Origin: Paenibacillus aceti
GTDB taxonomy: Bacteria > Bacillota > Bacilli > Paenibacillales > Paenibacillaceae
DNA: 64,000 bases
Reading direction: 5' to 3'
Assembly (NCBI RefSeq): GCF_003614185.1
Contig: NZ_KZ987724.1
Span: forward strand, 2,271,360 to 2,335,359
Position 1 is the first letter of the stretch. Each line of letters opens with the position of its first letter. The position numbers and the translations under genes were made by a program. The notes under the pieces were generated by a model, which saw only the letters and a program-made list of their open reading frames with translations, was not told the DNA's origin and ran no database searches. Below are positions 1 through 64,000 of the stretch, piece by piece.

Positions 1-57
1 CTTTTCATCAGCAATAATTTGATTGATATGAGTTTGTTGTTCTTCTGTAAATTCCAT
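1..57 (-). CDS. Partial N-terminus of a hypothetical protein
   Basis: Nineteen codons are visible, running off the left edge. The start ATG at 57 is preceded by a strong ribosome binding site (AAGGAAGGTG on the minus strand). The peptide begins MEFTEEQQTHINQIIADEK, hydrophilic and helix-forming. Phage scaffold or head-associated proteins can start this way, but this is too short to assign. It lies in the AT-rich block that I interpret as the end of an integrated element. Confidence 0.45.
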   Translation of the reverse strand, partial: MEFTEEQQTHINQIIADEK

Positions 58-380
58 TTAAAACACCTTCCTTTTGATTAGATTTGAAGTTCAATTTTGA
101 AATCAAAGAATAGGAAAGAAGCCTAGCCGAGTGACTAGACTTAATTCCATCATCCACTAATGAGATGATAAGTTAGAGGAGATAAATAATATTAAATTGA
201 AACTAAAATTAAAGCACTATTGACCGAGTTGACTGGACTTAGTTAGGTTCAACAAACTAAATCATAATAATCAATCCTCTCAATAATGTAGAAGGCTAAA
301 GCCCTCTATGAACCGTATATCAACCCCAAGGAAGGTATAAGCAAGGATATACGGATTATACAGGGATTTATACTCTCTAT

Positions 381-522
381 CTATATATAAAAAATATTAT
401 TTTTATTCTCTCTTTGCTTTTCTGTCTTATAATTTCTTCTGTGTTCCTTCCAACACAGCTCACAATATTTCCTAATTTTACCTCTGTTTTCGATCTTGTT
501 AGGTTATTGTAGTGTCCTCCAT
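381..522 (-). pseudogene. Decayed small CxxC zinc-finger-like ORF, copy A
   Basis: Minus-strand reading gives RKYCELCWKEHRRNYK and a stop at 381-383. The matching ATG at 520-522 opens only seven codons before a stop, so the start and the body lie in different frames. Compared with copy B the 5' end differs by one base, which explains the shift. The Cys-x2-Cys followed by basic residues suggests a small zinc-ribbon protein, but no function is known. Confidence 0.5.
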
Positions 523-688
523 AGTAGACACTTATCTTTTATAGTTAATAATATTATTAATTCCTTTGAGACGACTAAAATAATCAGTTAAATCAACGTA
601 TTATTAGAATAATGAGCTAAGGTAGTTTTACTATTAGAAATAGATGACATACAAATTACGTTGATTTTATTGAGTTTTATGATGATTT

Positions 689-839
689 CTAAATGTCGGA
701 TTTTTGCCTATTTCTATTAATTCTATCCCATTCTCTCTGTTTCTCTAGTCTATTTTCCTTCCTACATGACTCACAGAATTTAGTACGATTGGATTTCTTT
801 TCTGTTTTCGATCCTGTTAGGATTATGTAGTCCCTCCAT
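689..839 (-). pseudogene. Decayed small CxxC zinc-finger-like ORF, copy B
   Basis: A second copy, about 317 bp from copy A. It starts at an ATG (837-839) that reads MEGLHNPNRIENRKEIQSY before a stop. A neighbouring frame then continues as RTKFCESCRKENRLEKQ and ends at 689-691. The join requires one frameshift. The nucleotide similarity to copy A covers about 110 bp (430-540 against 750-857), so the pair arose by duplication. Confidence 0.5.
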
Positions 840-857
840 TAAAGACGTTTATCTTTT

Positions 858-1378
858 CATGTATTCATATATTTCACGTTTTAAAATTCACTAAAAAACA
901 CAATGAAATCAAGTGATTTTAAAATTACTTATAGAAATTATTTTAAAGATAGCAAATATAAATATGTAAAAAAACGTTGATTTTATTGAGTTATTTATTG
1001 TTTTCTAAATGCTAACAGATTCATCTTGCTCCCAATTTTATATTCTCCCTTTAATTTTAGTTTTGATAAGAAAAGTACCCCTTATCATATGGGAACCTTT
1101 GATACCATTAAAAAACCCTTGTTATATATGGGAATTTCACTATATTTATTTTAAAAGTGTGTCGTTTTTGGTGAAACCCCCTATACTTTGGACATTAGGT
1201 TAGGATATGCTCTCCCTTAAAGACCATTATGTTTTTAGTACATTTTAATTTCGATTTGTAAAAAATCCTTTATGTATAAGGGTTTTTGGTTTCAAGTAAA
1301 GATTCATTTGCGATGTTATATGTATATAAAGATTAAAATATCCAATGTTTATATGGATTTATACAAGAAAGCTATTTG
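858..1378. other. AT-rich spacer without a supported gene
   Basis: Very AT-rich DNA with no ribosome-binding-site-backed ORF. It contains a second copy of a short repeat (ACGTTGATTTTATTGAGTT at about 656 and 974) and a weak hairpin around 1265-1290 (AATCCTT...AAGGGTT followed by T residues). A 64-codon open frame from 1009 has no Shine-Dalgarno sequence and an implausible composition, so I do not call it. Confidence 0.6.
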
Positions 1379-1580
1379 CTAACAATCTTTTGCCCTTCTT
1401 TTGCGCATAAGCTCCCTTTGATATTCTTTTCTATGTATATCGCGACACGAACTACAATATTTTCTACTGACCACTTTACTTTGTTTCTCGAACACTTTAT
1501 AATAATACCAAGTTGTTTTTAAAGTTAGTGGTTTATTGAATATAGACGTATAATAACCCTTTTGGGACGTACATTTGACC
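1379..1580 (-). pseudogene. Small CxxC zinc-finger-like ORF, copy C, without a start codon
   Basis: An open minus-strand frame reads VVSRKYCSSCRDIHRKEYQR and stops at 1379-1381. It is clearly related to copies A and B (R-K-Y-C-x2-C followed by basic residues). It is open upstream to a stop near 1580 and contains another Cys (KCTSQKG), but there is no ATG with a ribosome binding site. GTG codons inside it are possible starts, so a short live protein is not excluded. Confidence 0.4.
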
Positions 1581-1599
1581 TCTGTTTATTTGACAGGGT

Positions 1600-1631
1600 G
1601 GGGGTCAGTGGTTCGAGCCCACTACAGATCA
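1600..1631 (+). tRNA. Truncated tRNA 3' end (T arm and acceptor strand), candidate attachment site
   Basis: A canonical T arm is visible: stem AGTGG / CCACT closing the seven-base loop TTCGAGC (1607-1623). Seven acceptor bases ACAGATC and a discriminator A follow. No anticodon or D arm and no complementary 5' acceptor strand lie upstream, so the gene is partial. A terminator follows directly. This is the pattern left when an element integrates into a tRNA gene and displaces its original 3' end. Confidence 0.5.
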
Positions 1632-1638
1632 TTAAGAA

Positions 1639-1665
1639 AAACCCTTGCATAGCAAGGGTTTTTGC
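1639..1665 (+). terminator. Rho-independent terminator after the tRNA fragment
   Basis: Stem AAACCCTTGC / GCAAGGGTTT with a three-base loop, then T residues. The same stem is used after the tRNA cluster at 25065-25092, which supports a tRNA-operon origin. Confidence 0.75.
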
Positions 1666-1781
1666 TTGTTCTAGGAGATTTGTTTGTATACAACGTGCTA
1701 CAAACTAGGCCTTTTGGTCAAACGGGTATCGATCATTGTTCAGATTCGGGAAAATAAACCTAGAAATTCGGACAAACGAAA

Positions 1782-1819
1782 ACAAGCACACCTCCACAGT
1801 TAAGCATAGGTGTGCTTGT
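1782..1819 (-). terminator. Terminator of the GH85 gene
   Basis: Perfect 12-bp inverted repeat ACAAGCACACCT / AGGTGTGCTTGT beginning 13 bases beyond the stop codon, followed on the minus strand by a T-rich run. Confidence 0.8.
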
Positions 1820-1832
1820 AAGTCAGTACAAT

Positions 1833-4800
1833 TTACTTAATCATAATATTGTAAAGTATCTGCGCAAATTCCGCTCTGGTTGCTTTATCTACTGGTAAGA
1901 TGTTACCGTTAGATCCAGATATAACTCCGGCATTTACAAAGAATGTCATAGCATCCATTGCATAAGCAGAAACTGTACCTGCATCTTTAAAGTCTTTCAG
2001 TTCCTTTACAGCAGTTCCGGTCGGCAATTCATTAATGCTCTTAAGCGTATTGTATGTCAATACAAACATTTCCTGCCGTGTAACTTCTTTTTCAGGTGTA
2101 AACATGTTGTTACCCACACCATCTGTTATACCCAACCGTTTTGCCGCTGCTAGATAACCAGTATAGTATGTGTTTCCTGCGTCACTGAAATTGTTTTCAG
2201 AGCCTTCATCTGGTTCGATACCAAAAGCTTTCATGATCATAACTAGACTTTGTGCTCGGGACACGTTGGTCTCAGGACCAAAGTGTCCATTGCCTAATCC
2301 ATTTGTTATGTCTCTTGCTGCTAAAAAGCTTACGGCATCACTGTACCAAGCACTGGCTGCAACATCGGTAAATTCAATATTGTTGTACCCTACAGCATAT
2401 TGCGATAACATAGGTACCCTGAAAGTTATTGTTTTGGTTGTCACATCATACTTACCAGTTCTTACTGCTTCAAGCTGACCTGCAGTATTGATATAATATG
2501 CTACAATTGCATTTGGTTTCTCATCGGACTTAAGCGTATAAGGTATGGTTACTATTACGCTTCCAGTAAACTTCGATATAGTCTTGTCTCCGCTGTTAAT
2601 ATCGAAATTCACAACAGGTCTGTCTCCCACTTTGTGCTGGTCATCTGCATCTAATATCGATGTTCCAAGCTTTGTAACAGTAATGGTAACAGTTCCTGTT
2701 GCTTGCTTGGAAATACTCGATATCGTGTTTCGATCAAATGTCATTGTTCCGATTGGCGTTGATACTGTCAAAGTATCCGCCATACTAGCTACAAATTTCA
2801 TCAATGAATCATTTGACAGCGTCACTTTGATTGTTCTAGCATCCGATGGAGCGTCAGCATCCAGTTTGATGGCTACATCTGAATTTGTGCCTTGCTCAGC
2901 AGCTTCAGCTGCAGCTGTTGCGAGAGCCTCATCAAACTGCTGTTCAGATACAGTAGTGACCGATGTAGCTTCACTGCCACCTGTTGGAGGTGTGACTGGA
3001 GGTGTTGTCGTACCTGCACTACCACCGTTGCTGCTACCACCATTACCACCAATGTTTCCATTGCCATTGTTGCTACCGCCGTTATTGTTCCCGCCTTGGT
3101 TGCCACCATCTACGGGTTCCTTTGCTACGGTAACTTTGATGCTTACGCTCAACGGAATATGATTGGTATTTACCACATCACCAGGCAATGTTACTACGCC
3201 ACTTACTGTAAATGTTTGTTCCGTCTTTACTGAAGGATCATAATTTGCAGAATCTACATCCCAATCTACAATTGCGTCCATAGTCCCGTTATCAGTTACG
3301 ATTTCAACGGTAGCAGGCAGCTTAAGATCAGCGACTGTTTTTGCAGTTCCATTTGTTAACCCGCTGATTGCTGCAAGATCCACGATACTCAAGAGTTCCT
3401 TGGATGTTACAACTTCTGCGTCTACTGCCACTTCAATACTTACGGTCAATGGGATATTATTCGGGTTTAGTACCCCGTTAGGAAGTGTTACAGTTCCCTC
3501 TACGGTAAATACTTGATCCGACTTTGAGGCAGGTTCGTAACTTGATGCATCAACGTCCCAAGTGACATCTGCAAGTATACTATCTGTATACGTAACCAAT
3601 GTTACACTAGCTGGTAGTTTAAGCGCATCTGCTGTCTTTGCGGTTCCGTTAGGCAACCCCGTTACTGCCGATGGTGCGTCGATACTTACGAGTCCTCTCG
3701 TAGTGTCCTGCTCAAATTCAGCAGTGATTGTTACAGGTTTAGCTGGCATTGTAAACGTGTCCGTGAAGATTGCTTCACCGTTTACTTTCAAAGAACCCGG
3801 TTTAAGCTGATATCCAACATCAGGTGTTACTGTCAACGTAACAGTCTCACCTGCTTTTGCTGTTGCCATATCCGCTGTTACAGTACCGTTAAGCATAGCA
3901 TCAATTGTAATATCGCGTTGTTTGTCTAAATCTTGCGCTACCTTAACCGTTTTAGTGGCGAATTTTGTAGGATCTACAACAGATGTTGCTTTAATTGTAA
4001 GTTGATCCGCTGCTTCATCTTCGTTCACCATCAACAAACCGTTGTTAACGATAGTACCCACGTTTGTAGCACCTTCAACTTCCCAAGTAACTGACGTGTC
4101 CGCATTATTTTTCACTGCAACATTTGCAGTAAATTGCTGATTCGTACCCGCTTTAACAGAGTCAACTTGGTCAGGAATTACAACACTAATTATTTTTGGA
4201 ACAAGTTCACTTACTACTAACACTTGTGCTGTTCCTGATTTTGTTGTATCTATCGTTGAAGTTGCTGTAACTGTCAGTACGCCATCAACTTTTTCGTCAG
4301 CAGCAATGGTTAGTACTCCGTCACTAATTGTAGTATTGTCACTTGAATTTCCATACACATCCCAAGTAACTGTATCAGGTGCAGTACCTCTAACCTCCGC
4401 TTTAAATGTTAGTGAAGTTCCAATTAAACCATCCACATCATTAGGCGTTATGGTTACAGACTCAACCTTTCCAACCTGAATGTATACGGTCTCGGAGATG
4501 TTCCCAGAGTAATCTTGAATAGTTACACCCAGTGTGCCGCTTGTTGTTGGAACTTTAACCGCATTTAGGCGAGCCACACCGCGGATGCCATCGCTCACTC
4601 TGTTGTTGTATGGATACTTGTTCGGGATGTTCAACTCCTCCCCGTTCCAGGTTAAGCGCATCTTCCACCAATCGGTTGCCTTGGGCGGATGGACGAGGAG
4701 AGTGTTGCCGCTGATTTCTACCTTGGAATCAAACGGAGCGCAATAGGTGTCCTTCAAATATCCAGTATACCAGACAGGTATTCCGTCTATACCATCTTTA

Positions 4801-7325
4801 ACAGGGGTTATCTTCAAGGAATACTGGTTGCCTTCATTGACTGGTACCGAGACGCTTCCGCTCAGAGATTGGGTTGTGGCAGAATACACCGTCTTATCCA
4901 AACTATTATTCAATGTGACGTCTAACTTGTAGCTGTCGGCGGTGAACAACTTTGGAGCGTTCCACGAGACCCGAACCTCCTCTGCTACTGCGCTTTGTGT
5001 AAAGAAACCAGTGGAGGTCTGCGCTTCCTCGACGGAAACGTTAGATACTGTGCTATCGTAGGAATAGAAGACCTTGGTTCCCTCGCTCTCGGAGCCATCC
5101 GCACCGGTGGCGCGTACTTCAATACTAGTAAGGCCATTATCCACCGACTTCACATAGTATTTGCTGCCATAGATACCGCCGAGGAACTCACTGTGCCCAT
5201 CGGCATAGTTCGCGTATACATGGTATTCCTTAACCAAGTTGTAATTCGCGATTTCCCAGGAGACAATCATTTCCTTTGTGTTGAATGCTTTTTCAATCTT
5301 CACATTCTGGGGTGCAGCAGGGGTATAGTTCCCATTGTCGGAAACAGACAGACGGCCCAGGTTGACTTGGAACTTATCAATGGGAGAGCCGGCATAGTTA
5401 ACCTTCAGGGTGATAGCTGCAATGTTCTTGTTTGCGAACTGACTAATTGAGATATCTTGTGTGACCCAGCCATCTGTTGCCATGTCCGAATTGGGGATAT
5501 CAATATACTGGGTTGTATTGGGCGAATCCTTGAAAATTAGGCCGATGCTCAAGGGAGCCAGATTATCGTTGGGAACATTATAGGTCAACGAGAGGGACGT
5601 TTCCTCCTTGACTGCGATATCAGTCTTATATAAGTGCATCTCGTTATCGGCGTCTAATCGGCCGTAAATCGCAAGAGAGCTGCCGCCTTCATAAGGGTCG
5701 ATCTGTTGGTAAGGAATCACCATAGGCTTGCCATCTACGCTGTATTTCTTTTCCTTACTGCCATAGTCATAGATTGCCTGAAGCTTGGTCCCGCTTGTAT
5801 CCATCCACCACTTCCAAGTGGGAAGAATGGATTGGAGGTTTATGTTGGACCATTCTTCGTCGTTTACAGACTTGCCGTTCATCCGGTATTCCAGGCCATG
5901 ACCGGTGTTGAATGTGGTCATGAACATATTGCCACCCGCAACGGAGCGCTCGGACATGTAATCCGCTACACCAACCCAACCGCCGATATCTGAAAGACCG
6001 AGATCCTCCCTTGATACACCGGGCGCCACACCGGTCTTGGTAGGATCACCCATCGGACCAGAGAAATAAAGGTGTTCCCGATCCGATACCATCCACTGGT
6101 ATTCATTCTTTGCTCGATTATTTTCCTGTCCGTTTCTAATTGCATCTTCAATATTGTCATGGATAAAATTATCGGGGGTAAACAGAGCGATGCTGCCCAC
6201 TGGGTTTTTCGACCCTTCGAGGCGTAAAATAGGGAAGTTATAAGTGGAATTATGACCCTTTTGGGACATTTTTCCCTGGTCGGCCTCAACGCCGAAGAAT
6301 ACCTTTTCGTACATATCCGCTTGGCTCATCTCCTGCTGCTCGGCGGTCTGGAGAGTTGCTGCCAGCTTGCCATTTGCAGACCAGTCGTAACTAATAAAGA
6401 CGGAGTTGAGCACCTTCCCCAGTGTAGGGTCCTGCAAAAAACTGTAGGCATCCTGGTCAAGGGTGCTCTTCCAGGCGTCAATGTTACCTGCGTTCTTCAA
6501 GGAATCGTACATTTGGGTATACATACCGGCTTCACGTACCTGCTGCATTAGCGATTTGAGCATCGGCACATATTTGGCATTCATATTCTCTTCATAGTTG
6601 AAGAAATAACCGTCAAAACCGTACCATTTTGCAAACTCAACCAGCTTATCAACTAAGATGTAGCGCCCGTTTTCATCCTTATCAAGCATCAACTCCACAG
6701 GCTGACCTGGTCGGTTGTTAGGGTCGAAGTAGATGCAACCCATAGAGAGGACACCATTCTTATGTGCGGCGTTGGTATAGGCAGGGTTGGGCATATTGAT
6801 AGAGCCGAATTCAAAGTTGCGCTGTGTTGCCCAACCGTTTCCTGTGGGGTCGTCCTTTTCATTGACGCCAGTCCAGATGTTCAGCGGAGTTCCTGCTACG
6901 GCAGCTCCATGCCATGAATAGTACTGGTCGATATACTGCCAGCTTTGCAGGTTGTTTTCACTGAACTTATTATTGTAAGCAGTACCACGATTAAAGGAGT
7001 TACCATAGTCGCCAGCCATGTAAAGAGTCTGCACCCGAGGGTCAAGCTCCGGGTTTGCCTGTGTAGGTTGATAAGAGGCAATCCTCGTTTGAAGTGGAAC
7101 CTCCGCACGCATTAGATCCGCATAGGGATCGGTTTCAGGGCTCCATGTTTCTATATCATAGGCACGATGGCCCAGCATCAGCGGCTGGTTATCACCGACT
7201 TTGCCCTCGTCAGTGTAGGGCCAGGTGTCGGCTGCGACACTCCCCATGCCACCGAATAGTGTCGTTGCGGTAATTACTGATGCCAGGATGATAGATTGGA
7301 TTTTCCTCGTATGTTTTGTCCTCAT
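1833..7325 (-). CDS. Secreted SLH-anchored endo-beta-N-acetylglucosaminidase (GH85)
   Basis: 1830 aa. A signal peptide (about residues 1-32) is followed by a GH85 catalytic domain to about residue 680. Its GFDGYFFNYEEN segment holds the family Asn-x-Glu pair at N243/E245. GH85 enzymes cut between the two GlcNAc residues of N-glycan cores. Next come fibronectin-III-like modules, two Big2-like Ig repeats, an InlB-B-type repeat, two near-identical Ig-like repeats (LPNGTAKTADALKLP / LTNGTAKTVADLKLP) and a Gly/Asn-rich linker. Three SLH motifs at the C-terminus would bind secondary cell-wall polymer, placing the enzyme on the cell surface. The start is set by AAGGAGG upstream. It probably releases glycans from host or fungal glycoproteins. 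Substrate specificity cannot be read from sequence. Confidence 0.88.
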   Translation of the reverse strand: MRTKHTRKIQSIILASVITATTLFGGMGSVAADTWPYTDEGKVGDNQPLMLGHRAYDIETWSPETDPYADLMRAEVPLQTRIASYQPTQANPELDPRVQTLYMAGDYGNSFNRGTAYNNKFSENNLQSWQYIDQYYSWHGAAVAGTPLNIWTGVNEKDDPTGNGWATQRNFEFGSINMPNPAYTNAAHKNGVLSMGCIYFDPNNRPGQPVELMLDKDENGRYILVDKLVEFAKWYGFDGYFFNYEENMNAKYVPMLKSLMQQVREAGMYTQMYDSLKNAGNIDAWKSTLDQDAYSFLQDPTLGKVLNSVFISYDWSANGKLAATLQTAEQQEMSQADMYEKVFFGVEADQGKMSQKGHNSTYNFPILRLEGSKNPVGSIALFTPDNFIHDNIEDAIRNGQENNRAKNEYQWMVSDREHLYFSGPMGDPTKTGVAPGVSREDLGLSDIGGWVGVADYMSERSVAGGNMFMTTFNTGHGLEYRMNGKSVNDEEWSNINLQSILPTWKWWMDTSGTKLQAIYDYGSKEKKYSVDGKPMVIPYQQIDPYEGGSSLAIYGRLDADNEMHLYKTDIAVKEETSLSLTYNVPNDNLAPLSIGLIFKDSPNTTQYIDIPNSDMATDGWVTQDISISQFANKNIAAITLKVNYAGSPIDKFQVNLGRLSVSDNGNYTPAAPQNVKIEKAFNTKEMIVSWEIANYNLVKEYHVYANYADGHSEFLGGIYGSKYYVKSVDNGLTSIEVRATGADGSESEGTKVFYSYDSTVSNVSVEEAQTSTGFFTQSAVAEEVRVSWNAPKLFTADSYKLDVTLNNSLDKTVYSATTQSLSGSVSVPVNEGNQYSLKITPVKDGIDGIPVWYTGYLKDTYCAPFDSKVEISGNTLLVHPPKATDWWKMRLTWNGEELNIPNKYPYNNRVSDGIRGVARLNAVKVPTTSGTLGVTIQDYSGNISETVYIQVGKVESVTITPNDVDGLIGTSLTFKAEVRGTAPDTVTWDVYGNSSDNTTISDGVLTIAADEKVDGVLTVTATSTIDTTKSGTAQVLVVSELVPKIISVVIPDQVDSVKAGTNQQFTANVAVKNNADTSVTWEVEGATNVGTIVNNGLLMVNEDEAADQLTIKATSVVDPTKFATKTVKVAQDLDKQRDITIDAMLNGTVTADMATAKAGETVTLTVTPDVGYQLKPGSLKVNGEAIFTDTFTMPAKPVTITAEFEQDTTRGLVSIDAPSAVTGLPNGTAKTADALKLPASVTLVTYTDSILADVTWDVDASSYEPASKSDQVFTVEGTVTLPNGVLNPNNIPLTVSIEVAVDAEVVTSKELLSIVDLAAISGLTNGTAKTVADLKLPATVEIVTDNGTMDAIVDWDVDSANYDPSVKTEQTFTVSGVVTLPGDVVNTNHIPLSVSIKVTVAKEPVDGGNQGGNNNGGSNNGNGNIGGNGGSSNGGSAGTTTPPVTPPTGGSEATSVTTVSEQQFDEALATAAAEAAEQGTNSDVAIKLDADAPSDARTIKVTLSNDSLMKFVASMADTLTVSTPIGTMTFDRNTISSISKQATGTVTITVTKLGTSILDADDQHKVGDRPVVNFDINSGDKTISKFTGSVIVTIPYTLKSDEKPNAIVAYYINTAGQLEAVRTGKYDVTTKTITFRVPMLSQYAVGYNNIEFTDVAASAWYSDAVSFLAARDITNGLGNGHFGPETNVSRAQSLVMIMKAFGIEPDEGSENNFSDAGNTYYTGYLAAAKRLGITDGVGNNMFTPEKEVTRQEMFVLTYNTLKSINELPTGTAVKELKDFKDAGTVSAYAMDAMTFFVNAGVISGSNGNILPVDKATRAEFAQILYNIMIK

Positions 7326-7516
7326 TCCAATTTTCCTCCTTCATGTTCATATTTTGAACAACCTTGTGTATTTTTCGAAAAATTTGTGTTGCTTTTCACT
7401 TGAATCTCATTGATAGCATCATCATTTGCTGCTAAATAGGCGACCCAAATGTGATAAATATCACTTACATTGATATTCTGCCACCATCGGTCCTGCCCAT
7501 CAGCAAACCAGCGCAT
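7322..7516 (-). CDS. Possible 64-aa protein overlapping the GH85 start
   Basis: An ORF starting MRWFADGQDRWWQNINVSD has a G-rich Shine-Dalgarno (GGGGG, six bases from the ATG). It ends in an ATGA overlap with the GH85 start codon, the arrangement of translationally coupled genes. It has no recognisable domain or signal peptide. It could be a regulator remnant or simply leader RNA that happens to be open. An in-frame stop lies directly upstream, so it is not a fragment of a longer frame. Confidence 0.3.
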   Translation of the reverse strand: MRWFADGQDRWWQNINVSDIYHIWVAYLAANDDAINEIQVKSNTNFSKNTQGCSKYEHEGGKLE

Positions 7517-7531
7517 TTAAATCCCCCAAAT

Positions 7532-7545
7532 TTAAAGCGCTTTCA
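7532..7545 (-). promoter_or_regulatory. cre-like catabolite control site
   Basis: Minus strand TGAAAGCGCTTTAA matches the CcpA consensus TGNAANCGNTNNCA at all but one fixed position. It lies about 210 bp upstream of the GH85 start, consistent with carbon catabolite control of a glycan-degrading enzyme. CcpA binding is inferred. Confidence 0.5.
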
Positions 7546-7822
7546 AAATCCTCAACAGACCTACATTCCCTTTACTTCTACGTTCTTCGCTTTTTCTGAT
7601 TCTAGAAACATGCATCAACTACTACATCTGTTGATATTTGTTACCTCCTCGTTTTAGTGATTACCCCTGTGACGTATTTGCTGATATTTTCCGATATCAC
7701 ATCCCTCGTGAGAATCTAATCTCTACAGCTTTAGTCTACCGATGCTTTGATATGATATCTACTAGACAAACAATAGAAAGCAGTCAACAAACTATAGATT
7801 AGCTAATGTTATTGACATCGTT
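7546..7822. other. Intergenic stretch, nothing identified
   Basis: No supported coding frame, RNA or clear repeat is visible between the cre-like site and the transposase remnant. Confidence 0.6.
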
Positions 7823-8014
7823 TTAGTCTGTTAAATGGTTTGTTTTCAAAAAATGGACAGACCTATAGAATTTTTGTAACTTTCTGTATGCTCCGAATAT
7901 GTAATTCGCTGTAAGGTAGGTCTTCAATCTAGAATTGCATCGTTCTACACTCGTACATTCGTTGTAGAGTTCTTTTGTGGGGCCCAAATGGGGGCCAATA
8001 CTTGATTTTTCCAT
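7823..8014 (-). pseudogene. Transposase C-terminal remnant
   Basis: The minus-strand frame contains ELYNECTSVERCNSRLKTYL. This resembles the C-terminal RTSVER-NSRLK motif, which carries the catalytic Glu, of DDE_Tnp_1/IS1182-like transposases. The rest of the protein is absent, and the sequence after YLTAN diverges from the family. There is no start signal. It marks an old insertion between the GH85 and ABC-F genes. Confidence 0.45.
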
Positions 8015-8030
8015 CCCCCCAGCATATACT
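8002..8030 (+). promoter_or_regulatory. Sigma-A promoter of the ABC-F leader
   Basis: TTGATT, a 17-bp spacer, then TATACT (8025-8030). It is placed so that the transcript would begin just before the leader ORF Shine-Dalgarno at 8050. Confidence 0.55.
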
Positions 8031-8064
8031 TACAATAATTATGTTTTTTAAGGAGGTGGGTAGA

Positions 8065-8214
8065 GTGGATCGTAATTTTGTATGGAGTCGAGTTAGCCAG
8101 TTGCCGGTGGCAATTTCTGGCATTATCAATGAAGCAGTTCGCAACGGGATAAGTATGTCCATTTTCAGAAACTCGATATCTTATACAAATTGCGAAATGC
8201 CGCTCCTACCTTGA
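8065..8214 (+). CDS. 49-aa leader peptide of the ABC-F gene
   Basis: A GTG start follows AAGGAGGTGG at ideal distance. The peptide begins VDRNFVWSRVSQLPVAIS and ends with TGA at 8212-8214, 28 bases before a strong terminator hairpin. It has no known domain. Promoter, strong leader ORF, terminator and ABC-F gene together match ribosome-mediated attenuation known for antibiotic-resistance ABC-F genes such as vmlR. Function as a regulatory uORF is inferred. Confidence 0.5.
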   Translation: MDRNFVWSRVSQLPVAISGIINEAVRNGISMSIFRNSISYTNCEMPLLP

Positions 8215-8242
8215 CCTCACGGATTTGAATACGTGTGTTGAA

Positions 8243-8275
8243 GAAGGCTGCAGGTTTTTCCTGCAGCCTTCTTTT
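8243..8275 (+). terminator. Attenuator-like terminator upstream of the ABC-F gene
   Basis: Perfect 12-bp stem GAAGGCTGCAGG / CCTGCAGCCTTC with a five-T loop and trailing TTTTG. It lies 63 bp before the ABC-F start and after the leader ORF, so read-through would control expression. Confidence 0.75.
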
Positions 8276-8337
8276 GTCTTCATAATAGGATGACTTTCGA
8301 CAGGCAGCAGCGGCATAAGTCGAAGGAGAGCTAAACC

Positions 8338-10284
8338 ATGATGATTCAATGTCAACATATACAGAAATATTACGGTGCCGAGCTGGTGCTAAGCGATATC
8401 TCATTTGAAATTAAGGAAGGCGAAAAGGTCGGCTTGATCGGACGTAATGGTACAGGCAAGACGACGCTGATGAAGCTGATTATCGATACAGATAAACCGG
8501 ATCAAGGGCAGCTATCTGTCCGCCGCGGTGCCCGTATCGGCTCCTTGGCTCAAATTCCGGATTATCATAATGATGAGACTGTCTACACGGTGCTTCAATC
8601 GGCTTTTCGAGAAATACTGGACGCCAAGGAAGAAATGCAGCAATTAGAAGCGAAGATGAGTTCCACAGAAGCGATCGAGAATCCTTCTCTGTTGGAATCT
8701 CTGCTGCGCCAATACGGGCAGCTGCAAGATCAATTCGAGCGCGGTGGCGGTTATGAAATTGAAGCCTCGATCGATCGTGTCGCTGGGGGGCTAGGGATCT
8801 CGACCAAACAGTACAAGCGCCTCTTCTCTACCCTGTCCGGCGGCGAGAAGACGAAGATCGGCCTGGCCGTGATCCTGCTGCAAAGTCCAGATATATTGCT
8901 GCTAGATGAGCCGACCAACCATCTGGATATGGCCGCGATCGAATGGCTGGAAGAATTCCTTACCACGTACAAAGGTACGGTCATTATCGCTTCCCATGAT
9001 CGCTATTTTCTGGACGGGGTCGTACGTAAAATTATAGAGCTTGAAGACGGCGAATCCTTCACCTATCATGGCAACTATAGCGAATACAAGAAAGGGAAAG
9101 AAGCAAAGCTGCTTCAGCAGTTCGCCGAATATCAAGAACAGCAGAAAAAGATTCAGAAGATGAAGGAAACCATCAAGCAACTGATTGAGTGGGGCAACCG
9201 TTCGAATCCGCCAAACCCTAGCTTCCACCGTCGCGCCGCCTCCATGCAGAAGGCCTTAGACCGGATGGTTAAAGTAAAAAAGCCGATTCTGGAACGGAAA
9301 CGAATCGACCTGCAGTTGGAACAGACTGACCGCTCTGGTAAGGATGCACTCGTATTCATCGACGTAAGTAAATCCATCGAGGGAAGACAACTGTACAGAG
9401 GGATCACTTATACATTGCACTATGGCGAAGTAGCCGCATTAATCGGTGCGAACGGCTCCGGTAAGAGTATCCTGCTAAAAGGCATACTTGGCCTGACAGA
9501 TATCGATGAAGGGGAAATTCGCCTTGGCTCACGAAGCGAGGTCGGATATTTAGCTCAAGAGTCCACCCCTGCGGATCAAGACCGAACGGTGCTAGAGTAT
9601 TTCCGCGGTGAGATTGGAATGGAAACCGGTGAGGCCAGGAACCAACTGGCACGTTTTCTTTTCTACGGAACTGATGTATTCAAAAAAGTACACAGTCTAT
9701 CCGGCGGAGAATGGACCCGATTGCGGCTTGCGATCCTGATGTATCAAAAGCCCAATTTGCTGCTGCTCGACGAACCGACGAACCATCTGGATATCGATTC
9801 AAGAGAAGCGCTTGAGGATGCTTTGGAGGACTTCCCGGGAACCGTTCTGGCCGTATCCCATGACCGATATTTTATCAACAAGATCGCCGGGCAGATTTGG
9901 GCGCTTGAGGACAGGCAGATGATCGTATCTCTAGGCAATTTTGAAGACTATCGGGCAGAGCTTGAGAAGAGGAAATCTATCGCGGAACCTCCTGCACCAA
10001 AGGATCAGTATAAAGAGAACCCTAATAAACAGCCATTTGCAGCACAGGAACAGATGATGCAGCCCGCCGAAAGGAACCGTACAGCAAAAACCAACCCGGC
10101 CACAATACAGAAGCTGGAACTAGATATCGCCAAGATCGAGAGGAGCCTGGAAATAATCAAGACATCTATGCTTGATCCGAAGATCGCTTATGATGCTCAT
10201 GGATTGTCTGAGCTGCAAGTCGAACAAGACAGCCTTCAGCAACAACTAGACAGCCTGATCGAGAAATACCTCGAGCTGCTCTAG
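8338..10284 (+). CDS. ABC-F ATPase, probable ribosome protection protein
   Basis: 648 aa with two ABC cassettes and no membrane segments. Cassette 1 has Walker A GRNGTGKTT, signature LSGGEKTK and Walker B LLLDEPTNHLD. Cassette 2 has GANGSGKS, LSGGEWTR and another LLLDEPTNHLD. The interdomain linker (about residues 245-320) is long and highly charged, as in ABC-F proteins that enter the ribosomal E site. A C-terminal coiled coil (about 590-645) follows. Size and linker resemble the antibiotic-resistance group, for example TaeA of Paenibacillus, but a housekeeping ABC-F cannot be excluded. AAGGAGAG sets the start. The upstream leader and terminator suggest drug-inducible expression. Confidence 0.85.
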   Translation: MMIQCQHIQKYYGAELVLSDISFEIKEGEKVGLIGRNGTGKTTLMKLIIDTDKPDQGQLSVRRGARIGSLAQIPDYHNDETVYTVLQSAFREILDAKEEMQQLEAKMSSTEAIENPSLLESLLRQYGQLQDQFERGGGYEIEASIDRVAGGLGISTKQYKRLFSTLSGGEKTKIGLAVILLQSPDILLLDEPTNHLDMAAIEWLEEFLTTYKGTVIIASHDRYFLDGVVRKIIELEDGESFTYHGNYSEYKKGKEAKLLQQFAEYQEQQKKIQKMKETIKQLIEWGNRSNPPNPSFHRRAASMQKALDRMVKVKKPILERKRIDLQLEQTDRSGKDALVFIDVSKSIEGRQLYRGITYTLHYGEVAALIGANGSGKSILLKGILGLTDIDEGEIRLGSRSEVGYLAQESTPADQDRTVLEYFRGEIGMETGEARNQLARFLFYGTDVFKKVHSLSGGEWTRLRLAILMYQKPNLLLLDEPTNHLDIDSREALEDALEDFPGTVLAVSHDRYFINKIAGQIWALEDRQMIVSLGNFEDYRAELEKRKSIAEPPAPKDQYKENPNKQPFAAQEQMMQPAERNRTAKTNPATIQKLELDIAKIERSLEIIKTSMLDPKIAYDAHGLSELQVEQDSLQQQLDSLIEKYLELL

Positions 10285-10362
10285 GACGTTGAACTTAAGT
10301 TGAACTTAAAAAGAGGCCAAGACTAGGCAAGAGGAAAAATGATTCTAAGAGGAGCCCAAACT

Positions 10363-11037
10363 ATGAGTTCTGTAGCCTTTCATTTGCATACCGATGATCC
10401 GCGTGTCCAATCTCTATCTATAGCCGACCCCCGCATGGGGGCGCTAATTGCCTTGATCGGCGAAGTAAAGACCAATACGCAGGAGCCGCATTTTGCTTCC
10501 ATCGCCCGATCGATCATTAGCCAGCAAATCTCTGTCAAAGCAGCAGCGACGATTCGCCGCCGGGTTGTCGAACTGGCCGGGGAACTATCCCCGGCCGCCC
10601 TCTCGGCGCAAACCGATGAGAAGCTTCGCTCAGCAGGTCTCTCCACTGCTAAGGTCGCCTATATCCGCGATCTATGCAATAAGGTGCTCGCCGGCGAAGT
10701 GAACTTGGAGCAGCTTCATCAGTTAAGCGATGAAGAGGCAGCCGCTAAGCTTGTCTCTATCAAAGGGATCGGCAAATGGACAGCGGAAATGTTCCTTATC
10801 TTCGGACTAGGCCGGGAGAACATTATGTCATACGGGGATGCCGGACTACAGCGCGCGGCCAAATGGCTGCATCAATTGGATGAGCGAAAGGACCGTAAAT
10901 ATTTGCAGCAGGTATCTCATTTATGGGCCCCATATAGCTCCATTGCTTCCACTTATCTATGGGAAGCGATCAATCAGGGACATGTCGATTCTGGCGAAAC
11001 TCTTAGTCAACGAATGAGCAACTCTCAATCGGTATGA
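10363..11037 (+). CDS. DNA-3-methyladenine glycosylase II, AlkA-type
   Basis: 224 aa of the HhH-GPD superfamily. The helix-hairpin-helix is LVSIKGIGKWTAEMFL and the catalytic Asp lies in SYGDAGLQRA about 20 residues later. It would excise alkylated purines in base excision repair. AAGAGGAG sits eight bases before the ATG at 10363, so I prefer this start to the ATG 24 bases upstream. No Fe-S cluster cysteines are present, which fits AlkA rather than Nth/MutY. Confidence 0.85.
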   Translation: MSSVAFHLHTDDPRVQSLSIADPRMGALIALIGEVKTNTQEPHFASIARSIISQQISVKAAATIRRRVVELAGELSPAALSAQTDEKLRSAGLSTAKVAYIRDLCNKVLAGEVNLEQLHQLSDEEAAAKLVSIKGIGKWTAEMFLIFGLGRENIMSYGDAGLQRAAKWLHQLDERKDRKYLQQVSHLWAPYSSIASTYLWEAINQGHVDSGETLSQRMSNSQSV

Positions 11038-11051
11038 CGCTCGACCGTGGT

Positions 11052-11398
11052 TTATACACCACCCATTTTCTGATCACCAATCGCTTGAAATTCGCCGTCA
11101 AGCAGCCGTTCCGAATTCAAACTGTCATATTGCATGGGGCGTATTGCATACACTAATTCAGCTCCCTCGGTATGCGGCATCACGATTCTGAGCCCCTTTC
11201 TCAACGGCCTCCTGGCGGCATAAATCAACGTTAGAACCATCCCCATTGTATAAACGGACCACATGGATGATTGGAAGCGCTTCGGCACGGTAAGTATTAA
11301 GAATCCGTTCCATCCTTGGCAATATTCCGAATGTCCCCTTAATTTCCGCCGGAGCCCCCGGCAACACAAAATCATTCTGCGTATCGATCGTAATTCAT
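11052..11398 (-). pseudogene. Broken isochorismatase-family hydrolase
   Basis: The segment ITIDTQNDFVLPGAPAE carries the family catalytic Asp region. It continues in one frame to EKGAQ, then a neighbouring frame continues as IVMPHTEGAELV and LDGEFQAIGDQ. The ribosome binding site and ATG (11396-11398) are in the wrong frame for the body. At least two frameshifts are therefore needed, and the frame then stops before the catalytic Cys region (normally CxxFPNCPR-like). Cysteine hydrolases of this family act on isochorismate, nicotinamide or carbamoyl compounds. This copy is inactive. Confidence 0.75.
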
Positions 11399-11559
11399 GC
11401 GGACGTCCTTCTCCTTTATCCGCTTGCTATTTCTTTATTCAGAAAGCCTTGGATTAGATTAAGAATATTTTATCAGAAAATTATCCACACTAAATGAATG
11501 CCAGACCTAGGGCTGGATCATCAAATTCTGAAAACATGCAGAGGGAGGAGCTTACGTTA

Positions 11560-12318
11560 ATGCTTAAACCGAAACTGTTCTTGCTGCTCATTCTTTCCGT
11601 AGCTGTAGCCCATCTTCCTGGATCAGCGGAGGCACACGCCGTGCCCAAGAACAGAGCCTACTATGAGTCACGCGGTGACATCGTTTGGGAAGTCCCGACC
11701 CAGGATAAGTTTATTGCCCTGACCTTTGATGACGGGCCGGATGCCAAGCTGACGCCACAAATTCTGGAGCTGTTGGAGAAATACGATGCGAAGGCAACCT
11801 TCTTCGTCGTCGGTGAGCGCGTTAAGAGGTATCCTGAACTGGTCAAGAAGGAGCTGGCTGCCGGCCATGAAGTCGGTAATCACTCATTCCGCCATCCTCC
11901 CTTTGATCAATTATCGCATAGCTCCATTAAAGACGAATTAGAACAGACCCAGCAAGTGATTTTCCAGACGACAGGACATAAAGCGGTGCTCTTTCGCCCG
12001 CCCGGCGGGGTTTATAACGATAATATCATCCAGTTAACCAAGCAGAATAATCTGCAGCTAATTCTGTGGTCCTGGCATCAGGACACGAAGGATTGGGCTG
12101 CCCCAGGTGTAAATAAAATCGTACGCAAGGTACTGGACAACGCCCACAACGGAGATATTGTGCTCATGCATGATTTTGTCTATCACAGCTCTCAAACCCC
12201 GGAAGCGCTAAAAATTATTTTACCTGAGCTGAAAAAGAGAGGCTTCTCCTTCGTTACCGTCTCAGAGCTGCTCTCCCATAAGGCCTCGCCTAAACAGCAT
12301 ATCGAAGTAAACCATTAG
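11560..12318 (+). CDS. Secreted polysaccharide deacetylase (CE4/NodB domain)
   Basis: 252 aa. A signal peptide (about residues 1-25) precedes a complete NodB domain: motif 1 TFDDGPD (catalytic base and metal Asp), motif 2 HSFRH (metal His pair), motif 3 RPPGG, motif 4 near KDW and motif 5 LMHD. It should remove N-acetyl groups from peptidoglycan or chitin-like polymers outside the membrane, a PdaA/PdaB-type role. GGGAGGAG selects the ATG at 11560. It appears monocistronic. Confidence 0.88.
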   Translation: MLKPKLFLLLILSVAVAHLPGSAEAHAVPKNRAYYESRGDIVWEVPTQDKFIALTFDDGPDAKLTPQILELLEKYDAKATFFVVGERVKRYPELVKKELAAGHEVGNHSFRHPPFDQLSHSSIKDELEQTQQVIFQTTGHKAVLFRPPGGVYNDNIIQLTKQNNLQLILWSWHQDTKDWAAPGVNKIVRKVLDNAHNGDIVLMHDFVYHSSQTPEALKIILPELKKRGFSFVTVSELLSHKASPKQHIEVNH

Positions 12319-12356
12319 GTTTTCCTCTATTTAATCCCGTTTTAACTGGTCATCCG

Positions 12357-12423
12357 CCGCTTCGACTCCTTTACAAACAGCATAATTATACATCAGCTTT
12401 TCCGTAATAAAGGAGTCAAGCGG
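12357..12423. repeat. Imperfect 16-bp inverted repeat
   Basis: CCGCTTCGACTCCTTTA and its reverse complement TAAAGGAGTCAAGCGG, with one bulged base and a 34-base loop, lie between the deacetylase and doxX genes. No run of T follows, so it is not an ordinary terminator. Its role is unknown. Confidence 0.6.
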
Positions 12424-12549
12424 CATGAACTATACAGCCTGATGATTAATAATAAGAAATTACTAATCATTAGGCTCCCCTTACTGTTCTATTCCGCTCG
12501 GAATAGTGCATATAATAGATCAAATTTAAATATCTTAACTTTAATTATT

Positions 12550-12565
12550 TGTGATTTAAATCACA
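12550..12565 (+). promoter_or_regulatory. Fnr/Crp-family site 1
   Basis: Perfect palindrome TGTGA-TTTAAA-TCACA. Its centre is about 41 bp before the likely transcription start if TATAAT at 12587 is the -10, the classic activating position for Fnr. Confidence 0.65.
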
Positions 12566-12570
12566 ATTGT

Positions 12571-12592
12571 TGTGAAAAAGATCACTTATAAT
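12571..12592 (+). promoter_or_regulatory. Fnr-type site 2 and -10 box of the DoxX gene
   Basis: TGTGA-AAAAGA-TCACT (12571-12586) fits the Bacillus Fnr consensus. It is centred exactly 21 bp, two helical turns, from site 1 and abuts the -10 TATAAT (12587-12592). Site 2 would occupy the promoter core. Confidence 0.6.
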
Positions 12593-12650
12593 AAATCCAT
12601 CAAAGATGATCATCCAGAAAAAAACAAAACCATTTGAGGAGTGGTACTTA

Positions 12651-13190
12651 ATGTTTAACAGTTTCCTGAGAACGAACAAAATTGCAATGTGGTTATTAAC
12701 TTTCATCCGTATTTATGTCGGCTATCAGTGGATTACAGCCGGTTGGCATAAACTTACTGGCGGCTTCGATGCAGCCGGTTTCCTGAATGGTGCGATCGCT
12801 AACAGCACCGGTGACCATCCCGCCGTTCAAGCTTGGTGGGCCACCTTCCTGGAGCATGTAGCTCTCCCGGGAGTTAACGTCTTCAACATCGTCGTTCCTT
12901 TTGGGGAATTTCTCGTAGGTCTCGGACTTATCCTTGGTACTTTCACTACCTTTGCAGCTCTGATGGGACTTCTCATGAATACCGCCTTCCTCTTCTCGGG
13001 ATCGGTGAGCACAAACGGGCAAATGCTCCTGCTTGAAGTGCTGCTCATAGCAGCTGCCGCAAATGCAGGGAAGATCGGTCTGGACTACTACGTACTTCCT
13101 TACTTGCGCGGCTTGTTCCACAAGAACCAGGAGGCAGCACTTGACATCGCTCCGAAGAATAAGGTGAAGGTAAAGAATTTGGCCCATTAA
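12651..13190 (+). CDS. DoxX-family membrane protein
   Basis: 179 aa with four hydrophobic segments. The N-terminal FIRIYVGYQWITAGWHKLTGG is typical of DoxX/DoxD-like proteins, which include the small subunit of thiosulfate:quinone oxidoreductase and membrane partners in redox stress. GAGGAG precedes the ATG at 12651. The C-terminus is basic and cytoplasmic. The Fnr-type sites suggest oxygen-responsive expression. The exact redox partner cannot be told from sequence. Confidence 0.8.
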   Translation: MFNSFLRTNKIAMWLLTFIRIYVGYQWITAGWHKLTGGFDAAGFLNGAIANSTGDHPAVQAWWATFLEHVALPGVNVFNIVVPFGEFLVGLGLILGTFTTFAALMGLLMNTAFLFSGSVSTNGQMLLLEVLLIAAAANAGKIGLDYYVLPYLRGLFHKNQEAALDIAPKNKVKVKNLAH

Positions 13191-13210
13191 GTAAAAATAA
13201 AAATTGCAAA

Positions 13211-13248
13211 AAAGGCTGGTCTCTTCAATGTAAGAGATCAGCCTTCTT
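13211..13248 (+). terminator. Bidirectional terminator
   Basis: Stem AAGGCTGGTCTCTT / AAGAGATCAGCCTT with a short loop, shared by the converging DoxX and PIG-L genes. Confidence 0.75.
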
Positions 13249-13260
13249 CATGCCGTTTAA

Positions 13261-13962
13261 CTAAACCAGATCATCGAATATCGTCCGTTCTTGCTTAAGC
13301 GGATTTACATTTCCACGTTCCCAGACGAGCAAGAAGCACTCATCTGCAAAAGAACTCGGCCCCGCCTGCAGCAAATCACCGAACACCCGTTCAATGGACA
13401 AAATTTGCGACTCATGTGCCGCCAGTGCATCACGCTTAATTTTCCAATTCTGACCCAGACTAATACTCAGTACACCTGGCTTATCAATCGCATCTCCCCT
13501 TGATCTCACCTCATTATAGTACAGCTTCTGTACCGAGGGAGCCTGACCGCCCAGTACCACCTTATTCACAGCATGATGGATGACAATATGATCCGGATGC
13601 CCCGAAACCCCATCCTCTGGAAAAGTAACTACTACTTCAATTTGATGTCTATTCAGAAAATCAGCGATATGTGCAGCCAAAATATTTTGATCGACTTCCT
13701 TCAATTTTCCGTCGCCCATCTCCAAATGAGTGATCTCTGAAATACCGAGAATATCGGCCGCCTGCTGCAGCTCAATCCTGCGTTTGGCCGCTAGCTCCTC
13801 CGGCGTCATCGTCCCCAAACGTCCCGTCTTCCCCGCATTGCCGGGAGTCGCTGTCAGCAAAATTGGATTTCCTCCTTCATCGGCAATTTGCCGGATCAGA
13901 AAGGAACAGCCAAAGGTCTCATCATCCGGATGCGCGTATATGAAGCCCACGTTTCTTTTCAT
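13261..13962 (-). CDS. PIG-L family deacetylase
   Basis: 233 aa. The zinc and catalytic motif AHPDDE lies near the N-terminus and the second metal ligand in SGHPDH in the middle, as in LmbE/PIG-L N-acetylglucosaminyl deacetylases. In Bacilli such enzymes include BshB1/BshB2, which deacetylate GlcNAc-malate in bacillithiol synthesis. This protein matches the general family better than BshB2, so the substrate is open. GGAGGAGGA selects the internal ATG (13962) over one six codons upstream. Confidence 0.75.
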   Translation of the reverse strand: MKRNVGFIYAHPDDETFGCSFLIRQIADEGGNPILLTATPGNAGKTGRLGTMTPEELAAKRRIELQQAADILGISEITHLEMGDGKLKEVDQNILAAHIADFLNRHQIEVVVTFPEDGVSGHPDHIVIHHAVNKVVLGGQAPSVQKLYYNEVRSRGDAIDKPGVLSISLGQNWKIKRDALAAHESQILSIERVFGDLLQAGPSSFADECFLLVWERGNVNPLKQERTIFDDLV

Positions 13963-14149
13963 CCAATTATCCTCCTCCATGCACCTCTTAATATACTTAC
14001 TATACTTTAATATTGACTAAGTCGGCAAAATTCTCTACAATGCAGTAGAATCTTAAAATAATCTACAACCGCAACAAGTGATGAAATACATGTCGCAATC
14101 GGCGAACGAATACCTTGAAGACTACTACTAACCCAAGGGAGGGGCTGTT

Positions 14150-14788
14150 ATGAGTCAGATACAACCTATATCCACCAGAGAGCGGATTCTGCATATGATG
14201 AAGACGGTTGGTCCCCTCAGCGCCAAAGAGATCACCCATGAACTGCAAATTACGGAAATGGCCGTTCGCAGACACCTTGGTTCTATGGAACGTGATGGAC
14301 TGATCGAATCGAAGATGATCCGGCAAACCCTGGGCCGCCCGACGGCAGTCTATGGCTTAACCGATACTGCGGAAGGGATGTTCCCGAAGAGCTATAGCAC
14401 GCTGACACTCGACTTGCTGGATTCCCTGGCTGAAGAGAGCGGCGAGGACATGGTCAATCATCTCTTCGAACGCCGCAAGGAAAAATTAACTCAAAGATAC
14501 GAATCCGAAATGCAAGGCAAAGACTTTAATGAAAAGGTGCTGCGACTTGCCGAGATTCAAAATGAGAACGGATATATGACGGAATGCACAGCCCAAGAGG
14601 ATGGCAGCTTCGTATTAAAAGAGCATAACTGTCCGATCTCACAAATCGCCGATCAATTCAATCATGCCTGCGAATGCGAGCTTAAGCTGTTCGAGACTCT
14701 GCTGGATACAAAGGTGGAGAGAACAGAATGTCTCGTCGAGCAGGGCAAGCGCTGTGTCTACGTCATCCACAAACAACCAAAGCCTTGA
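14150..14788 (+). CDS. SufR-like Fe-S transcriptional regulator
   Basis: 212 aa. The N-terminal winged helix-turn-helix (about residues 10-75, AKEITHELQITEMAVRRHLG) is of the DeoR/ArsR type. The C-terminal part has Cys in EHNCPI, CEC and ERTECLVEQGKRCVYVI. This spacing matches SufR, whose cluster senses iron-sulfur and redox state. It starts after AAGGGAGG. It lies close to a DUF1450 ferredoxin-fold protein and superoxide dismutase, a small redox neighbourhood. The target genes are not evident. Confidence 0.75.
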   Translation: MSQIQPISTRERILHMMKTVGPLSAKEITHELQITEMAVRRHLGSMERDGLIESKMIRQTLGRPTAVYGLTDTAEGMFPKSYSTLTLDLLDSLAEESGEDMVNHLFERRKEKLTQRYESEMQGKDFNEKVLRLAEIQNENGYMTECTAQEDGSFVLKEHNCPISQIADQFNHACECELKLFETLLDTKVERTECLVEQGKRCVYVIHKQPKP

Positions 14789-14791
14789 CCT

Positions 14792-14830
14792 AAAAAGTCT
14801 TCGGAAGCATCTGCCTTCGAAGACTTTTTT
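14792..14830 (+). terminator. Terminator between converging genes
   Basis: AAGTCTTCG / CGAAGACTT stem flanked by A and T runs, usable in both directions. Confidence 0.75.
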
Positions 14831-14866
14831 ATCTAAAAGCATAATCCACCCTCATATTACACAACC

Positions 14867-15121
14867 TTATATATCGTAGAACGCCTTAAGCTCGGCTTCA
14901 ATCGCCTGCTTAATCAACCGGAGGCATTCCTCTGTTGTCTTGGCGAATACCTTATTCCCGTTCACCATCGCATAGGGTCTTGCCCGGCACATGCCGCAGA
15001 AATTCAGGCAATCTGTCCGCATGACGGCAATCTCCGGGTATTCCTCCTCCAGCTGCTCCAGATCAAGCGCGCTTATCCGATTGTTAGTACATATCTCCAC
15101 GACAACGATGCCCATTCCCAC
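14867..15121 (-). CDS. DUF1450 protein (YuzB-like)
   Basis: 84 aa. Four Cys: EICTN, then TDCLNFCGMC, the thioredoxin-like ferredoxin pattern of the DUF1450/YuzB family, followed by RPYAMVNG. It may bind a 2Fe-2S cluster, but no reaction is known. The GTG at 15121 stands eight bases after GAGGTG and fits better than the ATG two codons later. It is divergent from sodA. Confidence 0.7.
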   Translation of the reverse strand: MGMGIVVVEICTNNRISALDLEQLEEEYPEIAVMRTDCLNFCGMCRARPYAMVNGNKVFAKTTEECLRLIKQAIEAELKAFYDI

Positions 15122-15213
15122 TTGTTTTTCACCTCTTCGACCAATAATTATGATGAACCGATCCAGCTTTGTCAATGGAGACAAGCAATTAATATACTTA
15201 ACATACATATATG

Positions 15214-15242
15214 TTGACTAAGTGTCTGAATAGCTATATAAT
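15214..15242 (+). promoter_or_regulatory. Sigma-A promoter of sodA
   Basis: TTGACT, 17 bp, TATAAT, about 50 bp before the sodA start. Confidence 0.75.
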
Positions 15243-15293
15243 AATAATTGTCGGAAATGACGCTACATAATACAAGAGAGGATGATTTAACCC

Positions 15294-15911
15294 ATGGCAC
15301 ATCAATTACCTGCACTTCCTTACGCGAACAATGCACTCGAACCTCATATCGATGAACAGACTATGATGATTCACCATGATCGTCACCACAATACGTATGT
15401 AACTAACCTGAATGCAGCACTGGAATCTGCTCCTGAGCTTCAATCCAAATCTGTTGAAGAATTGATCGCTGATTTGGACAGCGTACCTGAAAGCATTCGT
15501 ACTGCAGTTCGCAACAATGGTGGCGGACACGCTAACCACTCCCTGTTCTGGGAAATTATCGGACCGAATGGCGGCGGCCAACCTTCCGGTAAGCTTGCTG
15601 AAGCCATCAACAATGAATTGGGCGGCTTCGACAAGTTCAAGGAAGACTTCTCCAAAGCGGCAACCACTCGCTTCGGTAGCGGCTGGGCTTTCCTGGCCGT
15701 TGACAAGAACGGCAAATTGTCCGTATACAGCTTGCCGAACCAAGATTCACCGATTATGGAAGGTAAGACTCCAATTCTCGGCATCGACGTATGGGAGCAT
15801 GCTTACTACCTGAAATATCAAAACAAACGTCCTGACTATATCGCAGCCTTCTTCAACGTTATTAACTGGGCTGAAGTTGCGAAACGCTACGAAGCTGCTT
15901 TGAACAAGTAA
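15294..15911 (+). CDS. sodA: Superoxide dismutase (Mn/Fe type)
   Basis: 205 aa, full length. The metal ligands are recognisable: His in MIHHDRHH, His in HANHSLFW, and Asp and His in [21 protein letters not shown]. It converts superoxide to peroxide and oxygen in the cytosol. A GAGAGGATG Shine-Dalgarno precedes the ATG, with a good sigma-A promoter upstream. The gene stands alone. The sequence around GSGWAFL fits the Mn form, but metal choice is not certain. Confidence 0.95.
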
Positions 15912-15942
15912 TAAATCAATTCTCTTTCAATCTCGTAATATA

Positions 15943-15981
15943 CAAAAGGACCGGTATCTCCATGGAGATCCGATCCTTTTT
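15943..15981 (+). terminator. Terminator between sodA and the LacI-type gene
   Basis: AAAAGGA...GGTATCTCC / GGAGATCCGATCCTTTT hairpin followed by T residues. It can serve both converging genes. Confidence 0.7.
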
Positions 15982-15984
15982 TAT

Positions 15985-17010
15985 TTAACCCAGCTTTCTT
16001 ACGGAGTCCCGTATCACCAGCGTTGGCGGCACAAAGACACGAATCATATCGCGATTGCGGCCGGATAGGGAGAGAAGCAGGTCTGCTGCCGCATGGCACA
16101 TCTTTTCCTTTTCCACATGAACCGTGGTCATCCTCAGCTCCGGCATCGCCGAATACTGCAGATCGTCATACCCCACAACGGACACCTGCTGAGGAACCGT
16201 AATCCCCCGCTCCTTCAGAAGTCCAACCAAGATATAGGCAATCCGGTCATTTCCACAGAAAAAACCACTCGGAAGCTGATCCAGCTCATTCAGCCATAGC
16301 GCTATTTCCCGCTCCGTCTCATCATATCCGTTCGACTCGGTCAAACAGTATTTATCGTAGATATGTACACTCTGCTCCCGCATCGCCTTCCAAAAACCGA
16401 ACCACCGTTCCTCATGACTCGTTGTCAAGTTCGTCGGGCCGATGAAGCCAATTTCCCGATGTCCCGCCGCGATCAGCACTGAGGTTGCTTCATAGGCTCC
16501 TTCGATATTTGCAGAGGTCACCACTGGACATGGTAAATCTCGATAATAGGAGTCCAGCATGACCAGCGGAAGCTCCATATCCCATACAAGCCGCGCATAT
16601 TCCTTATCTACAATTCCGAATAGAATAATTCCGCGGCAAGGAAGCTCCGACACCAGCCCAGGCAGCTTCAGCCCGGACTCCATCTCCCGATCAATCGGAG
16701 CCACAACAGCATTATAGCCTCTACCTCTTATGCTGCGCTCCAGTCCCCAGATCATGTCGTGAAAGAATTGAAAATGGTCATTATCCTGATAGCTCATAAT
16801 CCGCTCCGGAAACAGGATCAATATGTTCATATTGCCAGCCTCTTTGGCCGCAAATTGTCCGTAGCCGAGCTCCTTAGCCGTTTGCAGCACTTTATAGCGT
16901 GTCGCCTCGCTAATTCCCTTTTTATTCATCAAGGCCAGTGATACTGCATTTTTGGATATATTAAGCTTGTCGGCAATATCCTGCATCGATATTTTCTTTT
17001 TTCTGGCCAA
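15985..17010 (-). CDS. LacI-family transcriptional regulator
   Basis: 341 aa. The N-terminal LacI helix-turn-helix (SMQDIADKLNISKNAVSLAL, about residues 8-27) is followed by a periplasmic-binding-protein-like effector domain (YDDLQYSAMPELRMTTVHV near the C-terminus). The start is TTG, ten bases after AAAGGA. It is divergent from a ROK sugar kinase and manA, so it probably represses them and itself through the palindrome at 17057-17080. The inducer sugar is unknown. Confidence 0.88.
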   Translation of the reverse strand: MARKKKISMQDIADKLNISKNAVSLALMNKKGISEATRYKVLQTAKELGYGQFAAKEAGNMNILILFPERIMSYQDNDHFQFFHDMIWGLERSIRGRGYNAVVAPIDREMESGLKLPGLVSELPCRGIILFGIVDKEYARLVWDMELPLVMLDSYYRDLPCPVVTSANIEGAYEATSVLIAAGHREIGFIGPTNLTTSHEERWFGFWKAMREQSVHIYDKYCLTESNGYDETEREIALWLNELDQLPSGFFCGNDRIAYILVGLLKERGITVPQQVSVVGYDDLQYSAMPELRMTTVHVEKEKMCHAAADLLLSLSGRNRDMIRVFVPPTLVIRDSVRKLG

Positions 17011-17049
17011 TTGTTTTCATTCCTTTCGAAACATGTTAAACTAAACCTA

Positions 17050-17089
17050 AATATACTTTACAAAATATATTTTTGTCAAGTTTGTCAAG
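17050..17089 (-). promoter_or_regulatory. Promoter and palindromic operator in the lacI-ROK intergenic region
   Basis: Minus strand TTGACA, 18 bp, TATATT forms a promoter for the regulator. It lies inside a dyad (17057-17080) with arms TTTACAAAA and TTTTGTCAA around ATATA. A direct repeat TTTGTCAAG follows. The arrangement suggests autoregulation. Confidence 0.5.
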
Positions 17090-17121
17090 TTAATCACTAC
17101 TCATATTATGGAGGAATTGCT

Positions 17122-18039
17122 TTGAATTACGCAATCGGTATTGACATTGGCGGAACCAAAACCGCCATAGGACTCATCGATCCGACAGGCCACGTGCTTG
17201 CCAAGACTGCGCTTCCTACCGATCACACGGTATCCCCTCATGTCATGGTGGATAGAATGGCAGCGGCAATCAAACAGATGATGGCAGAGCATCAAGTCAC
17301 AGAAGCTGATATTCTCGGAATCGGTGTTGGCGCTCCAGGCCCTTTAAATACGCAAAAAGGGGAAATTACCGCACCGCCTAATCTAAAGGGCTGGTGGAAC
17401 TTCCCTATCGTCGAATCCTTGAAACGACACTTCGACTATAAAGTCGCGTTTGAGAATGATGCGACCGCAGCAGCACTGGCAGAGAAATGGCTGGGTGCGG
17501 CGAAGGATGCGGAGCATTTCGTCTTTATCACGATCAGCACCGGCATCGGCGCAGGTATCTTCAGCCATGGCAAACTTCTGACCGGAGTAACGGGGAATGC
17601 GGGGGATGTCGGGCATTTCGTTATCGATCCTGCTGCGGGAACCTGTGTCTGCGGTCAGGAAGGTTGCTGGGAATACGTCGCTTCGGGTACGGCGATCGCT
17701 AGACAAGCCACTGATATACTCGGCCGTGAAGTCACATCCAAGGAAGTCTTCGCCCTCGCTGCTGAAGGTGATCAAGAGATGAAGGCGTTAGTCGATAAAG
17801 TGTTCCGTTATATCGGTGTGGGCTGTGTCACCTTGATTAATACTCTTGATCCTGAGAAGCTCGTCATCGGCGGAGGGGTATCTCAGATCGGTGAGCCGCT
17901 CTTTGCCGCGGTTAGAGATTATGTGTCCAAGCATGCGCTGAATCCATCCGGACGTAATACACCCATCGTTCCTGCCGCTCTATTGCAAGATGCCGGGCTG
18001 ATTGGAGCCGCAGCGTTGATTCATGTTGATTATAAATAA
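17122..18039 (+). CDS. ROK-family sugar kinase (glucokinase-like)
   Basis: 305 aa. The ATP-binding motif IDIGGTKTAIGLID is at the N-terminus, and the ROK zinc motif CVCGQEGCWE lies near residue 175. The sugar-binding region ENDATAAALAEKW is preserved. It phosphorylates a hexose such as glucose, mannose or fructose. The start is TTG, directly after GGAGGAATTGC, which excludes the upstream extension. manA follows 49 bp later, so the pair would feed a hexose into glycolysis. Confidence 0.85.
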   Translation: MNYAIGIDIGGTKTAIGLIDPTGHVLAKTALPTDHTVSPHVMVDRMAAAIKQMMAEHQVTEADILGIGVGAPGPLNTQKGEITAPPNLKGWWNFPIVESLKRHFDYKVAFENDATAAALAEKWLGAAKDAEHFVFITISTGIGAGIFSHGKLLTGVTGNAGDVGHFVIDPAAGTCVCGQEGCWEYVASGTAIARQATDILGREVTSKEVFALAAEGDQEMKALVDKVFRYIGVGCVTLINTLDPEKLVIGGGVSQIGEPLFAAVRDYVSKHALNPSGRNTPIVPAALLQDAGLIGAAALIHVDYK

Positions 18040-18088
18040 GTGTTTATATACGCATCTACACACATCCAAGGAAAAGGAGAACATAACT

Positions 18089-19033
18089 ATGAATGAACCT
18101 ATTTTTCTGCAGCCTGTATTTCAAGAACGCATTTGGGGAGGACAGAAGCTAAAGCAATTGTTCGGCTATGATATTCCTTATGAACGTACTGGCGAATGCT
18201 GGGCTGTATCGGCGCATCCGAACGGGCAAAGCATCGTCAAGAGCGGCCCTCATCAAGGCATGAAGCTTGGAGAGCTATGGGGTTCCCATCCAGAGCTATT
18301 CAATTCTTCTTCTAAGGTCTTCCCGCTGTTGACCAAGCTGCTGGACGCCTCTGATGATCTGTCCGTACAGGTCCATCCTGACGACGCCTATGCAGGTGTT
18401 CATGAGAACGGGGAGCTGGGCAAGACAGAATGCTGGTATATCGTGGATGCCGAGCCAGGTGCCTGTATCATCTATGGTCATGAAGCGAAGACGAAGCAAG
18501 AGCTTGAAGCTATGTTCGCCGCAGGCGACTGGGATACTCTATTGACGAAGGTTCCTGTAAAAGCCGGAGATTTCTTCTATGTACCGAGCGGTACGATCCA
18601 CGCCCTCGGTAAAGGCATCGTCGTGCTGGAGACACAACAAAGCTCAGATACAACCTATCGCGTCTATGATTATGACCGCAAGGACAAGGATGGCAACACT
18701 CGCGAGCTTCATCTGGAGAAGGCCATTGACGTGACTACCGTTCCGCAGTCCTATCAACCGCAAGCTTACGAAGTTAAAGAGCAAGAGAATGCCGTCATCA
18801 CCTCCTTCGTATCCAATTCATTCTTCACGGTGGAGAAGTGGAATATCGACGGTGCGGCGATCTTCCCGCAGATTGAGAAGTATACGATCTGCAGCGTAAT
18901 CGACGGTAGCGGCGAGCTGTCTGTCGGCGGAGATCGCTATCCGCTGGCAAAAGGGGATCATTTCATTCTGCCTGTCTCCTTCGATGCTTTCCAATTGAAG
19001 GGTAAGCTTGAACTGATTATCTCTCACGAATAA
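18089..19033 (+). CDS. manA: Mannose-6-phosphate isomerase, class I
   Basis: 314 aa. Zinc ligands are in QVHPDD and further on in LGKTECWY, with the third His in VPSGTIHALGKG, as in type I phosphomannose isomerases of Firmicutes. It interconverts mannose-6-P and fructose-6-P. AAGGAG lies eight bases before the ATG. It is downstream of the ROK kinase in the same direction and followed by a terminator, giving a two-gene operon divergent from the LacI regulator. Confidence 0.9.
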   Translation: MNEPIFLQPVFQERIWGGQKLKQLFGYDIPYERTGECWAVSAHPNGQSIVKSGPHQGMKLGELWGSHPELFNSSSKVFPLLTKLLDASDDLSVQVHPDDAYAGVHENGELGKTECWYIVDAEPGACIIYGHEAKTKQELEAMFAAGDWDTLLTKVPVKAGDFFYVPSGTIHALGKGIVVLETQQSSDTTYRVYDYDRKDKDGNTRELHLEKAIDVTTVPQSYQPQAYEVKEQENAVITSFVSNSFFTVEKWNIDGAAIFPQIEKYTICSVIDGSGELSVGGDRYPLAKGDHFILPVSFDAFQLKGKLELIISHE

Positions 19034-19055
19034 CTCATATAATACAGTAAAAGAA

Positions 19056-19096
19056 AAAAGGCTAAGCAGTCCGTTAAACGGATTCCTTAGCCTTTC
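19056..19096 (+). terminator. Terminator after manA
   Basis: AAGGCTAAGCAGTCCG / CGGATTCCTTAGCCTT stem with a four-base loop and a T-rich tail. It is also usable by the converging DinB gene. Confidence 0.8.
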
Positions 19097-19107
19097 TCTA
19101 TTGCCTT

Positions 19108-19620
19108 CTATAGATAACGTTCAGCAATGATGTTCAGATGATGGATCGCATGCCCTGCGACGATATAGCCAAGCGAGCGCGCCGAACCTTCTCCGCCCCC
19201 ATAATGGCCCATACGCTGCCAAGCTGTCTCATCCAGCCCTCGTATCAGCGACAACGTTGCTGCCCGAACCGCGTTGAAATCCTCCAACAACTCCTTCATC
19301 GTAAATCGATCAAAGTTCGCATTGCTGACGAACAGCTGCTCTTCAAAGCTCGGCAGTGGCGTCACATCGCCTCTAGCAATGCGAAGCAGCCGATAGCTCA
19401 TGATTCGCTCAGTATCTGTCATATGGCCTAGCACTTCTTTAAGGCTCCATTTACCTTCTGCGTAACGATATAGTCCCTGCTCCTCGGTCACGGAAGCTAG
19501 ACGTTCGTATACTTGTTCAATCTGCTCCTTCAATACATGAACTATATCTCCATCCGGTACCAGAGCAATATATGGCTGAAAGTGTACTGGAAACTCCCCC
19601 GCCTGTGGTCTTGATAACAT
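19108..19620 (-). CDS. DinB-family protein
   Basis: 170 aa four-helix bundle protein. The three His ligands of the DinB/YfiT metal site are visible: LGHMTDTER near residue 63 and GHAIHHLN near the C-terminus. Members are metal-dependent thiol transferases or hydrolases, and several use bacillithiol. The substrate is not predictable. GGGGAGG precedes the ATG. It is probably the last gene of a minus-strand group with the DUF3006 and MBL genes. Confidence 0.8.
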   Translation of the reverse strand: MLSRPQAGEFPVHFQPYIALVPDGDIVHVLKEQIEQVYERLASVTEEQGLYRYAEGKWSLKEVLGHMTDTERIMSYRLLRIARGDVTPLPSFEEQLFVSNANFDRFTMKELLEDFNAVRAATLSLIRGLDETAWQRMGHYGGGEGSARSLGYIVAGHAIHHLNIIAERYL

Positions 19621-19648
19621 CCCATCATCCTCCCCTAGAATATAAGTC

Positions 19649-19876
19649 TCAATCTTCTTCCCATATTTCGTCCATCAATGCCTTGATTTCCTTACTTCTA
19701 CTTTCCGTTTTCTGCCGATTAGTTACCCATTTGCAGTCTTTCCATTCTACGACATCCCCTGCCCTGACTTCCTGATCAACTTGACTGAGCGGTACATCCT
19801 GAACTCTGCCCTCTACTTCAATTCGGCAAAGCTCCCCTTCAAAGCCTTCAACGATCCCTAGCATGACAGCGTTCAC
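19649..19876 (-). CDS. DUF3006 protein
   Basis: 75 aa small beta-rich protein (GIVEGFEGELCRIEVEG, VPLSQV, GDVVEW) matching the DUF3006 pattern. Its ATG overlaps the stop of the upstream MBL-fold gene as ATGA, so the two are probably translationally coupled. This pairing with ComEC-like hydrolases is common in Firmicutes. No activity is known. Confidence 0.7.
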   Translation of the reverse strand: MNAVMLGIVEGFEGELCRIEVEGRVQDVPLSQVDQEVRAGDVVEWKDCKWVTNRQKTESRSKEIKALMDEIWEED

Positions 19877-20808
19877 CTTTCCGTCGTAATATAATACTTA
19901 CTACCATCGGAGGCTATCTCGATATTTCCTTGCAGATCATTACGGTATACCTCTACATGCTGCTTCGCAAGCCGATCCAGAATCGTCTGCTTCGGGTGAC
20001 CATAGCTATTATCCTCCCCGACCTGGATCACCGCATATTTCGGCCGGACCCGCTTCAAAAAAGCGGGCGATGTCGATGATTTCGAGCCATGATGGCCAAC
20101 CAGCATCACATCTGCCTGCAATTCCCTCCCTGCGGACAGCATCGCCTGTTCGCTCTCTCTCTCCGCGTCACCCGTAAGCAAATAGGAGCTGCTTCCATAT
20201 GTAACTCTAACAACCGCGCTCATATTGTTCGAATCATCACTCGCCGCCACCGGAGCTACCATTTCTGCATCTACTGCCTCGTCCCAATCCAATTGAACTC
20301 CAGCCTTGGCTGTCTTCACCTTGAGTCCTTTATTCTTGATGGATCTGAGCAGCGACTCATAGGTTTTCGTATTCGCCTGAATCTTCGGCATATAGATGTC
20401 CCCGACCTCGAAATGATCAATCACTCGATCAAGGCCACCGATATGGTCCGCGTCCGGATGGGTCCCGATCACAATATCGAGATGCTTGACACCATAGGCA
20501 TGTAAATCATCGACCATTTGTTGTTCACGGTCATTATTGCCTGCATCGATGAGCATCGTCTTGCCAGACGGACTGATCAGCAGCTGTGAGGCGCCCTGAC
20601 CAACATCCAGGAAGATGACACGCAATCTTCCAGCCTCGGCTCCAGTCTGTGTCGTGGTCGCAGAGAAAGAGGAGTTGTTCGGATCCACCCAATCTTGCCA
20701 GCCACCCTCCACCAAATAAAAACCGATAAAGAGTGTCAGCAGGACAACAATAATGCTGTTTCTTGGTGTGTTGCGCTTGGAATTTCGTTTCGTTTTGCGT
20801 TTAGCCAT
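19873..20808 (-). CDS. ComEC/Rec2-like metallo-beta-lactamase-fold hydrolase
   Basis: 311 aa. An N-terminal basic region and one membrane segment (about residues 15-33) are followed by an exported MBL domain with the metal motif GTHPDADHIGGLD, then LTGDAERESE and GHHGSKSSTS. These proteins correspond to the soluble C-terminal domain of ComEC and are thought to act as extracellular nucleases or phosphodiesterases. The DUF3006 gene overlaps its 3' end. A full competence channel is not encoded here. Confidence 0.82.
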   Translation of the reverse strand: MAKRKTKRNSKRNTPRNSIIVVLLTLFIGFYLVEGGWQDWVDPNNSSFSATTTQTGAEAGRLRVIFLDVGQGASQLLISPSGKTMLIDAGNNDREQQMVDDLHAYGVKHLDIVIGTHPDADHIGGLDRVIDHFEVGDIYMPKIQANTKTYESLLRSIKNKGLKVKTAKAGVQLDWDEAVDAEMVAPVAASDDSNNMSAVVRVTYGSSSYLLTGDAERESEQAMLSAGRELQADVMLVGHHGSKSSTSPAFLKRVRPKYAVIQVGEDNSYGHPKQTILDRLAKQHVEVYRNDLQGNIEIASDGSKYYITTER

Positions 20809-20909
20809 CGTTGAATTTCATCCTCTTGCCTAGTTCTTATTAACAGAACGTTTGTTCTTTAATTATATGCGAAGCATGAATTCGAATCAACTAAGATTAT
20901 ATAGATAAA

Positions 20910-20938
20910 GCCACCTTCGCTTTGACGAAGATGGCCCA
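20910..20938 (-). terminator. Terminator of the Big2 repeat gene
   Basis: Minus strand GCCATCTTCG / CGAAGGTGGC hairpin followed by TTTATCT, just past the stop at 20954. Confidence 0.7.
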
Positions 20939-20953
20939 TCGATTAGATTTTAT

Positions 20954-23173
20954 CTATTTAACGGTAACCCGTACAGATACTGTTTTCGTACCATACTTAG
21001 CTTTGATCACAGCTGTTCCTTTGCTGACGGCTTGGATTTTGCCGTTAGTAACTGTGGCTACCGATGCCTTGGAGGTCGTCCATACGGCCTTGTCAGTAAC
21101 GGTGGCTGTAGCGCCGGTATCGAATGCTGCAGTCAGCTTAACCGTTTTTACATTACCCGGTGCAAGCTTCAGACTCTTCTCATCAATCGTCAGCTTCGTC
21201 AGTTTAGGAACTACGTTCACTTTAACGCTGACAGCATGTCCTTGATAAGAACCTTCCAAAGTCGCTGTTCCCTCGGCAATAGCTTTTACCGATGTTGAAG
21301 AAATTGTAGCAACCTTCTCATTCGAAGATTTCCAGCCCATTTTGCTGGACAAGGTAACTTTCTTGCCATCAGCATAATAACCGGTAACCTTAATCGCTTT
21401 GCTCTTCTTCACATTTAATTCAATCGTTGTAGGTTCAACGACGATTTTGGTGATTTTCTGTTCAATCGTCACGGGAATACTGATCGTTTTATTGGAATAG
21501 GTCCCCTTCAATGTAGCAGAACCCTTGGTTAGCCCTTTAATGGCCTTGCCAGTGCCCGTCGTTTTCACAACCGCATTTATACCCGTTACCGTCCATTCTA
21601 CATCAGCTGATACATCCGCTTCTCCGCCATCTTCCCATACCGCTGTAACTGCAGGGAGTGGAGTCTCTTCACCGACGATAAGATTTAATCTTTCACTCGG
21701 CGCGATCAGGGTAAGCACTTTCTCCTTCACGGTAAGCTCAACGCTGACGACCTCTCCACGAATACCGAGCGGAGAAGTTACTGCTTGTTCAGGAAGCTTG
21801 GCAGTAAGCGTAACCTTGCCTGCTTCCTTGGCGATGATTTTATCATCCTCAATCTTGGCGATATCTTCATTGCTGGAAGTCCACTTCATATGGCTACTGA
21901 AATCGATCTTATCATTATCCAGCTTAGTACCCGTTATCTTAGGAAGAGCCAGCTTCTCATCCTTGTACATTTCTAATTCTGTCTTCTCCGTAGTCAGCTT
22001 CGTAATCGTAGGTGAAACCGTCACTTTAATGCTCTTGCTCACCCCAAGATGGCTGGCCTTCACAGTAGAAGAACCGGCGGTCATCCCGGTGATCAAGCCT
22101 TGGGATACGGTCACAGCCAACGGAGTCGATGATGACCATTGTGCAGATTGAGTCACATTCTCTGAAGAATTGGCGCGATTTCTCATTTCTGCTTCAAGCT
22201 TCAGGGTTTCACCGATAAACAACAGCTGATCTTCTGAAGGCTTAAGCAGAATAACTTCAAACGGAGCACGAACATATACATCAACCTCAGCTTTTACCCC
22301 GAGATATTCCACTTTAATCGTCGCCTTGCCGACAGCCTTGACCTTCAGCTTACCCTCTTTGATCTCAGCTACTGCGCTGTCAGAGGAGGTCCAGGTTGCC
22401 TTATCCGTAACATCCACTGTGGATTGGTCACCGCTTAATGTCGATTGAGCCACAAGCGCTACTTCATCGTCACCGATCAGCAGTTCAACATCTTCACCGG
22501 TCACACTCGACCCGTTGCGAAGGATATTAAGTTCAGAATACGGCGAGCTTACTGTAGCTTTAAAAGAAGCCGTCAATCCTTTATATTTGGCTGTAATTGT
22601 AGCGGAGCCTTCACCGACAAGCGTAATTTTCCCCTTCTCGATCGTCAGTACCATGGCATTCGAAGTAGACCATTCAGTATCTTCTGTTACATCCTTCGTC
22701 TCAGTTTCACTGCCTGCAATGGCAGCCAACGCTTTAACCGTCAAGTTCTTATCGTTCGCTCCCAGCTTATACTTCCCTTTTTGTGAATATTCCAGTGTCA
22801 ATTCTTTATAGCTATCTACTGCCTTAACTTCAATCGTTGATACTGCAGCATTGTTGTATACAGCTGTAATAGTAGCACTGCCACTCTTCAATGGCGTTAC
22901 AAAGCCGTTATTCACACTAATAATCTCCGGCTGATCGGAGGACCAATCCACCGCTCTGGTTAAGTCACGTTTCACAGAGGAACCTTCTACCGTCCCCCAT
23001 ACCTTCAATTGCTTCGTAGTCTTCCCAACGGTAAGCTCGAGTACGGAACCAGAGCCTTCAATATCAATTGAAACAACATCTCCCGTAGCCGCAAAAGCGC
23101 CCGTAGGAAATACGACAGCTAGGAGCAGCGCCACTGTAAGGAGCCATCCTGTCAGTTTCCTTTTTTGAGTCAT
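20954..23173 (-). CDS. Secreted protein made of about eight Big2 Ig-like repeats
   Basis: 739 aa. A signal peptide (about residues 1-29) is followed by roughly eight tandem Ig-like repeats of 80-95 aa. Each has the Big2 signature W-x-S-S-N/D...A-x-I-x-x-G...G-x-A-T-I, for example WKSSNEKVATISS. It ends in TVSVRVTVK with no anchor, SLH or catalytic domain. The role is structural or adhesive at best guess. GGAGAG sets the start. The repeats are diverged, so the array is old. Confidence 0.8.
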   Translation of the reverse strand: MTQKRKLTGWLLTVALLLAVVFPTGAFAATGDVVSIDIEGSGSVLELTVGKTTKQLKVWGTVEGSSVKRDLTRAVDWSSDQPEIISVNNGFVTPLKSGSATITAVYNNAAVSTIEVKAVDSYKELTLEYSQKGKYKLGANDKNLTVKALAAIAGSETETKDVTEDTEWSTSNAMVLTIEKGKITLVGEGSATITAKYKGLTASFKATVSSPYSELNILRNGSSVTGEDVELLIGDDEVALVAQSTLSGDQSTVDVTDKATWTSSDSAVAEIKEGKLKVKAVGKATIKVEYLGVKAEVDVYVRAPFEVILLKPSEDQLLFIGETLKLEAEMRNRANSSENVTQSAQWSSSTPLAVTVSQGLITGMTAGSSTVKASHLGVSKSIKVTVSPTITKLTTEKTELEMYKDEKLALPKITGTKLDNDKIDFSSHMKWTSSNEDIAKIEDDKIIAKEAGKVTLTAKLPEQAVTSPLGIRGEVVSVELTVKEKVLTLIAPSERLNLIVGEETPLPAVTAVWEDGGEADVSADVEWTVTGINAVVKTTGTGKAIKGLTKGSATLKGTYSNKTISIPVTIEQKITKIVVEPTTIELNVKKSKAIKVTGYYADGKKVTLSSKMGWKSSNEKVATISSTSVKAIAEGTATLEGSYQGHAVSVKVNVVPKLTKLTIDEKSLKLAPGNVKTVKLTAAFDTGATATVTDKAVWTTSKASVATVTNGKIQAVSKGTAVIKAKYGTKTVSVRVTVK

Positions 23174-23372
23174 TCATTTCTCTCCTTTTTGGTTGTCAAC
23201 TCTGCCGGAATCCATATTCAGGCCTATAGGTAATATATCGACACACAGGTATAATTTCGTTACCCCATACCGGGAAATAATACATTTGTCCTACAAAAAA
23301 ATTCTTCGTATACAAAAAAAGACACCCCGGCCGGCCATCCATCCATTCGCCAAGAGTATCCTGAAAAAACAA

Positions 23373-23396
23373 AGAAACGGCATCTCTGCCGTTTCT
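23373..23396 (-). terminator. Terminator of tRNA-Lys copy 1
   Basis: AGAAACGGCA / TGCCGTTTCT with a TCTC loop and a T-rich minus-strand tail. Confidence 0.8.
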
Positions 23397-23402
23397 AAAG
23401 GA

Positions 23403-23475
23403 TGGATCGTCAGGGACTCGAACCCTGGACCACATGATTAAGAGTCACGTGCTCTACCAACTGAGCTAACGATCC
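23403..23475 (-). tRNA. tRNA-Lys (CTT), copy 1
   Basis: Complete cloverleaf of 73 bases: acceptor GGATCGT / ACGATCC, D arm GCTC...GAGC, anticodon loop CTCTTAA and T loop TTCGAGT. CCA is not encoded. Reads AAG codons. Confidence 0.93.
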
Positions 23476-23616
23476 ATATTATTAATGTCATCACCAACTC
23501 TTATATAATAACATAAATAATTAAGAGTTGCAAGACTTTTTAAAAAATCAATTGAACCTCAGCCTCAACTTCGGTAACCACATCCACCGCCCAGGCGGCT
23601 GATCCTAAAGAGAGAA

Positions 23617-23640
23617 AGAAACGGCATCTCTGCCGTTTCT
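23617..23640 (-). terminator. Terminator of tRNA-Lys copy 2
   Basis: Same hairpin as at 23373-23396, part of the duplicated unit. Confidence 0.8.
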
Positions 23641-23646
23641 AAAGAA

Positions 23647-23719
23647 TGGATCGTCAGGGACTCGAACCCTGGACCACATGATTAAGAGTCACGTGCTCTA
23701 CCAACTGAGCTAACGATCC
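23647..23719 (-). tRNA. tRNA-Lys (CTT), copy 2
   Basis: Identical to the copy 244 bp away, including the following terminator, so gene and terminator were duplicated together. Confidence 0.93.
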
Positions 23720-23816
23720 AAATTGTTAATGTCATTAACAACTATTACATAATACCATACTCTTTTTTGAGATGCAACATTTTTTGTGATGTTTTTATCT
23801 GTTGATCTAGGGGATA

Positions 23817-23866
23817 GAAAAGACCGCAAATCACTCATGATCATGAGAGCCTTGCGATCTTTCCAA
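23817..23866 (-). terminator. Terminator of tRNA-Leu
   Basis: Long hairpin AAAGATCGCAA...CTCATGATCATGAG...TTGCGGTCTTTT read on the minus strand. Confidence 0.7.
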
Positions 23867-23885
23867 TCTTCCTAAAAACATCCGA

Positions 23886-23971
23886 TGCCGAGAGCGGGAC
23901 TTGAACCCGCACGGTGGTCACCCACCCCAGGATTTTAAGTCCTGTGCGTCTGCCGATTCCGCCATCCCGGC
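23886..23971 (-). tRNA. tRNA-Leu (TAA)
   Basis: 86 bases with the long variable arm of class II tRNAs. Acceptor GCCGGGA, anticodon loop CTTAAAA within CAGGA/TCCTG and T loop TTCAAGT. Reads UUA. Confidence 0.93.
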
Positions 23972-24068
23972 CGATTGACGCATAATGCGCCTAGATGAGC
24001 AGATTTCCTATGTATAAGAAAAATCCTGCGTTTTTGATTATAGCATGGTTGTCCCCTAATAATCAAGC

Positions 24069-24509
24069 TCAATTCCTAAGAGGATGATCACAATTCCATA
24101 AACCGAGTCTCCCCACCACGCTCAGCGGTTCCTTCAGCAACCTCATATCCGTCATTTCCCAAGCATAGCGTCCTGCGCTAAAATCGCCAAATATGTATTC
24201 TGCACCGTCCACAAGATCCGCCTCTTCTCCCAGGATCGCAGCCGTCCCCAAATCCGCTTTGACGTTGTAGCACTGCTCCAGCCTTCCTACTGCGACAACT
24301 GCCCCTAAGGGCAAGCGTTCCGCCGTATACCCATGTTTCTGCAATATGGAGCGATAGGGTTCTTGCCTGCAAATTTTCACATCTACCTTCTTGCCAGCAT
24401 GGATTGCGATTTCTCCACGATAATTCGTTCTCCAGCTTCGGGTCTCAAAGCGCTTCTCCCCAATCGCAACCAGAGTAGCCCAGGGCTGTCTAATCGTTAT
24501 TGCCTTCAT
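24069..24509 (-). CDS. ASCH-domain protein
   Basis: 146 aa. The N-terminal motif MKAITIRQPWATLVAIGEK and then ETRSWRTNYRGEIAIHAGK are the hallmarks of the ASCH (PUA-like) fold, which is thought to bind RNA or act as a nucleoside hydrolase. The C-terminus (YAWEMTD, RLGLWN) closes the barrel. It is a single-domain, single-gene unit with no visible partner, and its substrate is unknown. Confidence 0.75.
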   Translation of the reverse strand: MKAITIRQPWATLVAIGEKRFETRSWRTNYRGEIAIHAGKKVDVKICRQEPYRSILQKHGYTAERLPLGAVVAVGRLEQCYNVKADLGTAAILGEEADLVDGAEYIFGDFSAGRYAWEMTDMRLLKEPLSVVGRLGLWNCDHPLRN

Positions 24510-24645
24510 TCATGAACACCCCCTTGAAATGATGCATGCAACCTAATATGGACTCCTTCTACCATACAGATAGACAAACGTACAGGCATCCCGTAGTTAT
24601 GCGCGTATAATGGTGTGAACCTAAAAACAAAGGAGCTGAAGAAAA

Positions 24646-24867
24646 ATGTCAGAATGCCATAACAAATGTCCAGAACAAACCGTATTTGACCCACCAACAT
24701 CAGTATATCAAGACTATTACCATCCACAAGTTGTGAACGTATTGCATCCTGTTGAGATCATCAGACGACATCACTGTGTACCCATGCCTAATCATCAATA
24801 TTGCTTCTCTGTAAAAGACGTATATTGCGGTGGACCTGAACTGAGAGGCAAAAAACGCGGCCGCTAA
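24646..24867 (+). CDS. CotD-like spore coat protein
   Basis: 73 aa, rich in His, Tyr, Pro and Cys. The pattern VVNVLHPVEIIRRHHCVPMPNH matches the CotD family, whose members form part of the inner spore coat made in the mother cell. AAGGAG sits ten bases before the ATG. The tail RGKKRGR is strongly basic. A sporulation promoter is expected, but I could not identify one with confidence. Confidence 0.75.
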   Translation: MSECHNKCPEQTVFDPPTSVYQDYYHPQVVNVLHPVEIIRRHHCVPMPNHQYCFSVKDVYCGGPELRGKKRGR

Positions 24868-24972
24868 GCAAAAAAAGTTCTCCACTCAACAATAATAGCT
24901 ATCCCAAATATTGAATCACATGGATCCCCTATAAGGCCTTGCATTAGACATGATCATGTAAGCGCGATGACA

Positions 24973-25003
24973 AGCCAGGCTTCCCATTTGGAGGCCTGGT
25001 TTT
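24973..25003 (+). terminator. Hairpin terminator downstream of the CotD-like gene
   Basis: CCAGGCTTCC / GGAGGCCTGG stem with a short loop and TTTT tail. Confidence 0.55.
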
Positions 25004-25064
25004 CACCAGTTCAGGCTGTTCGAGTTCAAAATCTACAACTCTATCATCCCTATGAACAGCAAAA

Positions 25065-25092
25065 AACCCTTGCAAACAAAGCAAGGGTTTCT
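25065..25092 (-). terminator. Terminator of the tRNA-fMet/Ile2 unit
   Basis: AAACCCTTGC / GCAAGGGTTT stem with a TTTGTTT loop and T run on the minus strand. Confidence 0.8.
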
Positions 25093-25099
25093 CGCGCTA

Positions 25100-25173
25100 T
25101 GGGCCCTGAGGGACTCGAACCCCCGACCAATCGGTTATGAGCCGACCGCTCTAACCAACTGAGCTAAGGGCCC
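25100..25173 (-). tRNA. tRNA with CAT anticodon, probably tRNA-Ile2 (lysidine)
   Basis: 74 bases: acceptor GGGCCCT / AGGGCCC, anticodon loop CTCATAA and T loop TTCGAGT. The GGGCCCTTAGCTCAG start and TTGGTCG variable region resemble isoleucine tRNAs that TilS converts to read AUA. Elongator Met is the alternative. Confidence 0.85.
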
Positions 25174-25199
25174 TTGCGACAAGTGACTAAAATTAAGTA

Positions 25200-25273
<74 letters not shown>

Positions 25274-25333
25274 ACAATAAATAGCGACAAGTAATAATAT
25301 ACACTAAGGCACCCTAGTCTGTCAAGGGGCACT

Positions 25334-25498
25334 TTAAGGAATAAAGCGAACTCCGTACTTTCCGCGTCGAGAACGGAAGATTTCGATCTCGTTCATCCGG
25401 TCGAAGCCGTAGATCCAACCGTCTTGCTCCAATCTTTTGGCCAAGCAACCTGCTTGAAATTTAGTGCGGTACAATTTATTGAAGTATACCCAATGCAT
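25334..25498 (-). CDS. Small 54-aa hypothetical protein
   Basis: Short ORF that begins MHWVYFNKLYRTKFQAG after GGAGGAG (about nine bases) and ends RRGKYGVRFIP. Composition is protein-like: basic and aromatic-rich, with GWIYGFDRMNEIEIFRS in the centre. It lies downstream of the solute-binding lipoprotein gene and before the tRNA pair. No domain is recognised. A role in RNA or nucleic-acid binding would be speculation. Confidence 0.6.
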   Translation of the reverse strand: MHWVYFNKLYRTKFQAGCLAKRLEQDGWIYGFDRMNEIEIFRSRRGKYGVRFIP

Positions 25499-25645
25499 AG
25501 TTGCCGATCTCCTCCATAATCTAAATGATTTGTCGATATATAGATTGCCCCTTTTTGCATAAAAAAAGCCGCCGAAAAAATTTCCAGCGACTTGTCATTG
25601 ATACAATTAGATTGAACGATCGAACTCATGAATATCTGGATCGAT

Positions 25646-27133
25646 CTAACCTTCATGAGTTTCCGGGAGATATGGTGTTCCATCCTCCTGGAACTCTATC
25701 TTCGGATTGAGCTTGATCTCCTGCAGCATTTTATTGCCTTTTTCCGCCCAATCCTTCAACGCTTCTGTAACGGATTTCTTATTCTCCAATACCTCTTGAA
25801 GATAATTACGTCCGATGTTCTCCACGGAGTACAGTCCACGCTTCTCCTGTTTCAACTTATCATCCTTCGGATTGGCAGGAGGAACAGGTTTCAACGCATA
25901 GAAGGCCTCCAGATTATAGGATTGACCTTGTCTTGGCTGAAGGTAAGACTTACGGGCGATCATCTCATACGAGTTGCTCCGCGACTTTAACTTCGCCCAA
26001 TCTTCCCCAGTGATGAACTTGATATAATCCCAAGCCGACTCTGGATTAGGTGCATTATTATTAATGGCAAATGTACTGCTCAAATAAACATTGCCCCCGA
26101 TATCCGGCTTCTCGGGATGAACCGGTACTGTAACGACATCCCAATCAATTGGCGTATAATCTTTGATCTTGGCTGCATTGGCATTGGTCTCCGCAATTTC
26201 ATTCACATAATTGCTCTCTGAAATCACCATCGCAACCTTGCCCGATAAGAACATATCATTGCTGACTGGAGTCCACGGCTCTTCAAAGCTATAATCACTG
26301 TTGTTCGGTATGACTTGTTCCTTGACCAGGGTAGACAGGGTATCCCATGCCTTGACCCATTGCGGGGAATTTACCGTCATCGTCTCGGCCTTCTCATCAT
26401 ACGTCCTCAACTGCAAAGGAGCCATATAAGTGTACTGCATGCCCCAGAACAGGTCATTGCCTCGATAGCGTTCAAAGCTAAATCCATAAGTCCGATCCTT
26501 GCCTGACCCTTTCGCTACCCGTTTGGCCAAGTTTAGCATATCATCCCAGGTCATTTTATCGGTTGGAGGCTCAACCCCTGCATCAGCAAATATCTTCTTA
26601 TTATAGTAAAGCGCGGACGAGGTGAATGTAGGCGTTAGGGCATATATGCTGCCTTCTCCCAAATCCTTGATCCCATCGATTACTGCGGGGACAAAGTCAC
26701 TTGTATCGAATTTATCCTCCTGAATCAACGGATCGAGCTGCTTCAGCATATTTTCCTGAATTAACTGCTTCAAGGAGCTTGTATCCGTCATTATAATATC
26801 GACCGGATTACTCCCGGTCATAATCTTCTTCATACTCTCCAGATAATCCGGCTCTTTAAAGTCCGATCCGTCATTATACCGCCATTCACTCTGATCGATG
26901 GCCGGGACAATTTCGATTTTCACATTTTTCCGGTCGTACTCATAGATATCTGTGTATTGTTGACGAAAATAGGAATCATCTGTACTCCCATACATGACGC
27001 CGATACGGAGTACCTTCTCTTGCTTGCTCTCTGGAGCCTTCGTTCCGGTACAACCGGCGAGCAGCCCTAAAGCCAATGTGGCTGAAAGAGATACTGCCAT
27101 CATTTTACGCATTTTTCCGTGCTTAAGTTTCAT
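25646..27133 (-). CDS. Solute-binding lipoprotein (ABC extracellular protein, family 1)
   Basis: 495 aa. The lipobox LLAGC puts the modified Cys at residue 28. The mature part has the family 1 sugar-binder layout: SNPVDIIMTDTSSLKQL, ALTPTFTSSALYYNKKIF, MTWDDML and later NNAPNPESAWDYIKFI. The ATG overlaps the upstream ATPase stop as ATGA and has GAGGAGGAG. It is the last gene of a MacAB-like operon that holds no importer-type permease. That is odd for a carbohydrate binder and suggests a sensor or accessory role. Confidence 0.85.
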   Translation of the reverse strand: MKLKHGKMRKMMAVSLSATLALGLLAGCTGTKAPESKQEKVLRIGVMYGSTDDSYFRQQYTDIYEYDRKNVKIEIVPAIDQSEWRYNDGSDFKEPDYLESMKKIMTGSNPVDIIMTDTSSLKQLIQENMLKQLDPLIQEDKFDTSDFVPAVIDGIKDLGEGSIYALTPTFTSSALYYNKKIFADAGVEPPTDKMTWDDMLNLAKRVAKGSGKDRTYGFSFERYRGNDLFWGMQYTYMAPLQLRTYDEKAETMTVNSPQWVKAWDTLSTLVKEQVIPNNSDYSFEEPWTPVSNDMFLSGKVAMVISESNYVNEIAETNANAAKIKDYTPIDWDVVTVPVHPEKPDIGGNVYLSSTFAINNNAPNPESAWDYIKFITGEDWAKLKSRSNSYEMIARKSYLQPRQGQSYNLEAFYALKPVPPANPKDDKLKQEKRGLYSVENIGRNYLQEVLENKKSVTEALKDWAEKGNKMLQEIKLNPKIEFQEDGTPYLPETHEG

Positions 27134-28029
27134 GCGTTCTCCTCCTCTAATGATTTCGGCGCCGTAATTACAATCTTATCTCCGTCAAATTCCATACTCG
27201 CTCGCCCTTGAATCCCGACCGCATCAAGATATTCCTTAGGAACCTGCAATCTTCCGACTCGATCGACCACCACGAATGCCTCATGCACTTCCTGGAGCCC
27301 GCCTTGATGCAGGTTCTCCATCGATGCCAGATCCAGATTCGGATTACGCTTGAGGAATTCCGTACTCGTCAAGCCATCGCGAATGGCAACGACCCGGTCT
27401 ACCTTACCTGCCAGTGTCAGGTCATGCGTGACGATCACGATCGTAATCCCCAGCTCACGATTCACGTTTCGAAATATGCTCATGATCTGATCGGAGGTCG
27501 AGGTATCGACCGAACCCGTCGGTTCGTCAGCCAGCAGCAGCTTCGGACGATTCGATAAGGAAATAGCGATAGCTACCCGCTGCTGTTCCCCACCTGATAA
27601 CTGGTGCAGCTTGCTATGCATACGATCCTTCAGGCCAACCCATTCCAACAATTGCTTCGCATAGGCGCGATCTAATTTACCGCTTAACAGCATAGGCATC
27701 TCTACATTTTCCAGAGCCGATAAATAAGGAAGCAGGTTACGTCCATTGTTCTGCCATACGAAACCGACCGTATTGCGCTTATATTCCACCAGCTGATCGT
27801 CACGGATTTTCAGCAGATCCCAGCCGCCTACATTAACTTGACCCGCGGAAGGGCGGTCAAGACCGCCCAGGATGTTCAGCAGGGTTGATTTCCCGCTGCC
27901 GCTATTACCGATAATCGCCATCATCTCGCCCTGATGGACCGTCAAATTCAGACCTTGCAGGGCCACGACTTCAATATCTTCGGATTTAAAAATTTTCACT
28001 AAACCTTCGCAATGAATCATTTCACTCAT
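27130..28029 (-). CDS. ABC ATPase with AbrB/SpoVT-like C-terminal domain
   Basis: 299 aa. LolD/MacB-type cassette: Walker A GNSGSGKST, signature LSGGEQQRVAIA, Walker B LLLADEPTGSVD and an H-loop in THDLT. After about residue 225 an extra tail contains VVVDRVGRLQVPKEYLDAVG and then DKIVITAPK, the pattern of AbrB/SpoVT swapped-hairpin domains. The start ATG (28029) follows GGGAGGAACGG, two bases after the permease stop. It would power the adjacent FtsX-type permease. What the tail binds is unknown. Confidence 0.85.
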   Translation of the reverse strand: MSEMIHCEGLVKIFKSEDIEVVALQGLNLTVHQGEMMAIIGNSGSGKSTLLNILGGLDRPSAGQVNVGGWDLLKIRDDQLVEYKRNTVGFVWQNNGRNLLPYLSALENVEMPMLLSGKLDRAYAKQLLEWVGLKDRMHSKLHQLSGGEQQRVAIAISLSNRPKLLLADEPTGSVDTSTSDQIMSIFRNVNRELGITIVIVTHDLTLAGKVDRVVAIRDGLTSTEFLKRNPNLDLASMENLHQGGLQEVHEAFVVVDRVGRLQVPKEYLDAVGIQGRASMEFDGDKIVITAPKSLEEENA

Positions 28030-28030
28030 A

Positions 28031-30931
28031 TTACCGTTCCTCCCCCATCTTGACAGCCTGATGTACACGCAAGCGGCGGATCTGCCAGAATAAGAGTCCC
28101 GCACCGAGCAGCAGCATCACCAGGACGACAACATACAATTGCATCGTGTCCGAGGAATTAAAGATGATTCTGAACGGCGGAACCTGTGAGGTTACATTGT
28201 CGGTCGTCTGCAGGAACGGCAAATACAATTTGCCCGCCACTTTACCAATAACGATCCCTAGAACGATCGATAATCCCGCAGTTAGCAGCTGCTCTGCGAG
28301 CAGCATCATCGTAAGCTGTTTGCGCGATAAGCCCATCGCACGTAATATACCGAATTGCACGACGCGGCTCGATAAATTGAAGAACCAGTACATGATATAA
28401 CCGATCAATGAGACGATCACTGAGACGAGGAAGCCCATACTCAGAATGCCGAATACTCCGCCGCGCGTAGGATGCTTCTTCTGTGTAGCCAGCTCGCTGC
28501 GGACGTCCCGAACCGAATACAGATCGATATTCTCCTCAGCCAGCTTCGTAATAAGCGGAGCTACCTTAGCATCCGGCTTCATCTTCAGCCATACCTCATA
28601 AGGCAAGATGGTGGCCTGATCATAGATATAGTCAAGATTGGCGATGATAAATGGAGACTCATCCGGATACAGACTCGGCCAATATGGCAGAATGCCGTAC
28701 ACAATGAAATCCACCGAGCGTTCCGCAAGCGAAACCGTAATAATATCGCCCGCCTTCAGCTGATATTTCTCCGCCAAATTAGACGGAACCAGCGCAGCGC
28801 TCTCATTCATCCCCAGCAAATTCAAATATTGATACGGCTGCGCCGGGAACAGATCATTACGGAACCAGGCTACTTCATAAAAATCAGCATTATCGATCCC
28901 CATAATATTCCCTTGGCCTGCTGAACGACCGGAAATGATCAGATTCCCGCGCGTCTGCAGCACCCGTGCGGCATGCTCTACACCATCCAGCTTACGGAAT
29001 ATTTCGAATGGCGGCTCGGTATAGATCGTCTTGCCTGGCTTATTGCCTTGACCATTCGGTCCTCCAGGACTACCAGGGCCCCCTGGACCTCCACCTGGAT
29101 TCCCTCCTGACTTGCCACCACTTCCATTCTTTCCTTGACCCGATCCGGACGGTGGCTTTGTCGGTGTCTCGGTTGACTCATCCCACACCGCTTTCATAAT
29201 CACGTCTGAACCGTACTTATACAGCGTACGCTCGGTCGAGTTCACATCGATCGTTCGGGCGGCAGAAGCATTATATACACCAAGACCCAAGGTTAGAACC
29301 AACAGGATCATTAACGGATAATAGGACGATGCCGAACGAGACAGCTGAGTAAGACTCAGATAATACGGAACCGGCAGCCATTTCTTGCCGATCCAGCCGA
29401 TCAGTTTCAGAATCCACGGAAAGACCCGCAAGAAAAATAGCCCGATCGAGAAAATGGCCAAGGCTGGCACGAAGAACAGAAAAGGCTGTACCTGCAGTTC
29501 ATCCGTCGTCATCCCCGTCTGGAATGTTAACATTTGGCGTTCATAGAACAAATAATAACCATACCCGGCGATCCCCATCAATGCGATGTCCAGGAACCAA
29601 CGCTGCCAGGTCGGAAGGCGATCGGTCCGCGCCTGCTTGCGCTTCGCATTTACGATGGATGCGCGGGCATAGGAGACCGCTGGCAGTACCGTAGCCAGAA
29701 TCGCAATGAGTACAGCTAACGCACCGAGAAGAAGCGCATCCATATTGAAGCCGACAGGAATCGATTTACGATTAACGAAGGTAAGGAATCCGTCGGCGGA
29801 GCCGATGCTCTTCGACATGAACCAGCCCAGCAAAGGCCCGAGCACCAGGGAAACCGCCCCTAATATAATCCCTTCCAGCAAATAAATGAAAATAATCTGC
29901 TTGGTAGAAGCTCCCCGGCTGCGCAGCACAGCGATATCACTCTGCTGCTTATCCAGAGACTGTCTTGCATTCATGACGATATAATAGAACACCATAGCAA
30001 TCATCGGAGCTGCCAGGGTGAACAGCAAAGTCTGCATTTGCAGGCTCTGCTTGCGGAAATCATTAAGCAGATCGCCGAAGGATAAATCCACCTTCGTATC
30101 CTTCAGCTTCTGATACAGCTCTACATTCAAGCGGTCGAGCGTACTCGATAATGGAGACAATTGACTCGTCTTGATCTCGCGTAAATCAAAGGCATAATAC
30201 CAGCTTGAATTATGAATAGGTAATGATAATTGCTTCATGAGGACATCATTGAACACTTTCTCGCTCACGTAGAAGCTGTTCATCATCCCTTCGAAGCCTT
30301 GATACCAATAAGGCTCCGTCCCGTCCTTCGGCTGGAATATACCAGCGATCTTCACTTGCAAGGTGACATTCGTACCGGAAATCGGATATTCCATCACATC
30401 TCCGACATGAAGATCTTGACGATACATGGCTTCTTCCAGCATCAAAGCCTCTACTACTTTACCGTCAGAGCTGTCCGAGGCCAGGTTCCCGCCCGTCACA
30501 GAGATATGATCCTGAAGGCCGCTCATCGAGTTAATCGACATCGTACGATTTCGGCTTGCATCGACCTTGCTTGGATCTAGAGGGTAGACCTCAGCACTTC
30601 TCAGAGCCCGATTGTTCACATAAGCATTGAACGGGAAATTTATTTCCCCGGGAATATCTTCAACAATATACTTATTTACCGCCTCAATCCCGGCCAAGTC
30701 GGTCTTTCTACCGCCCGTGGCCTGATAGCTCATCAACAAGGAGCCTGCAGGCAAGCCCTCACTTTGTTCTTTTAATGTGTTAGATACAACGCGCTTAAGC
30801 GCTCCGTCTGAATACATCGGGATGCTAACCGTAAAAGAGACTGCCACGATCAAACCAATTAAGGTGCTCAGCGTTAACCATTTCGTGTTCCACATTTTAC
30901 GGAATAGCAAACGTAACATTGGCACTCCCAT
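28031..30931 (-). CDS. Large FtsX/MacB-type ABC permease
   Basis: 966 aa. A membrane segment near residues 15-40 is followed by a MacB periplasmic-core-like domain, three helices around 310-420 and more near 445-560. A second extracellular domain follows, then C-terminal FtsX helices (about 820-950). Between residues 595 and 640 is a low-complexity Gly/Pro/Ser/Asn insert (GGNPGGGPGGPGSPGG). The layout is that of mechanotransmission or efflux permeases (MacB/LolC/YtrF type). Its start overlaps the adaptor stop (TAATG). A second in-frame ATG four codons on is also possible. Confidence 0.85.
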   Translation of the reverse strand: MGVPMLRLLFRKMWNTKWLTLSTLIGLIVAVSFTVSIPMYSDGALKRVVSNTLKEQSEGLPAGSLLMSYQATGGRKTDLAGIEAVNKYIVEDIPGEINFPFNAYVNNRALRSAEVYPLDPSKVDASRNRTMSINSMSGLQDHISVTGGNLASDSSDGKVVEALMLEEAMYRQDLHVGDVMEYPISGTNVTLQVKIAGIFQPKDGTEPYWYQGFEGMMNSFYVSEKVFNDVLMKQLSLPIHNSSWYYAFDLREIKTSQLSPLSSTLDRLNVELYQKLKDTKVDLSFGDLLNDFRKQSLQMQTLLFTLAAPMIAMVFYYIVMNARQSLDKQQSDIAVLRSRGASTKQIIFIYLLEGIILGAVSLVLGPLLGWFMSKSIGSADGFLTFVNRKSIPVGFNMDALLLGALAVLIAILATVLPAVSYARASIVNAKRKQARTDRLPTWQRWFLDIALMGIAGYGYYLFYERQMLTFQTGMTTDELQVQPFLFFVPALAIFSIGLFFLRVFPWILKLIGWIGKKWLPVPYYLSLTQLSRSASSYYPLMILLVLTLGLGVYNASAARTIDVNSTERTLYKYGSDVIMKAVWDESTETPTKPPSGSGQGKNGSGGKSGGNPGGGPGGPGSPGGPNGQGNKPGKTIYTEPPFEIFRKLDGVEHAARVLQTRGNLIISGRSAGQGNIMGIDNADFYEVAWFRNDLFPAQPYQYLNLLGMNESAALVPSNLAEKYQLKAGDIITVSLAERSVDFIVYGILPYWPSLYPDESPFIIANLDYIYDQATILPYEVWLKMKPDAKVAPLITKLAEENIDLYSVRDVRSELATQKKHPTRGGVFGILSMGFLVSVIVSLIGYIMYWFFNLSSRVVQFGILRAMGLSRKQLTMMLLAEQLLTAGLSIVLGIVIGKVAGKLYLPFLQTTDNVTSQVPPFRIIFNSSDTMQLYVVVLVMLLLGAGLLFWQIRRLRVHQAVKMGEER

Positions 30932-31989
30932 TAACGACCCACTACTTTCTGTCCAGGTGTGAGCCCCTTAAGGATTTCATACTCGGTTGATGTCTGCATG
31001 CCTACTTCCACATCAACTTCCCGCTTGGAACCATCTGCTTCAACAACCTGTACATAGGTACGTGAACCGATCGAACGCAGGGCGGATATCGGAATTAATG
31101 TTGCATTTTCCTTCCGGCTGGTCACAACCTTCACACTTAATTGGCGGCCACGCTCCAAGTCCTTCGGCCATTTATCCAATTCGACAATCAAATATTTATC
31201 GATGGAATCCTTATCAGGTGCATTGTTATTTCCACTGTTGCCGCTGTTTCCACTATTCCCGCTATTCGCGGAATCCGCAGGTGCTGGCATAGCCTTGATT
31301 TTACCGTTTACTACACCAATCCCGTTGATATCCACTTCAGCCTTCATACCGATGGACAGCTTCTGCAGATCTTCCTTACTGAAGGATGCCGCCACGACGA
31401 GGGAAGATGTATCGGAAATAATGCCCAAGGAATCATAAGCTTTGATGGTGCCGCCCTTCTGAGCATTAATAGAGATGACTGTGCCAGAGAATGGCGCTCT
31501 GAGTGTCCCATCGGCAATTTTCTGCTCCAGATCGGCCAATTCCTGACGCTGTTCCTCAAAGACGATCGAGGCCTTTTCAAATTCTATTTCGTCCATTTCA
31601 TCCTTTTTACGCAGCGTTTCCTTCATCGTTAATTCCTGCTGACGGAAATCGAGCTGCTTTTTACGCAGATCCCTCTCCAGATCCTTCGTTTCAAGCTCAA
31701 TCAATACATCGCCTTTTTTGACTTTATCTCCCGCTTTAACGAGGACGTTCTTGATATGAAGCCCATCTTCTGTAAAATAAATCGGTTCTTCGCGCTGGCT
31801 CATGATCTTGCCGACCGCATCTACCTTATTCTCAATCGCGCCTGACTTCACATCATACTCCGGTTTCTTCGAGATCGTCGGCGGAGTGATGACGGGCAGC
31901 ACTTCCTCCTCTTCTTCATTAGGAAGCAACGAGCATCCCGTCGGCAGAAGCAATGCTGCACACAAAGACAAGAGGCCCAGTGATCGCAT
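30931..31989 (-). CDS. MacA-like membrane-fusion lipoprotein
   Basis: 352 aa. Lipobox LPTGC puts Cys at residue 19. A biotinyl-lipoyl hairpin follows (VLVKAGDKVKKGDVLIEL), then a long helical coiled coil (about 105-165), the second lipoyl half (GTLRAPFSGTVISINAQKGG), a beta-barrel and a C-terminal membrane-proximal domain (LIPISALRSIGSRTYVQV). A short linker NSGNSGNSGNSGNNN interrupts the barrel. GGGAGGGTG selects the internal ATG. In Gram-positives such adaptors pair with MacB-type permeases, as here. Confidence 0.85.
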   Translation of the reverse strand: MRSLGLLSLCAALLLPTGCSLLPNEEEEEVLPVITPPTISKKPEYDVKSGAIENKVDAVGKIMSQREEPIYFTEDGLHIKNVLVKAGDKVKKGDVLIELETKDLERDLRKKQLDFRQQELTMKETLRKKDEMDEIEFEKASIVFEEQRQELADLEQKIADGTLRAPFSGTVISINAQKGGTIKAYDSLGIISDTSSLVVAASFSKEDLQKLSIGMKAEVDINGIGVVNGKIKAMPAPADSANSGNSGNSGNSGNNNAPDKDSIDKYLIVELDKWPKDLERGRQLSVKVVTSRKENATLIPISALRSIGSRTYVQVVEADGSKREVDVEVGMQTSTEYEILKGLTPGQKVVGR

Positions 31990-32005
31990 CACCCTCCCTT
32001 TCTTT

Positions 32006-32854
32006 CTAGTTAATGAATCTTCCATCCACCATTTCATAGACATGGTCTGCTACCTCCAAAATTGTTGGGTCGTGTGTTGTCATACATATTGTCACATTTT
32101 CTGTATGTATTATATTTTTGAATACAGCCATTACCTGAGCACCCATCTGGGTATCCAGATTCGCTGTAGGTTCATCCGCCAGCAGTAGCTTCGGACGATG
32201 TGCAATCGCCTTGGCGATCGCTACGCGCTGCTGCTCACCGCCGGACATTTCGAAGGGTCTGTGGAACATCCGCTTTCCAAGCCCTACCAATTCAAGACAG
32301 TGAGTTACCCGTGATTTCCACTCGCTGGAGGGCACATTCGCCATCCGGAGTGATAATTCGACATTCTCCCAAGCTGATAGAAGCGGAAGCAGAGCATAGG
32401 CCTGAAAAATAAAGCCGATCTGATCCCGGCGCAGCTTGGTACGCTGATTGTCGCTTAAGGAATGAAGAGGCTGATCCCGGAAATAGATTTCTCCCGAGGA
32501 AGGCTGGTCAAGACCGCCCAGCATGTTCAGCAATGTCGTTTTACCTGAACCGGATCTACCTTTTAGCATGACGAGCTGACCACTATGAACCTCCATATTA
32601 ATTCCTTTAAGCACATGAAGCTCCCCCCCTCCTACTGGAAAAGAGCGGTGAACATCCTTAACAGACAAAACCAGACCTTTAGGTCCTTCCTCTGCTACCG
32701 GTGCTTGAGAAGATATTTCCACCGTAGCCTGCTCCTGCCCAGATGGGGAGTCAGCCGGCTCGGATTCAATTTCATCAATATGCTCAGTATGGTCGGCAGC
32801 TTTCTCATCACCGGGTTCAGAGGATTTAACTGGTTTGCGAAGCCATCGCATCAT
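32006..32854 (-). CDS. MacB/LolD-type ABC ATPase with acidic N-terminal extension
   Basis: 282 aa. The first about 60 residues are acidic and probably disordered (HTEHIDEIESEPADS). A LolD/MacB-type cassette follows: Walker A GRSGSGKTT, signature MSGGEQQRVAIA, Walker B LLLADEPTANLD and MTTHDPT. It is the first gene of the five-gene unit, 16 bp before the adaptor start. Two ATPases with one permease suggests a heterodimeric nucleotide-binding pair. Confidence 0.87.
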   Translation of the reverse strand: MMRWLRKPVKSSEPGDEKAADHTEHIDEIESEPADSPSGQEQATVEISSQAPVAEEGPKGLVLSVKDVHRSFPVGGGELHVLKGINMEVHSGQLVMLKGRSGSGKTTLLNMLGGLDQPSSGEIYFRDQPLHSLSDNQRTKLRRDQIGFIFQAYALLPLLSAWENVELSLRMANVPSSEWKSRVTHCLELVGLGKRMFHRPFEMSGGEQQRVAIAKAIAHRPKLLLADEPTANLDTQMGAQVMAVFKNIIHTENVTICMTTHDPTILEVADHVYEMVDGRFIN

Positions 32855-33109
32855 CTTGTATCGGTCTCCTATATGATCTATTTTTTTGGATTGCGTTATT
32901 GGAACGCGGCTTTCACCGTTTGACCTACGTATCCTATACGCTATGCATTATAAACGAAAATACATGGCAAAAAGTTACAAGATTTTTTACGAAATTGAGA
33001 TTATCTTTTTGCAGGTTTAATTACCAAAATTTTAATGCTGATAGACGGACTCTTTTCTGATAGTATAGCAGAGATTTCTATTATCTACTGGAAAAGAGGC
33101 CCAACCAAC

Positions 33110-34696
33110 ATGAAGATTACTAGACTTACTCTTCTCCTGCTTGCATGTCTGCTGCTTGTAGAACCTCTAACCTTGGCCAAGAGCAGCTCGCTTCCGTTCC
33201 AGGATATCGGACAGAGCTATGCCAAGGAGGCCATACTCTACTTACACCAGAACAATATAATGAACGGGACCAGTGAGCACTACTTCTCCCCGAACAAAAC
33301 GATGACCCGCGCTGAATTTGCTACTACACTTATCCGTCTTCTACATATGGAGCCAGTCGACGCTGCCGTCCCTACCTATATGGATGTGAAAAGAGAGACC
33401 TGGTACTATGAAACCGTGCAGGCCGCCAGCGAACTCGGCCTTGTTAACGGGAATGGGGGCGGAATCTTCTCCCCGGAAAGTTCTATAACTCGACAAGAAG
33501 CGGCAACCCTAATAGTACGCGCTCTGAAAGAGCAGCCAAAGACCTCCGGACTCGGACAATTCGCTGATCAGGCCTCGATCTCCTCCTGGGCACGGCCTTA
33601 TGTTGCCACTGCTGTCCAGCAAGGATTAATGCAAGGAAGCGGCGGCTACTTCCATCCCTATCAGGCTCTGACGCGGCAGGAAGCGGCCATGCTGCTATAC
33701 AGAGTGCTGCAGAACGGAAAATGGCAGGACATGATCAGCTCGAAAGCCCCCGCAACCATCCAGATCGGCTGGCAATACGGACAGACGACCGACGAATACA
33801 AGCGTTCGATCAAGAACTCCAACATCAATGTCCTGTCACCACGCTGGTTCTTTCTTAATCAAGACGGTACCATGGCTAGCCATGTGGACTCCTCTCTGAT
33901 CAGCTGGGCGAAGCAGAATAACAAAGCGATCTGGGCGATGGTGGGCAACCGTTCTCTTCAAGAGGATACGCATGCGATGCTGTCCTCGAAGCAGGAAGCG
34001 ACCGCTTTTATTGCCCAGCTTAAGGCTGCCGTCACGAAATATGGCTTGCAGGGCATTAATCTCGACTTCGAGAATGTAGCTCCGCAGGATCGAGAAGCCT
34101 TGACCGCCTTTACAGCTGAGCTCGCGGCGCAGTTGCACCGGATCGGTGCCAAGCTGTCCGTCAACGTCTCCCCGGATTGGAACAACGACTGGACAGCAGC
34201 ATTCGATTATGCCAGCCTCGGCAGCAGTGCGGACTATATCATTCTGATGGGCTATGATCAGCATTGGTCCGGATCGCCTAAGGCCGGCTCTGTTTCCTCT
34301 CTGCCTTGGGTGGAGCATGGTCTGGATGCACTACTGAAGGAGGTTCCTGCCTCCAAGATTATACTGGCGCTACCGCTATACAATCGCGATTGGGTGACGG
34401 ACAGCAAGACGGGGGCTGTTACCTCCGAGGATGTATCCTTGTCTGAACAGAACAAGCGACTGCAGAAATTCGGTGCCCGATATAATTGGAAAGAAGAATT
34501 AGGGCAATATCAAGCAGAATACACGACGAATGGAGTAACCCACCAGCTATGGCTGGAGGAGACACGATCACTCTCGACCAAATACGGACTGGGCGCCGAA
34601 CGAGGAATCGCCGGCTTCGCCTATTGGCATATCGGCGGAGAATTCCCGGCTATATGGCCGAGCCTGCGCAATATGTCCAAATATATGGCATACTAA
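33110..34696 (+). CDS. SLH-domain GH18 glycoside hydrolase
   Basis: 528 aa. A signal peptide (about residues 1-23) is followed by three SLH motifs (FSPNKTMTRAEFATTL, FSPESSITRQEAATL, HPYQALTRQEAAMLLYR). The GH18 barrel has catalytic LQGINLDFENV (Asp and Glu of DxE) and DYIILMGYDQHW. This resembles YaaH/YdhD-type cortex and cell-wall glucosaminidases, with SLH in place of LysM. It should sit on the cell wall. It is divergent from the ABC operon. The ATG at 33110 follows AAGAGG. Confidence 0.85.
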   Translation: MKITRLTLLLLACLLLVEPLTLAKSSSLPFQDIGQSYAKEAILYLHQNNIMNGTSEHYFSPNKTMTRAEFATTLIRLLHMEPVDAAVPTYMDVKRETWYYETVQAASELGLVNGNGGGIFSPESSITRQEAATLIVRALKEQPKTSGLGQFADQASISSWARPYVATAVQQGLMQGSGGYFHPYQALTRQEAAMLLYRVLQNGKWQDMISSKAPATIQIGWQYGQTTDEYKRSIKNSNINVLSPRWFFLNQDGTMASHVDSSLISWAKQNNKAIWAMVGNRSLQEDTHAMLSSKQEATAFIAQLKAAVTKYGLQGINLDFENVAPQDREALTAFTAELAAQLHRIGAKLSVNVSPDWNNDWTAAFDYASLGSSADYIILMGYDQHWSGSPKAGSVSSLPWVEHGLDALLKEVPASKIILALPLYNRDWVTDSKTGAVTSEDVSLSEQNKRLQKFGARYNWKEELGQYQAEYTTNGVTHQLWLEETRSLSTKYGLGAERGIAGFAYWHIGGEFPAIWPSLRNMSKYMAY

Positions 34697-34697
34697 A

Positions 34698-34748
34698 AGA
34701 ACAATGTGATTCAGCAGCTATTGCCGCTAATCACATTGTTCTTTTATT
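34698..34748 (+). terminator. Terminator of the SLH-GH18 gene
   Basis: Long perfect stem AAGAACAATGTGATT / AATCACATTGTTCTT with T run. Confidence 0.85.
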
Positions 34749-34825
34749 CAAGACTATTATCGATCTCCACCAACTCGGCTGTATAGTCCCCCACTAGCTA
34801 ACGGAGGTCATGATATAAATGCATA

Positions 34826-35467
34826 TTACTTGCCGAAGGACGCCGGGTCCTGTCTCCAGGACTTCAGTAACTCCAGATCCTCCTGCCTGATCACTCCGCG
34901 CTCCACAGCTACCTCGATCAGTGCAGAATAATTAGACAGCGTCTGCAGCGGGATGCCCGCTTCCTGGAAGGCGTTGACCGCCTTGTCCAATTGATAACTG
35001 AAGATCGCCAGCACTGCCAGCGGCTCGGCGCCGACACTGCGCACCGCTTCAGCAGCCTTGATCGAGCTGCCACCTGTAGAGATCAAATCCTCGATGACGA
35101 TAACCTTCTGTCCCGGCTTAATCAAGCCCTCGATTTGATTCTCCTTGCCATGGCCCTTGGCCTTGTCGCGGATGTAAGCCATCGGCAAGCCCAGCTTCTG
35201 CGATACGAAGGCCGCATGAGGAATGCCTGCTGTCGCTGTCCCGGCAATTACCTCCGTATCGGGGTAGAATTTACGGATCACTGCAGCGAAGGATTCAGCG
35301 ATCAAATCGCGGATTTCCGGATAGGACATGGTCAAGCGGTTATCACAATAGATCGGCGACTTAATGCCCGAGGTCCAGGTAAAAGGCTCACGGGGACGAA
35401 GAGCCACCGCTTCAATGTCTAATAAACGGCCGGCAATCTGATTAGCGATAGAATTTATGTTTACCAT
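34826..35467 (-). CDS. pyrE: Orotate phosphoribosyltransferase
   Basis: 213 aa. The PRPP-binding motif VIVIEDLISTGGSSIKAAEAV is typical, with orotate-site residues in AGTATAGIPHAAFV and YIRDKAKGHGKENQIEG. It makes OMP from orotate and PRPP. Its ATG lies inside the last codons of pyrF (seven-base overlap), so the two are translationally coupled. It is the last gene of the pyr operon. Confidence 0.95.
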   Translation of the reverse strand: MVNINSIANQIAGRLLDIEAVALRPREPFTWTSGIKSPIYCDNRLTMSYPEIRDLIAESFAAVIRKFYPDTEVIAGTATAGIPHAAFVSQKLGLPMAYIRDKAKGHGKENQIEGLIKPGQKVIVIEDLISTGGSSIKAAEAVRSVGAEPLAVLAIFSYQLDKAVNAFQEAGIPLQTLSNYSALIEVAVERGVIRQEDLELLKSWRQDPASFGK

Positions 35468-36198
35468 GCTTGCTTCATCTCCTCAATAATTTGTAGTGCA
35501 GCGTCTCTTGGACTAGGAGCGGTAATAATAGGGCGGCCCACCACGATATAATCCGTGCCCTGCTTCATCGCTTCCAATGGAGTAAGTGTGCGCGACTGAT
35601 CGCCGACTGCGCTTCCGGCCGGACGAATCCCCGGTGTGACCGTCTTGAAGTCTTGCCCACAGGTCTCCTTGATCGCCCGCACCTCCAGAGGGGAAGCGAC
35701 GACTCCATCAAGTCCCGCCTCCTTCGTCAAGGAAGCATAGCAGACAACGGATTCTTCCACCGTTCCGGGAATGCCCAGCTCCTGGTTCAGCATCTTCTGA
35801 TCTGTACTTGTAAGCTGAGTCACTCCGATCAAAATCGGCTGTTTTAGCGATGGCGAAGCAGATAAGGCCTCCATTACGCCTTCCTTGGCGGCCTTCATCA
35901 TCTTCAGTCCTCCGGCAGCATGAACATTGAACATGTCTACACCAAGCGAAGTGAGGCTATACGCGCCATTCTTGACGGTGTTAGGGATATCATGCATTTT
36001 CAAATCCAGAAACACCGAGTAACCACGTTCCTTCAACTCACGCACAAAATCGGGTCCCGCGCTGTAATAGAGCTGCATGCCTACCTTCATATAGCAAGGA
36101 ATCCCCTCTAAGGTCTTGATAAGCTCTCTCGCCCGCTCTGCGGTTGGATAATCCAGGGCAACCATTAGTCTTCCAGCGGCCTGTTCGAATCTATTCAT
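35461..36198 (-). CDS. pyrF: Orotidine-5'-phosphate decarboxylase
   Basis: 245 aa. The catalytic Asp-Lys-x-x-Asp pattern is in FLDLKMHDIPNTV. The phosphate-binding region TPGIRPAGSAVGDQ and VVGRPI are at the C-terminal side. It converts OMP to UMP, the last step of the pathway. It follows carB after 113 bp, where Bacillus subtilis carries pyrK and pyrD. It overlaps pyrE. Confidence 0.95.
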   Translation of the reverse strand: MNRFEQAAGRLMVALDYPTAERARELIKTLEGIPCYMKVGMQLYYSAGPDFVRELKERGYSVFLDLKMHDIPNTVKNGAYSLTSLGVDMFNVHAAGGLKMMKAAKEGVMEALSASPSLKQPILIGVTQLTSTDQKMLNQELGIPGTVEESVVCYASLTKEAGLDGVVASPLEVRAIKETCGQDFKTVTPGIRPAGSAVGDQSRTLTPLEAMKQGTDYIVVGRPIITAPSPRDAALQIIEEMKQAW

Positions 36199-36224
36199 GC
36201 TCTCGCCTTCCTCCTGTCATACTG

Positions 36225-36254
36225 GCGGCTCCGAAGCGATGCATCCGGAGCCGC
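36225..36254 (-). repeat. Hairpin in the carB-pyrF gap
   Basis: Perfect GCGGCTCCG / CGGAGCCGC stem with a 12-base loop and no T run. It may stabilise the upstream mRNA or be a processing site. Confidence 0.5.
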
Positions 36255-36311
36255 AGTGGTATTTCCAAAATCATTCATCCAATGATTATGAAGCCTTCAT
36301 TCTTGCTTCGT

Positions 36312-39300
36312 TTATTGTATCGCTGGCATGGCCTGAGAGGAGAAATTGAGCGTCTCCAGCATTTCCAGCAGCGCCCGGACGGTGTCCAGCGAAGTCATAC
36401 ATACGATGCCATTCTCCACTGCCTCCCGGCGGATTCGGAAGCCGTCGCGCTCAGGCTCCTTGCCCTTGGTCAGCGTGTTGATGACGAAGTGAGCCTGACC
36501 ATTGCGAATCAAGTCGAGAATATTCGGCTCTCCATCCTTCAGCTTGTTCACCGTCGTTACGCGGATGCCTGCCTCTTCAAGAGCCGAAGCCGTGCCCGAG
36601 GTGGCGATAAGCTTATAGCCGAGATTGTGGAAGCCACGCAGCAATTCGACGGCTTCATCTTTGTCTTTATCAGCCACAGTAGCGATAATCGCTCCGCTGA
36701 CTGGTATCTTCATACCTGCTCCCAGCAAGCCCTTGTACAGCGCTTTGGCATAGCGTGGATCGCGGCCCATTACTTCACCAGTAGATTTCATCTCTGGCCC
36801 AAGCGTCGGCTCGACACGGCGCAGCTTGGCGAAGGAGAATACCGGTACCTTCACGGACACCTGCTCGCTCTCCGGCCACATGCCTTCTTCATAACCAAGC
36901 TCCTTGAGCTTCTGACCGAGAATACATTTCGTAGCTATATTCGCCATCGGGATGCCTGTTACTTTACTCAAGAAAGGCACGGTACGGGATGACCGCGGAT
37001 TCACCTCGATGACATAGACCTCATTCTTATAGATGACGAACTGGATATTAACGAGGCCGACGGTCTTGAGCTCCTTGGCAATCCGAATGGTGATATCGCC
37101 GATCTTCTCCTTGAGCTCATCCGATAGATGCTGCGGTGGATATACCGCAATCGAGTCACCGGAGTGGACGCCAGCCCGTTCGATATGCTCCATGATTCCT
37201 GGAATCAAGACGGTATCGCCGTCGCAGATTGCGTCAACCTCTACCTCTTTGCCGAGCATATAACGGTCGATCAGCACCGGATGCTGCGGATTGATCTTCA
37301 CAGCTTCCTCCATGTAGCGCAGTAGATCCTCGTCCGAATAGACGATCTCCATCGCTCGTCCGCCTAGCACATAGGATGGCCGGACCAGAACGGGATAGCC
37401 GAGCGAACGTGCCGTTCCTACGGCTTCATCCACAGAGGTCACCGTGCTGCCCTTAGGCTGTGCGATCTGCAGTCTCGATAAGAGCGCCTCGAATCTCTTG
37501 CGATCCTCCGCCTCATCGATGCTCTCCAGGGAAGTCCCGATAATTCGTACTCCCGCCGCTTCCAGTGGAGCCGCCAGATTAATCGCTGTCTGTCCACCGA
37601 ATTGGACGATGACTCCTAGCGGCTTCTCTTGCTCGATGATGTGCATTACATCCTCGAAGAAGAGCGGTTCGAAGTACAGACGGTCTGATGTATTGAAATC
37701 CGTCGAGACCGTCTCCGGATTGTTATTGATAATGACTGCCTCATATCCGGCATTTTGGATAGCCCATACCGCATGTACCGTAGAGTAGTCGAACTCGATC
37801 CCTTGACCGATCCGAATCGGACCGGAGCCAAGCACGATAATCTTCTCTTTATCCGTATGGATGACCTCATTCTCCGTCTCATAGGTCGAGTAGTAGTATG
37901 GAGTCGATGCCTCGAACTCCGCTGCACAGGTGTCAACCATTTTATAGACCGGACGAATCCCTTGCTCTTTGCGGAACGCCGTTACACTAGCTTCGGTCAC
38001 ATAAGAGCTGCCTGGCTGTCCAGCGGAGCGAAGCTCAGCAATAGCGCGATCCGTGAAGCCCAGTCTCTTCGCTTCATACAGCGTTGCCTTGCTTAATTCG
38101 CTCTCTCCAGAGATGCGGCTCTCGAACTTCACCAGTCTCTCGATCTTATCGAGGAACCACCAGTCGATGCTGGTCAGATCTTGAATTTCCTGCAGCTCAT
38201 AGCCGCGACGGAAGGCTTCGGCTATCAGGAACAACCGTTCATCATCCGCCTTGATAAGACGATGATCCAACGTCTCCTTATTAAGCTCTTCCGTTCCTTT
38301 CAGATAGAGGCGATGCGTACCGATCTCCAGCGAGCGGATCGCTTTATGAATCGATTCCTCAAAGGTCCGGCCGATCGCCATCACTTCCCCGGTCGCCTTC
38401 ATTTGCGTGCCGAGCTTCCGGTTGGCATGGACGAATTTATCGAATGGCCAGCGCGGAATTTTGCTGACGATATAATCCAGGGTCGGCTCGAAGCAGGCGT
38501 AAGTCTGCCCGGTTACCGGATTGATGATCTCATCCAGCGTATAACCGAGAGCGATCTTAGCCGCCATCTTGGCAATTGGATAGCCCGTCGCCTTGGAAGC
38601 CAGCGCTGAGGAGCGGCTGACCCGTGGGTTCACTTCGATGACATAGTATTGATAGCTCTGCGGATCCAGAGCGAACTGTACGTTACAGCCGCCCTCAATA
38701 TTCAGGGCGCGAATGATCTTCAGCGATGCCGAGCGGAGCATTTGATACTCGCGGTCAGATAAGGTCTGGCTCGGTGCGACGACGATGCTGTCGCCGGTAT
38801 GAACGCCGACCGGGTCGAAATTCTCCATATTACAAACGACGATGCAGTTGTCATTGGCGTCCCGCATCACTTCATATTCGATTTCCTTCATGCCGGCGAT
38901 CGATTTCTCGATCAAGCATTGTCCGATCGGACTATAGCGAATGCCGGAAGCCACGGTCTCTTTGAATTCTTCTTCATTCATACAGATTCCGCCGCCGGTT
39001 CCACCAAGCGTATAAGCCGGACGGACGATCAGCGGATAACCGATTTCTTCCGCGAAGCGCAGCGCTTCCTCCACCGTCGTAATTATCGTGCTCTCTGGTA
39101 TCGGCTGCTCCAGCTCACGCATCAGTTCGCGGAACAAATCGCGGTCCTCCGCTTTTTCGATCGAGGTTAATTGCGTGCCGAGCAGCTTCACATTCTCGCG
39201 CTCCAACACACCTGCGCGGGCCAGCTCCACCGCCATATTCAAGCCCGTCTGCCCGCCGAGGGTCGGCAGCAGTCCGTCCGGACGCTCCTGACGGATAATC

Positions 39301-39533
39301 TGCGTGACGAATTCGAGCGTGATCGGCTCGATATATACTTTGTCAGCCATATTCGTATCGGTCATAATCGTGGCCGGGTTGCTGTTTATAAGCACCACTT
39401 CTACGCCTTCTTCTCTCAAAGCCTGGCAAGCTTGAGTACCAGCGTAGTCAAACTCTGCCGCCTGACCGATGACGATCGGGCCGGAACCGATGACAAGAAT
39501 CTTCTTCATTTCTTTATTAATCGGCATAGTCAT
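36312..39533 (-). CDS. carB: Carbamoyl-phosphate synthase, large subunit (pyrimidine type)
   Basis: 1073 aa, full length. Two homologous ATP-grasp halves: [20 protein letters not shown] at the start and [20 protein letters not shown] at about residue 560. A C-terminal MGS-like domain (about 940-1073) contains [12 protein letters not shown]. It makes carbamoyl phosphate from glutamine-derived ammonia, bicarbonate and two ATP. Operon position assigns it to the pyrimidine enzyme (also called pyrAB). Its start overlaps the carA stop by one base (TAATG). Confidence 0.96.
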
Positions 39534-40666
39534 TATTCCCCTTTCGTTGCAGCCATTAGCTCGATTTGACGTGGCTTTCGCGGATGCTGTTTTTTATTTT
39601 CCCGGATCATCTCAATGAATCGATCGAACAGATAACTGCTGTCCTGCGGCCCTGGAGCCGCCTCTGGATGGTACTGAACCGAGAAGGCCGGATAATGCTT
39701 ATGTCTGACGCCTTCCACGGTCTTATCATTATTGTTGATATGGGTCACTTCCAGATCTGTAGCTGCGATAGATGCTTCATTTACCGTATAACCATGATTC
39801 TGTGAAGTGATGTAGCAACGCCCCGTAGCCAGCTCCTGGACTGGATGATTACCGCCGCGATGGCCGAATTTCAATTTCTCCGTATCAGCCCCGCACGCGA
39901 GCGACAGCAGCTGATGTCCGAGGCAAATTCCGAAGATCGGATATTCCCCGAGCAACTCAGAGATCATCTTGGCTGCATAAGGCACATCTTTAGGGTCGCC
40001 AGGGCCATTGGATAGTTGAATTCCATCCGGGTTAAGGCGGCGGATTTCCTCTGCCGTCGTGTCATGCGGCACGATGATAACATCGCAATCGCGCTTGTTC
40101 AGCTCACGCAGGATGCCGCTCTTCGCACCGAAGTCAACGAGCACGATCCGCTCTTTGGAGCCTGGGCTGCTGTACACATGCTGCGTCGAGGTTCTCGCCA
40201 CCTGATTGCGCAGCTCATCGATGCTGGCGGCGGCTACCATCTCTTGCAGCTCCTCAACCGACTTCGAGGAGGTGGTGAGAATTCCCTTCATCGTTCCATA
40301 ATGGCGGATAATCCGAGTCAACATCCGTGTATCGATATCTGTAATTCCAGGAATGCCATACTCCTTAAGCAAGTCACCCAGACTGCGCTCCGCCCTCCAA
40401 TTGCTTGGTCTTGGCTCATACCTGCGCACGATGAAACCATGAATCGAAGGGGCAATCGCCTCGAAATCATCGCGTGATATTCCGTAATTGCCAATCAGCG
40501 GGTATGTCATGGTAACGATCTGTCCACAGTAGGAAGGATCAGACAATACCTCTTGATAACCTGTAATCCCTGTATTAAAAACGACTTCACCGGTTTTTTC
40601 TACTTCCGCGCCGAATGATTTTCCGGTAAACAGTGTGCCGTCTTCCAATAACAATCTTGCCTGCAT
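39533..40666 (-). CDS. carA: Carbamoyl-phosphate synthase, small (glutaminase) subunit
   Basis: 377 aa. Class I glutamine amidotransferase domain in the C-terminal half, with nucleophile GICLGHQLL and the His/Glu pair in [15 protein letters not shown]. The N-terminal domain begins [19 protein letters not shown]. It supplies ammonia to carB. AGGAG ten bases before the ATG at 40666 selects this start rather than one 16 codons upstream. The synonym is pyrAA. Confidence 0.95.
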
Positions 40667-40761
40667 CCTCTTTGCACTCCTTTTTTGTACACTTCTATGT
40701 TTCTCCAAGATCAATCCATCATTTAAATAAAGCTTCTATATCTCATAAAAAATTCCTTTTT

Positions 40762-42051
40762 TTAGGCTTCGCTCCATACTACCTTGCCGCCAACGATGGT
40801 AGCTGTCGGCCAGCCTTTCAGCTTCCAGTCCGTAAAGGGGGTATTACGACCCTTGGATGCGAAGGTCTCAGGATCAACGCTGCGCTCTTGCTCAAGATCG
40901 ATGATCGTCAGGTCCGCAGGGACTCCAGCTTCCAGCTTGCCGCTGGCTAATCCGAACACCCGCGCTGGATCAGCTGTCATCCGACGGACGAGCAGATCCA
41001 GGCTCCATCGGCCTGTTTCTACGAATTTCGTATAGAGCAATGGGAAGGCTGTCTCGAATCCGACGATGCCGAACGGTGCCAGCTGCATGCCCTTCGCCTT
41101 CTCCTCAGCGCTATGTGGAGCATGGTCTGTAACTACGATATCGATCGTTCCATCCTCAAGCGCCTGAATACAAGCTTCAACATCACGCTTGGATCGCAGC
41201 GGAGGGTTCATCTTCCAGTTGGCGTCCAATCCAGGGATATCGTCTTCGGACAAGATCAAGTGGTGGGGACATACTTCTGCGGTGACATGAATGCCGATTT
41301 CCTTCGCTTGGCGGATGAGGCGGATCGACTGCTCTGTACTGACATGGCATACATGATAGTGAACGCCTGTAGCTTCAGCGAGCAGAATATCGCGTCCGAC
41401 ATGAATCGCCTCCGATTCATTCGGAATTCCCTTCAGGCCGTGCTTCCTGGCGAACTCGCCCTCGGCAACCGGAGCGCCTTCCACCAGGGAATTATCTTCA
41501 CAGTGCGCGATAACCGGCATTCCCATGGAAGCGGCGATTCGCATCGCATCCTTCATCATTTGCGCGTTCTGTACGCCTACCCCATCATCCGTGAAACCGA
41601 TCGCTCCCGCTTCCTTCAGAGCTGCGAAATCAGTCAATTCCCGGCCTAATTCACTCTTGGTAATGGCCGCATAAGGAAGTACATTTACCAACCCTGCTTC
41701 TCTGGCTTTCTCCTGAACAAGCTTCACCGTTTCAGGGTTATCCGTCACGGGTCTAGTATTCGGCATACAAGCGATCGTGGTGAATCCGCCCTTCGCCGCA
41801 GAGCGGGAGCCTGTCTCAATCGTCTCTTTATGTTCAAAGCCCGGTTCGCGCAGATGGACATGCATGTCGATGAAGCCTGGTGTCACCAGCTTTCCTGCAG
41901 CGTCGATGACCTTGCTCCCTGCAGCGATATCGACATCCAGATCTGCACCATCCTCCATTTTGTCGATTACACCGTTCTGCACATAGATCGTTTTATTTTC
42001 CAGTTGGCCGTTCTCGTTCAGTACCTTTGCATTACGAATAATGAGTTGCAT
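40762..42051 (-). CDS. pyrC: Dihydroorotase
   Basis: 429 aa amidohydrolase. Zinc ligands in DMHVHLREPGFEHKE, His in AHCEDNSL and CHVSTE, and catalytic Asp in VVTDHAPHSAEEK, all typical of the type I enzyme of Firmicutes. It cyclises carbamoyl-aspartate to dihydroorotate. The start is chosen at MQLIIRNAKVLN after GGTGG. There is an 83-bp gap to pyrB and 95 bp to carA. Confidence 0.95.
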   Translation of the reverse strand: MQLIIRNAKVLNENGQLENKTIYVQNGVIDKMEDGADLDVDIAAGSKVIDAAGKLVTPGFIDMHVHLREPGFEHKETIETGSRSAAKGGFTTIACMPNTRPVTDNPETVKLVQEKAREAGLVNVLPYAAITKSELGRELTDFAALKEAGAIGFTDDGVGVQNAQMMKDAMRIAASMGMPVIAHCEDNSLVEGAPVAEGEFARKHGLKGIPNESEAIHVGRDILLAEATGVHYHVCHVSTEQSIRLIRQAKEIGIHVTAEVCPHHLILSEDDIPGLDANWKMNPPLRSKRDVEACIQALEDGTIDIVVTDHAPHSAEEKAKGMQLAPFGIVGFETAFPLLYTKFVETGRWSLDLLVRRMTADPARVFGLASGKLEAGVPADLTIIDLEQERSVDPETFASKGRNTPFTDWKLKGWPTATIVGGKVVWSEA

Positions 42052-42134
42052 GGAAGATCCACCGTCCTTATCATCATTAAAATTACCCTGATTGCCTATC
42101 ATATTTCAGTTCGTATATTATGAATTAGTCCTCG

Positions 42135-43046
42135 TTACCGCATCGCTCTTTCCATCACAGCCATTCGAATCGGCACACCGTTCTGCATTTGCTTGAAAAT
42201 TCTCGCCTGCGCATGCTCTACCACCGCGTCGTCGATCTCCACATTACGATTAACCGGAGCCGGATGCATAATGATCGTATGCGGGGCCAGTCTGCTCGCC
42301 CTCTCCTCCGTCAGACCGTATTGCTCGCGATACGCTTGCTTCGACTTGAACAATCCCCCGGAATGCCGTTCCAGCTGCACGCGCAGCATCATGACGACAT
42401 CGGCGCAGAGCGCTTCTTCCATCGGAACATAAGAAGCGTATTCGGCTAAGTCCGACGCGCGCATATTCTCTGGTGCGCACAGCTTCACCTCAGCTCCGAA
42501 TTTCTGCAATGCCCACAGATTGGAGCGTGCCACCCGGCTATGCTCGATGTCTCCGATAATCGAAACCTTGAGTCCTTTTAACTCTCCGAAATGTTGCTTC
42601 ATCGTATATAAGTCCAGCAGCGCCTGGGTCGGATGCTCGTTATTGCCGTCCCCGGCATTCACCAGAGGGATCGATATTTGCTGAGCCAGCTGTGCGAGCA
42701 CACCTATCGGCTTGAGGCGGATAACCCCCGCATCGATTCCCATCGATTCCAGAGTGCGAACCGTATCGTAGATCGATTCTCCCTTCTCTACACTGGAAGC
42801 AGCAGCCGCGAAGTTCAGTACCTCAGCGTTCAATCTTTTCTCTGCCATTTCAAAAGAGAAACGAGTTCGTGTGCTATTCTCAAAAAACATGTTAGCCACG
42901 AATTTATCTTTGAGTACAGGAACAACTTTATCTGTCTGACTGTCCCAGAACGCAGCCCGTTCCAGAATCGAATTAATCTCCGCCGCGCTTAAATCTTTTA
43001 ATCCGAGCAAGCTGTGTTCCTTCAAAGCCGATACGGTCATCGTCAT
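42135..43046 (-). CDS. pyrB: Aspartate carbamoyltransferase catalytic subunit
   Basis: 303 aa. The carbamoyl-phosphate motif FFENSTRTRFSFEMA, the aspartate-site loop VMMLRVQLERH and HPTQALLDLYT are intact. It condenses carbamoyl phosphate with aspartate. No pyrI regulatory subunit is present, as usual in Firmicutes. It starts one base after the pyrR stop, with GGGAGG upstream, so it is co-translated with pyrR. Confidence 0.95.
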   Translation of the reverse strand: MTMTVSALKEHSLLGLKDLSAAEINSILERAAFWDSQTDKVVPVLKDKFVANMFFENSTRTRFSFEMAEKRLNAEVLNFAAAASSVEKGESIYDTVRTLESMGIDAGVIRLKPIGVLAQLAQQISIPLVNAGDGNNEHPTQALLDLYTMKQHFGELKGLKVSIIGDIEHSRVARSNLWALQKFGAEVKLCAPENMRASDLAEYASYVPMEEALCADVVMMLRVQLERHSGGLFKSKQAYREQYGLTEERASRLAPHTIIMHPAPVNRNVEIDDAVVEHAQARIFKQMQNGVPIRMAVMERAMR

Positions 43047-43047
43047 C

Positions 43048-43605
<558 letters not shown>

Positions 43606-43641
43606 TCAGGATTAGATTATCCGGTTCCGTGAAAGGCGCAT

Positions 43642-43673
43642 AAAAAAACTCCTTGCCTGATCAGGCAAGGAGT
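43642..43673 (-). terminator. PyrR-controlled leader terminator
   Basis: Perfect inverted repeat of 26 bases (ACTCCTTGCCTGA and its complement) with six T on the minus strand, 55 bp before pyrR. Confidence 0.85.
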
Positions 43674-43764
43674 CTCTTAGCCACAGTTAATAACCATGAC
43701 TGTCATAAGGATTCCGGGCATAATCACTATAGATAGTGTGCCCAGCTATCCCATTCACGTTACC

Positions 43765-43790
43765 TTGCCAGTCTCACGGGACTGAATTAA
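43765..43790 (-). promoter_or_regulatory. PyrR-binding RNA hairpin
   Basis: Minus strand CAGTCCCGTGAGACTG is the conserved PyrR recognition loop (AGUCC-N-GUGAG-GCU type), here the anti-antiterminator of the pyr leader. Confidence 0.82.
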
Positions 43791-43812
43791 AGGTGCTATT
43801 TCGTTCATGTGA

Positions 43813-43841
43813 ATTATGACAGATTGCATCTGCTGTGTCAA
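43813..43841 (-). promoter_or_regulatory. Sigma-A promoter of the pyr operon
   Basis: Minus strand TTGACA, 17 bp, CATAAT, with a leader of about 210 bases before pyrR. Confidence 0.8.
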
Positions 43842-43970
43842 GACAACCAGCCTAAGTAATCACAGGTTTCGGGCAAGGAAATTCCTTACATGTCAGTTGA
43901 GGTGAGACTGGATAAATACCATGATCATTATAAATATACATTAATATAAATATTTATTCAATGATTTTAT

Positions 43971-45060
43971 AATTGACGGATTGTAAAATGAAGTGCGACA
44001 CCTGCTGGAAATAAATAAAAAAGAGCCCATGGCCGGATTCGTGTAGAATGAAAGTTCCTACACCCTACATTCACACAAGGAGAATCCACCATGAACTACA
44101 CACATCTTAGCATAATCGAGCGCAGCAAGCTAGAAATCCTCCACCAGCAGGGGAAAAGTGCCAGAGCGATTGCCAGAGAGCTCGGCAGACATCATTCCAC
44201 CATCAGCCGTGAACTGGAGCGTCACGAGGGTCAGGAGACCTATGGTGCACAGCGAGCCCAGGAGAGCTATACCCAGCGTCGTAAAACCTCGGTTCCCGAA
44301 GGCAAGTGGACGCCGGAGCTGGCTAGAGTCATCGAAGAGAAGCTTCAGGCCACCTGGTCTCCGGAGCAGATCACACAGCGGTTTCGGCAGGAGAAGCAAG
44401 CCATCGTATGCTTTAAAACGATCTATCGCTGGCTGTACGCGGGCCTGTTGTCCAAAGGCATCCTCACCGTTCTCAGACACAAAGGCAAGCGGCAGAAGCC
44501 TGCTGAGACGCGTGGCAAGTTTACCGTGGGCAAGTCTATCTCTCAGCGTCCCAAAGAGGTACGGTCTCGGGAAACGTTTGGTCATTGGGAACTCGATACG
44601 GTGGTCTCAGGCCGTGGGAAAAGCAAGGGCTGTGTAGCTACGTTCATTGAGCGTAAAACGCGCTTGTACAAAGCCATTCGGATGCCAGACCGCACAGCGT
44701 TGTCTATGGAGATCGCTTTTGGTGTAGTTGCTTCTGAGTATCCTATCGGAGCCTTTCAAACCGCTACAGCAGATCGTGGCAAGGAGTTTGCTTGCTACAC
44801 CAATCTGGAGGCCACCCATAGCATACAGGTGTACTTTGCTGATCCGTATTCCTCCTGGCAACGAGGCTCCAATGAGAACGCCAACGGCCTCTTGCGAGAG
44901 TTTTTTCCCAAAGGAACGGACTTCGCTCAAGTTACGGACGAGGCTTTACACCATGCTCTTGATCTGATTAACCACAGACCACGAAAATGTCTGGGATGGA
45001 GAACCGCTCGCGAATCTTTTTCAGAGGAACTGTCGCACTTGCCTTGACAATCCGTCAATT
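43971..45060 (+). mobile_element. IS30-family insertion sequence
   Basis: Bounded by inverted repeats of 30 bp (43971-44000 and 45031-45060) that agree at 26 positions and begin AATTGACGGATTGT. One transposase gene fills it. No clear target duplication is seen at the flanks (TAT / AAA). The right repeat overlaps the end of the coding region, as is usual. The element looks complete. Confidence 0.88.
44091..45047 (+). CDS. IS30-family transposase
   Basis: 318 aa. The N-terminal helix-turn-helix QGKSARAIARELGRHHSTIS binds the ends. The rve-type catalytic core has the DDE triad in HWELDTVVSG, TADRGKEF and NENANGLLREFFPKG. CACAAGGAGA precedes the ATG. The frame is intact, so the element may be active. 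Confidence 0.92.
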   Translation: MNYTHLSIIERSKLEILHQQGKSARAIARELGRHHSTISRELERHEGQETYGAQRAQESYTQRRKTSVPEGKWTPELARVIEEKLQATWSPEQITQRFRQEKQAIVCFKTIYRWLYAGLLSKGILTVLRHKGKRQKPAETRGKFTVGKSISQRPKEVRSRETFGHWELDTVVSGRGKSKGCVATFIERKTRLYKAIRMPDRTALSMEIAFGVVASEYPIGAFQTATADRGKEFACYTNLEATHSIQVYFADPYSSWQRGSNENANGLLREFFPKGTDFAQVTDEALHHALDLINHRPRKCLGWRTARESFSEELSHLP

Positions 45061-45164
45061 AAAAAAGCCCCTCTAGAGGCGAGACACTGAAAACAAACCC
45101 TTCAGCATTCCGCCAGTCAACGGGACTTCACAAATATAAATTCAATTTTTACAATTTAGTTATT

Positions 45165-46418
45165 TTAGAATCGGAACTTCACTTCACTTAACCGTCGCTT
45201 GATTTCAGCGATCACAGCTTGTTCCTTCTCTATTCCATGTGCTTCAAAAGTAACCGAGAACCTTACATAATGCCCCGCATCATCCCAAGGTACCGTTGAA
45301 ATTAGCTTCTCCCGAATTAAATACTGTGAGAAATCCTCCGCCGATACGAAGCTTCTGCCCCCCTCGATCCCTTTGGGGATCGCCACGTAGAGGAAGAAAG
45401 AGCCTTGCGGCTTCGTCGCTTTGAAGCCTAGCTCACTTAAGGCCCCGACCAACAGATCATGGCGCCTTGAATATTTGGCGGCGATCGCTTCCGTAATTTC
45501 CGGATGAGCCAGGCCATAGGCCGCCGCCTTCTGAATTGCGATGAATTGGCCTGAATCATTATTATCTTTCACATCGCTGAACGCCTTGACGATCAAGGAA
45601 TTGCCAGCTACAAAACCGATCCGCCAGCCGGTCATATTATACGATTTCGAGAGCGAATGCAGCTCGACCCCCACATCCTTCGCTCCAGGAACGGACAGGA
45701 AGCTTAACGGTCGCACCCCATCATAAGTTAAGGCGGAGTAAGGTGCATCATGAATAACGATTACGTTATATTTGCGAGCCCAAGCGACCACTTCGGTGAA
45801 GAATTCTCTGGTGGCACATGCTCCGGTCGGATTATTAGGATAGTTCAAGTACAGCAGCTTCGCCTTTAAGGCAATATGTTCAGGAATTGAGGCTAAATCA
45901 GGCAAAAAATGATTCTCTTCCGTCAAAGCTACTGTATAAACGATCCCGCCCAAATATTGGGTATGCGTGCCGAGAACCGGATACCCCGGCACCGTCATAA
46001 TGGTAATATCGCCGGGATTAATGAAGCAGGTTGGCAGCATTGCCAGCGCGGGCTTCGAACCGATGGAATGCACAATTTCCGTAGCCGGATCAATTCCATC
46101 CACTTGAAATACCTGCTGCAAATAATGAGCTGCCGCGACTTTAAATTCAGGGATGCCATTATCCGCATAGCCCCGGTTCTCCGGCTTGGCCGCTTCCTCG
46201 GCCAGCTTCGCAACGATATTGGCATCTGCCATATCATCCGGCTCCCCCACCCCCATATCGATCAAATCCAAGTCAGGGCGTTCCAGTCTAGCAGCAGCCT
46301 TGGCCCTTTTAATTTTTTCAAATTTATAAATAGCGGTATCTTTGCCGTAATTCGCTCCACCGATGCGATCTGCAAATTGCTGTTGTATATAAGTTTCTTG
46401 ATATCGTTCCACACTCAC
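45165..46418 (-). CDS. dapL: LL-diaminopimelate aminotransferase-like enzyme
   Basis: 417 aa fold-type I PLP aminotransferase. The PLP lysine lies in SLSKSYNMTGWRIGF, the ring-stacking and Asn-Pro motif in YLNYPNNPTGA, and the substrate Arg in GHYVRFSVTF. GYADNGIPEFK and GSKPALAMLP agree with DapL, which makes LL-DAP for lysine and peptidoglycan in one step. A broader class I aminotransferase is possible. The GTG at 46418 is nine bases from AAGGAG. An ATG three codons upstream touches that site and is unlikely. Confidence 0.75.
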   Translation of the reverse strand: MSVERYQETYIQQQFADRIGGANYGKDTAIYKFEKIKRAKAAARLERPDLDLIDMGVGEPDDMADANIVAKLAEEAAKPENRGYADNGIPEFKVAAAHYLQQVFQVDGIDPATEIVHSIGSKPALAMLPTCFINPGDITIMTVPGYPVLGTHTQYLGGIVYTVALTEENHFLPDLASIPEHIALKAKLLYLNYPNNPTGACATREFFTEVVAWARKYNVIVIHDAPYSALTYDGVRPLSFLSVPGAKDVGVELHSLSKSYNMTGWRIGFVAGNSLIVKAFSDVKDNNDSGQFIAIQKAAAYGLAHPEITEAIAAKYSRRHDLLVGALSELGFKATKPQGSFFLYVAIPKGIEGGRSFVSAEDFSQYLIREKLISTVPWDDAGHYVRFSVTFEAHGIEKEQAVIAEIKRRLSEVKFRF

Positions 46419-46611
46419 TGTCTCCATCTCCTTATGAACATCTCATGCCGTATTTAGCAATATTACTATGCTGGAAAATGAGGCCGAAGAGAATGGACTA
46501 ATCATTTGATCGTTTGTACTATTCGATTAGTGCCCGTAGACCGCCTGAAAACGTAGAACGCCAGTAGTAGCTAGCTGGCAACCTTATTGAAGTTTATTGA
46601 AGAACTCAAAA

Positions 46612-46788
46612 CTGCAAATATGCAGGCTTTTCACCGAAAATCACCTGTTCTGAGGAAATTCCTGCATATACGCAGGCTTTAGCAGCTTTTTCTGAGAAAT
46701 CGGGCTTGAACCGAGAAAATACCTGCATTTACGCAGGAATTTACCGTTTGAGGTCGGTAGGGGGAAGGAATTCCTGCATATTTGCAGG
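46612..46788. repeat. Array of four 15-bp palindromic repeats
   Basis: CTGCAAATATGCAGG (46612), CTGCATATACGCAGG (46662), CTGCATTTACGCAGG (46723) and CTGCATATTTGCAGG (46774), spaced 50, 61 and 51 bp. Arms CTGCA / YGCAGG are kept while the centre varies. Flanks share ATTC before and CTTT after. The spacers are unlike one another, but too few and too irregular for a CRISPR. Confidence 0.8.
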
Positions 46789-46810
46789 CTTTACCTGGTT
46801 CGAGGCCGCA

Positions 46811-46876
46811 AAAAAACAGCATCCACAGTCAGGCTACTCAAAACTTACTAAGCCCTTACTGTAAATGCTGCTGTCT
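46811..46876 (-). terminator. Terminator of the lspA-rluD operon
   Basis: Minus strand CAGCATTTACAGT ... ACTGTGGATGCTG followed by TTTTTTT. Confidence 0.7.
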
Positions 46877-46887
46877 GATATGTCTCA

Positions 46888-47832
46888 TCACCGACTGCTT
46901 AACGATTGAAGCAACATCTCCATGTCCTCCGGCATCGGTGCCGTAAATTCGATATACTTTCCACTGGAAGGATGCACGAAGCCGAGCACGGCGGCATGAA
47001 GCGCCTGCCCGTCCATCTTGATGCCCTTGCTGCGACCGTACAAAGGATCACCGACGAGCGGATGACCGATAAATTTCATATGCACCCGGATTTGATGCGT
47101 ACGCCCGGTCTCCAGCTTCAGTTCCACCAGCGTATAATCCCCAAATCGCTCGACCACATGGAAATGCGTTACCGCATGCTTGCTATTCTTCTCGATTACT
47201 GTGTACATCTTGCGATCATGAGGATCACGTCCAATCGGAGCATCGATCGTGCCTTGATCATGACTTAAGTTGCCATGCACGAGCGCATAATACTTGCGGG
47301 TTACCGAATGTTCCTTCAATTGGGCGGCTAAAGAAGCATGCGCCTTGTCATTCTTGGCAGCCATCAACAGGCCTGATGTATCCTTATCGATCCGATGCAC
47401 AATCCCCGGGCGCAGCTCGCCGTTAATCCCCGACAAATCCTTGCAGTGAAACATCAGGGCATTGACCAATGTGCCAGAGCCATGTCCCGGAGCAGGATGC
47501 ACGACCATGCCGCGCGGTTTATTGACGACGATGACATCCGCATCCTCATAATAAACATCAAGCGGTATATCCTCAGGGGTGATCTCTACTGATTCCGCCT
47601 CTGGAATCGTTAGTGTAACCTGATCCCCTGTACTTAATTTATAATTTGCTTTTACCGATTCTCCGTTCACAAGGATATGTCCATCCTCGATCCAGAGCTG
47701 GATCATGCTGCGGGAATACTCATCTCCAAGCTGATCCTTTACAAATTTATCGATCCTGTTCTTCTCAGCCGCTTCCCATTCGAAGCTCTGAGCCTCCGTA
47801 TCGAATAACAAGTTGTCTTCATTCAAATTCAT
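46888..47832 (-). CDS. rluD: RluA/RluD-family 23S rRNA pseudouridine synthase
   Basis: 314 aa. The N-terminal S4 domain (about residues 20-80, SRSMIQLWIEDGHILVNGES) precedes the synthase domain with catalytic Asp in HRIDKDTSGLLMAAK and the VVNKPRGMVVHPAPGH motif. It isomerises uridines in helix 69-type sites of 23S rRNA. The ATG overlaps the lspA stop. It corresponds in position to ylyB of Bacillus. Confidence 0.9.
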   Translation of the reverse strand: MNLNEDNLLFDTEAQSFEWEAAEKNRIDKFVKDQLGDEYSRSMIQLWIEDGHILVNGESVKANYKLSTGDQVTLTIPEAESVEITPEDIPLDVYYEDADVIVVNKPRGMVVHPAPGHGSGTLVNALMFHCKDLSGINGELRPGIVHRIDKDTSGLLMAAKNDKAHASLAAQLKEHSVTRKYYALVHGNLSHDQGTIDAPIGRDPHDRKMYTVIEKNSKHAVTHFHVVERFGDYTLVELKLETGRTHQIRVHMKFIGHPLVGDPLYGRSKGIKMDGQALHAAVLGFVHPSSGKYIEFTAPMPEDMEMLLQSLSSR

Positions 47833-48332
47833 AGCTGTTCCTCGTGCTCCTGGCCTGTACTCTGCTTCTCTTTGCGAACTTCAAGCAAGGAGTCAAGTAC
47901 AATCATAATAACTCCGATCACAATGCAGGAATCCGCCACATTAAAGATCGGAAACGTATACGTTCCAAAATTAAACTGCAAAAAGTCTACAACCTCTCCG
48001 CTAACTGCCCGGTCCAGAAAATTTCCGACTGCGCCGCCGAGGACGAGTGAGAGAGCGATAGACAGCATCTTTTTGCCGGTATGTTTGATTCTTTGCATAT
48101 ACCAGATAATACCTACCACCACGATCAAAGTAATCACGATAAAGAACCAGCGCTGCTCCTGCAGAATACCGAAGGCAGCTCCGCGATTACGACTTGACGT
48201 AATGAGGAAGAAGTTGCCGATCACTGGAATTTGCTCACCGATCACTAACTGAGTGGCGATTAAATACTTCGTACCTTGATCAATTAAAAACATGACCAAT
48301 GCAATCAAAAAATAAATCACGCGGGAATTCAC
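47829..48332 (-). CDS. lspA: Lipoprotein signal peptidase (signal peptidase II)
   Basis: 167 aa with four membrane helices. The two catalytic Asp are in NFLDRAVSGEVVDFL and FNVADSCIVIG, and NRGAAFGI is conserved. It cleaves prolipoprotein signal peptides before the lipid-modified Cys, thus maturing the lipoproteins of the ABC operon described above. The start is GTG at 48332. It is first in the lspA-rluD operon. Confidence 0.95.
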   Translation of the reverse strand: MNSRVIYFLIALVMFLIDQGTKYLIATQLVIGEQIPVIGNFFLITSSRNRGAAFGILQEQRWFFIVITLIVVVGIIWYMQRIKHTGKKMLSIALSLVLGGAVGNFLDRAVSGEVVDFLQFNFGTYTFPIFNVADSCIVIGVIMIVLDSLLEVRKEKQSTGQEHEEQL

Positions 48333-48541
48333 CTCATTCTTTCATTTCCCTGCTGATCATTACCGGCAGGATTCACCACATGCAAGACCTGTCTATTGTA
48401 GCATAGCGAGAGGAAACCCGTCCATGCACGAAAGGATTTTCCTTAGGTAAAACGTCATGGTATTGTGCAAAATAAACTGCAAGAGGTTGTTCAAAAGTCC
48501 GCTTATGGAGCATGGAGCAAATCCAGAAAGGAGCTTCTGAT

Positions 48542-49273
48542 ATGTCTCATCTATCCGCACAGCAATTATCTGAGCTAAAGGCTCAATTGAATCATTCCTT
48601 GCATGACATCCAGCATCGGCTCACTGACAATGAGCATTATGGACTGGAGGATTCACTGCGCGATACAACTAACGAGCTATCCACTGTGGACAATCATCCC
48701 GCTGACCTCGCAACAGAGGTGTATGAACGCGGCAAGGATCTGGCACTCATCGAGCATAATGAACTGCAACTAACTCGTATTGAAGCAGCTCTGCGAAAAA
48801 TGGATGAAGGGAATTACGGAATCTGCGCCACTTGCGGCGAGCCGATCAGCTACGAGCGGCTCAATGCTATTCCGGAAACCGCCTATTGCAAGGAGCATAG
48901 CCCGCAGACTTTCCATTCGGTATCCCGTCCCGTCGAAGAGGAATTCCTGACGCCTCCATTCGGCCGAAGCAGCTTGGATGAGCATGAGTATAGCGGCTTT
49001 GACGGCGAAGATGCCTGGCAGATTGTCGAGAGCTTCGGCAGCTCCAATACACCAGCTATGGCTGAAGGTAGTGACATCTCCGATTATAACGATATGGAGA
49101 TCGAAGCCTCCTCCGAGCTGGACGGATTCGTCGAGCCACTGGAGAGCTTCATCGCCACAGATATTTATGGCCAGAATGTCTCCTTCTTCCGCAGTAAACG
49201 CTGGAAGCAAGCGATGGACGACGGTGATTATGTGAATGATGATCAGCTGGAAGGCGGTCCTAATAAGTATTAA
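48542..49273 (+). CDS. yteA: TraR/DksA-type zinc finger protein (YteA-like)
   Basis: 243 aa. An N-terminal helical region (SAQQLSELKAQLNHSLHDIQ) is followed by the DksA-type finger CATCGEPISYERLNAIPETAYC, with EH in place of the usual last CxxC. An acidic C-terminus follows. The family is linked to sporulation in Bacillus. AAAGGAG gives the ATG at 48542. Its 3' end overlaps the converging DUF5665 gene by 14 bp. Confidence 0.8.
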   Translation: MSHLSAQQLSELKAQLNHSLHDIQHRLTDNEHYGLEDSLRDTTNELSTVDNHPADLATEVYERGKDLALIEHNELQLTRIEAALRKMDEGNYGICATCGEPISYERLNAIPETAYCKEHSPQTFHSVSRPVEEEFLTPPFGRSSLDEHEYSGFDGEDAWQIVESFGSSNTPAMAEGSDISDYNDMEIEASSELDGFVEPLESFIATDIYGQNVSFFRSKRWKQAMDDGDYVNDDQLEGGPNKY

Positions 49274-49649
49274 GCTCCAGCTGGCGTTGAACAATCCGGA
49301 CAATATCCGCAATATAGTCGCCGATAATCGGCAAATTCAAGGCCCCTAACAGCTGTAAAACATAAATAATCGTCGCGGCAAAAAAGGTAAAACCGACGGC
49401 GATCCCAACTCCTCGGGCTGTGCCTGACAGAATATTAAGCCAGATGAGACGCCATGGGCGATTCAGCAGCTCGGTATATTCAGCAATCCGTGATCTCTCG
49501 AGCTGCTGCGTCCATTTTAAGGTTAAGCGATATAAATCACTGATTTGTTCCTCGGTTGTTTGCGGCATCGCCTCAGGCGGCTGAGCCGGTTCTCCGGATT
49601 CCGTAGTTCTCTCCGGGCTGACATGGGGCTTATTTTTACGCCGAATCAT
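49260..49649 (-). CDS. DUF5665 membrane protein
   Basis: 129 aa. A basic N-terminus and a helical stretch are followed by two hydrophobic segments (about residues 75-97 and nearer the C-terminus, GVGIAVGFTFFAATIIYVLQ). Family of unknown function near ileS in Paenibacillus. The ATG at 49649 is right after GGAGGTGCCCGGA. An upstream GTG within that site is unlikely. Confidence 0.65.
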   Translation of the reverse strand: MIRRKNKPHVSPERTTESGEPAQPPEAMPQTTEEQISDLYRLTLKWTQQLERSRIAEYTELLNRPWRLIWLNILSGTARGVGIAVGFTFFAATIIYVLQLLGALNLPIIGDYIADIVRIVQRQLELNTY

Positions 49650-49673
49650 TCCGGGCACCTCCGTTAAACGTAA

Positions 49674-49730
49674 AAGAAACGAGCAGGGGTACTACCATGT
49701 AGTATCGGCGTGCCCAAGCTCGTTCTGTTT
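49674..49730 (-). terminator. Terminator of ileS
   Basis: ACGAGC / GCTCGT outer stem with inner pairing around ACTACATGGTAGT, followed by TTTCTTTT on the minus strand. Confidence 0.6.
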
Positions 49731-49826
49731 ATTATTGCCTCCCAACTCCTGCTTCATCCAACCTTCTCGGTACTGAAAACCGAACTTTTCGGACCTTTAC
49801 TGAACTGGGAAGTTCAAAATTCCTCT

Positions 49827-52800
49827 TTAAGCTTCGATGTGAACTCCAATGGTCTTCGCTCCAACCTCAACGTTCTCTGCGCCCTCAGGCTTGCCGAAGG
49901 AAACATCGGTGATCAGCACATTTTCGCGAAGCACATGCTCGAAGGCCTGGATCGCTGCCTTAAGCTCATCGTCGACATCCAGAGTCAAATGCACTCTCTT
50001 CTCGATCGGCAGATCAAGCTTCTTCCGTGTATCCTGTACAGCGCGGACGACTTCACGCACCCAGCCTTCCTGTTCCAGTTCAGGTGTAATATCCGTATTG
50101 AGCGCCACCGTTAATCCGTAGCCCGAAGCGGAGGCAAAGCCAGATTTAGCCTGTTTCTCTACCAGCAGCTCTTCAGAGATAATGTGCAACTCCTCACCCT
50201 CAGGCGAGATGATGTTCAGATAGCCGTCGTTGACGATTTGACGAGTGTCCTCCGCGGCCAGATTTTTCAGATGATTTTGCAGGAAGCCGATATTTTTACC
50301 GTATTTCTTACCAGCAACTCGCAGATTCATCTTCAATGTGAAATCAACAAAGCCACTATCGCTATGCTCTACCTCGATCTGCTTCACGTTGATCTCATCC
50401 TTGATGATCTCCTCGTATTCCGCCAGTGCGAAGTCGCGATCCATCGATACGATCAAGCTGGAGAGCGGCTGACGAGTCTTGATGCCCGTCTCATTACGGA
50501 CATTGCGAGCCAGCTCAACGATCTGCCTCGCCGTCTCCATATCCTGCTCAAGCGCCTCGTCGATCATCGCTTCGTCGCAGACCGGATAATCCGCCAGATG
50601 AACGCTCTCTCCGCCACCGAGATTCGTGAAGATATCCTCGGCAAGCATCGGTGTAAATGGAGCCATCAGCCTGGATAAGGTCAAGAGCACATGGGTCAAG
50701 GTCTGATAAGCCGACAGCTTATCTTCGCCGAGTCCGCTGCCCCAGAAACGATCGCGGGAACGACGGATATACCAGTTGCTAAGCTCATCGATGAAGTTCT
50801 CGATCGCTTTGGACGTATTCACGAAGTCATTCACAGCCACACCTTTATCCACCAGGCGGATCAGGCTGTTCAGACGCGACAGAATCCAGCGATCCAGCTT
50901 ATTGCTGGAAGGACGGTAAGCATGTTCTTCCGGCTTGTAGCCATCGATTCCCGCATATAGCGTCAGGAAAGCGTGGGTGTTGACAAGCGTATCCACTACT
51001 TTTGATTTTGCCTCTGCCACAATCCCCTTGGAGAAGCGCTTATTGTTCCATGGCGCACTGTCCGACAATAATGACCAGCGGAAAGCATCCGTTCCGAGCT
51101 CATTGATGATCTCCCAAGGATCAACGACATTGCCCTTGGATTTCGACATCTTCAAGCCGTTCTCGTCCAGTACAAGCCCGGTGGCAATTACCGATTTATA
51201 AGGGGCCTTCCCGGTGAAGAGCGTCGATACCGCGAGCAAGCTGTAGAACCAGCCACGCGTCTGGTCGATTCCTTCGCAGATCATATCCGCCGGGAATTGG
51301 CTTGCGAACGTCTCTTCGTTCTCAAATGGATAATGATGCTGTGCAAATGGCATCGAGCCGCTATCGAACCAGACGTCGATCACTTCTGAGGTACGCTCCA
51401 TGACGCCGCCTGTACAATGTGGACAGCTTACCTTGACTTCATCTACATAAGGCTTGTGGAGCTCCAGGTCCTCGCTAACTTCTCCAACCGCATGAGTACG
51501 CAGTTCAGCCAGACTATGCGGAGCAAATTGCCCGCCGCAATCCGGACATACCCAGACATTCAGCGGTGTCCCCCAGTAACGGTTACGGCTGATATTCCAA
51601 TCGACCAATTCCTCGAGGAATTTACCGAAGCGGCCGTCCCGGATATGCTCTGGATACCATTGCACCGTATTGTTATTAGCGATCAACTGATCTTTGACCG
51701 CCGTCGTCTCAATGAACCAGCTCTCCATCGCATAATAGAGCAATGGGGATTTACAGCGCCAGCAGAATGGATAGCTATGCTCATATTTCTCCTTGCTGTA
51801 GAGCAGGCCTTTCTCAGCCAGGGCTTTGACGATGTCCACATCGCAATCTTTAACGAAGCTCCCGGCGAAGTCGCTGACGGCGTCTGTATAACGACCTTGA
51901 CCGTTCACTACGCTGACGAAGCTGATGCCATGCTCACGGCAAGTACGATAGTCATCTTCCCCGTGGGCCGGAGCCATATGGACGATCCCTGTACCACTAG
52001 TATCTGTTACATACGAGGCACCAACAATGACATTTATCTTATCCGCCTTAATATAAGAGAATGGCGGAGTATAGGTTTTTCCGACCAGCTCGCTGCCCTT
52101 CAGGCTAGATTCAATGCTGTAATCGCCCTTCATTACGTTCTCTACCAGGTTCTTGGCGACGATATATACGCCGTCCTCCTGCTTCACCCGCACATATTCC
52201 ATCTCTGGATTAACCGCCAGAGCGACGTGGGCCGGCAATGTCCACGGCGTAGTCGTCCATGCCAGAACATATTCGCCGCTGTCATCCAGCTTGAACTTGG
52301 CCGTCGCACTAAGATCCTTCACATCCTCATAGCCCTGCGCTACTTCATGCGAGCTGAGCGTCGTCTGGCAGCATGGGCAGTAAGGGCTAACCCGGTGACC
52401 GCGATACAGCAAGCCTTTATCATGAATTGTCGCGAGGATATTCCACACGCTCTCGATGTAACTATTCTCCAGCGTAATGTATGGATCATCCAGATCGGTC
52501 CAATAAGCGATCGCTTCGGTGAATTCACGCCACTGCTTTTCATAGCCGAACACGCTGTCCTTACACTTCTTCACGAATTCCTCTACGCCGTACTTTTCAA
52601 TTTCCTGCTTGCCTGAGATTCCCAGTTCCTTCTCAACACCGAGTTCTACCGGCAATCCATGTGTATCCCAGCCCGCTTTACGAACGACGCGATACCCCTT
52701 CATCGTCTGATATCTGCCGATAAAGTCTTTGATGACCCGTCCCAGCACATGTCCGATATGCGGCAGACCATTCGCCGTTGGCGGACCTTCGAACAGAACA

Positions 52801-52919
52801 TAATTCGGCCGTCCGGCCCGATTCTCCATACTCCGTTTAAACGTATTCTCTTGCGTCCACTTGTTCAAGATGCGCAAATCTCGATTTCGCGCTCCTTCTT
52901 TGACATCTACTTTTTGCAT
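49827..52919 (-). CDS. ileS: Isoleucyl-tRNA synthetase
   Basis: 1030 aa class Ia synthetase. HIGH motif GLPHIGHVLGR near residue 55 and KMSKS in GLKMSKSKGN. The editing domain sits between them (TTPWTLPAHVAL, TGIVHMAPAHGEDD). The C-terminal anticodon-binding part ends without the zinc finger of the E. coli type, so it is closer to the eukaryotic-like IleRS2 type, which is often less sensitive to mupirocin (inference). Expression is governed by the T-box leader. Confidence 0.95.
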   Translation of the reverse strand: MQKVDVKEGARNRDLRILNKWTQENTFKRSMENRAGRPNYVLFEGPPTANGLPHIGHVLGRVIKDFIGRYQTMKGYRVVRKAGWDTHGLPVELGVEKELGISGKQEIEKYGVEEFVKKCKDSVFGYEKQWREFTEAIAYWTDLDDPYITLENSYIESVWNILATIHDKGLLYRGHRVSPYCPCCQTTLSSHEVAQGYEDVKDLSATAKFKLDDSGEYVLAWTTTPWTLPAHVALAVNPEMEYVRVKQEDGVYIVAKNLVENVMKGDYSIESSLKGSELVGKTYTPPFSYIKADKINVIVGASYVTDTSGTGIVHMAPAHGEDDYRTCREHGISFVSVVNGQGRYTDAVSDFAGSFVKDCDVDIVKALAEKGLLYSKEKYEHSYPFCWRCKSPLLYYAMESWFIETTAVKDQLIANNNTVQWYPEHIRDGRFGKFLEELVDWNISRNRYWGTPLNVWVCPDCGGQFAPHSLAELRTHAVGEVSEDLELHKPYVDEVKVSCPHCTGGVMERTSEVIDVWFDSGSMPFAQHHYPFENEETFASQFPADMICEGIDQTRGWFYSLLAVSTLFTGKAPYKSVIATGLVLDENGLKMSKSKGNVVDPWEIINELGTDAFRWSLLSDSAPWNNKRFSKGIVAEAKSKVVDTLVNTHAFLTLYAGIDGYKPEEHAYRPSSNKLDRWILSRLNSLIRLVDKGVAVNDFVNTSKAIENFIDELSNWYIRRSRDRFWGSGLGEDKLSAYQTLTHVLLTLSRLMAPFTPMLAEDIFTNLGGGESVHLADYPVCDEAMIDEALEQDMETARQIVELARNVRNETGIKTRQPLSSLIVSMDRDFALAEYEEIIKDEINVKQIEVEHSDSGFVDFTLKMNLRVAGKKYGKNIGFLQNHLKNLAAEDTRQIVNDGYLNIISPEGEELHIISEELLVEKQAKSGFASASGYGLTVALNTDITPELEQEGWVREVVRAVQDTRKKLDLPIEKRVHLTLDVDDELKAAIQAFEHVLRENVLITDVSFGKPEGAENVEVGAKTIGVHIEA

Positions 52920-52950
52920 AATATAGCTTCTTCCCTTCTTCATGGAAAAT

Positions 52951-53288
52951 AAAAAAAGCCCCATCCCAAAAGGGACGAGACTCTTGCTCGCGTTACCACC
53001 CTCGTTCCAATATCGCTACCGCCTATTACGAATTTCTTCCTGCGAATAGCCATATGGCACTCTGCTCCATACACTCATATGGGTTCGGTATAACGGCCGA
53101 CTGCCGGCAAAGGCTTACTTGTTCGTCAAATGAAATTTCAGCCTTGCTTCTCCGGGATGATCTTCCGCTTGCGGCTTGAACATTGGCTCTCAGCAGGATG
53201 CCAACTCTCTGCAGATCAAATTCGCAACGTACTTGTTCCCATCATCAAATATCAGATTTAAGCTTGCGTGTAGCAGCTACACAATATG
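52951..53288 (-). promoter_or_regulatory. T-box riboswitch upstream of ileS
   Basis: The T-box sequence GAACGAGGGTGGTAACGCG (about 52989-53007) precedes a terminator (GTCTCGTCCC / GGGATGGGGC plus seven T). Stem I elements AGTTGG and GCTGAGAG are upstream. The likely specifier codon is ATC (Ile) at 53159-53161. Uncharged tRNA-Ile would stabilise the antiterminator. Confidence 0.85.
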
Positions 53289-53294
53289 ATATTA

Positions 53295-53323
53295 TATATA
53301 ACTTATTGTCATCTTCATGTCAA
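53295..53323 (-). promoter_or_regulatory. Sigma-A promoter of the ileS T-box leader
   Basis: Minus strand TTGACA, 17 bp, TATATA. Confidence 0.6.
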
Positions 53324-53351
53324 CCTGCAGGCAAAGACAGGCAGGCAAGGT

Positions 53352-53900
53352 TTAATAAATCTCCTTCATCTCTCGCTCCCGCTCTCGATCACGTTCCCGC
53401 TCCCGTTCGCGCTCACTCTCAAACGACCGCTCCGATTCATGAGTCTCCAGCGTGTCCCAGCCATCAGCGCTAAGCAGATCAAGCTGTGCCTCCACCAAAG
53501 TGCGGAACCGTGCCCGGTAAATAGAGGCCTGCTTCTTCAGCTCTTCAACCTCCAAGGCAACTTTACGCGATTTTCCCAGTGCTTCGTTCACGATCCGGTC
53601 CGCATTCTTCTCTGCTTCCTTCACGATCAGCTGCGCTTCCTTCTTGGCGTTATTCTTCACTTCATCCGCAGCTTCCTGAGCTACGATAATCGTCTTGCTA
53701 AGCGTCTCTTCGATATTGGAAAAATGGTCGAGCTTCTCTTGCATGGAGAGCAATTGATTGTGAAGCTCCTTATTCTCCCGAATGACAATTTCATAATCTT
53801 TGATCACTTGGTCTAGAAATTCATTAACTTCATCCTCATCATAACCGCGAATCCGTCTGGAAAACTCCTTATTATGTATATCCAGCGGTGTTAATGGCAT
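53352..53900 (-). CDS. divIVA: DivIVA-domain cell division protein
   Basis: 182 aa. The N-terminal lipid-binding turn with LDIHNKEFSRRIRGYDEDEVNEF is the DivIVA hallmark, followed by a long coiled coil (about 30-140). The last about 30 residues are a charged low-complexity tail (SERERERERDREREREM). DivIVA binds curved membrane at poles and septa and recruits Min and sporulation factors. GGAGGTG sets the ATG at 53900. It ends the ylm operon. Confidence 0.9.
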   Translation of the reverse strand: MPLTPLDIHNKEFSRRIRGYDEDEVNEFLDQVIKDYEIVIRENKELHNQLLSMQEKLDHFSNIEETLSKTIIVAQEAADEVKNNAKKEAQLIVKEAEKNADRIVNEALGKSRKVALEVEELKKQASIYRARFRTLVEAQLDLLSADGWDTLETHESERSFESERERERERDREREREMKEIY

Positions 53901-54031
53901 AACCGCACCTCCTATAGAATTCAATCCCTCCGTTAGGAAGAACCTTTATTTGGGTGTAAAAATATTTCATCGGACAAATGTTATACTGGTTAGTTATTTT
54001 CGACAGGAAGTGGCGATCTCCTGCAATACCC

Positions 54032-54817
54032 TCACACAAATTTGCCGATTTTTATACGGAGCCTGCCTTTTTTTGTCACTCCGTCCGTCTCCAGCACCTT
54101 AAAGCGCCCAAATCCTTGCAGGGCTACAATATCTCCAGCCTTCAACGGAGTGGAGGGGTCCTCCTCGGTTTTCCAGTTGACCCGGCAGCGGCCCGCCTTG
54201 ATCGGTACTATGATTTTGCTGCGGCTTAGCCGAAATGCATCGCTGGCTATTCCGTCAAGCCTGAGCGAAGCTACCGTAAAATCCATCAGCTGCAGCTCCG
54301 CATTCGCCTCCCGCAAGGCCGACAGCTCAATAATCTCGGTCATCACCCCGACGCGATGCACCTGGCGTAAATGAAGATCCAGATAGTCTGCGATTTCTTC
54401 GGCAACCACGACATGACAACCATCCTCATGCACATGAATATCCCCGATCTTGTCCCGCTTGAGCCCAAGACCGAGAATAGCACCGAGATAATCGCCATGC
54501 TGCAGGGCCACGAACTTCTGATCTCCCGAAGTAATGCTCAGCACCTTCATTCTCATCGGCTCTTGATCCAGTTCCCTGTAATCAGGAGCGAGCAAGGCTC
54601 GGCATCGTTCGGCTCCCTCATATCCACCATCAATGCGAAGGCCTACATCTGAGTGACGATTGGCCAAAGACTCCAATATAAAACATTGCCGCGGATCCAG
54701 AAAGTCAGTCAACTTGACTTCATGGTATTCCCCGGCATGAACGACCCATTCGGAAGCACGGTCCACAAACTGACGTTCTTCTGGCTTAAAATGCTCATAA
54801 ACCTCCGTCTTCTTCAT
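54032..54817 (-). CDS. ylmH: S4-domain RNA-binding protein YlmH
   Basis: 261 aa. The N-terminal part has the YlmH fold (HFKPEERQFVDRASEW, LGLKRDKIGDIHV). A C-terminal S4 domain (about 180-255, ASLRLDGIASDAFRLSRSKI) follows. YlmH is associated with ribosomes and helps rescue stalled peptidyl-tRNA in Bacillus. It follows ylmG after six bases. Confidence 0.85.
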   Translation of the reverse strand: MKKTEVYEHFKPEERQFVDRASEWVVHAGEYHEVKLTDFLDPRQCFILESLANRHSDVGLRIDGGYEGAERCRALLAPDYRELDQEPMRMKVLSITSGDQKFVALQHGDYLGAILGLGLKRDKIGDIHVHEDGCHVVVAEEIADYLDLHLRQVHRVGVMTEIIELSALREANAELQLMDFTVASLRLDGIASDAFRLSRSKIIVPIKAGRCRVNWKTEEDPSTPLKAGDIVALQGFGRFKVLETDGVTKKGRLRIKIGKFV

Positions 54818-54823
54818 AGCGAA

Positions 54824-55105
54824 CTACCCGACAAAAATGTAATTCAAAACGCTTGTCAGGCCTCTTGCTGCTAACTGAAGTACGAATAATGCCACGATCG
54901 GCGAAATATCGATCATTCCCATAATCGGGGGAATGAATTTGCGGAACGGGGCCAGGAACGGCTCGACTAATTTCCCCAACAATTCACCGATAAAGCTGTC
55001 ACGTGCATTAGGAAGCCAGGACATCAGAATATACACAAAAATCATAGTGAAATAAATATTATATGCTACCCAAACGATAGTATTGATTGTTGTTGCTGCA
55101 CTCAA
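54824..55105 (-). CDS. ylmG: YggT-family membrane protein (YlmG)
   Basis: 93 aa with two membrane helices and the family motif YILMSWLPNARDSFIGELLG, LVEPFLAPFRKFIPPIMGMIDISP. YlmG/YggT proteins affect septum and nucleoid arrangement. Eight bases separate it from sepF. Confidence 0.85.
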   Translation of the reverse strand: MSAATTINTIVWVAYNIYFTMIFVYILMSWLPNARDSFIGELLGKLVEPFLAPFRKFIPPIMGMIDISPIVALFVLQLAARGLTSVLNYIFVG

Positions 55106-55112
55106 GCTGTAA

Positions 55113-55562
55113 TCACCTCATCCTATTATAGTCTAGTTCCTCGGTTAGTATCTCCGTAATCGCTCCTTGTATTTCGACGGTATCTGGCGTACACAAGAAT
55201 ATATTGCCGCCGATCTTCGAAATACTGCCACTAAGCGCGTAGATCGTACCGCTCAGGAAATCGATGATACGCATAGCCTGATCGTTGCGAACGCGCTGCA
55301 AATTTACGACGACAGAGCGATGAGAACGCAAATGATCGGCGATCTCCTGAGCCTCATCATAGGATCTCGGTTCATACAAGACCATCTTCACATTTTTTTG
55401 CGAATGGATGCTAACCACATTATTTCCTCTTTGATTTTTACGGGTTTCAAAGCTCGGGGTTTCAAAATCAGGCTCTTCCAGGCTGGTAATTCCCTCGCGC
55501 TCCACAATTTCTTCTTCTTCCTGCAGACCCAAGAAATTCATGAACCGGTTCATTACTCCCAT
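55113..55562 (-). CDS. sepF: Cell division protein SepF
   Basis: 149 aa. A membrane-binding N-terminal helix (MNRFMNFLGLQEEEE) is followed by an acidic linker and the dimerising FtsZ-binding domain (VVNLQRVRNDQAMRIIDFLSG, GGNIFLCTPDTVEI). It tethers FtsZ to the membrane. The start overlaps the ylmE stop (TAATG). Confidence 0.92.
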   Translation of the reverse strand: MGVMNRFMNFLGLQEEEEIVEREGITSLEEPDFETPSFETRKNQRGNNVVSIHSQKNVKMVLYEPRSYDEAQEIADHLRSHRSVVVNLQRVRNDQAMRIIDFLSGTIYALSGSISKIGGNIFLCTPDTVEIQGAITEILTEELDYNRMR

Positions 55563-56254
55563 TAACTTTCCTCCCCTTTCCCCACTAGTATCGTGCCGAG
55601 GCGGACCCAGGTCGCCCCCTCTTCAATCGCAACCTCGAAGTCGCCAGACATCCCCATGGACAGTTCTGTCAATGGCTCGCTTGTCACCGCCTTTGCATTA
55701 AGCTCATCACGTAATTCACGAAGCCCGCGGAATACCGGCCTCGTGAGTTCAGGATCTTCCTCAATAGGAGCCATCGTCATCAGTCCGATAACCTTCACAT
55801 GACTGTAGCTCTGCATCTCCTTCAAGAAATCCTCAACCTCAGCGGGTACAAGTCCTTGCTTCGAGGACTCCCCGGATACATTAACTTGTACAAATGCCAG
55901 TACCTCTTCACCGATGGCCGCTGCCCGCTTGTCCAATTCCTGAGCCAGCGAAATCCGGTCTAATGAATGGATATATTTAAATTTCCCTACGACATCCTTC
56001 ACCTTTCTACTCTGAAGATGGCCGATAAAATGCCATGTTCCCTGACCATGCAGTGCTTCCCATTTCGGAATTGCATTCTGCGGGCGATTCTCGCCCACAT
56101 GGAGGATCCCTTCTTCAAGTACAGACCGTGTCATATCAACTGACACGTATTTCGTGACGGCGACGATATTAACCTCGCTGCGATTACGTCCGCTGCGGGC
56201 GCACGCCGCCTGGATGCTCTTTTCTACATTCTGAATCCGATCTTGAAGTGACAA
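55562..56254 (-). CDS. ylmE: YggS-family PLP protein (YlmE)
   Basis: 230 aa TIM barrel. The PLP-lysine motif [15 protein letters not shown] and the phosphate-binding C-terminal [22 protein letters not shown] are intact. It maintains PLP and amino-acid balance. The start is TTG at 56254 after GAGAGGTG. Confidence 0.9.
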
Positions 56255-56261
56255 GAAAGGA

Positions 56262-57113
56262 TCACCTCTCTTTCACGCCAATCCAGCTCGCCATTCTTCC
56301 GGTTACCCCATTATCTTTGCGGTAGGAGAAGAATTTATCATGATGACAGCTCGTACACCATGATGTACATTCGATATGAGTCGGCAATATTCCTGCTTTT
56401 ATCATAATGATTCGATTCAATTCTTTCAAGTTCAGCATGAACTTTCCTTGTTTGAGAGACGCCTCAGCCACCTTCGCGATCGACTCCGCCCCTCCAATTG
56501 CTTCCAATGTCTCATGGACTCTAGCCATGACCATGTCATCCACCTCGTAGCAGCAGGCGCCAATACTTGGGCCTATAGCTGTACGAATATCGGTCGCCTT
56601 GGAGCCGAATTCGCTCTCCATCTTCCGGATCACCGATTCAGCGATGCGCAGTACGGTTCCCTTCCATCCCGCATGAGCCAGAGCGACAACCCGCCTAACC
56701 GGATCCATGAAGTATAGCGGTACGCAGTCCGCATAGAAGGAGGTTAGCAAAATCCCGGGCACATCCGTAACAAGGGCATCATCATCTTGAAAAGCACTCG
56801 CCATATCCAGATATCCCTTGCCCCGATCTGCCGCCTTCACAACAGCGACTAAATTCCCATGCACCTGCTGTCCGCAGGTCCAGGCCTCAGGCTGAAATCC
56901 CAGTGCCTCGGCGAGCAAGCTGCGGTTCTGAAGCACCGACCTTGGATCATCATTGACATGAAATGCCAAGTTGAGACTATCATAAGGGGGACTGCTAACC
57001 CCACCCCCGCGTCCGCTAAAGCCTGCGCTTAGACCGGACAGCATCTGCTGCCAGGAGGCTAGCTCATATCGCTCCGGCCCTTGTCTATTATCGTTCCTAA
57101 TAAAAGGCTCCAT
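56262..57113 (-). CDS. ylmD: Purine nucleoside phosphorylase / laccase-domain protein (YlmD)
   Basis: 283 aa. The COG1496 (YfiH/PgeF) metal motif is seen in QQVHGNLVAVV, DALVTDVPGILLTSFYADC, AHAGWKGTVLRIA and IGPSIGACCYEVDD. Members were named polyphenol oxidase but act as purine nucleoside phosphorylases. GAGGGG precedes the chosen ATG at 57113. An adjacent ATG and an upstream TTG are alternatives. Confidence 0.85.
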   Translation of the reverse strand: MEPFIRNDNRQGPERYELASWQQMLSGLSAGFSGRGGGVSSPPYDSLNLAFHVNDDPRSVLQNRSLLAEALGFQPEAWTCGQQVHGNLVAVVKAADRGKGYLDMASAFQDDDALVTDVPGILLTSFYADCVPLYFMDPVRRVVALAHAGWKGTVLRIAESVIRKMESEFGSKATDIRTAIGPSIGACCYEVDDMVMARVHETLEAIGGAESIAKVAEASLKQGKFMLNLKELNRIIMIKAGILPTHIECTSWCTSCHHDKFFSYRKDNGVTGRMASWIGVKER

Positions 57114-57183
57114 CATCCATCCCCTCAATCATTCAAGACATTATGAACTATAAACTAGTGTAACACAGGCAAAGCCGCAGCTG

Positions 57184-57495
57184 TTAGCTGCGGCGCTCTG
57201 CTCTACCATCCCGGTCAATATAGACGGTAGTCTCATATTGTGTCTGCACTCGGGGCTCTCGCAATTCATCCATCTTGACGAGGACGACGTCAGAGCCGAT
57301 CTTGACGATATTTTTCCACGGAATTACGAGATCCGATCCGCCTCCGAATAACCCCATGAACTTGGTATTTACCGGTATCACAATCGCCTCGATAATCCCT
57401 TGACGTAAATCGAGCTCCAGATCACTAATATGACCGAGTCTCTTGCCGTCAACGACGTTGATAACTTCCTTTGTCTGAAAGTCGGATATTTTCAT
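57184..57495 (-). CDS. ylmC: PRC-barrel protein YlmC/YmxH
   Basis: 103 aa single PRC-barrel: MKISDFQTKEVINVVDGKRL, LELDLRQGIIEAIVIPV and GGGSDLVIPWKNI. This is the sporulation-associated YlmC/YmxH family of unknown mechanism. GTGAGG supports the ATG at 57495. It is first of the ylm series after sigG. Confidence 0.85.
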   Translation of the reverse strand: MKISDFQTKEVINVVDGKRLGHISDLELDLRQGIIEAIVIPVNTKFMGLFGGGSDLVIPWKNIVKIGSDVVLVKMDELREPRVQTQYETTVYIDRDGRAERRS

Positions 57496-57616
57496 GCTTG
57501 CCCTCACCACGTTTTCCATCGTGCCCCCGCCCCTTCACTACAGCCTCTCGCTCCTATATCATATGACCGGAAGGTAAGGAAAAGCACTGCTCGCCACGAA
57601 AGGTACAAGCCGCAAA

Positions 57617-57655
57617 AAGGACCCCTGACTCAGGGGTCCTTCACATAAGCTGAAC
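57617..57655 (-). terminator. Terminator after sigG
   Basis: AAGGACCCCTGA / TCAGGGGTCCTT perfect stem followed by T residues on the minus strand. Confidence 0.8.
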
Positions 57656-57683
57656 GGACTTATGCATTCATGGCTCAACTTAT

Positions 57684-58466
57684 TTATGACTTTACATGCT
57701 TCTGCATTTGTAAAATAGCGGATTTCTCGAGTCTCGACACCTGGGCCTGCGAGATCCCAATCTCATCGGCTACCTCCATCTGTGTCTTGCCTTCGAAGAA
57801 ACGCATCGACAGAATCATCTTCTCACGGTTGCCGAGCCGCTGCATCGCTTCCCGCAGCGCAATCTCTTCGATCCATGATACATCTTTGTTCCTGTCATCA
57901 CTGATCTGATCCATCACGTAGATGGGATCTCCGCCATCATGATATATCGGTTCGAACAGGGATACCGGATCCTGAATGGCATCGAGGGCGAATACAACAT
58001 CTTCCTTAGGGAGCCCTAATGCCTCGGAAATTTCGAATATGGTCGGTTCACGGGAGTTCTGATTCGTGAGACTGTCACGCATCTGCAATGCCTTGTACGC
58101 AATATCCCGCAGACTACGCGAGACGCGGATCGGATTATTATCGCGAAGGTAGCGGCGGATCTCTCCGATAATCATCGGTACGGCATAGGTTGAGAATTTA
58201 ACGTTCTGCGATAAGTCAAAATTATCGATGGCTTTCATAAGTCCGATGCAGCCGACTTGAAACAGATCGTCCACATACTCCCCCCGATTGTTGAACCGCT
58301 GGATGACGCTCAGCACGAGTCTAAGGTTGCCATTCACTAACTTTTCTCTGGCTGATCTTACGTGATCCTGCTGTAAAGAGTGGAACAATTCACGCATTTC
58401 CGCGTTGGTTAGAACGGGCAATTTCGCGGTATCTACGCCGCAAATCTCGACTTTGTTACGGGTCAT
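57684..58466 (-). CDS. sigG: Forespore RNA polymerase sigma factor SigG
   Basis: 260 aa sigma-70. Region 2 DDLFQVGCIGLMKAIDNFDLSQNVKFSTYA, region 3 GEIRRYLRDNNPIRVSRSLRD and region 4 GKTQMEVADEIGISQAQVSRLE. The N-terminal peptide MTRNKVEICGVDTAKLP is characteristic of sigma-G. It drives late forespore genes. It lies directly downstream of sigE, as in Bacilli. Confidence 0.95.
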   Translation of the reverse strand: MTRNKVEICGVDTAKLPVLTNAEMRELFHSLQQDHVRSAREKLVNGNLRLVLSVIQRFNNRGEYVDDLFQVGCIGLMKAIDNFDLSQNVKFSTYAVPMIIGEIRRYLRDNNPIRVSRSLRDIAYKALQMRDSLTNQNSREPTIFEISEALGLPKEDVVFALDAIQDPVSLFEPIYHDGGDPIYVMDQISDDRNKDVSWIEEIALREAMQRLGNREKMILSMRFFEGKTQMEVADEIGISQAQVSRLEKSAILQMQKHVKS

Positions 58467-58592
58467 CGTGTCTTACCTCCCAAGGAGAAACATTAATGAT
58501 AAGTATCTCCCTGGACTGTATTTTTATTCCTCGATTCCTGTCATCCTTTGATCACAAAGTGGGACTAGCGGATCAGATTTCCCGGTACAAAT

Positions 58593-59315
58593 CTAGACCA
58601 TTTTATTGAACTCCTTACGCAGCCGCTTAATAATGCGTTTCTCCAGCCGCGAAATATAGGACTGGGAAATACCGAGGAGATCGGCGACATCCTTCTGCGT
58701 CTTCTCATCGCCATCGACGAGTCCGAAGCGCAGCTCCATAATCATCCGCTCCCGGTCGCTCAGTTTATCCAGCGCCTTATGCAGCAGCTTGCGATCCACC
58801 TGCTCCTCAATATTGCGATAGATCGTATCATTCTCCGTTCCCAGCACATCCGACAGCAGTAGTTCATTGCCATCCCAATCGATATTCAACGGTTCATCAA
58901 AAGACACTTCTGTGCGGATTTTACTATTACGGCGCAAGTACATCAAAATCTCATTCTCGATACAACGTGATGCATACGTGGCGAGCTTGATCTTCTTCTC
59001 TGGATCAAAAGTATTGACCGCTTTGATTAAGCCAATCGCCCCGATGGATACAAGATCTTCGATATTAATGCCGGTATTCTCAAACTTCCTGGCGATATAG
59101 ACGACGAGCCGCAAATTCCGTTCAATCAGCATCGAGCGAATCGCCGAATCCCCCGAAGGGAGACGTTCAAGCAAATACTCCTCTTCCTCACGTGTTAATG
59201 GAGGCGGCAGAGCTTCGCTTCCGCCGATATAATAAATTTCTTCGCTCTTGAGTCCTAGTAAGAATAAGAACCGATAGTATTGTAGTTGCAAGATCAACTT
59301 CCACTTTACACGCAT
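58593..59315 (-). CDS. sigE: Mother-cell RNA polymerase sigma factor SigE
   Basis: 240 aa. The pro-sequence ([21 protein letters not shown]) is removed by SpoIIGA, as in pro-sigma-E. Region 2 [18 protein letters not shown], region 4 [26 protein letters not shown] sits before the ATG at 59315, and the length agrees with Bacillus SigE (239 aa). Confidence 0.95.
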
Positions 59316-59352
59316 GCCTTTCGTTCCTCCCATATCCCGTTCCTGTTTATTA

Positions 59353-60342
59353 CTAGAGCCCGCGGATCTCCGTCGAACTAGCCTCCGAAGTCGCCGCTCT
59401 AGCTGAACCTGCACCGCTCTCTTGGCCTTCTGTCAATGCCGGATGGATAATCGCCCGGTACATCCCATCTGAGGATAAGGTGCCTCCGTCGAGGCCGATC
59501 AGTACCCGGGTCGTCATTACCTCGCGCCCACCTATCGTAACGCTGACCTGATCCGGCTTAAGTGCGATCATAAACTGCGTGCCCTTGCCAACCGCCCGAT
59601 AAGGAATAAGTCGTAGCCGATCACGCCATGGAAAAGCTTCATCATCACTCCACATTAAGATGAGGTTGTCCGCATGCTCCATGCTCCACTTCGCCTCCGA
59701 AGTTTCTGGCAGATGCTGTGCCCAGAGGGAGACCTCCATCACCATAACTGGCAGACGGCTGAGTGGATCATTGAGCTGATTGCCGGTGTCGATCAATCCT
59801 GTACAGGAAATGAGGGTCTCGTCGATGCGTACAGACACCTCGGCCAGACAGGTATCGATCCGCTCCAGCCTGCGACGTGCTGATATGACAGCTCTGAACC
59901 ACCACAGCACCGCGAACAGAACAATCATGATGAATAATGTTCCTACCTTAAGTGAGAAGCTGAGACCTCCCGAGGTGGAATACCATATTCCGCTGAATAC
60001 TTCATCCGAGCTTTGCAGCAAGTAATGAATTCCTAATATCCCTCCCGCCGCTACGAAATTGACAATATAGAACGCCCCCAGGTTCCGTAAATAGGATTGC
60101 AGACTTCCGAAGCCAAAAGCGATCCATAGCATCACGACAGAGAATAGGAATTTCACCAGGAAGGTATAGAGAAACGATAATTCCGGCAAGAACATCATAA
60201 CTACATAAGCAGCCCCAAATGCAGCCGAAGCCGTGAGCCGCCAAATCACAATTCTTTGTTTTCTCATCCAGGCGGTGACGACGAGCAGGCTCGCATCGAT
60301 CAGCAAATTGAGCAAAAATATTAAATCGATGTATACGACCAG
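59353..60342 (-). CDS. spoIIGA: Sporulation sigma-E processing protease SpoIIGA
   Basis: 329 aa if the CTG at 60342 is used. N-terminal membrane helices (about five, to residue 155) are followed by an aspartic-protease-like domain with [11 protein letters not shown]. It cleaves the SigE pro-sequence at the septum. The family N-terminus [13 protein letters not shown] is encoded before the first TTG (60315), in a frame without ATG, GTG or TTG. AGGTGA lies six bases before the CTG, so I infer a CTG start. SigE follows 37 bp after the stop. Confidence 0.85.
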
Positions 60343-60475
60343 TCCTATTCACCTGCCTGCTACCCTATCTACTTCTACCAAGCGGCTGATTATGAACACG
60401 CACTAGAAGTCGTCGGGTACAAACTATCTTCTAATCTCCAGGTACAAGAACACCTGTGACACGTAGATGGTTAAC

Positions 60476-60542
60476 AGTATATAGGCAATGATCTGTGAAG
60501 TCTGTCTAAAATTGAATGAAAGTTCGCACTAATTTTGTCGAG
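60476..60542 (-). promoter_or_regulatory. Candidate Spo0A-controlled spoIIG promoter
   Basis: On the minus strand a -10 TATACT (60476-60481) is preceded, at a long 21-22 bp spacing, by TTAGACA, as in the unusual spoIIG promoter of Bacillus. Two 0A-box-like sites are present on the plus strand: TGTCTAA (60503-60509), which overlaps the -35, and TTTGTCGAG (60534-60542). Confidence 0.5.
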
Positions 60543-60593
60543 CGTTAAATTCCACTAGATTTTGTTGCAGTAACGCATGAAAATGTGGAAAAG

Positions 60594-60636
60594 AAAAAGG
60601 TCTTATCCACTTATAGTAAGGGATAAGACCTTTGGG
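60594..60636 (-). terminator. Terminator of ftsAZ
   Basis: AAAGGTCTTATCC stem with an 11-base loop, followed by TTTTTCTTTT on the minus strand. Confidence 0.75.
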
Positions 60637-60658
60637 GAAGACTTATTGTCCTGCTGTG

Positions 60659-61768
60659 CTACTCTTTGCGGGAGCGATTGCGGAGAAAAGTCGGGATATC
60701 CAATTGGTCCGCGTTGTTCTGATGTCCGAATGGACGGAGCGAACCGCTCGAACGGCTCTCCTGAATCTCTGAGACACCTCCGGCCGGATTAACACGTCCT
60801 GGATTTGCAGCAGGCTTGCTCTCGAAGCCCGTAGCAATCACCGTCACTTTAATCTCTTCTTTCAAGCCCTCGTCAATAATTGCACCGAAGATCATATTCA
60901 CTTCCGGATCTGAAGCAGAGATGACGATCTCGGCCGCTTCATTCACTTCGTACAGGGACAGGTTGGAGCCGCCTGTAATATTCATAATAACGCCGCGTGC
61001 TCCTTCAATCGATGTCTCCAGGAGCGGGCTCATAATAGCTTTACGTGCAGCTTCGGCGGCACGGTTCTCGCCTGTGGCTTCGCCGATGCCCATCAGGGCG
61101 GATCCGCGTTCAGTCATGATCGTCTTCACGTCGGCAAAATCAAGGTTAATCAAGCCCGGAACGGCGATCAGATCAGAAATGCCTTGTACCGCTTGACGAA
61201 GCACATTATCCGCCTCGCGAAACGCTTCCAGCATAGGTGTCTTCTTATCGACAATTTCCAGCAGTCGATCGTTCGGAATGACGATCAGGGTATCTACCTT
61301 CTCTTTCAGAGCTTCGATCCCTGTTTCAGCATGCGAGGAACGCTTACGTCCTTCAAAGGTGAAGGGACGAGTTACGACGCCTACCGTCAGCGCGCCGCAT
61401 TCCTTGGCAATCTCGGCGATGACTGGAGCCGCACCGGTACCGGTTCCGCCCCCCATACCAGCGGTAACGAACACCATATCGGCGCCCTTCAAAGTATTAG
61501 CGATCAAATCGCGGGATTCCTCCGCAGCCTTCTTACCTACCTCCGGGTTAGCGCCCGCGCCAAGACCGCGCGTCAGCTTATCCCCGATTTGCAATTTATG
61601 CTCGGATTTAGCCAGATGCAAGGCCTGAGCATCGGTATTCACAGTAATGAATTCTACGCCTTGCACTCCATTCTCGATCATCCGGTTAACGGCATTGCTT
61701 CCGCCTCCGCCTACACCAATGACTTTAATTTGAGCCAAGCTCTCCATTTCAAAATCGAATTCTAACAT
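60659..61768 (-). CDS. ftsZ: Cell division protein FtsZ
   Basis: 369 aa tubulin homologue. The GTP-binding loop [14 protein letters not shown] and the T7 synergy loop [11 protein letters not shown] are intact. The C-terminal tail ends [13 protein letters not shown], the peptide that binds FtsA, SepF and ZapA. GGGGGAGATGG precedes the ATG at 61768. It forms the Z ring. Confidence 0.97.
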
Positions 61769-61829
61769 ACTCTTCCATCTCCCCCTCATTGTGCATGGAT
61801 GGCTCGTCCATTCCTTAAGAACCAATCAA

Positions 61830-63077
61830 TTATATGAATTCACTAAATAAATTTTTCAAACGTTCCATAATTCCTGTCTTACGCGCAGTTTCCTGAGCGG
61901 CTGCAGGCTTGGTCCGGTTCGTAGTTTTCTTAGGGCCCGCACTTCGAATGCGGAAATTCTTGATGACTTTATACAGAATCCCGACACCACCCGTAAATCC
62001 AGGGTCCCGCACACCGATATAATCGGGTACAGCAATCCGCACAGAGGTCGACAATTCGTCCTGAGCAACCTTTAATAAGCCTGGCATCGATGAGGTGCCA
62101 CCCGTAAGAATGTATCCTCCGGGCATATCGCTATATCCGAGTCGCCTTACTTCATCGCGAATTAATTGAAAGATTTCCTGAACCCTAGGCTCGGCGATTG
62201 CGGCAAGATCCTCTTGCGTAAATTCCTTATCCACATTACTTCCGATCCTGGTTACTTTGAATGTGATGTCTGGGGCAGCATCCTCAATCGATGCACAGCC
62301 ATACTTCAGCTTAACCTTCTCCGCCTGATCCGTCAGTGTGCGAAGTCCGTAAGCAATGTCATTCGTTATAAATTCTCCCCCTATCGGAAGCGTGGATGTC
62401 GCAACGATCGTGCCGCCTTCAAATACAGCGATCGTTGTGGACCCGGCACCGATATCTACCAGCACAGAGCCCATCGTTTTCTCGTCTTTGGATAAGGCAA
62501 GTTGACCGGCTCCGAGGGATAATAATACCAGATCGTGGATCTTCAATCCGGCCTTCTCAACACAGCGAAGCAAGTTATGTATCGCTGTCTTGCTTCCGGT
62601 AATAATCGTAGCCTCTACCTCAAGGCGGACACCGATCATTCCCCGCGGATCCTTAATCCCTTCCAACCCGTCAACTACATACTGCTTAGCTACTACATCG
62701 ATGATCTCCCGTTCCGGTGGCAGAGCGATAACCTCAGCTGCCTTCAGGACCCGTTCAATGTCATCTTCACCGATTTCCCGGTCTTCATTCTGTACGGCTA
62801 CCACTCCATGGCTCGTTTGGAGTCCGATATGGTTACCCGAAATGCCGACGTATACCTCCGATATTTGAATACCTACCATCCGTTCCGCATGATCCACAGC
62901 ACTGCGGATCGATTGAACCGTCTGGTCAATATCTACAATCGCACCTTTGCGAATACCTTCCGAGTCGGCAGATCCAACCCCAATAATATTAAAGGATCCA
63001 TTATTAATTTCCCCTATAATAGCACGAACTTTGGATGTACCGATGTCCAAACTAACAATGATGTCATTGTTGCTCAA
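61830..63077 (-). CDS. ftsA: Cell division protein FtsA
   Basis: 415 aa actin-like ATPase. The phosphate motif SLDIGTSKVRAIIGE, the phosphate 2 motif VLVDIGAGSTTIAVFEGG and PGGYILTGGTSSMPG are intact. The C-terminal amphipathic tail (GIMERLKNLFSEFI) anchors the ring to the membrane. The start is TTG at 63077 after GGAGG. The next gene, ftsZ, begins 61 bp after the stop. Confidence 0.95.
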   Translation of the reverse strand: MSNNDIIVSLDIGTSKVRAIIGEINNGSFNIIGVGSADSEGIRKGAIVDIDQTVQSIRSAVDHAERMVGIQISEVYVGISGNHIGLQTSHGVVAVQNEDREIGEDDIERVLKAAEVIALPPEREIIDVVAKQYVVDGLEGIKDPRGMIGVRLEVEATIITGSKTAIHNLLRCVEKAGLKIHDLVLLSLGAGQLALSKDEKTMGSVLVDIGAGSTTIAVFEGGTIVATSTLPIGGEFITNDIAYGLRTLTDQAEKVKLKYGCASIEDAAPDITFKVTRIGSNVDKEFTQEDLAAIAEPRVQEIFQLIRDEVRRLGYSDMPGGYILTGGTSSMPGLLKVAQDELSTSVRIAVPDYIGVRDPGFTGGVGILYKVIKNFRIRSAGPKKTTNRTKPAAAQETARKTGIMERLKNLFSEFI

Positions 63078-63335
63078 GCCCTTGGCACCTCCTATTTCCA
63101 AATAAATATAATAGCATTAAATTTGCACTCTCTAAAGATAATTCAACGTCAGTTAACCTTTCCCTCTTTTTTCTACAAATTTTTTAATCTCCAACTTTTG
63201 CATGTAAGGCGAGCAACTTATTCGCCTATACCTATACTATACATAGACCTTTCGCTAACTCCAAACCTGCTGAAAGGAAGAGAAAAAAGAAGGAGAAAGG
63301 AAACTTGTCCATAAAATGTATTTTACCATTGATTT
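63078..63335 (-). other. Intergenic region divIB-ftsA
   Basis: AT-rich 258 bp with short tandem CTATAC/ATACTA runs at about 63228-63242. It probably holds the ftsA promoter. No gene is evident. Confidence 0.6.
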
Positions 63336-64000
63336 TCACGGATGAGTAGTATCATTTTCATCGTTTTCCTTGCCTTCATCCTGATTAAATGGGATATACG
63401 AGTCTGCTTCCAGCATTGTCAATGTTCCAGGGTCCTGCGCTTCCAATATCGTATTCATATATTCCACCTTGGCCGGAAGCAGCGAGATCGCCGAGATCAC
63501 TTCAAAGTGAGATCGGGTATAGATCTTGATGCGATCAGGATAGGACAAGGTCGGTGAAGGCGTAATCTCGGAAATGTCCGAGGTCAATGAATCTGGAATT
63601 TGCGCCAGCACAGTGCACAGCTTGCCCAGATTAGGATCATCTGACGACCAGCCGGTCAAGATCGGCTTCTCCATCGGCATCGTCCCATTCTTCAGCGTGA
63701 TCATCGTCCCATTCGCCAGGAACCCCCGGAGTGAACCATCCGAAGTCAACTGATAAGCGGCCAGCGGATACTCTTTGATCGTAATCGTGATCGATCCCGG
63801 AAAGGACTTCTTGACCGTAGCTTCTTCGATCGAAGGGAGCTTGGCCAATCTGGTCTCTACCTTGTCAGAGCTTGTCCCGAAGAAGGGAGCGCCAACCTCA
63901 AGCCCGCTAGCACTCAGCATTTCTGTCTCGGTAGCGAATACATTACCTTGGAAAGTTATATCCGAGATTTTACTCAACGAGGAGCGGAAGAATAGGACGC
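63336..64000 (-). CDS. divIB: Cell division protein DivIB/FtsQ (partial, N-terminus outside)
   Basis: 221 codons are visible and the frame runs off the right edge (VLFFRSSLSKISDI). The POTRA domain (SKISDITFQGNVFATETEML, about the first 60 residues) and beta domain (TIKEYPLAAYQ) match FtsQ/DivIB, the bitopic divisome protein that joins FtsL and DivIC. The acidic tail NQDEGKENDENDTTHP ends the protein. Confidence 0.9.
   Translation of the reverse strand, partial: VLFFRSSLSKISDITFQGNVFATETEMLSASGLEVGAPFFGTSSDKVETRLAKLPSIEEATVKKSFPGSITITIKEYPLAAYQLTSDGSLRGFLANGTMITLKNGTMPMEKPILTGWSSDDPNLGKLCTVLAQIPDSLTSDISEITPSPTLSYPDRIKIYTRSHFEVISAISLLPAKVEYMNTILEAQDPGTLTMLEADSYIPFNQDEGKENDENDTTHP

Follow-up and report, generated by a model that had tools for sequence, protein, structure and literature searches.

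Why should an operon that encodes an exporter-type ABC machine also encode a binding protein of the kind used for nutrient uptake? Family 1 solute-binding proteins (SBPs) normally feed importers. The question is raised by a minus-strand locus of Paenibacillus aceti, which lies in a stretch of 64,000 nt (the window: GCF_003614185.1, NZ_KZ987724.1, 2,271,360-2,335,359, forward strand). In gene order, and in window coordinates, the features of the locus are as follows.

32006..32854, minus strand: ATPase1, 282 aa, a LolD/DevA/FtsE-like ATP-binding subunit.
30931..31989, minus strand: adaptor, 352 aa, a HlyD/MacA-type membrane fusion protein with a lipoprotein signal.
28031..30931, minus strand: permease, 966 aa, with FtsX in two stretches.
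30077..30754, minus strand: predicted permease ectodomain 1 (aa ~60-285), placed by the secondary structure of a low-confidence model and a hydropathy gap.
28472..29209, minus strand: predicted permease ectodomain 2 (aa ~575-820), MacB_PCD-like, placed by model secondary structure.
27130..28029, minus strand: ATPase2, 299 aa counted from an internal ATG, LolD/MacB-like.
27157..27285, minus strand: putative small C-terminal domain of ATPase2, AbrB/MazE-like according to Pfam matches in the tails of relatives.
25646..27133, minus strand: SBP, a lipoprotein of 495 aa, SBP_bac_1/SBP_bac_8, lipobox LLAGC.
25566..25593, minus strand: terminator-like hairpin and T run directly 3' of the SBP gene.

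The five genes are joined, in this order, by a 16-bp gap, a 1-bp overlap, a 1-bp gap, and a 4-bp ATGA overlap. The adaptor is counted from the ATG at 31989, and a longer alternative start at 32043 is possible. The hairpin after the SBP gene is weak on its own, because eight terminator-like patterns were seen in the region against 6.5 expected from shuffles. Domains, junctions, and an order conserved in relatives confirm the tight five-gene operon described previously.

An FtsX-like permease and LolD/DevA/MacB-like ATPases place the operon among the Type VII (MacB/FtsX) ABC systems. The two ATPase genes are distinct and their motifs are intact. ATPase1 matches ABC_tran at 3.1e-34 and, among NCBIfam models, DevA at 2.8e-62 and LolD at 2.4e-61, both below the model cut-offs; it carries a variable N-terminal extension of ~60 aa, and its motif patterns are present in 80-84 of 85 relatives. 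ATPase2 matches ABC_tran at 3.1e-33 and LolD at 3.4e-66, below the LolD cut-off, and its catalytic motifs are invariant in the 22 rows aligned, a set that leaves out L019, L021, and L025. Scores of 222.9 and 207.1 against the LolD equivalog (cut-off 307.75), and of 199.2 and 191.4 bits against the MacB equivalog (cut-off 966, ATPase part only), assign neither protein to these named types. In the tails of ATPase2 relatives, MraZ was matched in 12 of 19 rows and MazE_antitoxin in 11 of 19 (E<=0.5; best 4.5e-06), while searches with whole ATPase2 proteins matched each in 3/22. The window ATPase2 itself matched neither Pfam family at E<=0.5. Against PDB, the tail matched AbrB at 0.0013 and, through a short motif, SRP54 at 1.6e-04. 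Such an AbrB-like tail may report the state of the pump to gene expression.

The permease matches FtsX at 1.2e-22 in two stretches, and MacB_PCD weakly (2.2e-06). About ten transmembrane (TM) helices are predicted from hydropathy and from the helices of a low-confidence AlphaFold model (pLDDT 46.8, and 54.7 for the SBP model; input alignments of 16 rows each), and ectodomain 2 holds a Gly/Pro-rich stretch at aa ~589-632. Profile matches point to LolF/LolC for the N half and to PsdB/YtrF for the C half, and profile searches gave no YbbP match. The permease is probably a fused pseudo-dimer of two FtsX units, which would explain the two different ATPases. The preliminary description missed the second FtsX unit, which fits the presence of two ATPases.

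The adaptor matches HlyD_D23 (3.1e-13) and HlyD_3 (5.7e-11). It is MacA-like in the broad sense, with an RND_mfp score of 120.8 bits above the cut-off of 94.9, and far below the cut-off of the MacA model itself (45.8 vs 342). Its lipoprotein cysteine directly follows LLLPTG.

The SBP belongs to the family 1 (CUT1) fold family (SBP_bac_1, 4.8e-29), and its nearest PDB entries are sugar SBPs (best 2.7e-19). The lipobox pattern is found in 14/14 SBP rows labelled main, including one that the tree places elsewhere than in the family. The aligned place of an Asp that we take to bind sugar is Ser in this SBP and also in Lmo0181. The SBP alignment omits L012, which has stops within the stretch used. 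Loss of the sugar-binding residue is a possible lead drawn from the alignment. Linked importer permeases, as in CUT1 systems, are absent from the main operon.

That an exporter-type machine is encoded with an import-type binder in many related soil bacteria suggests a form that responds to a molecule from outside or passes it on. Our preferred reading, to which we give a probability of roughly one half, is that the operon encodes a mechanotransmission complex of the Type VII ABC kind (MacB/LolCDE/YbbAP superfamily), to which the SBP belongs as a dedicated partner. Here we infer the physical complex, its ligand, and its direction of work. The single fused ten-TM permease would act as a pseudo-dimer. 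ATPase1 and ATPase2 would drive its two FtsX halves, while the HlyD adaptor, held by a lipid anchor, would sit on both outside domains. The lipid-anchored SBP would be the function-defining outside partner, in the slot of EnvC, LolA, or TesA. It would bind a ligand that most likely comes from glycans or the envelope, and would load, receive, or report it while ATP hydrolysis moves the outside domains. According to the available part of one source, a partner protein defines the function of Type VII systems, which typically move no substrate across the cytoplasmic membrane (PMC12646458). This argues, as does the HlyD adaptor, against a pump that is itself an importer fed by the SBP; the usual service of family 1 SBPs to importers is what speaks for such a pump, and we regard it as very improbable.

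The order of the genes is well conserved. All five genes keep it in 15/15 named relatives, and it is also kept at 29 further family loci (L029-L057), where the locus ends cut ATPase1 and the SBP. Among the matches listed, an SBP lies ~0.9 kb downstream of the permease for 150/150 family permeases (135 of the 150 in one comparison, the other 15/15 with coordinates compared by eye). The order permease-ATPase2-SBP recurs in 10/10 stretches from five other families of the host order. In one SBP-bearing relative, L130, neither ATPase lies directly beside the permease. The search for the same order in relatives, proposed beforehand as a check, thus came out in favor of the operon, and the five-gene arrangement is not due to chance, because order and spacing are kept across relatives. 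Genes, packing, and domain make-up are plain, as are conservation across the sampled order and the inheritance of SBP and pump together. The persistence of the system in the family and order, as far as sampled, suggests a basic role, one to which the sources searched assign no function.

The SBP and the pump are also found apart. Of 15 genomes searched, 12 from genera g8 and g14 keep the SBP, and in 11 of the 12 no permease reaches E<=1e-30 (nine listed with zero; G140 and G165 missing from the full list of positives). At 9/9 loci examined in these genera, the SBP gene stands by the pyr operon without pump genes, and in the five g14 loci read it is even without a lipobox. Conversely, two genomes (G017 and G186) have the pump, and the stretches read there (L109, L110) contain no SBP. 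Pump genes without an SBP were also found at six of six distant loci; three of these six are rearranged or sit on cut contigs. These SBP-only genomes of two genera, pump-only genomes, and pump-only distant relatives count against an obligate coupling of SBP and pump.

The SBP-only and the pump-only genomes also favor the view that the SBP is a co-regulated neighbor, present in the operon because both are required in the same circumstances. On this view it makes no contact with the pump and works alone or with an importer encoded elsewhere through a shared ATPase. Orphan SBP copies, often in tandem, point the same way, as do the 23 SBP matches at E<=0.001 in the window genome, which make partners elsewhere possible. 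At L240, an orphan SBP is followed after 272 bp, on the same strand, by genes of an oligopeptide importer, namely a family 5 binder and oligopeptide-type ATPases. Against this view, the linkage spans the sampled order in two operon layouts. Moreover, an importer permease that partners the binder elsewhere, which would have contradicted the preliminary description, did not appear: none with the same direction was seen next to the 20 orphan loci retrieved or to two loci of the window genome, in a search that used two reference permeases, an EAA motif up to 1.5 kb away, and, for chosen neighbors only, Pfam. At L227 and L230, an importer lies on the strand opposite the orphan SBP. We consider a mere neighbor rather unlikely. 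For the dedicated partner, we counted in favor the orphan L241, which lies 98 bp from another ATPase and FtsX permease, and counted against it the importer genes at L240, the absence of ATPases at L130, and the poor quality of both AlphaFold models.

In a permease tree (FastTree, with long branches for L129 and L130), the permeases of the two operon types that bear an SBP fall into a single clade (28 rows, support 100), set against 69 family paralogues; two of the 28 rows are without an SBP. Among the paralogues, only L179 and L103 have SBP-like neighbors (24 and 25-31 percent identity), in a count for which the surroundings of L107 were read in part only. In a quick SBP tree, 55 of 62 rows form one family with support 96, whose two branches are the two operon types; L124_main_1796, L152, L179, and the importer rows fall outside it. 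In the sister type, the SBP gene is at the opposite end of the operon, before and overlapping ATPase1 (15/15 loci), and a histidine kinase lies upstream in 15/15 loci, with a response regulator labelled in 14. Judged from the two trees, a single old association of SBP and pump followed by rearrangement is simpler than two independent joinings, and neither tree proves it. The two-component system leaves a signal-response role open.

Such a two-component system, as in Bce-type systems, together with the adaptor and the MacB-like ATPases, speaks for drug or peptide efflux of the MacAB type, in which the SBP would sense or load the drug. A drug, peptide, or signal detoxification system had been proposed previously. 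The pairing of a binder with an exporter-type ABC system is supported, and the detoxification role is not: in the window, neither a resistance gene nor an antibiotic-type regulator was seen immediately next to the main operon. The main operon type is present across the sampled family and order, a related pump clade associates with xylanases, and the SBP is nearest to sugar-type binders in PDB, so that drug efflux appears improbable.

Paralogous four-gene pumps often adjoin GH10 xylanase genes.

A machine that extracts lipoproteins, as in LolCDE/LolF, with the SBP among its cargoes, would agree with the LolF/LolC-like N half of the permease, with LolD as the nearest NCBIfam model for ATPase2 and second nearest for ATPase1, and with the lipoboxes on SBP and adaptor. 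The lolCE equivalog score of the permease is 38.7 against a cut-off of 362.45. The host is monoderm and offers no outer membrane as a destination, the four xylanases read beside paralogous pumps have no lipobox by eye, and the lipobox-less g14 SBP exists without the pump. We therefore hold lipoprotein release to be distinctly improbable.

A bolder and less probable reading is a new functional class of Type VII machine, with a nutrient-type binder recruited as permanent partner and with ligand binding outside that gates, or is served by, heterodimeric-ATPase mechanotransmission. If the SBP docks on the pump, this would break the rule that family 1 binders mean import, and would alter the reading of certain lipoproteins that are annotated as “sugar-binding” in Paenibacillus-like genomes. 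Among the literature matches listed, no paper on this operon was recognized by title or abstract start, and the accessible portions described no family 1 SBP as a Type VII partner. A candidate MacB paper, PMC12838199, was rejected since MACB is a strain name in the part available.

Compared with known systems, the operon shares with CUT1 sugar importers (e.g., 4rk2, 1eu8) the fold family and the lipoprotein anchoring of the SBP, whereas it has no importer permease, nor was one seen in the same direction next to the orphan loci examined. In LolCDE, the permeases are two separate 4-TM proteins and the ATPase is of one type. LolCDE/LolF-LolD resemble the operon through the best models for ATPase2 and the permease N half, and LolCDE is without the adaptor and SBP found here. 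MacAB consists of homodimeric 4-TM subunits. MacAB(-TolC) and, in the available description, pneumococcal Spr0693-0695 resemble the operon in combining a HlyD/MacA-type adaptor with an FtsX/MacB-type permease and ATPase, and lack the SBP and the second ATPase. To our knowledge, BceAB and PsdAB have no adaptor or SBP. They share the ten TM helices predicted here in one chain, and a two-component system, which here stands beside the sister operons; unlike the operon, BceAB combines a single outside domain with two copies of the same ATPase (BceA2B; PMC11466899). The available rows of a B. subtilis table likewise give one ATPase type per Type VII system (PMC11466899). Relative to what is accessible on E. 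coli YbbAP-TesA, the operon adds a second ATPase gene, a putative extra C-terminal domain on ATPase2, and an HlyD adaptor. The YbbAP ATPase is homodimeric. This Type VII system has one ten-TM permease with more than one outside domain, as is predicted for the operon, and has in common with it a LolD/YbbA-like ATPase and a soluble outside partner (PMC12646458). That partner, TesA, is an esterase in the same available part (PMC12646458), and the partner gene here encodes an SBP.

The five tightly packed minus-strand genes that the preliminary description had placed in the window are present, as judged by gene calls and Pfam/NCBIfam searches. In operon order they are:

32006-32854, minus strand: ATPase1; Pfam ABC_tran; NCBIfam nearest DevA, then LolD, both below cut-off
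30931-31989, minus strand: adaptor; HlyD/RND_mfp, with RND_mfp above cut-off
28031-30931, minus strand: permease; FtsX in two stretches and MacB_PCD
27130-28029, minus strand: ATPase2; Pfam ABC_tran; NCBIfam nearest LolD, below cut-off
25646-27133, minus strand: solute-binding lipoprotein (SBP); SBP_bac_1

A 16-bp gap separates ATPase1 from the adaptor, the adaptor and permease genes share 1 bp, 1 bp lies between permease and ATPase2, and ATPase2 and the SBP overlap by the 4 bp ATGA; a terminator-like site lies 3' of the SBP gene. A divergent gene encoding SLH domains and a GH18 domain (33035-34696) adjoins the operon, and a divergent GH18 gene occurs near the operon in 12 of 15 named relatives. 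Downstream (20954-24509), a Big_2-repeat protein and an ASCH-domain protein are encoded, each of which recurs near the operon in several relatives.

The operon encodes a Type VII pump that is conserved and inherited together with an SBP gene. Its gene order, on whose conservation elsewhere in Paenibacillaceae the preliminary description had hinged, is kept in all 15 named relatives (Paenibacillus, Fontibacillus, and one Paenibacillaceae MAG), 14 of which carry pyrE upstream, and in 29 further family loci (L029-L057) as far as those loci extend. A permease match, paralogues included, was found in 162 of 197 family genomes (E<=1e-30), and the SBP in 169 of 197 (E<=1e-90). Spacing was surveyed in 150 listed permease rows, one per genome: the SBP follows on the same strand after 872-959 bp in 135, and at the same place in the other 15 when coordinates were compared by eye. 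Twelve permease-positive genomes lie beyond these 150; the SBP is present in G052, G120, and G151, absent from the stretch read in G017 and G186, only paralogues occur in G102, G118, and G179, and G010, G125, G178, and G196 were left out of the SBP check. Across the order, in a sample that takes in the family, 182 of 246 genomes gave a match at E<=1e-20, and permease-ATPase2-SBP was read in 10/10 shorter stretches from five other families. The phylum sample gave a match in 8 of 299 genomes, two of the 8 from the family.

The window SBP shares 61-81 percent identity with its orthologues in the named relatives, the permease 73-90 percent, and ATPase2 85-98 percent; adaptor identities (64-87 percent by tblastn) indicate a variability close to that of the SBP. 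A fast-changing outside part would fit, though not prove, a ligand-facing role.

In the related sister operons, the order is histidine kinase, SBP, ATPase1, adaptor, permease, and ATPase2, with the SBP gene ahead of ATPase1 and overlapping it. This order holds in 15/15 loci (13 plus L101 and L104), which comprise every row at >=66 percent identity in the search. A response regulator is labelled at 14 of them (the exception is L127), and an ECF sigma gene comes next in 8. In a FastTree phylogeny, main- and sister-operon permeases group in a single clade (28 rows, support 100) that excludes the 69 family paralogues; two of the 28 lack an SBP. By a quick tree method, with long branches present, the SBPs form one family (55/62 rows, support 96) that splits into a main-operon and a sister-operon branch (support 98 each). 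Together, the permease tree and the matching SBP split suggest that SBP and pump were joined once, long ago, and that the SBP gene moved later.

Evidence against obligate coupling also exists. Among 15 genomes queried, 12 from two genera (g8 and g14) carried the SBP, 11 of these without a permease at E<=1e-30. At all nine loci read the SBP was present and the pump genes absent; pyrE is labelled beside it at six, and the other three are flanked, by eye, by pyr-operon-like ORFs. The lipobox has been lost from the SBP at all five g14 loci; the pattern matched none of the four g8 SBPs, yet LPGC is retained by eye. Conversely, G017 and G186 have the pump with no SBP beside it in the stretch read, and none of six distant loci pairs its pump genes with an SBP (three are full four-gene sets with the order kept, two are cut by contig ends, and one is rearranged).

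SBP copies away from the pump bear on the same question. The window genome encodes five close SBP paralogues (29-35 percent identity), which group with the sister branch of the SBP tree:

L026 7730-13896: four tandem orphan SBPs, beside ligA
L027 8065-9414: single orphan SBP

No importer was seen near them within the stretches read. The preliminary description would have been undercut by an importer permease partnering the binder elsewhere; none was found on the same strand at 20 further orphan loci from 10 genomes. Opposite-strand importers occur at L227, where the importer has its own SBP, and at L230. At one of the 20, L240 (586-6333), 272 bp separate the orphan from genes in its own orientation for a family 5 binder, an M20 peptidase, and oligopeptide-type ATPases, where the stretch ends. 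This context counts against the SBP as a dedicated pump partner and speaks for looser or other SBP partners; as one locus of 20, and one whose oligopeptide-type genes have their own binder, it leaves the likelihood of such a partnership unchanged. At L241 (4986-9547), an SBP of this family directly follows a different ATPase and an 815-aa FtsX permease. The orphans at L229 and L232 come after an ABC ATPase, EcsB, and an M29 peptidase, and at L222 a 5-TM protein (no Pfam match) and an ABC ATPase precede the SBP, with 20 bp between. The other orphan neighbours that were scanned were unrelated. At L223 (2438-8262), a DesK-type kinase, a LuxR-type regulator, and a guanylate-kinase-like gene precede two tandem SBPs.

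Paralogous four-gene Type VII pumps lie in xylan loci (L099, L100, L105, L107, and L132-L155). Pumps of another clade neighbour GH10 xylanase genes at 20/24 loci and at L099, L100, L105, and L107, and no gene intervenes between pump and GH10 in 15 of those 24; no GH10-like ORF was found within six ORFs at the 36 other paralogue loci. Among these 60 loci, only L179 has SBP genes of weak similarity (24 percent); L103, from the first set, lies near importer-type SBPs (25-31 percent). These contexts suggest that one core, made up of two ATPases, an adaptor, and a permease, has been combined repeatedly with different outside partners. We infer that the SBP is the outside partner of the pump studied here. 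Its kinship and the xylanase-linked paralogues led us to guess that its ligand may be glycan-like. For the drug or peptide detoxification proposed earlier, we found nothing past family resemblance.

ATPase2 has a C-terminal extension in 22/22 rows; its conserved motif, D..GRLQ(V/I)P, is less well kept in the distant relative L088. Searched as a separate domain (E<=0.5, best 4.5e-06), the tail matched MazE_antitoxin in 11/19 rows and MraZ in 12/19, and neither in the window row; whole ATPase2 proteins matched in 3/22. AbrB structures matched the tail at 0.0013, and SRP54 chains scored better, via a short motif. A small AbrB-like domain is likely, though not proven. The AbrB/MazE-like tail spans 27157-27285 in the window, and distant relatives keep it. 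The catalytic motifs of ATPase2 do not vary across 22 rows; for ATPase1, a pattern search of 85 rows found Walker A in 83, the signature in 84, Walker B in 82, and the H loop in 80. In L088 (11155-13449), adaptor and permease are separated by a gene for a 764-aa protein that resembles a lipoprotein and contains two lipoyl/HlyD stretches.

Hydropathy of the 966-aa permease indicates approximately ten TM helices, and a low-confidence model agrees in its secondary structure; both place two large segments, around aa 60-285 and aa 575-820, on the outside. In profile searches against solved structures, its first half matched LolF and LolC and its second half, weakly, PsdB and YtrF; YbbP gave no match. 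The protein resembles two MacB-like halves joined in one chain, and two ATPase genes with one fused permease suggest a hetero-ATPase complex. In two genomes of the genus, L111 (G120) and G086, the permease lies in overlapping frames or pieces, through sequencing error or decay. No account of the five-gene operon was found in the literature searched. In the parts of the sources consulted, the topology described for YbbAP is that predicted for the permease here (PMC12646458), whereas BceAB has one outside domain, unlike the two predicted in this permease (PMC11466899).
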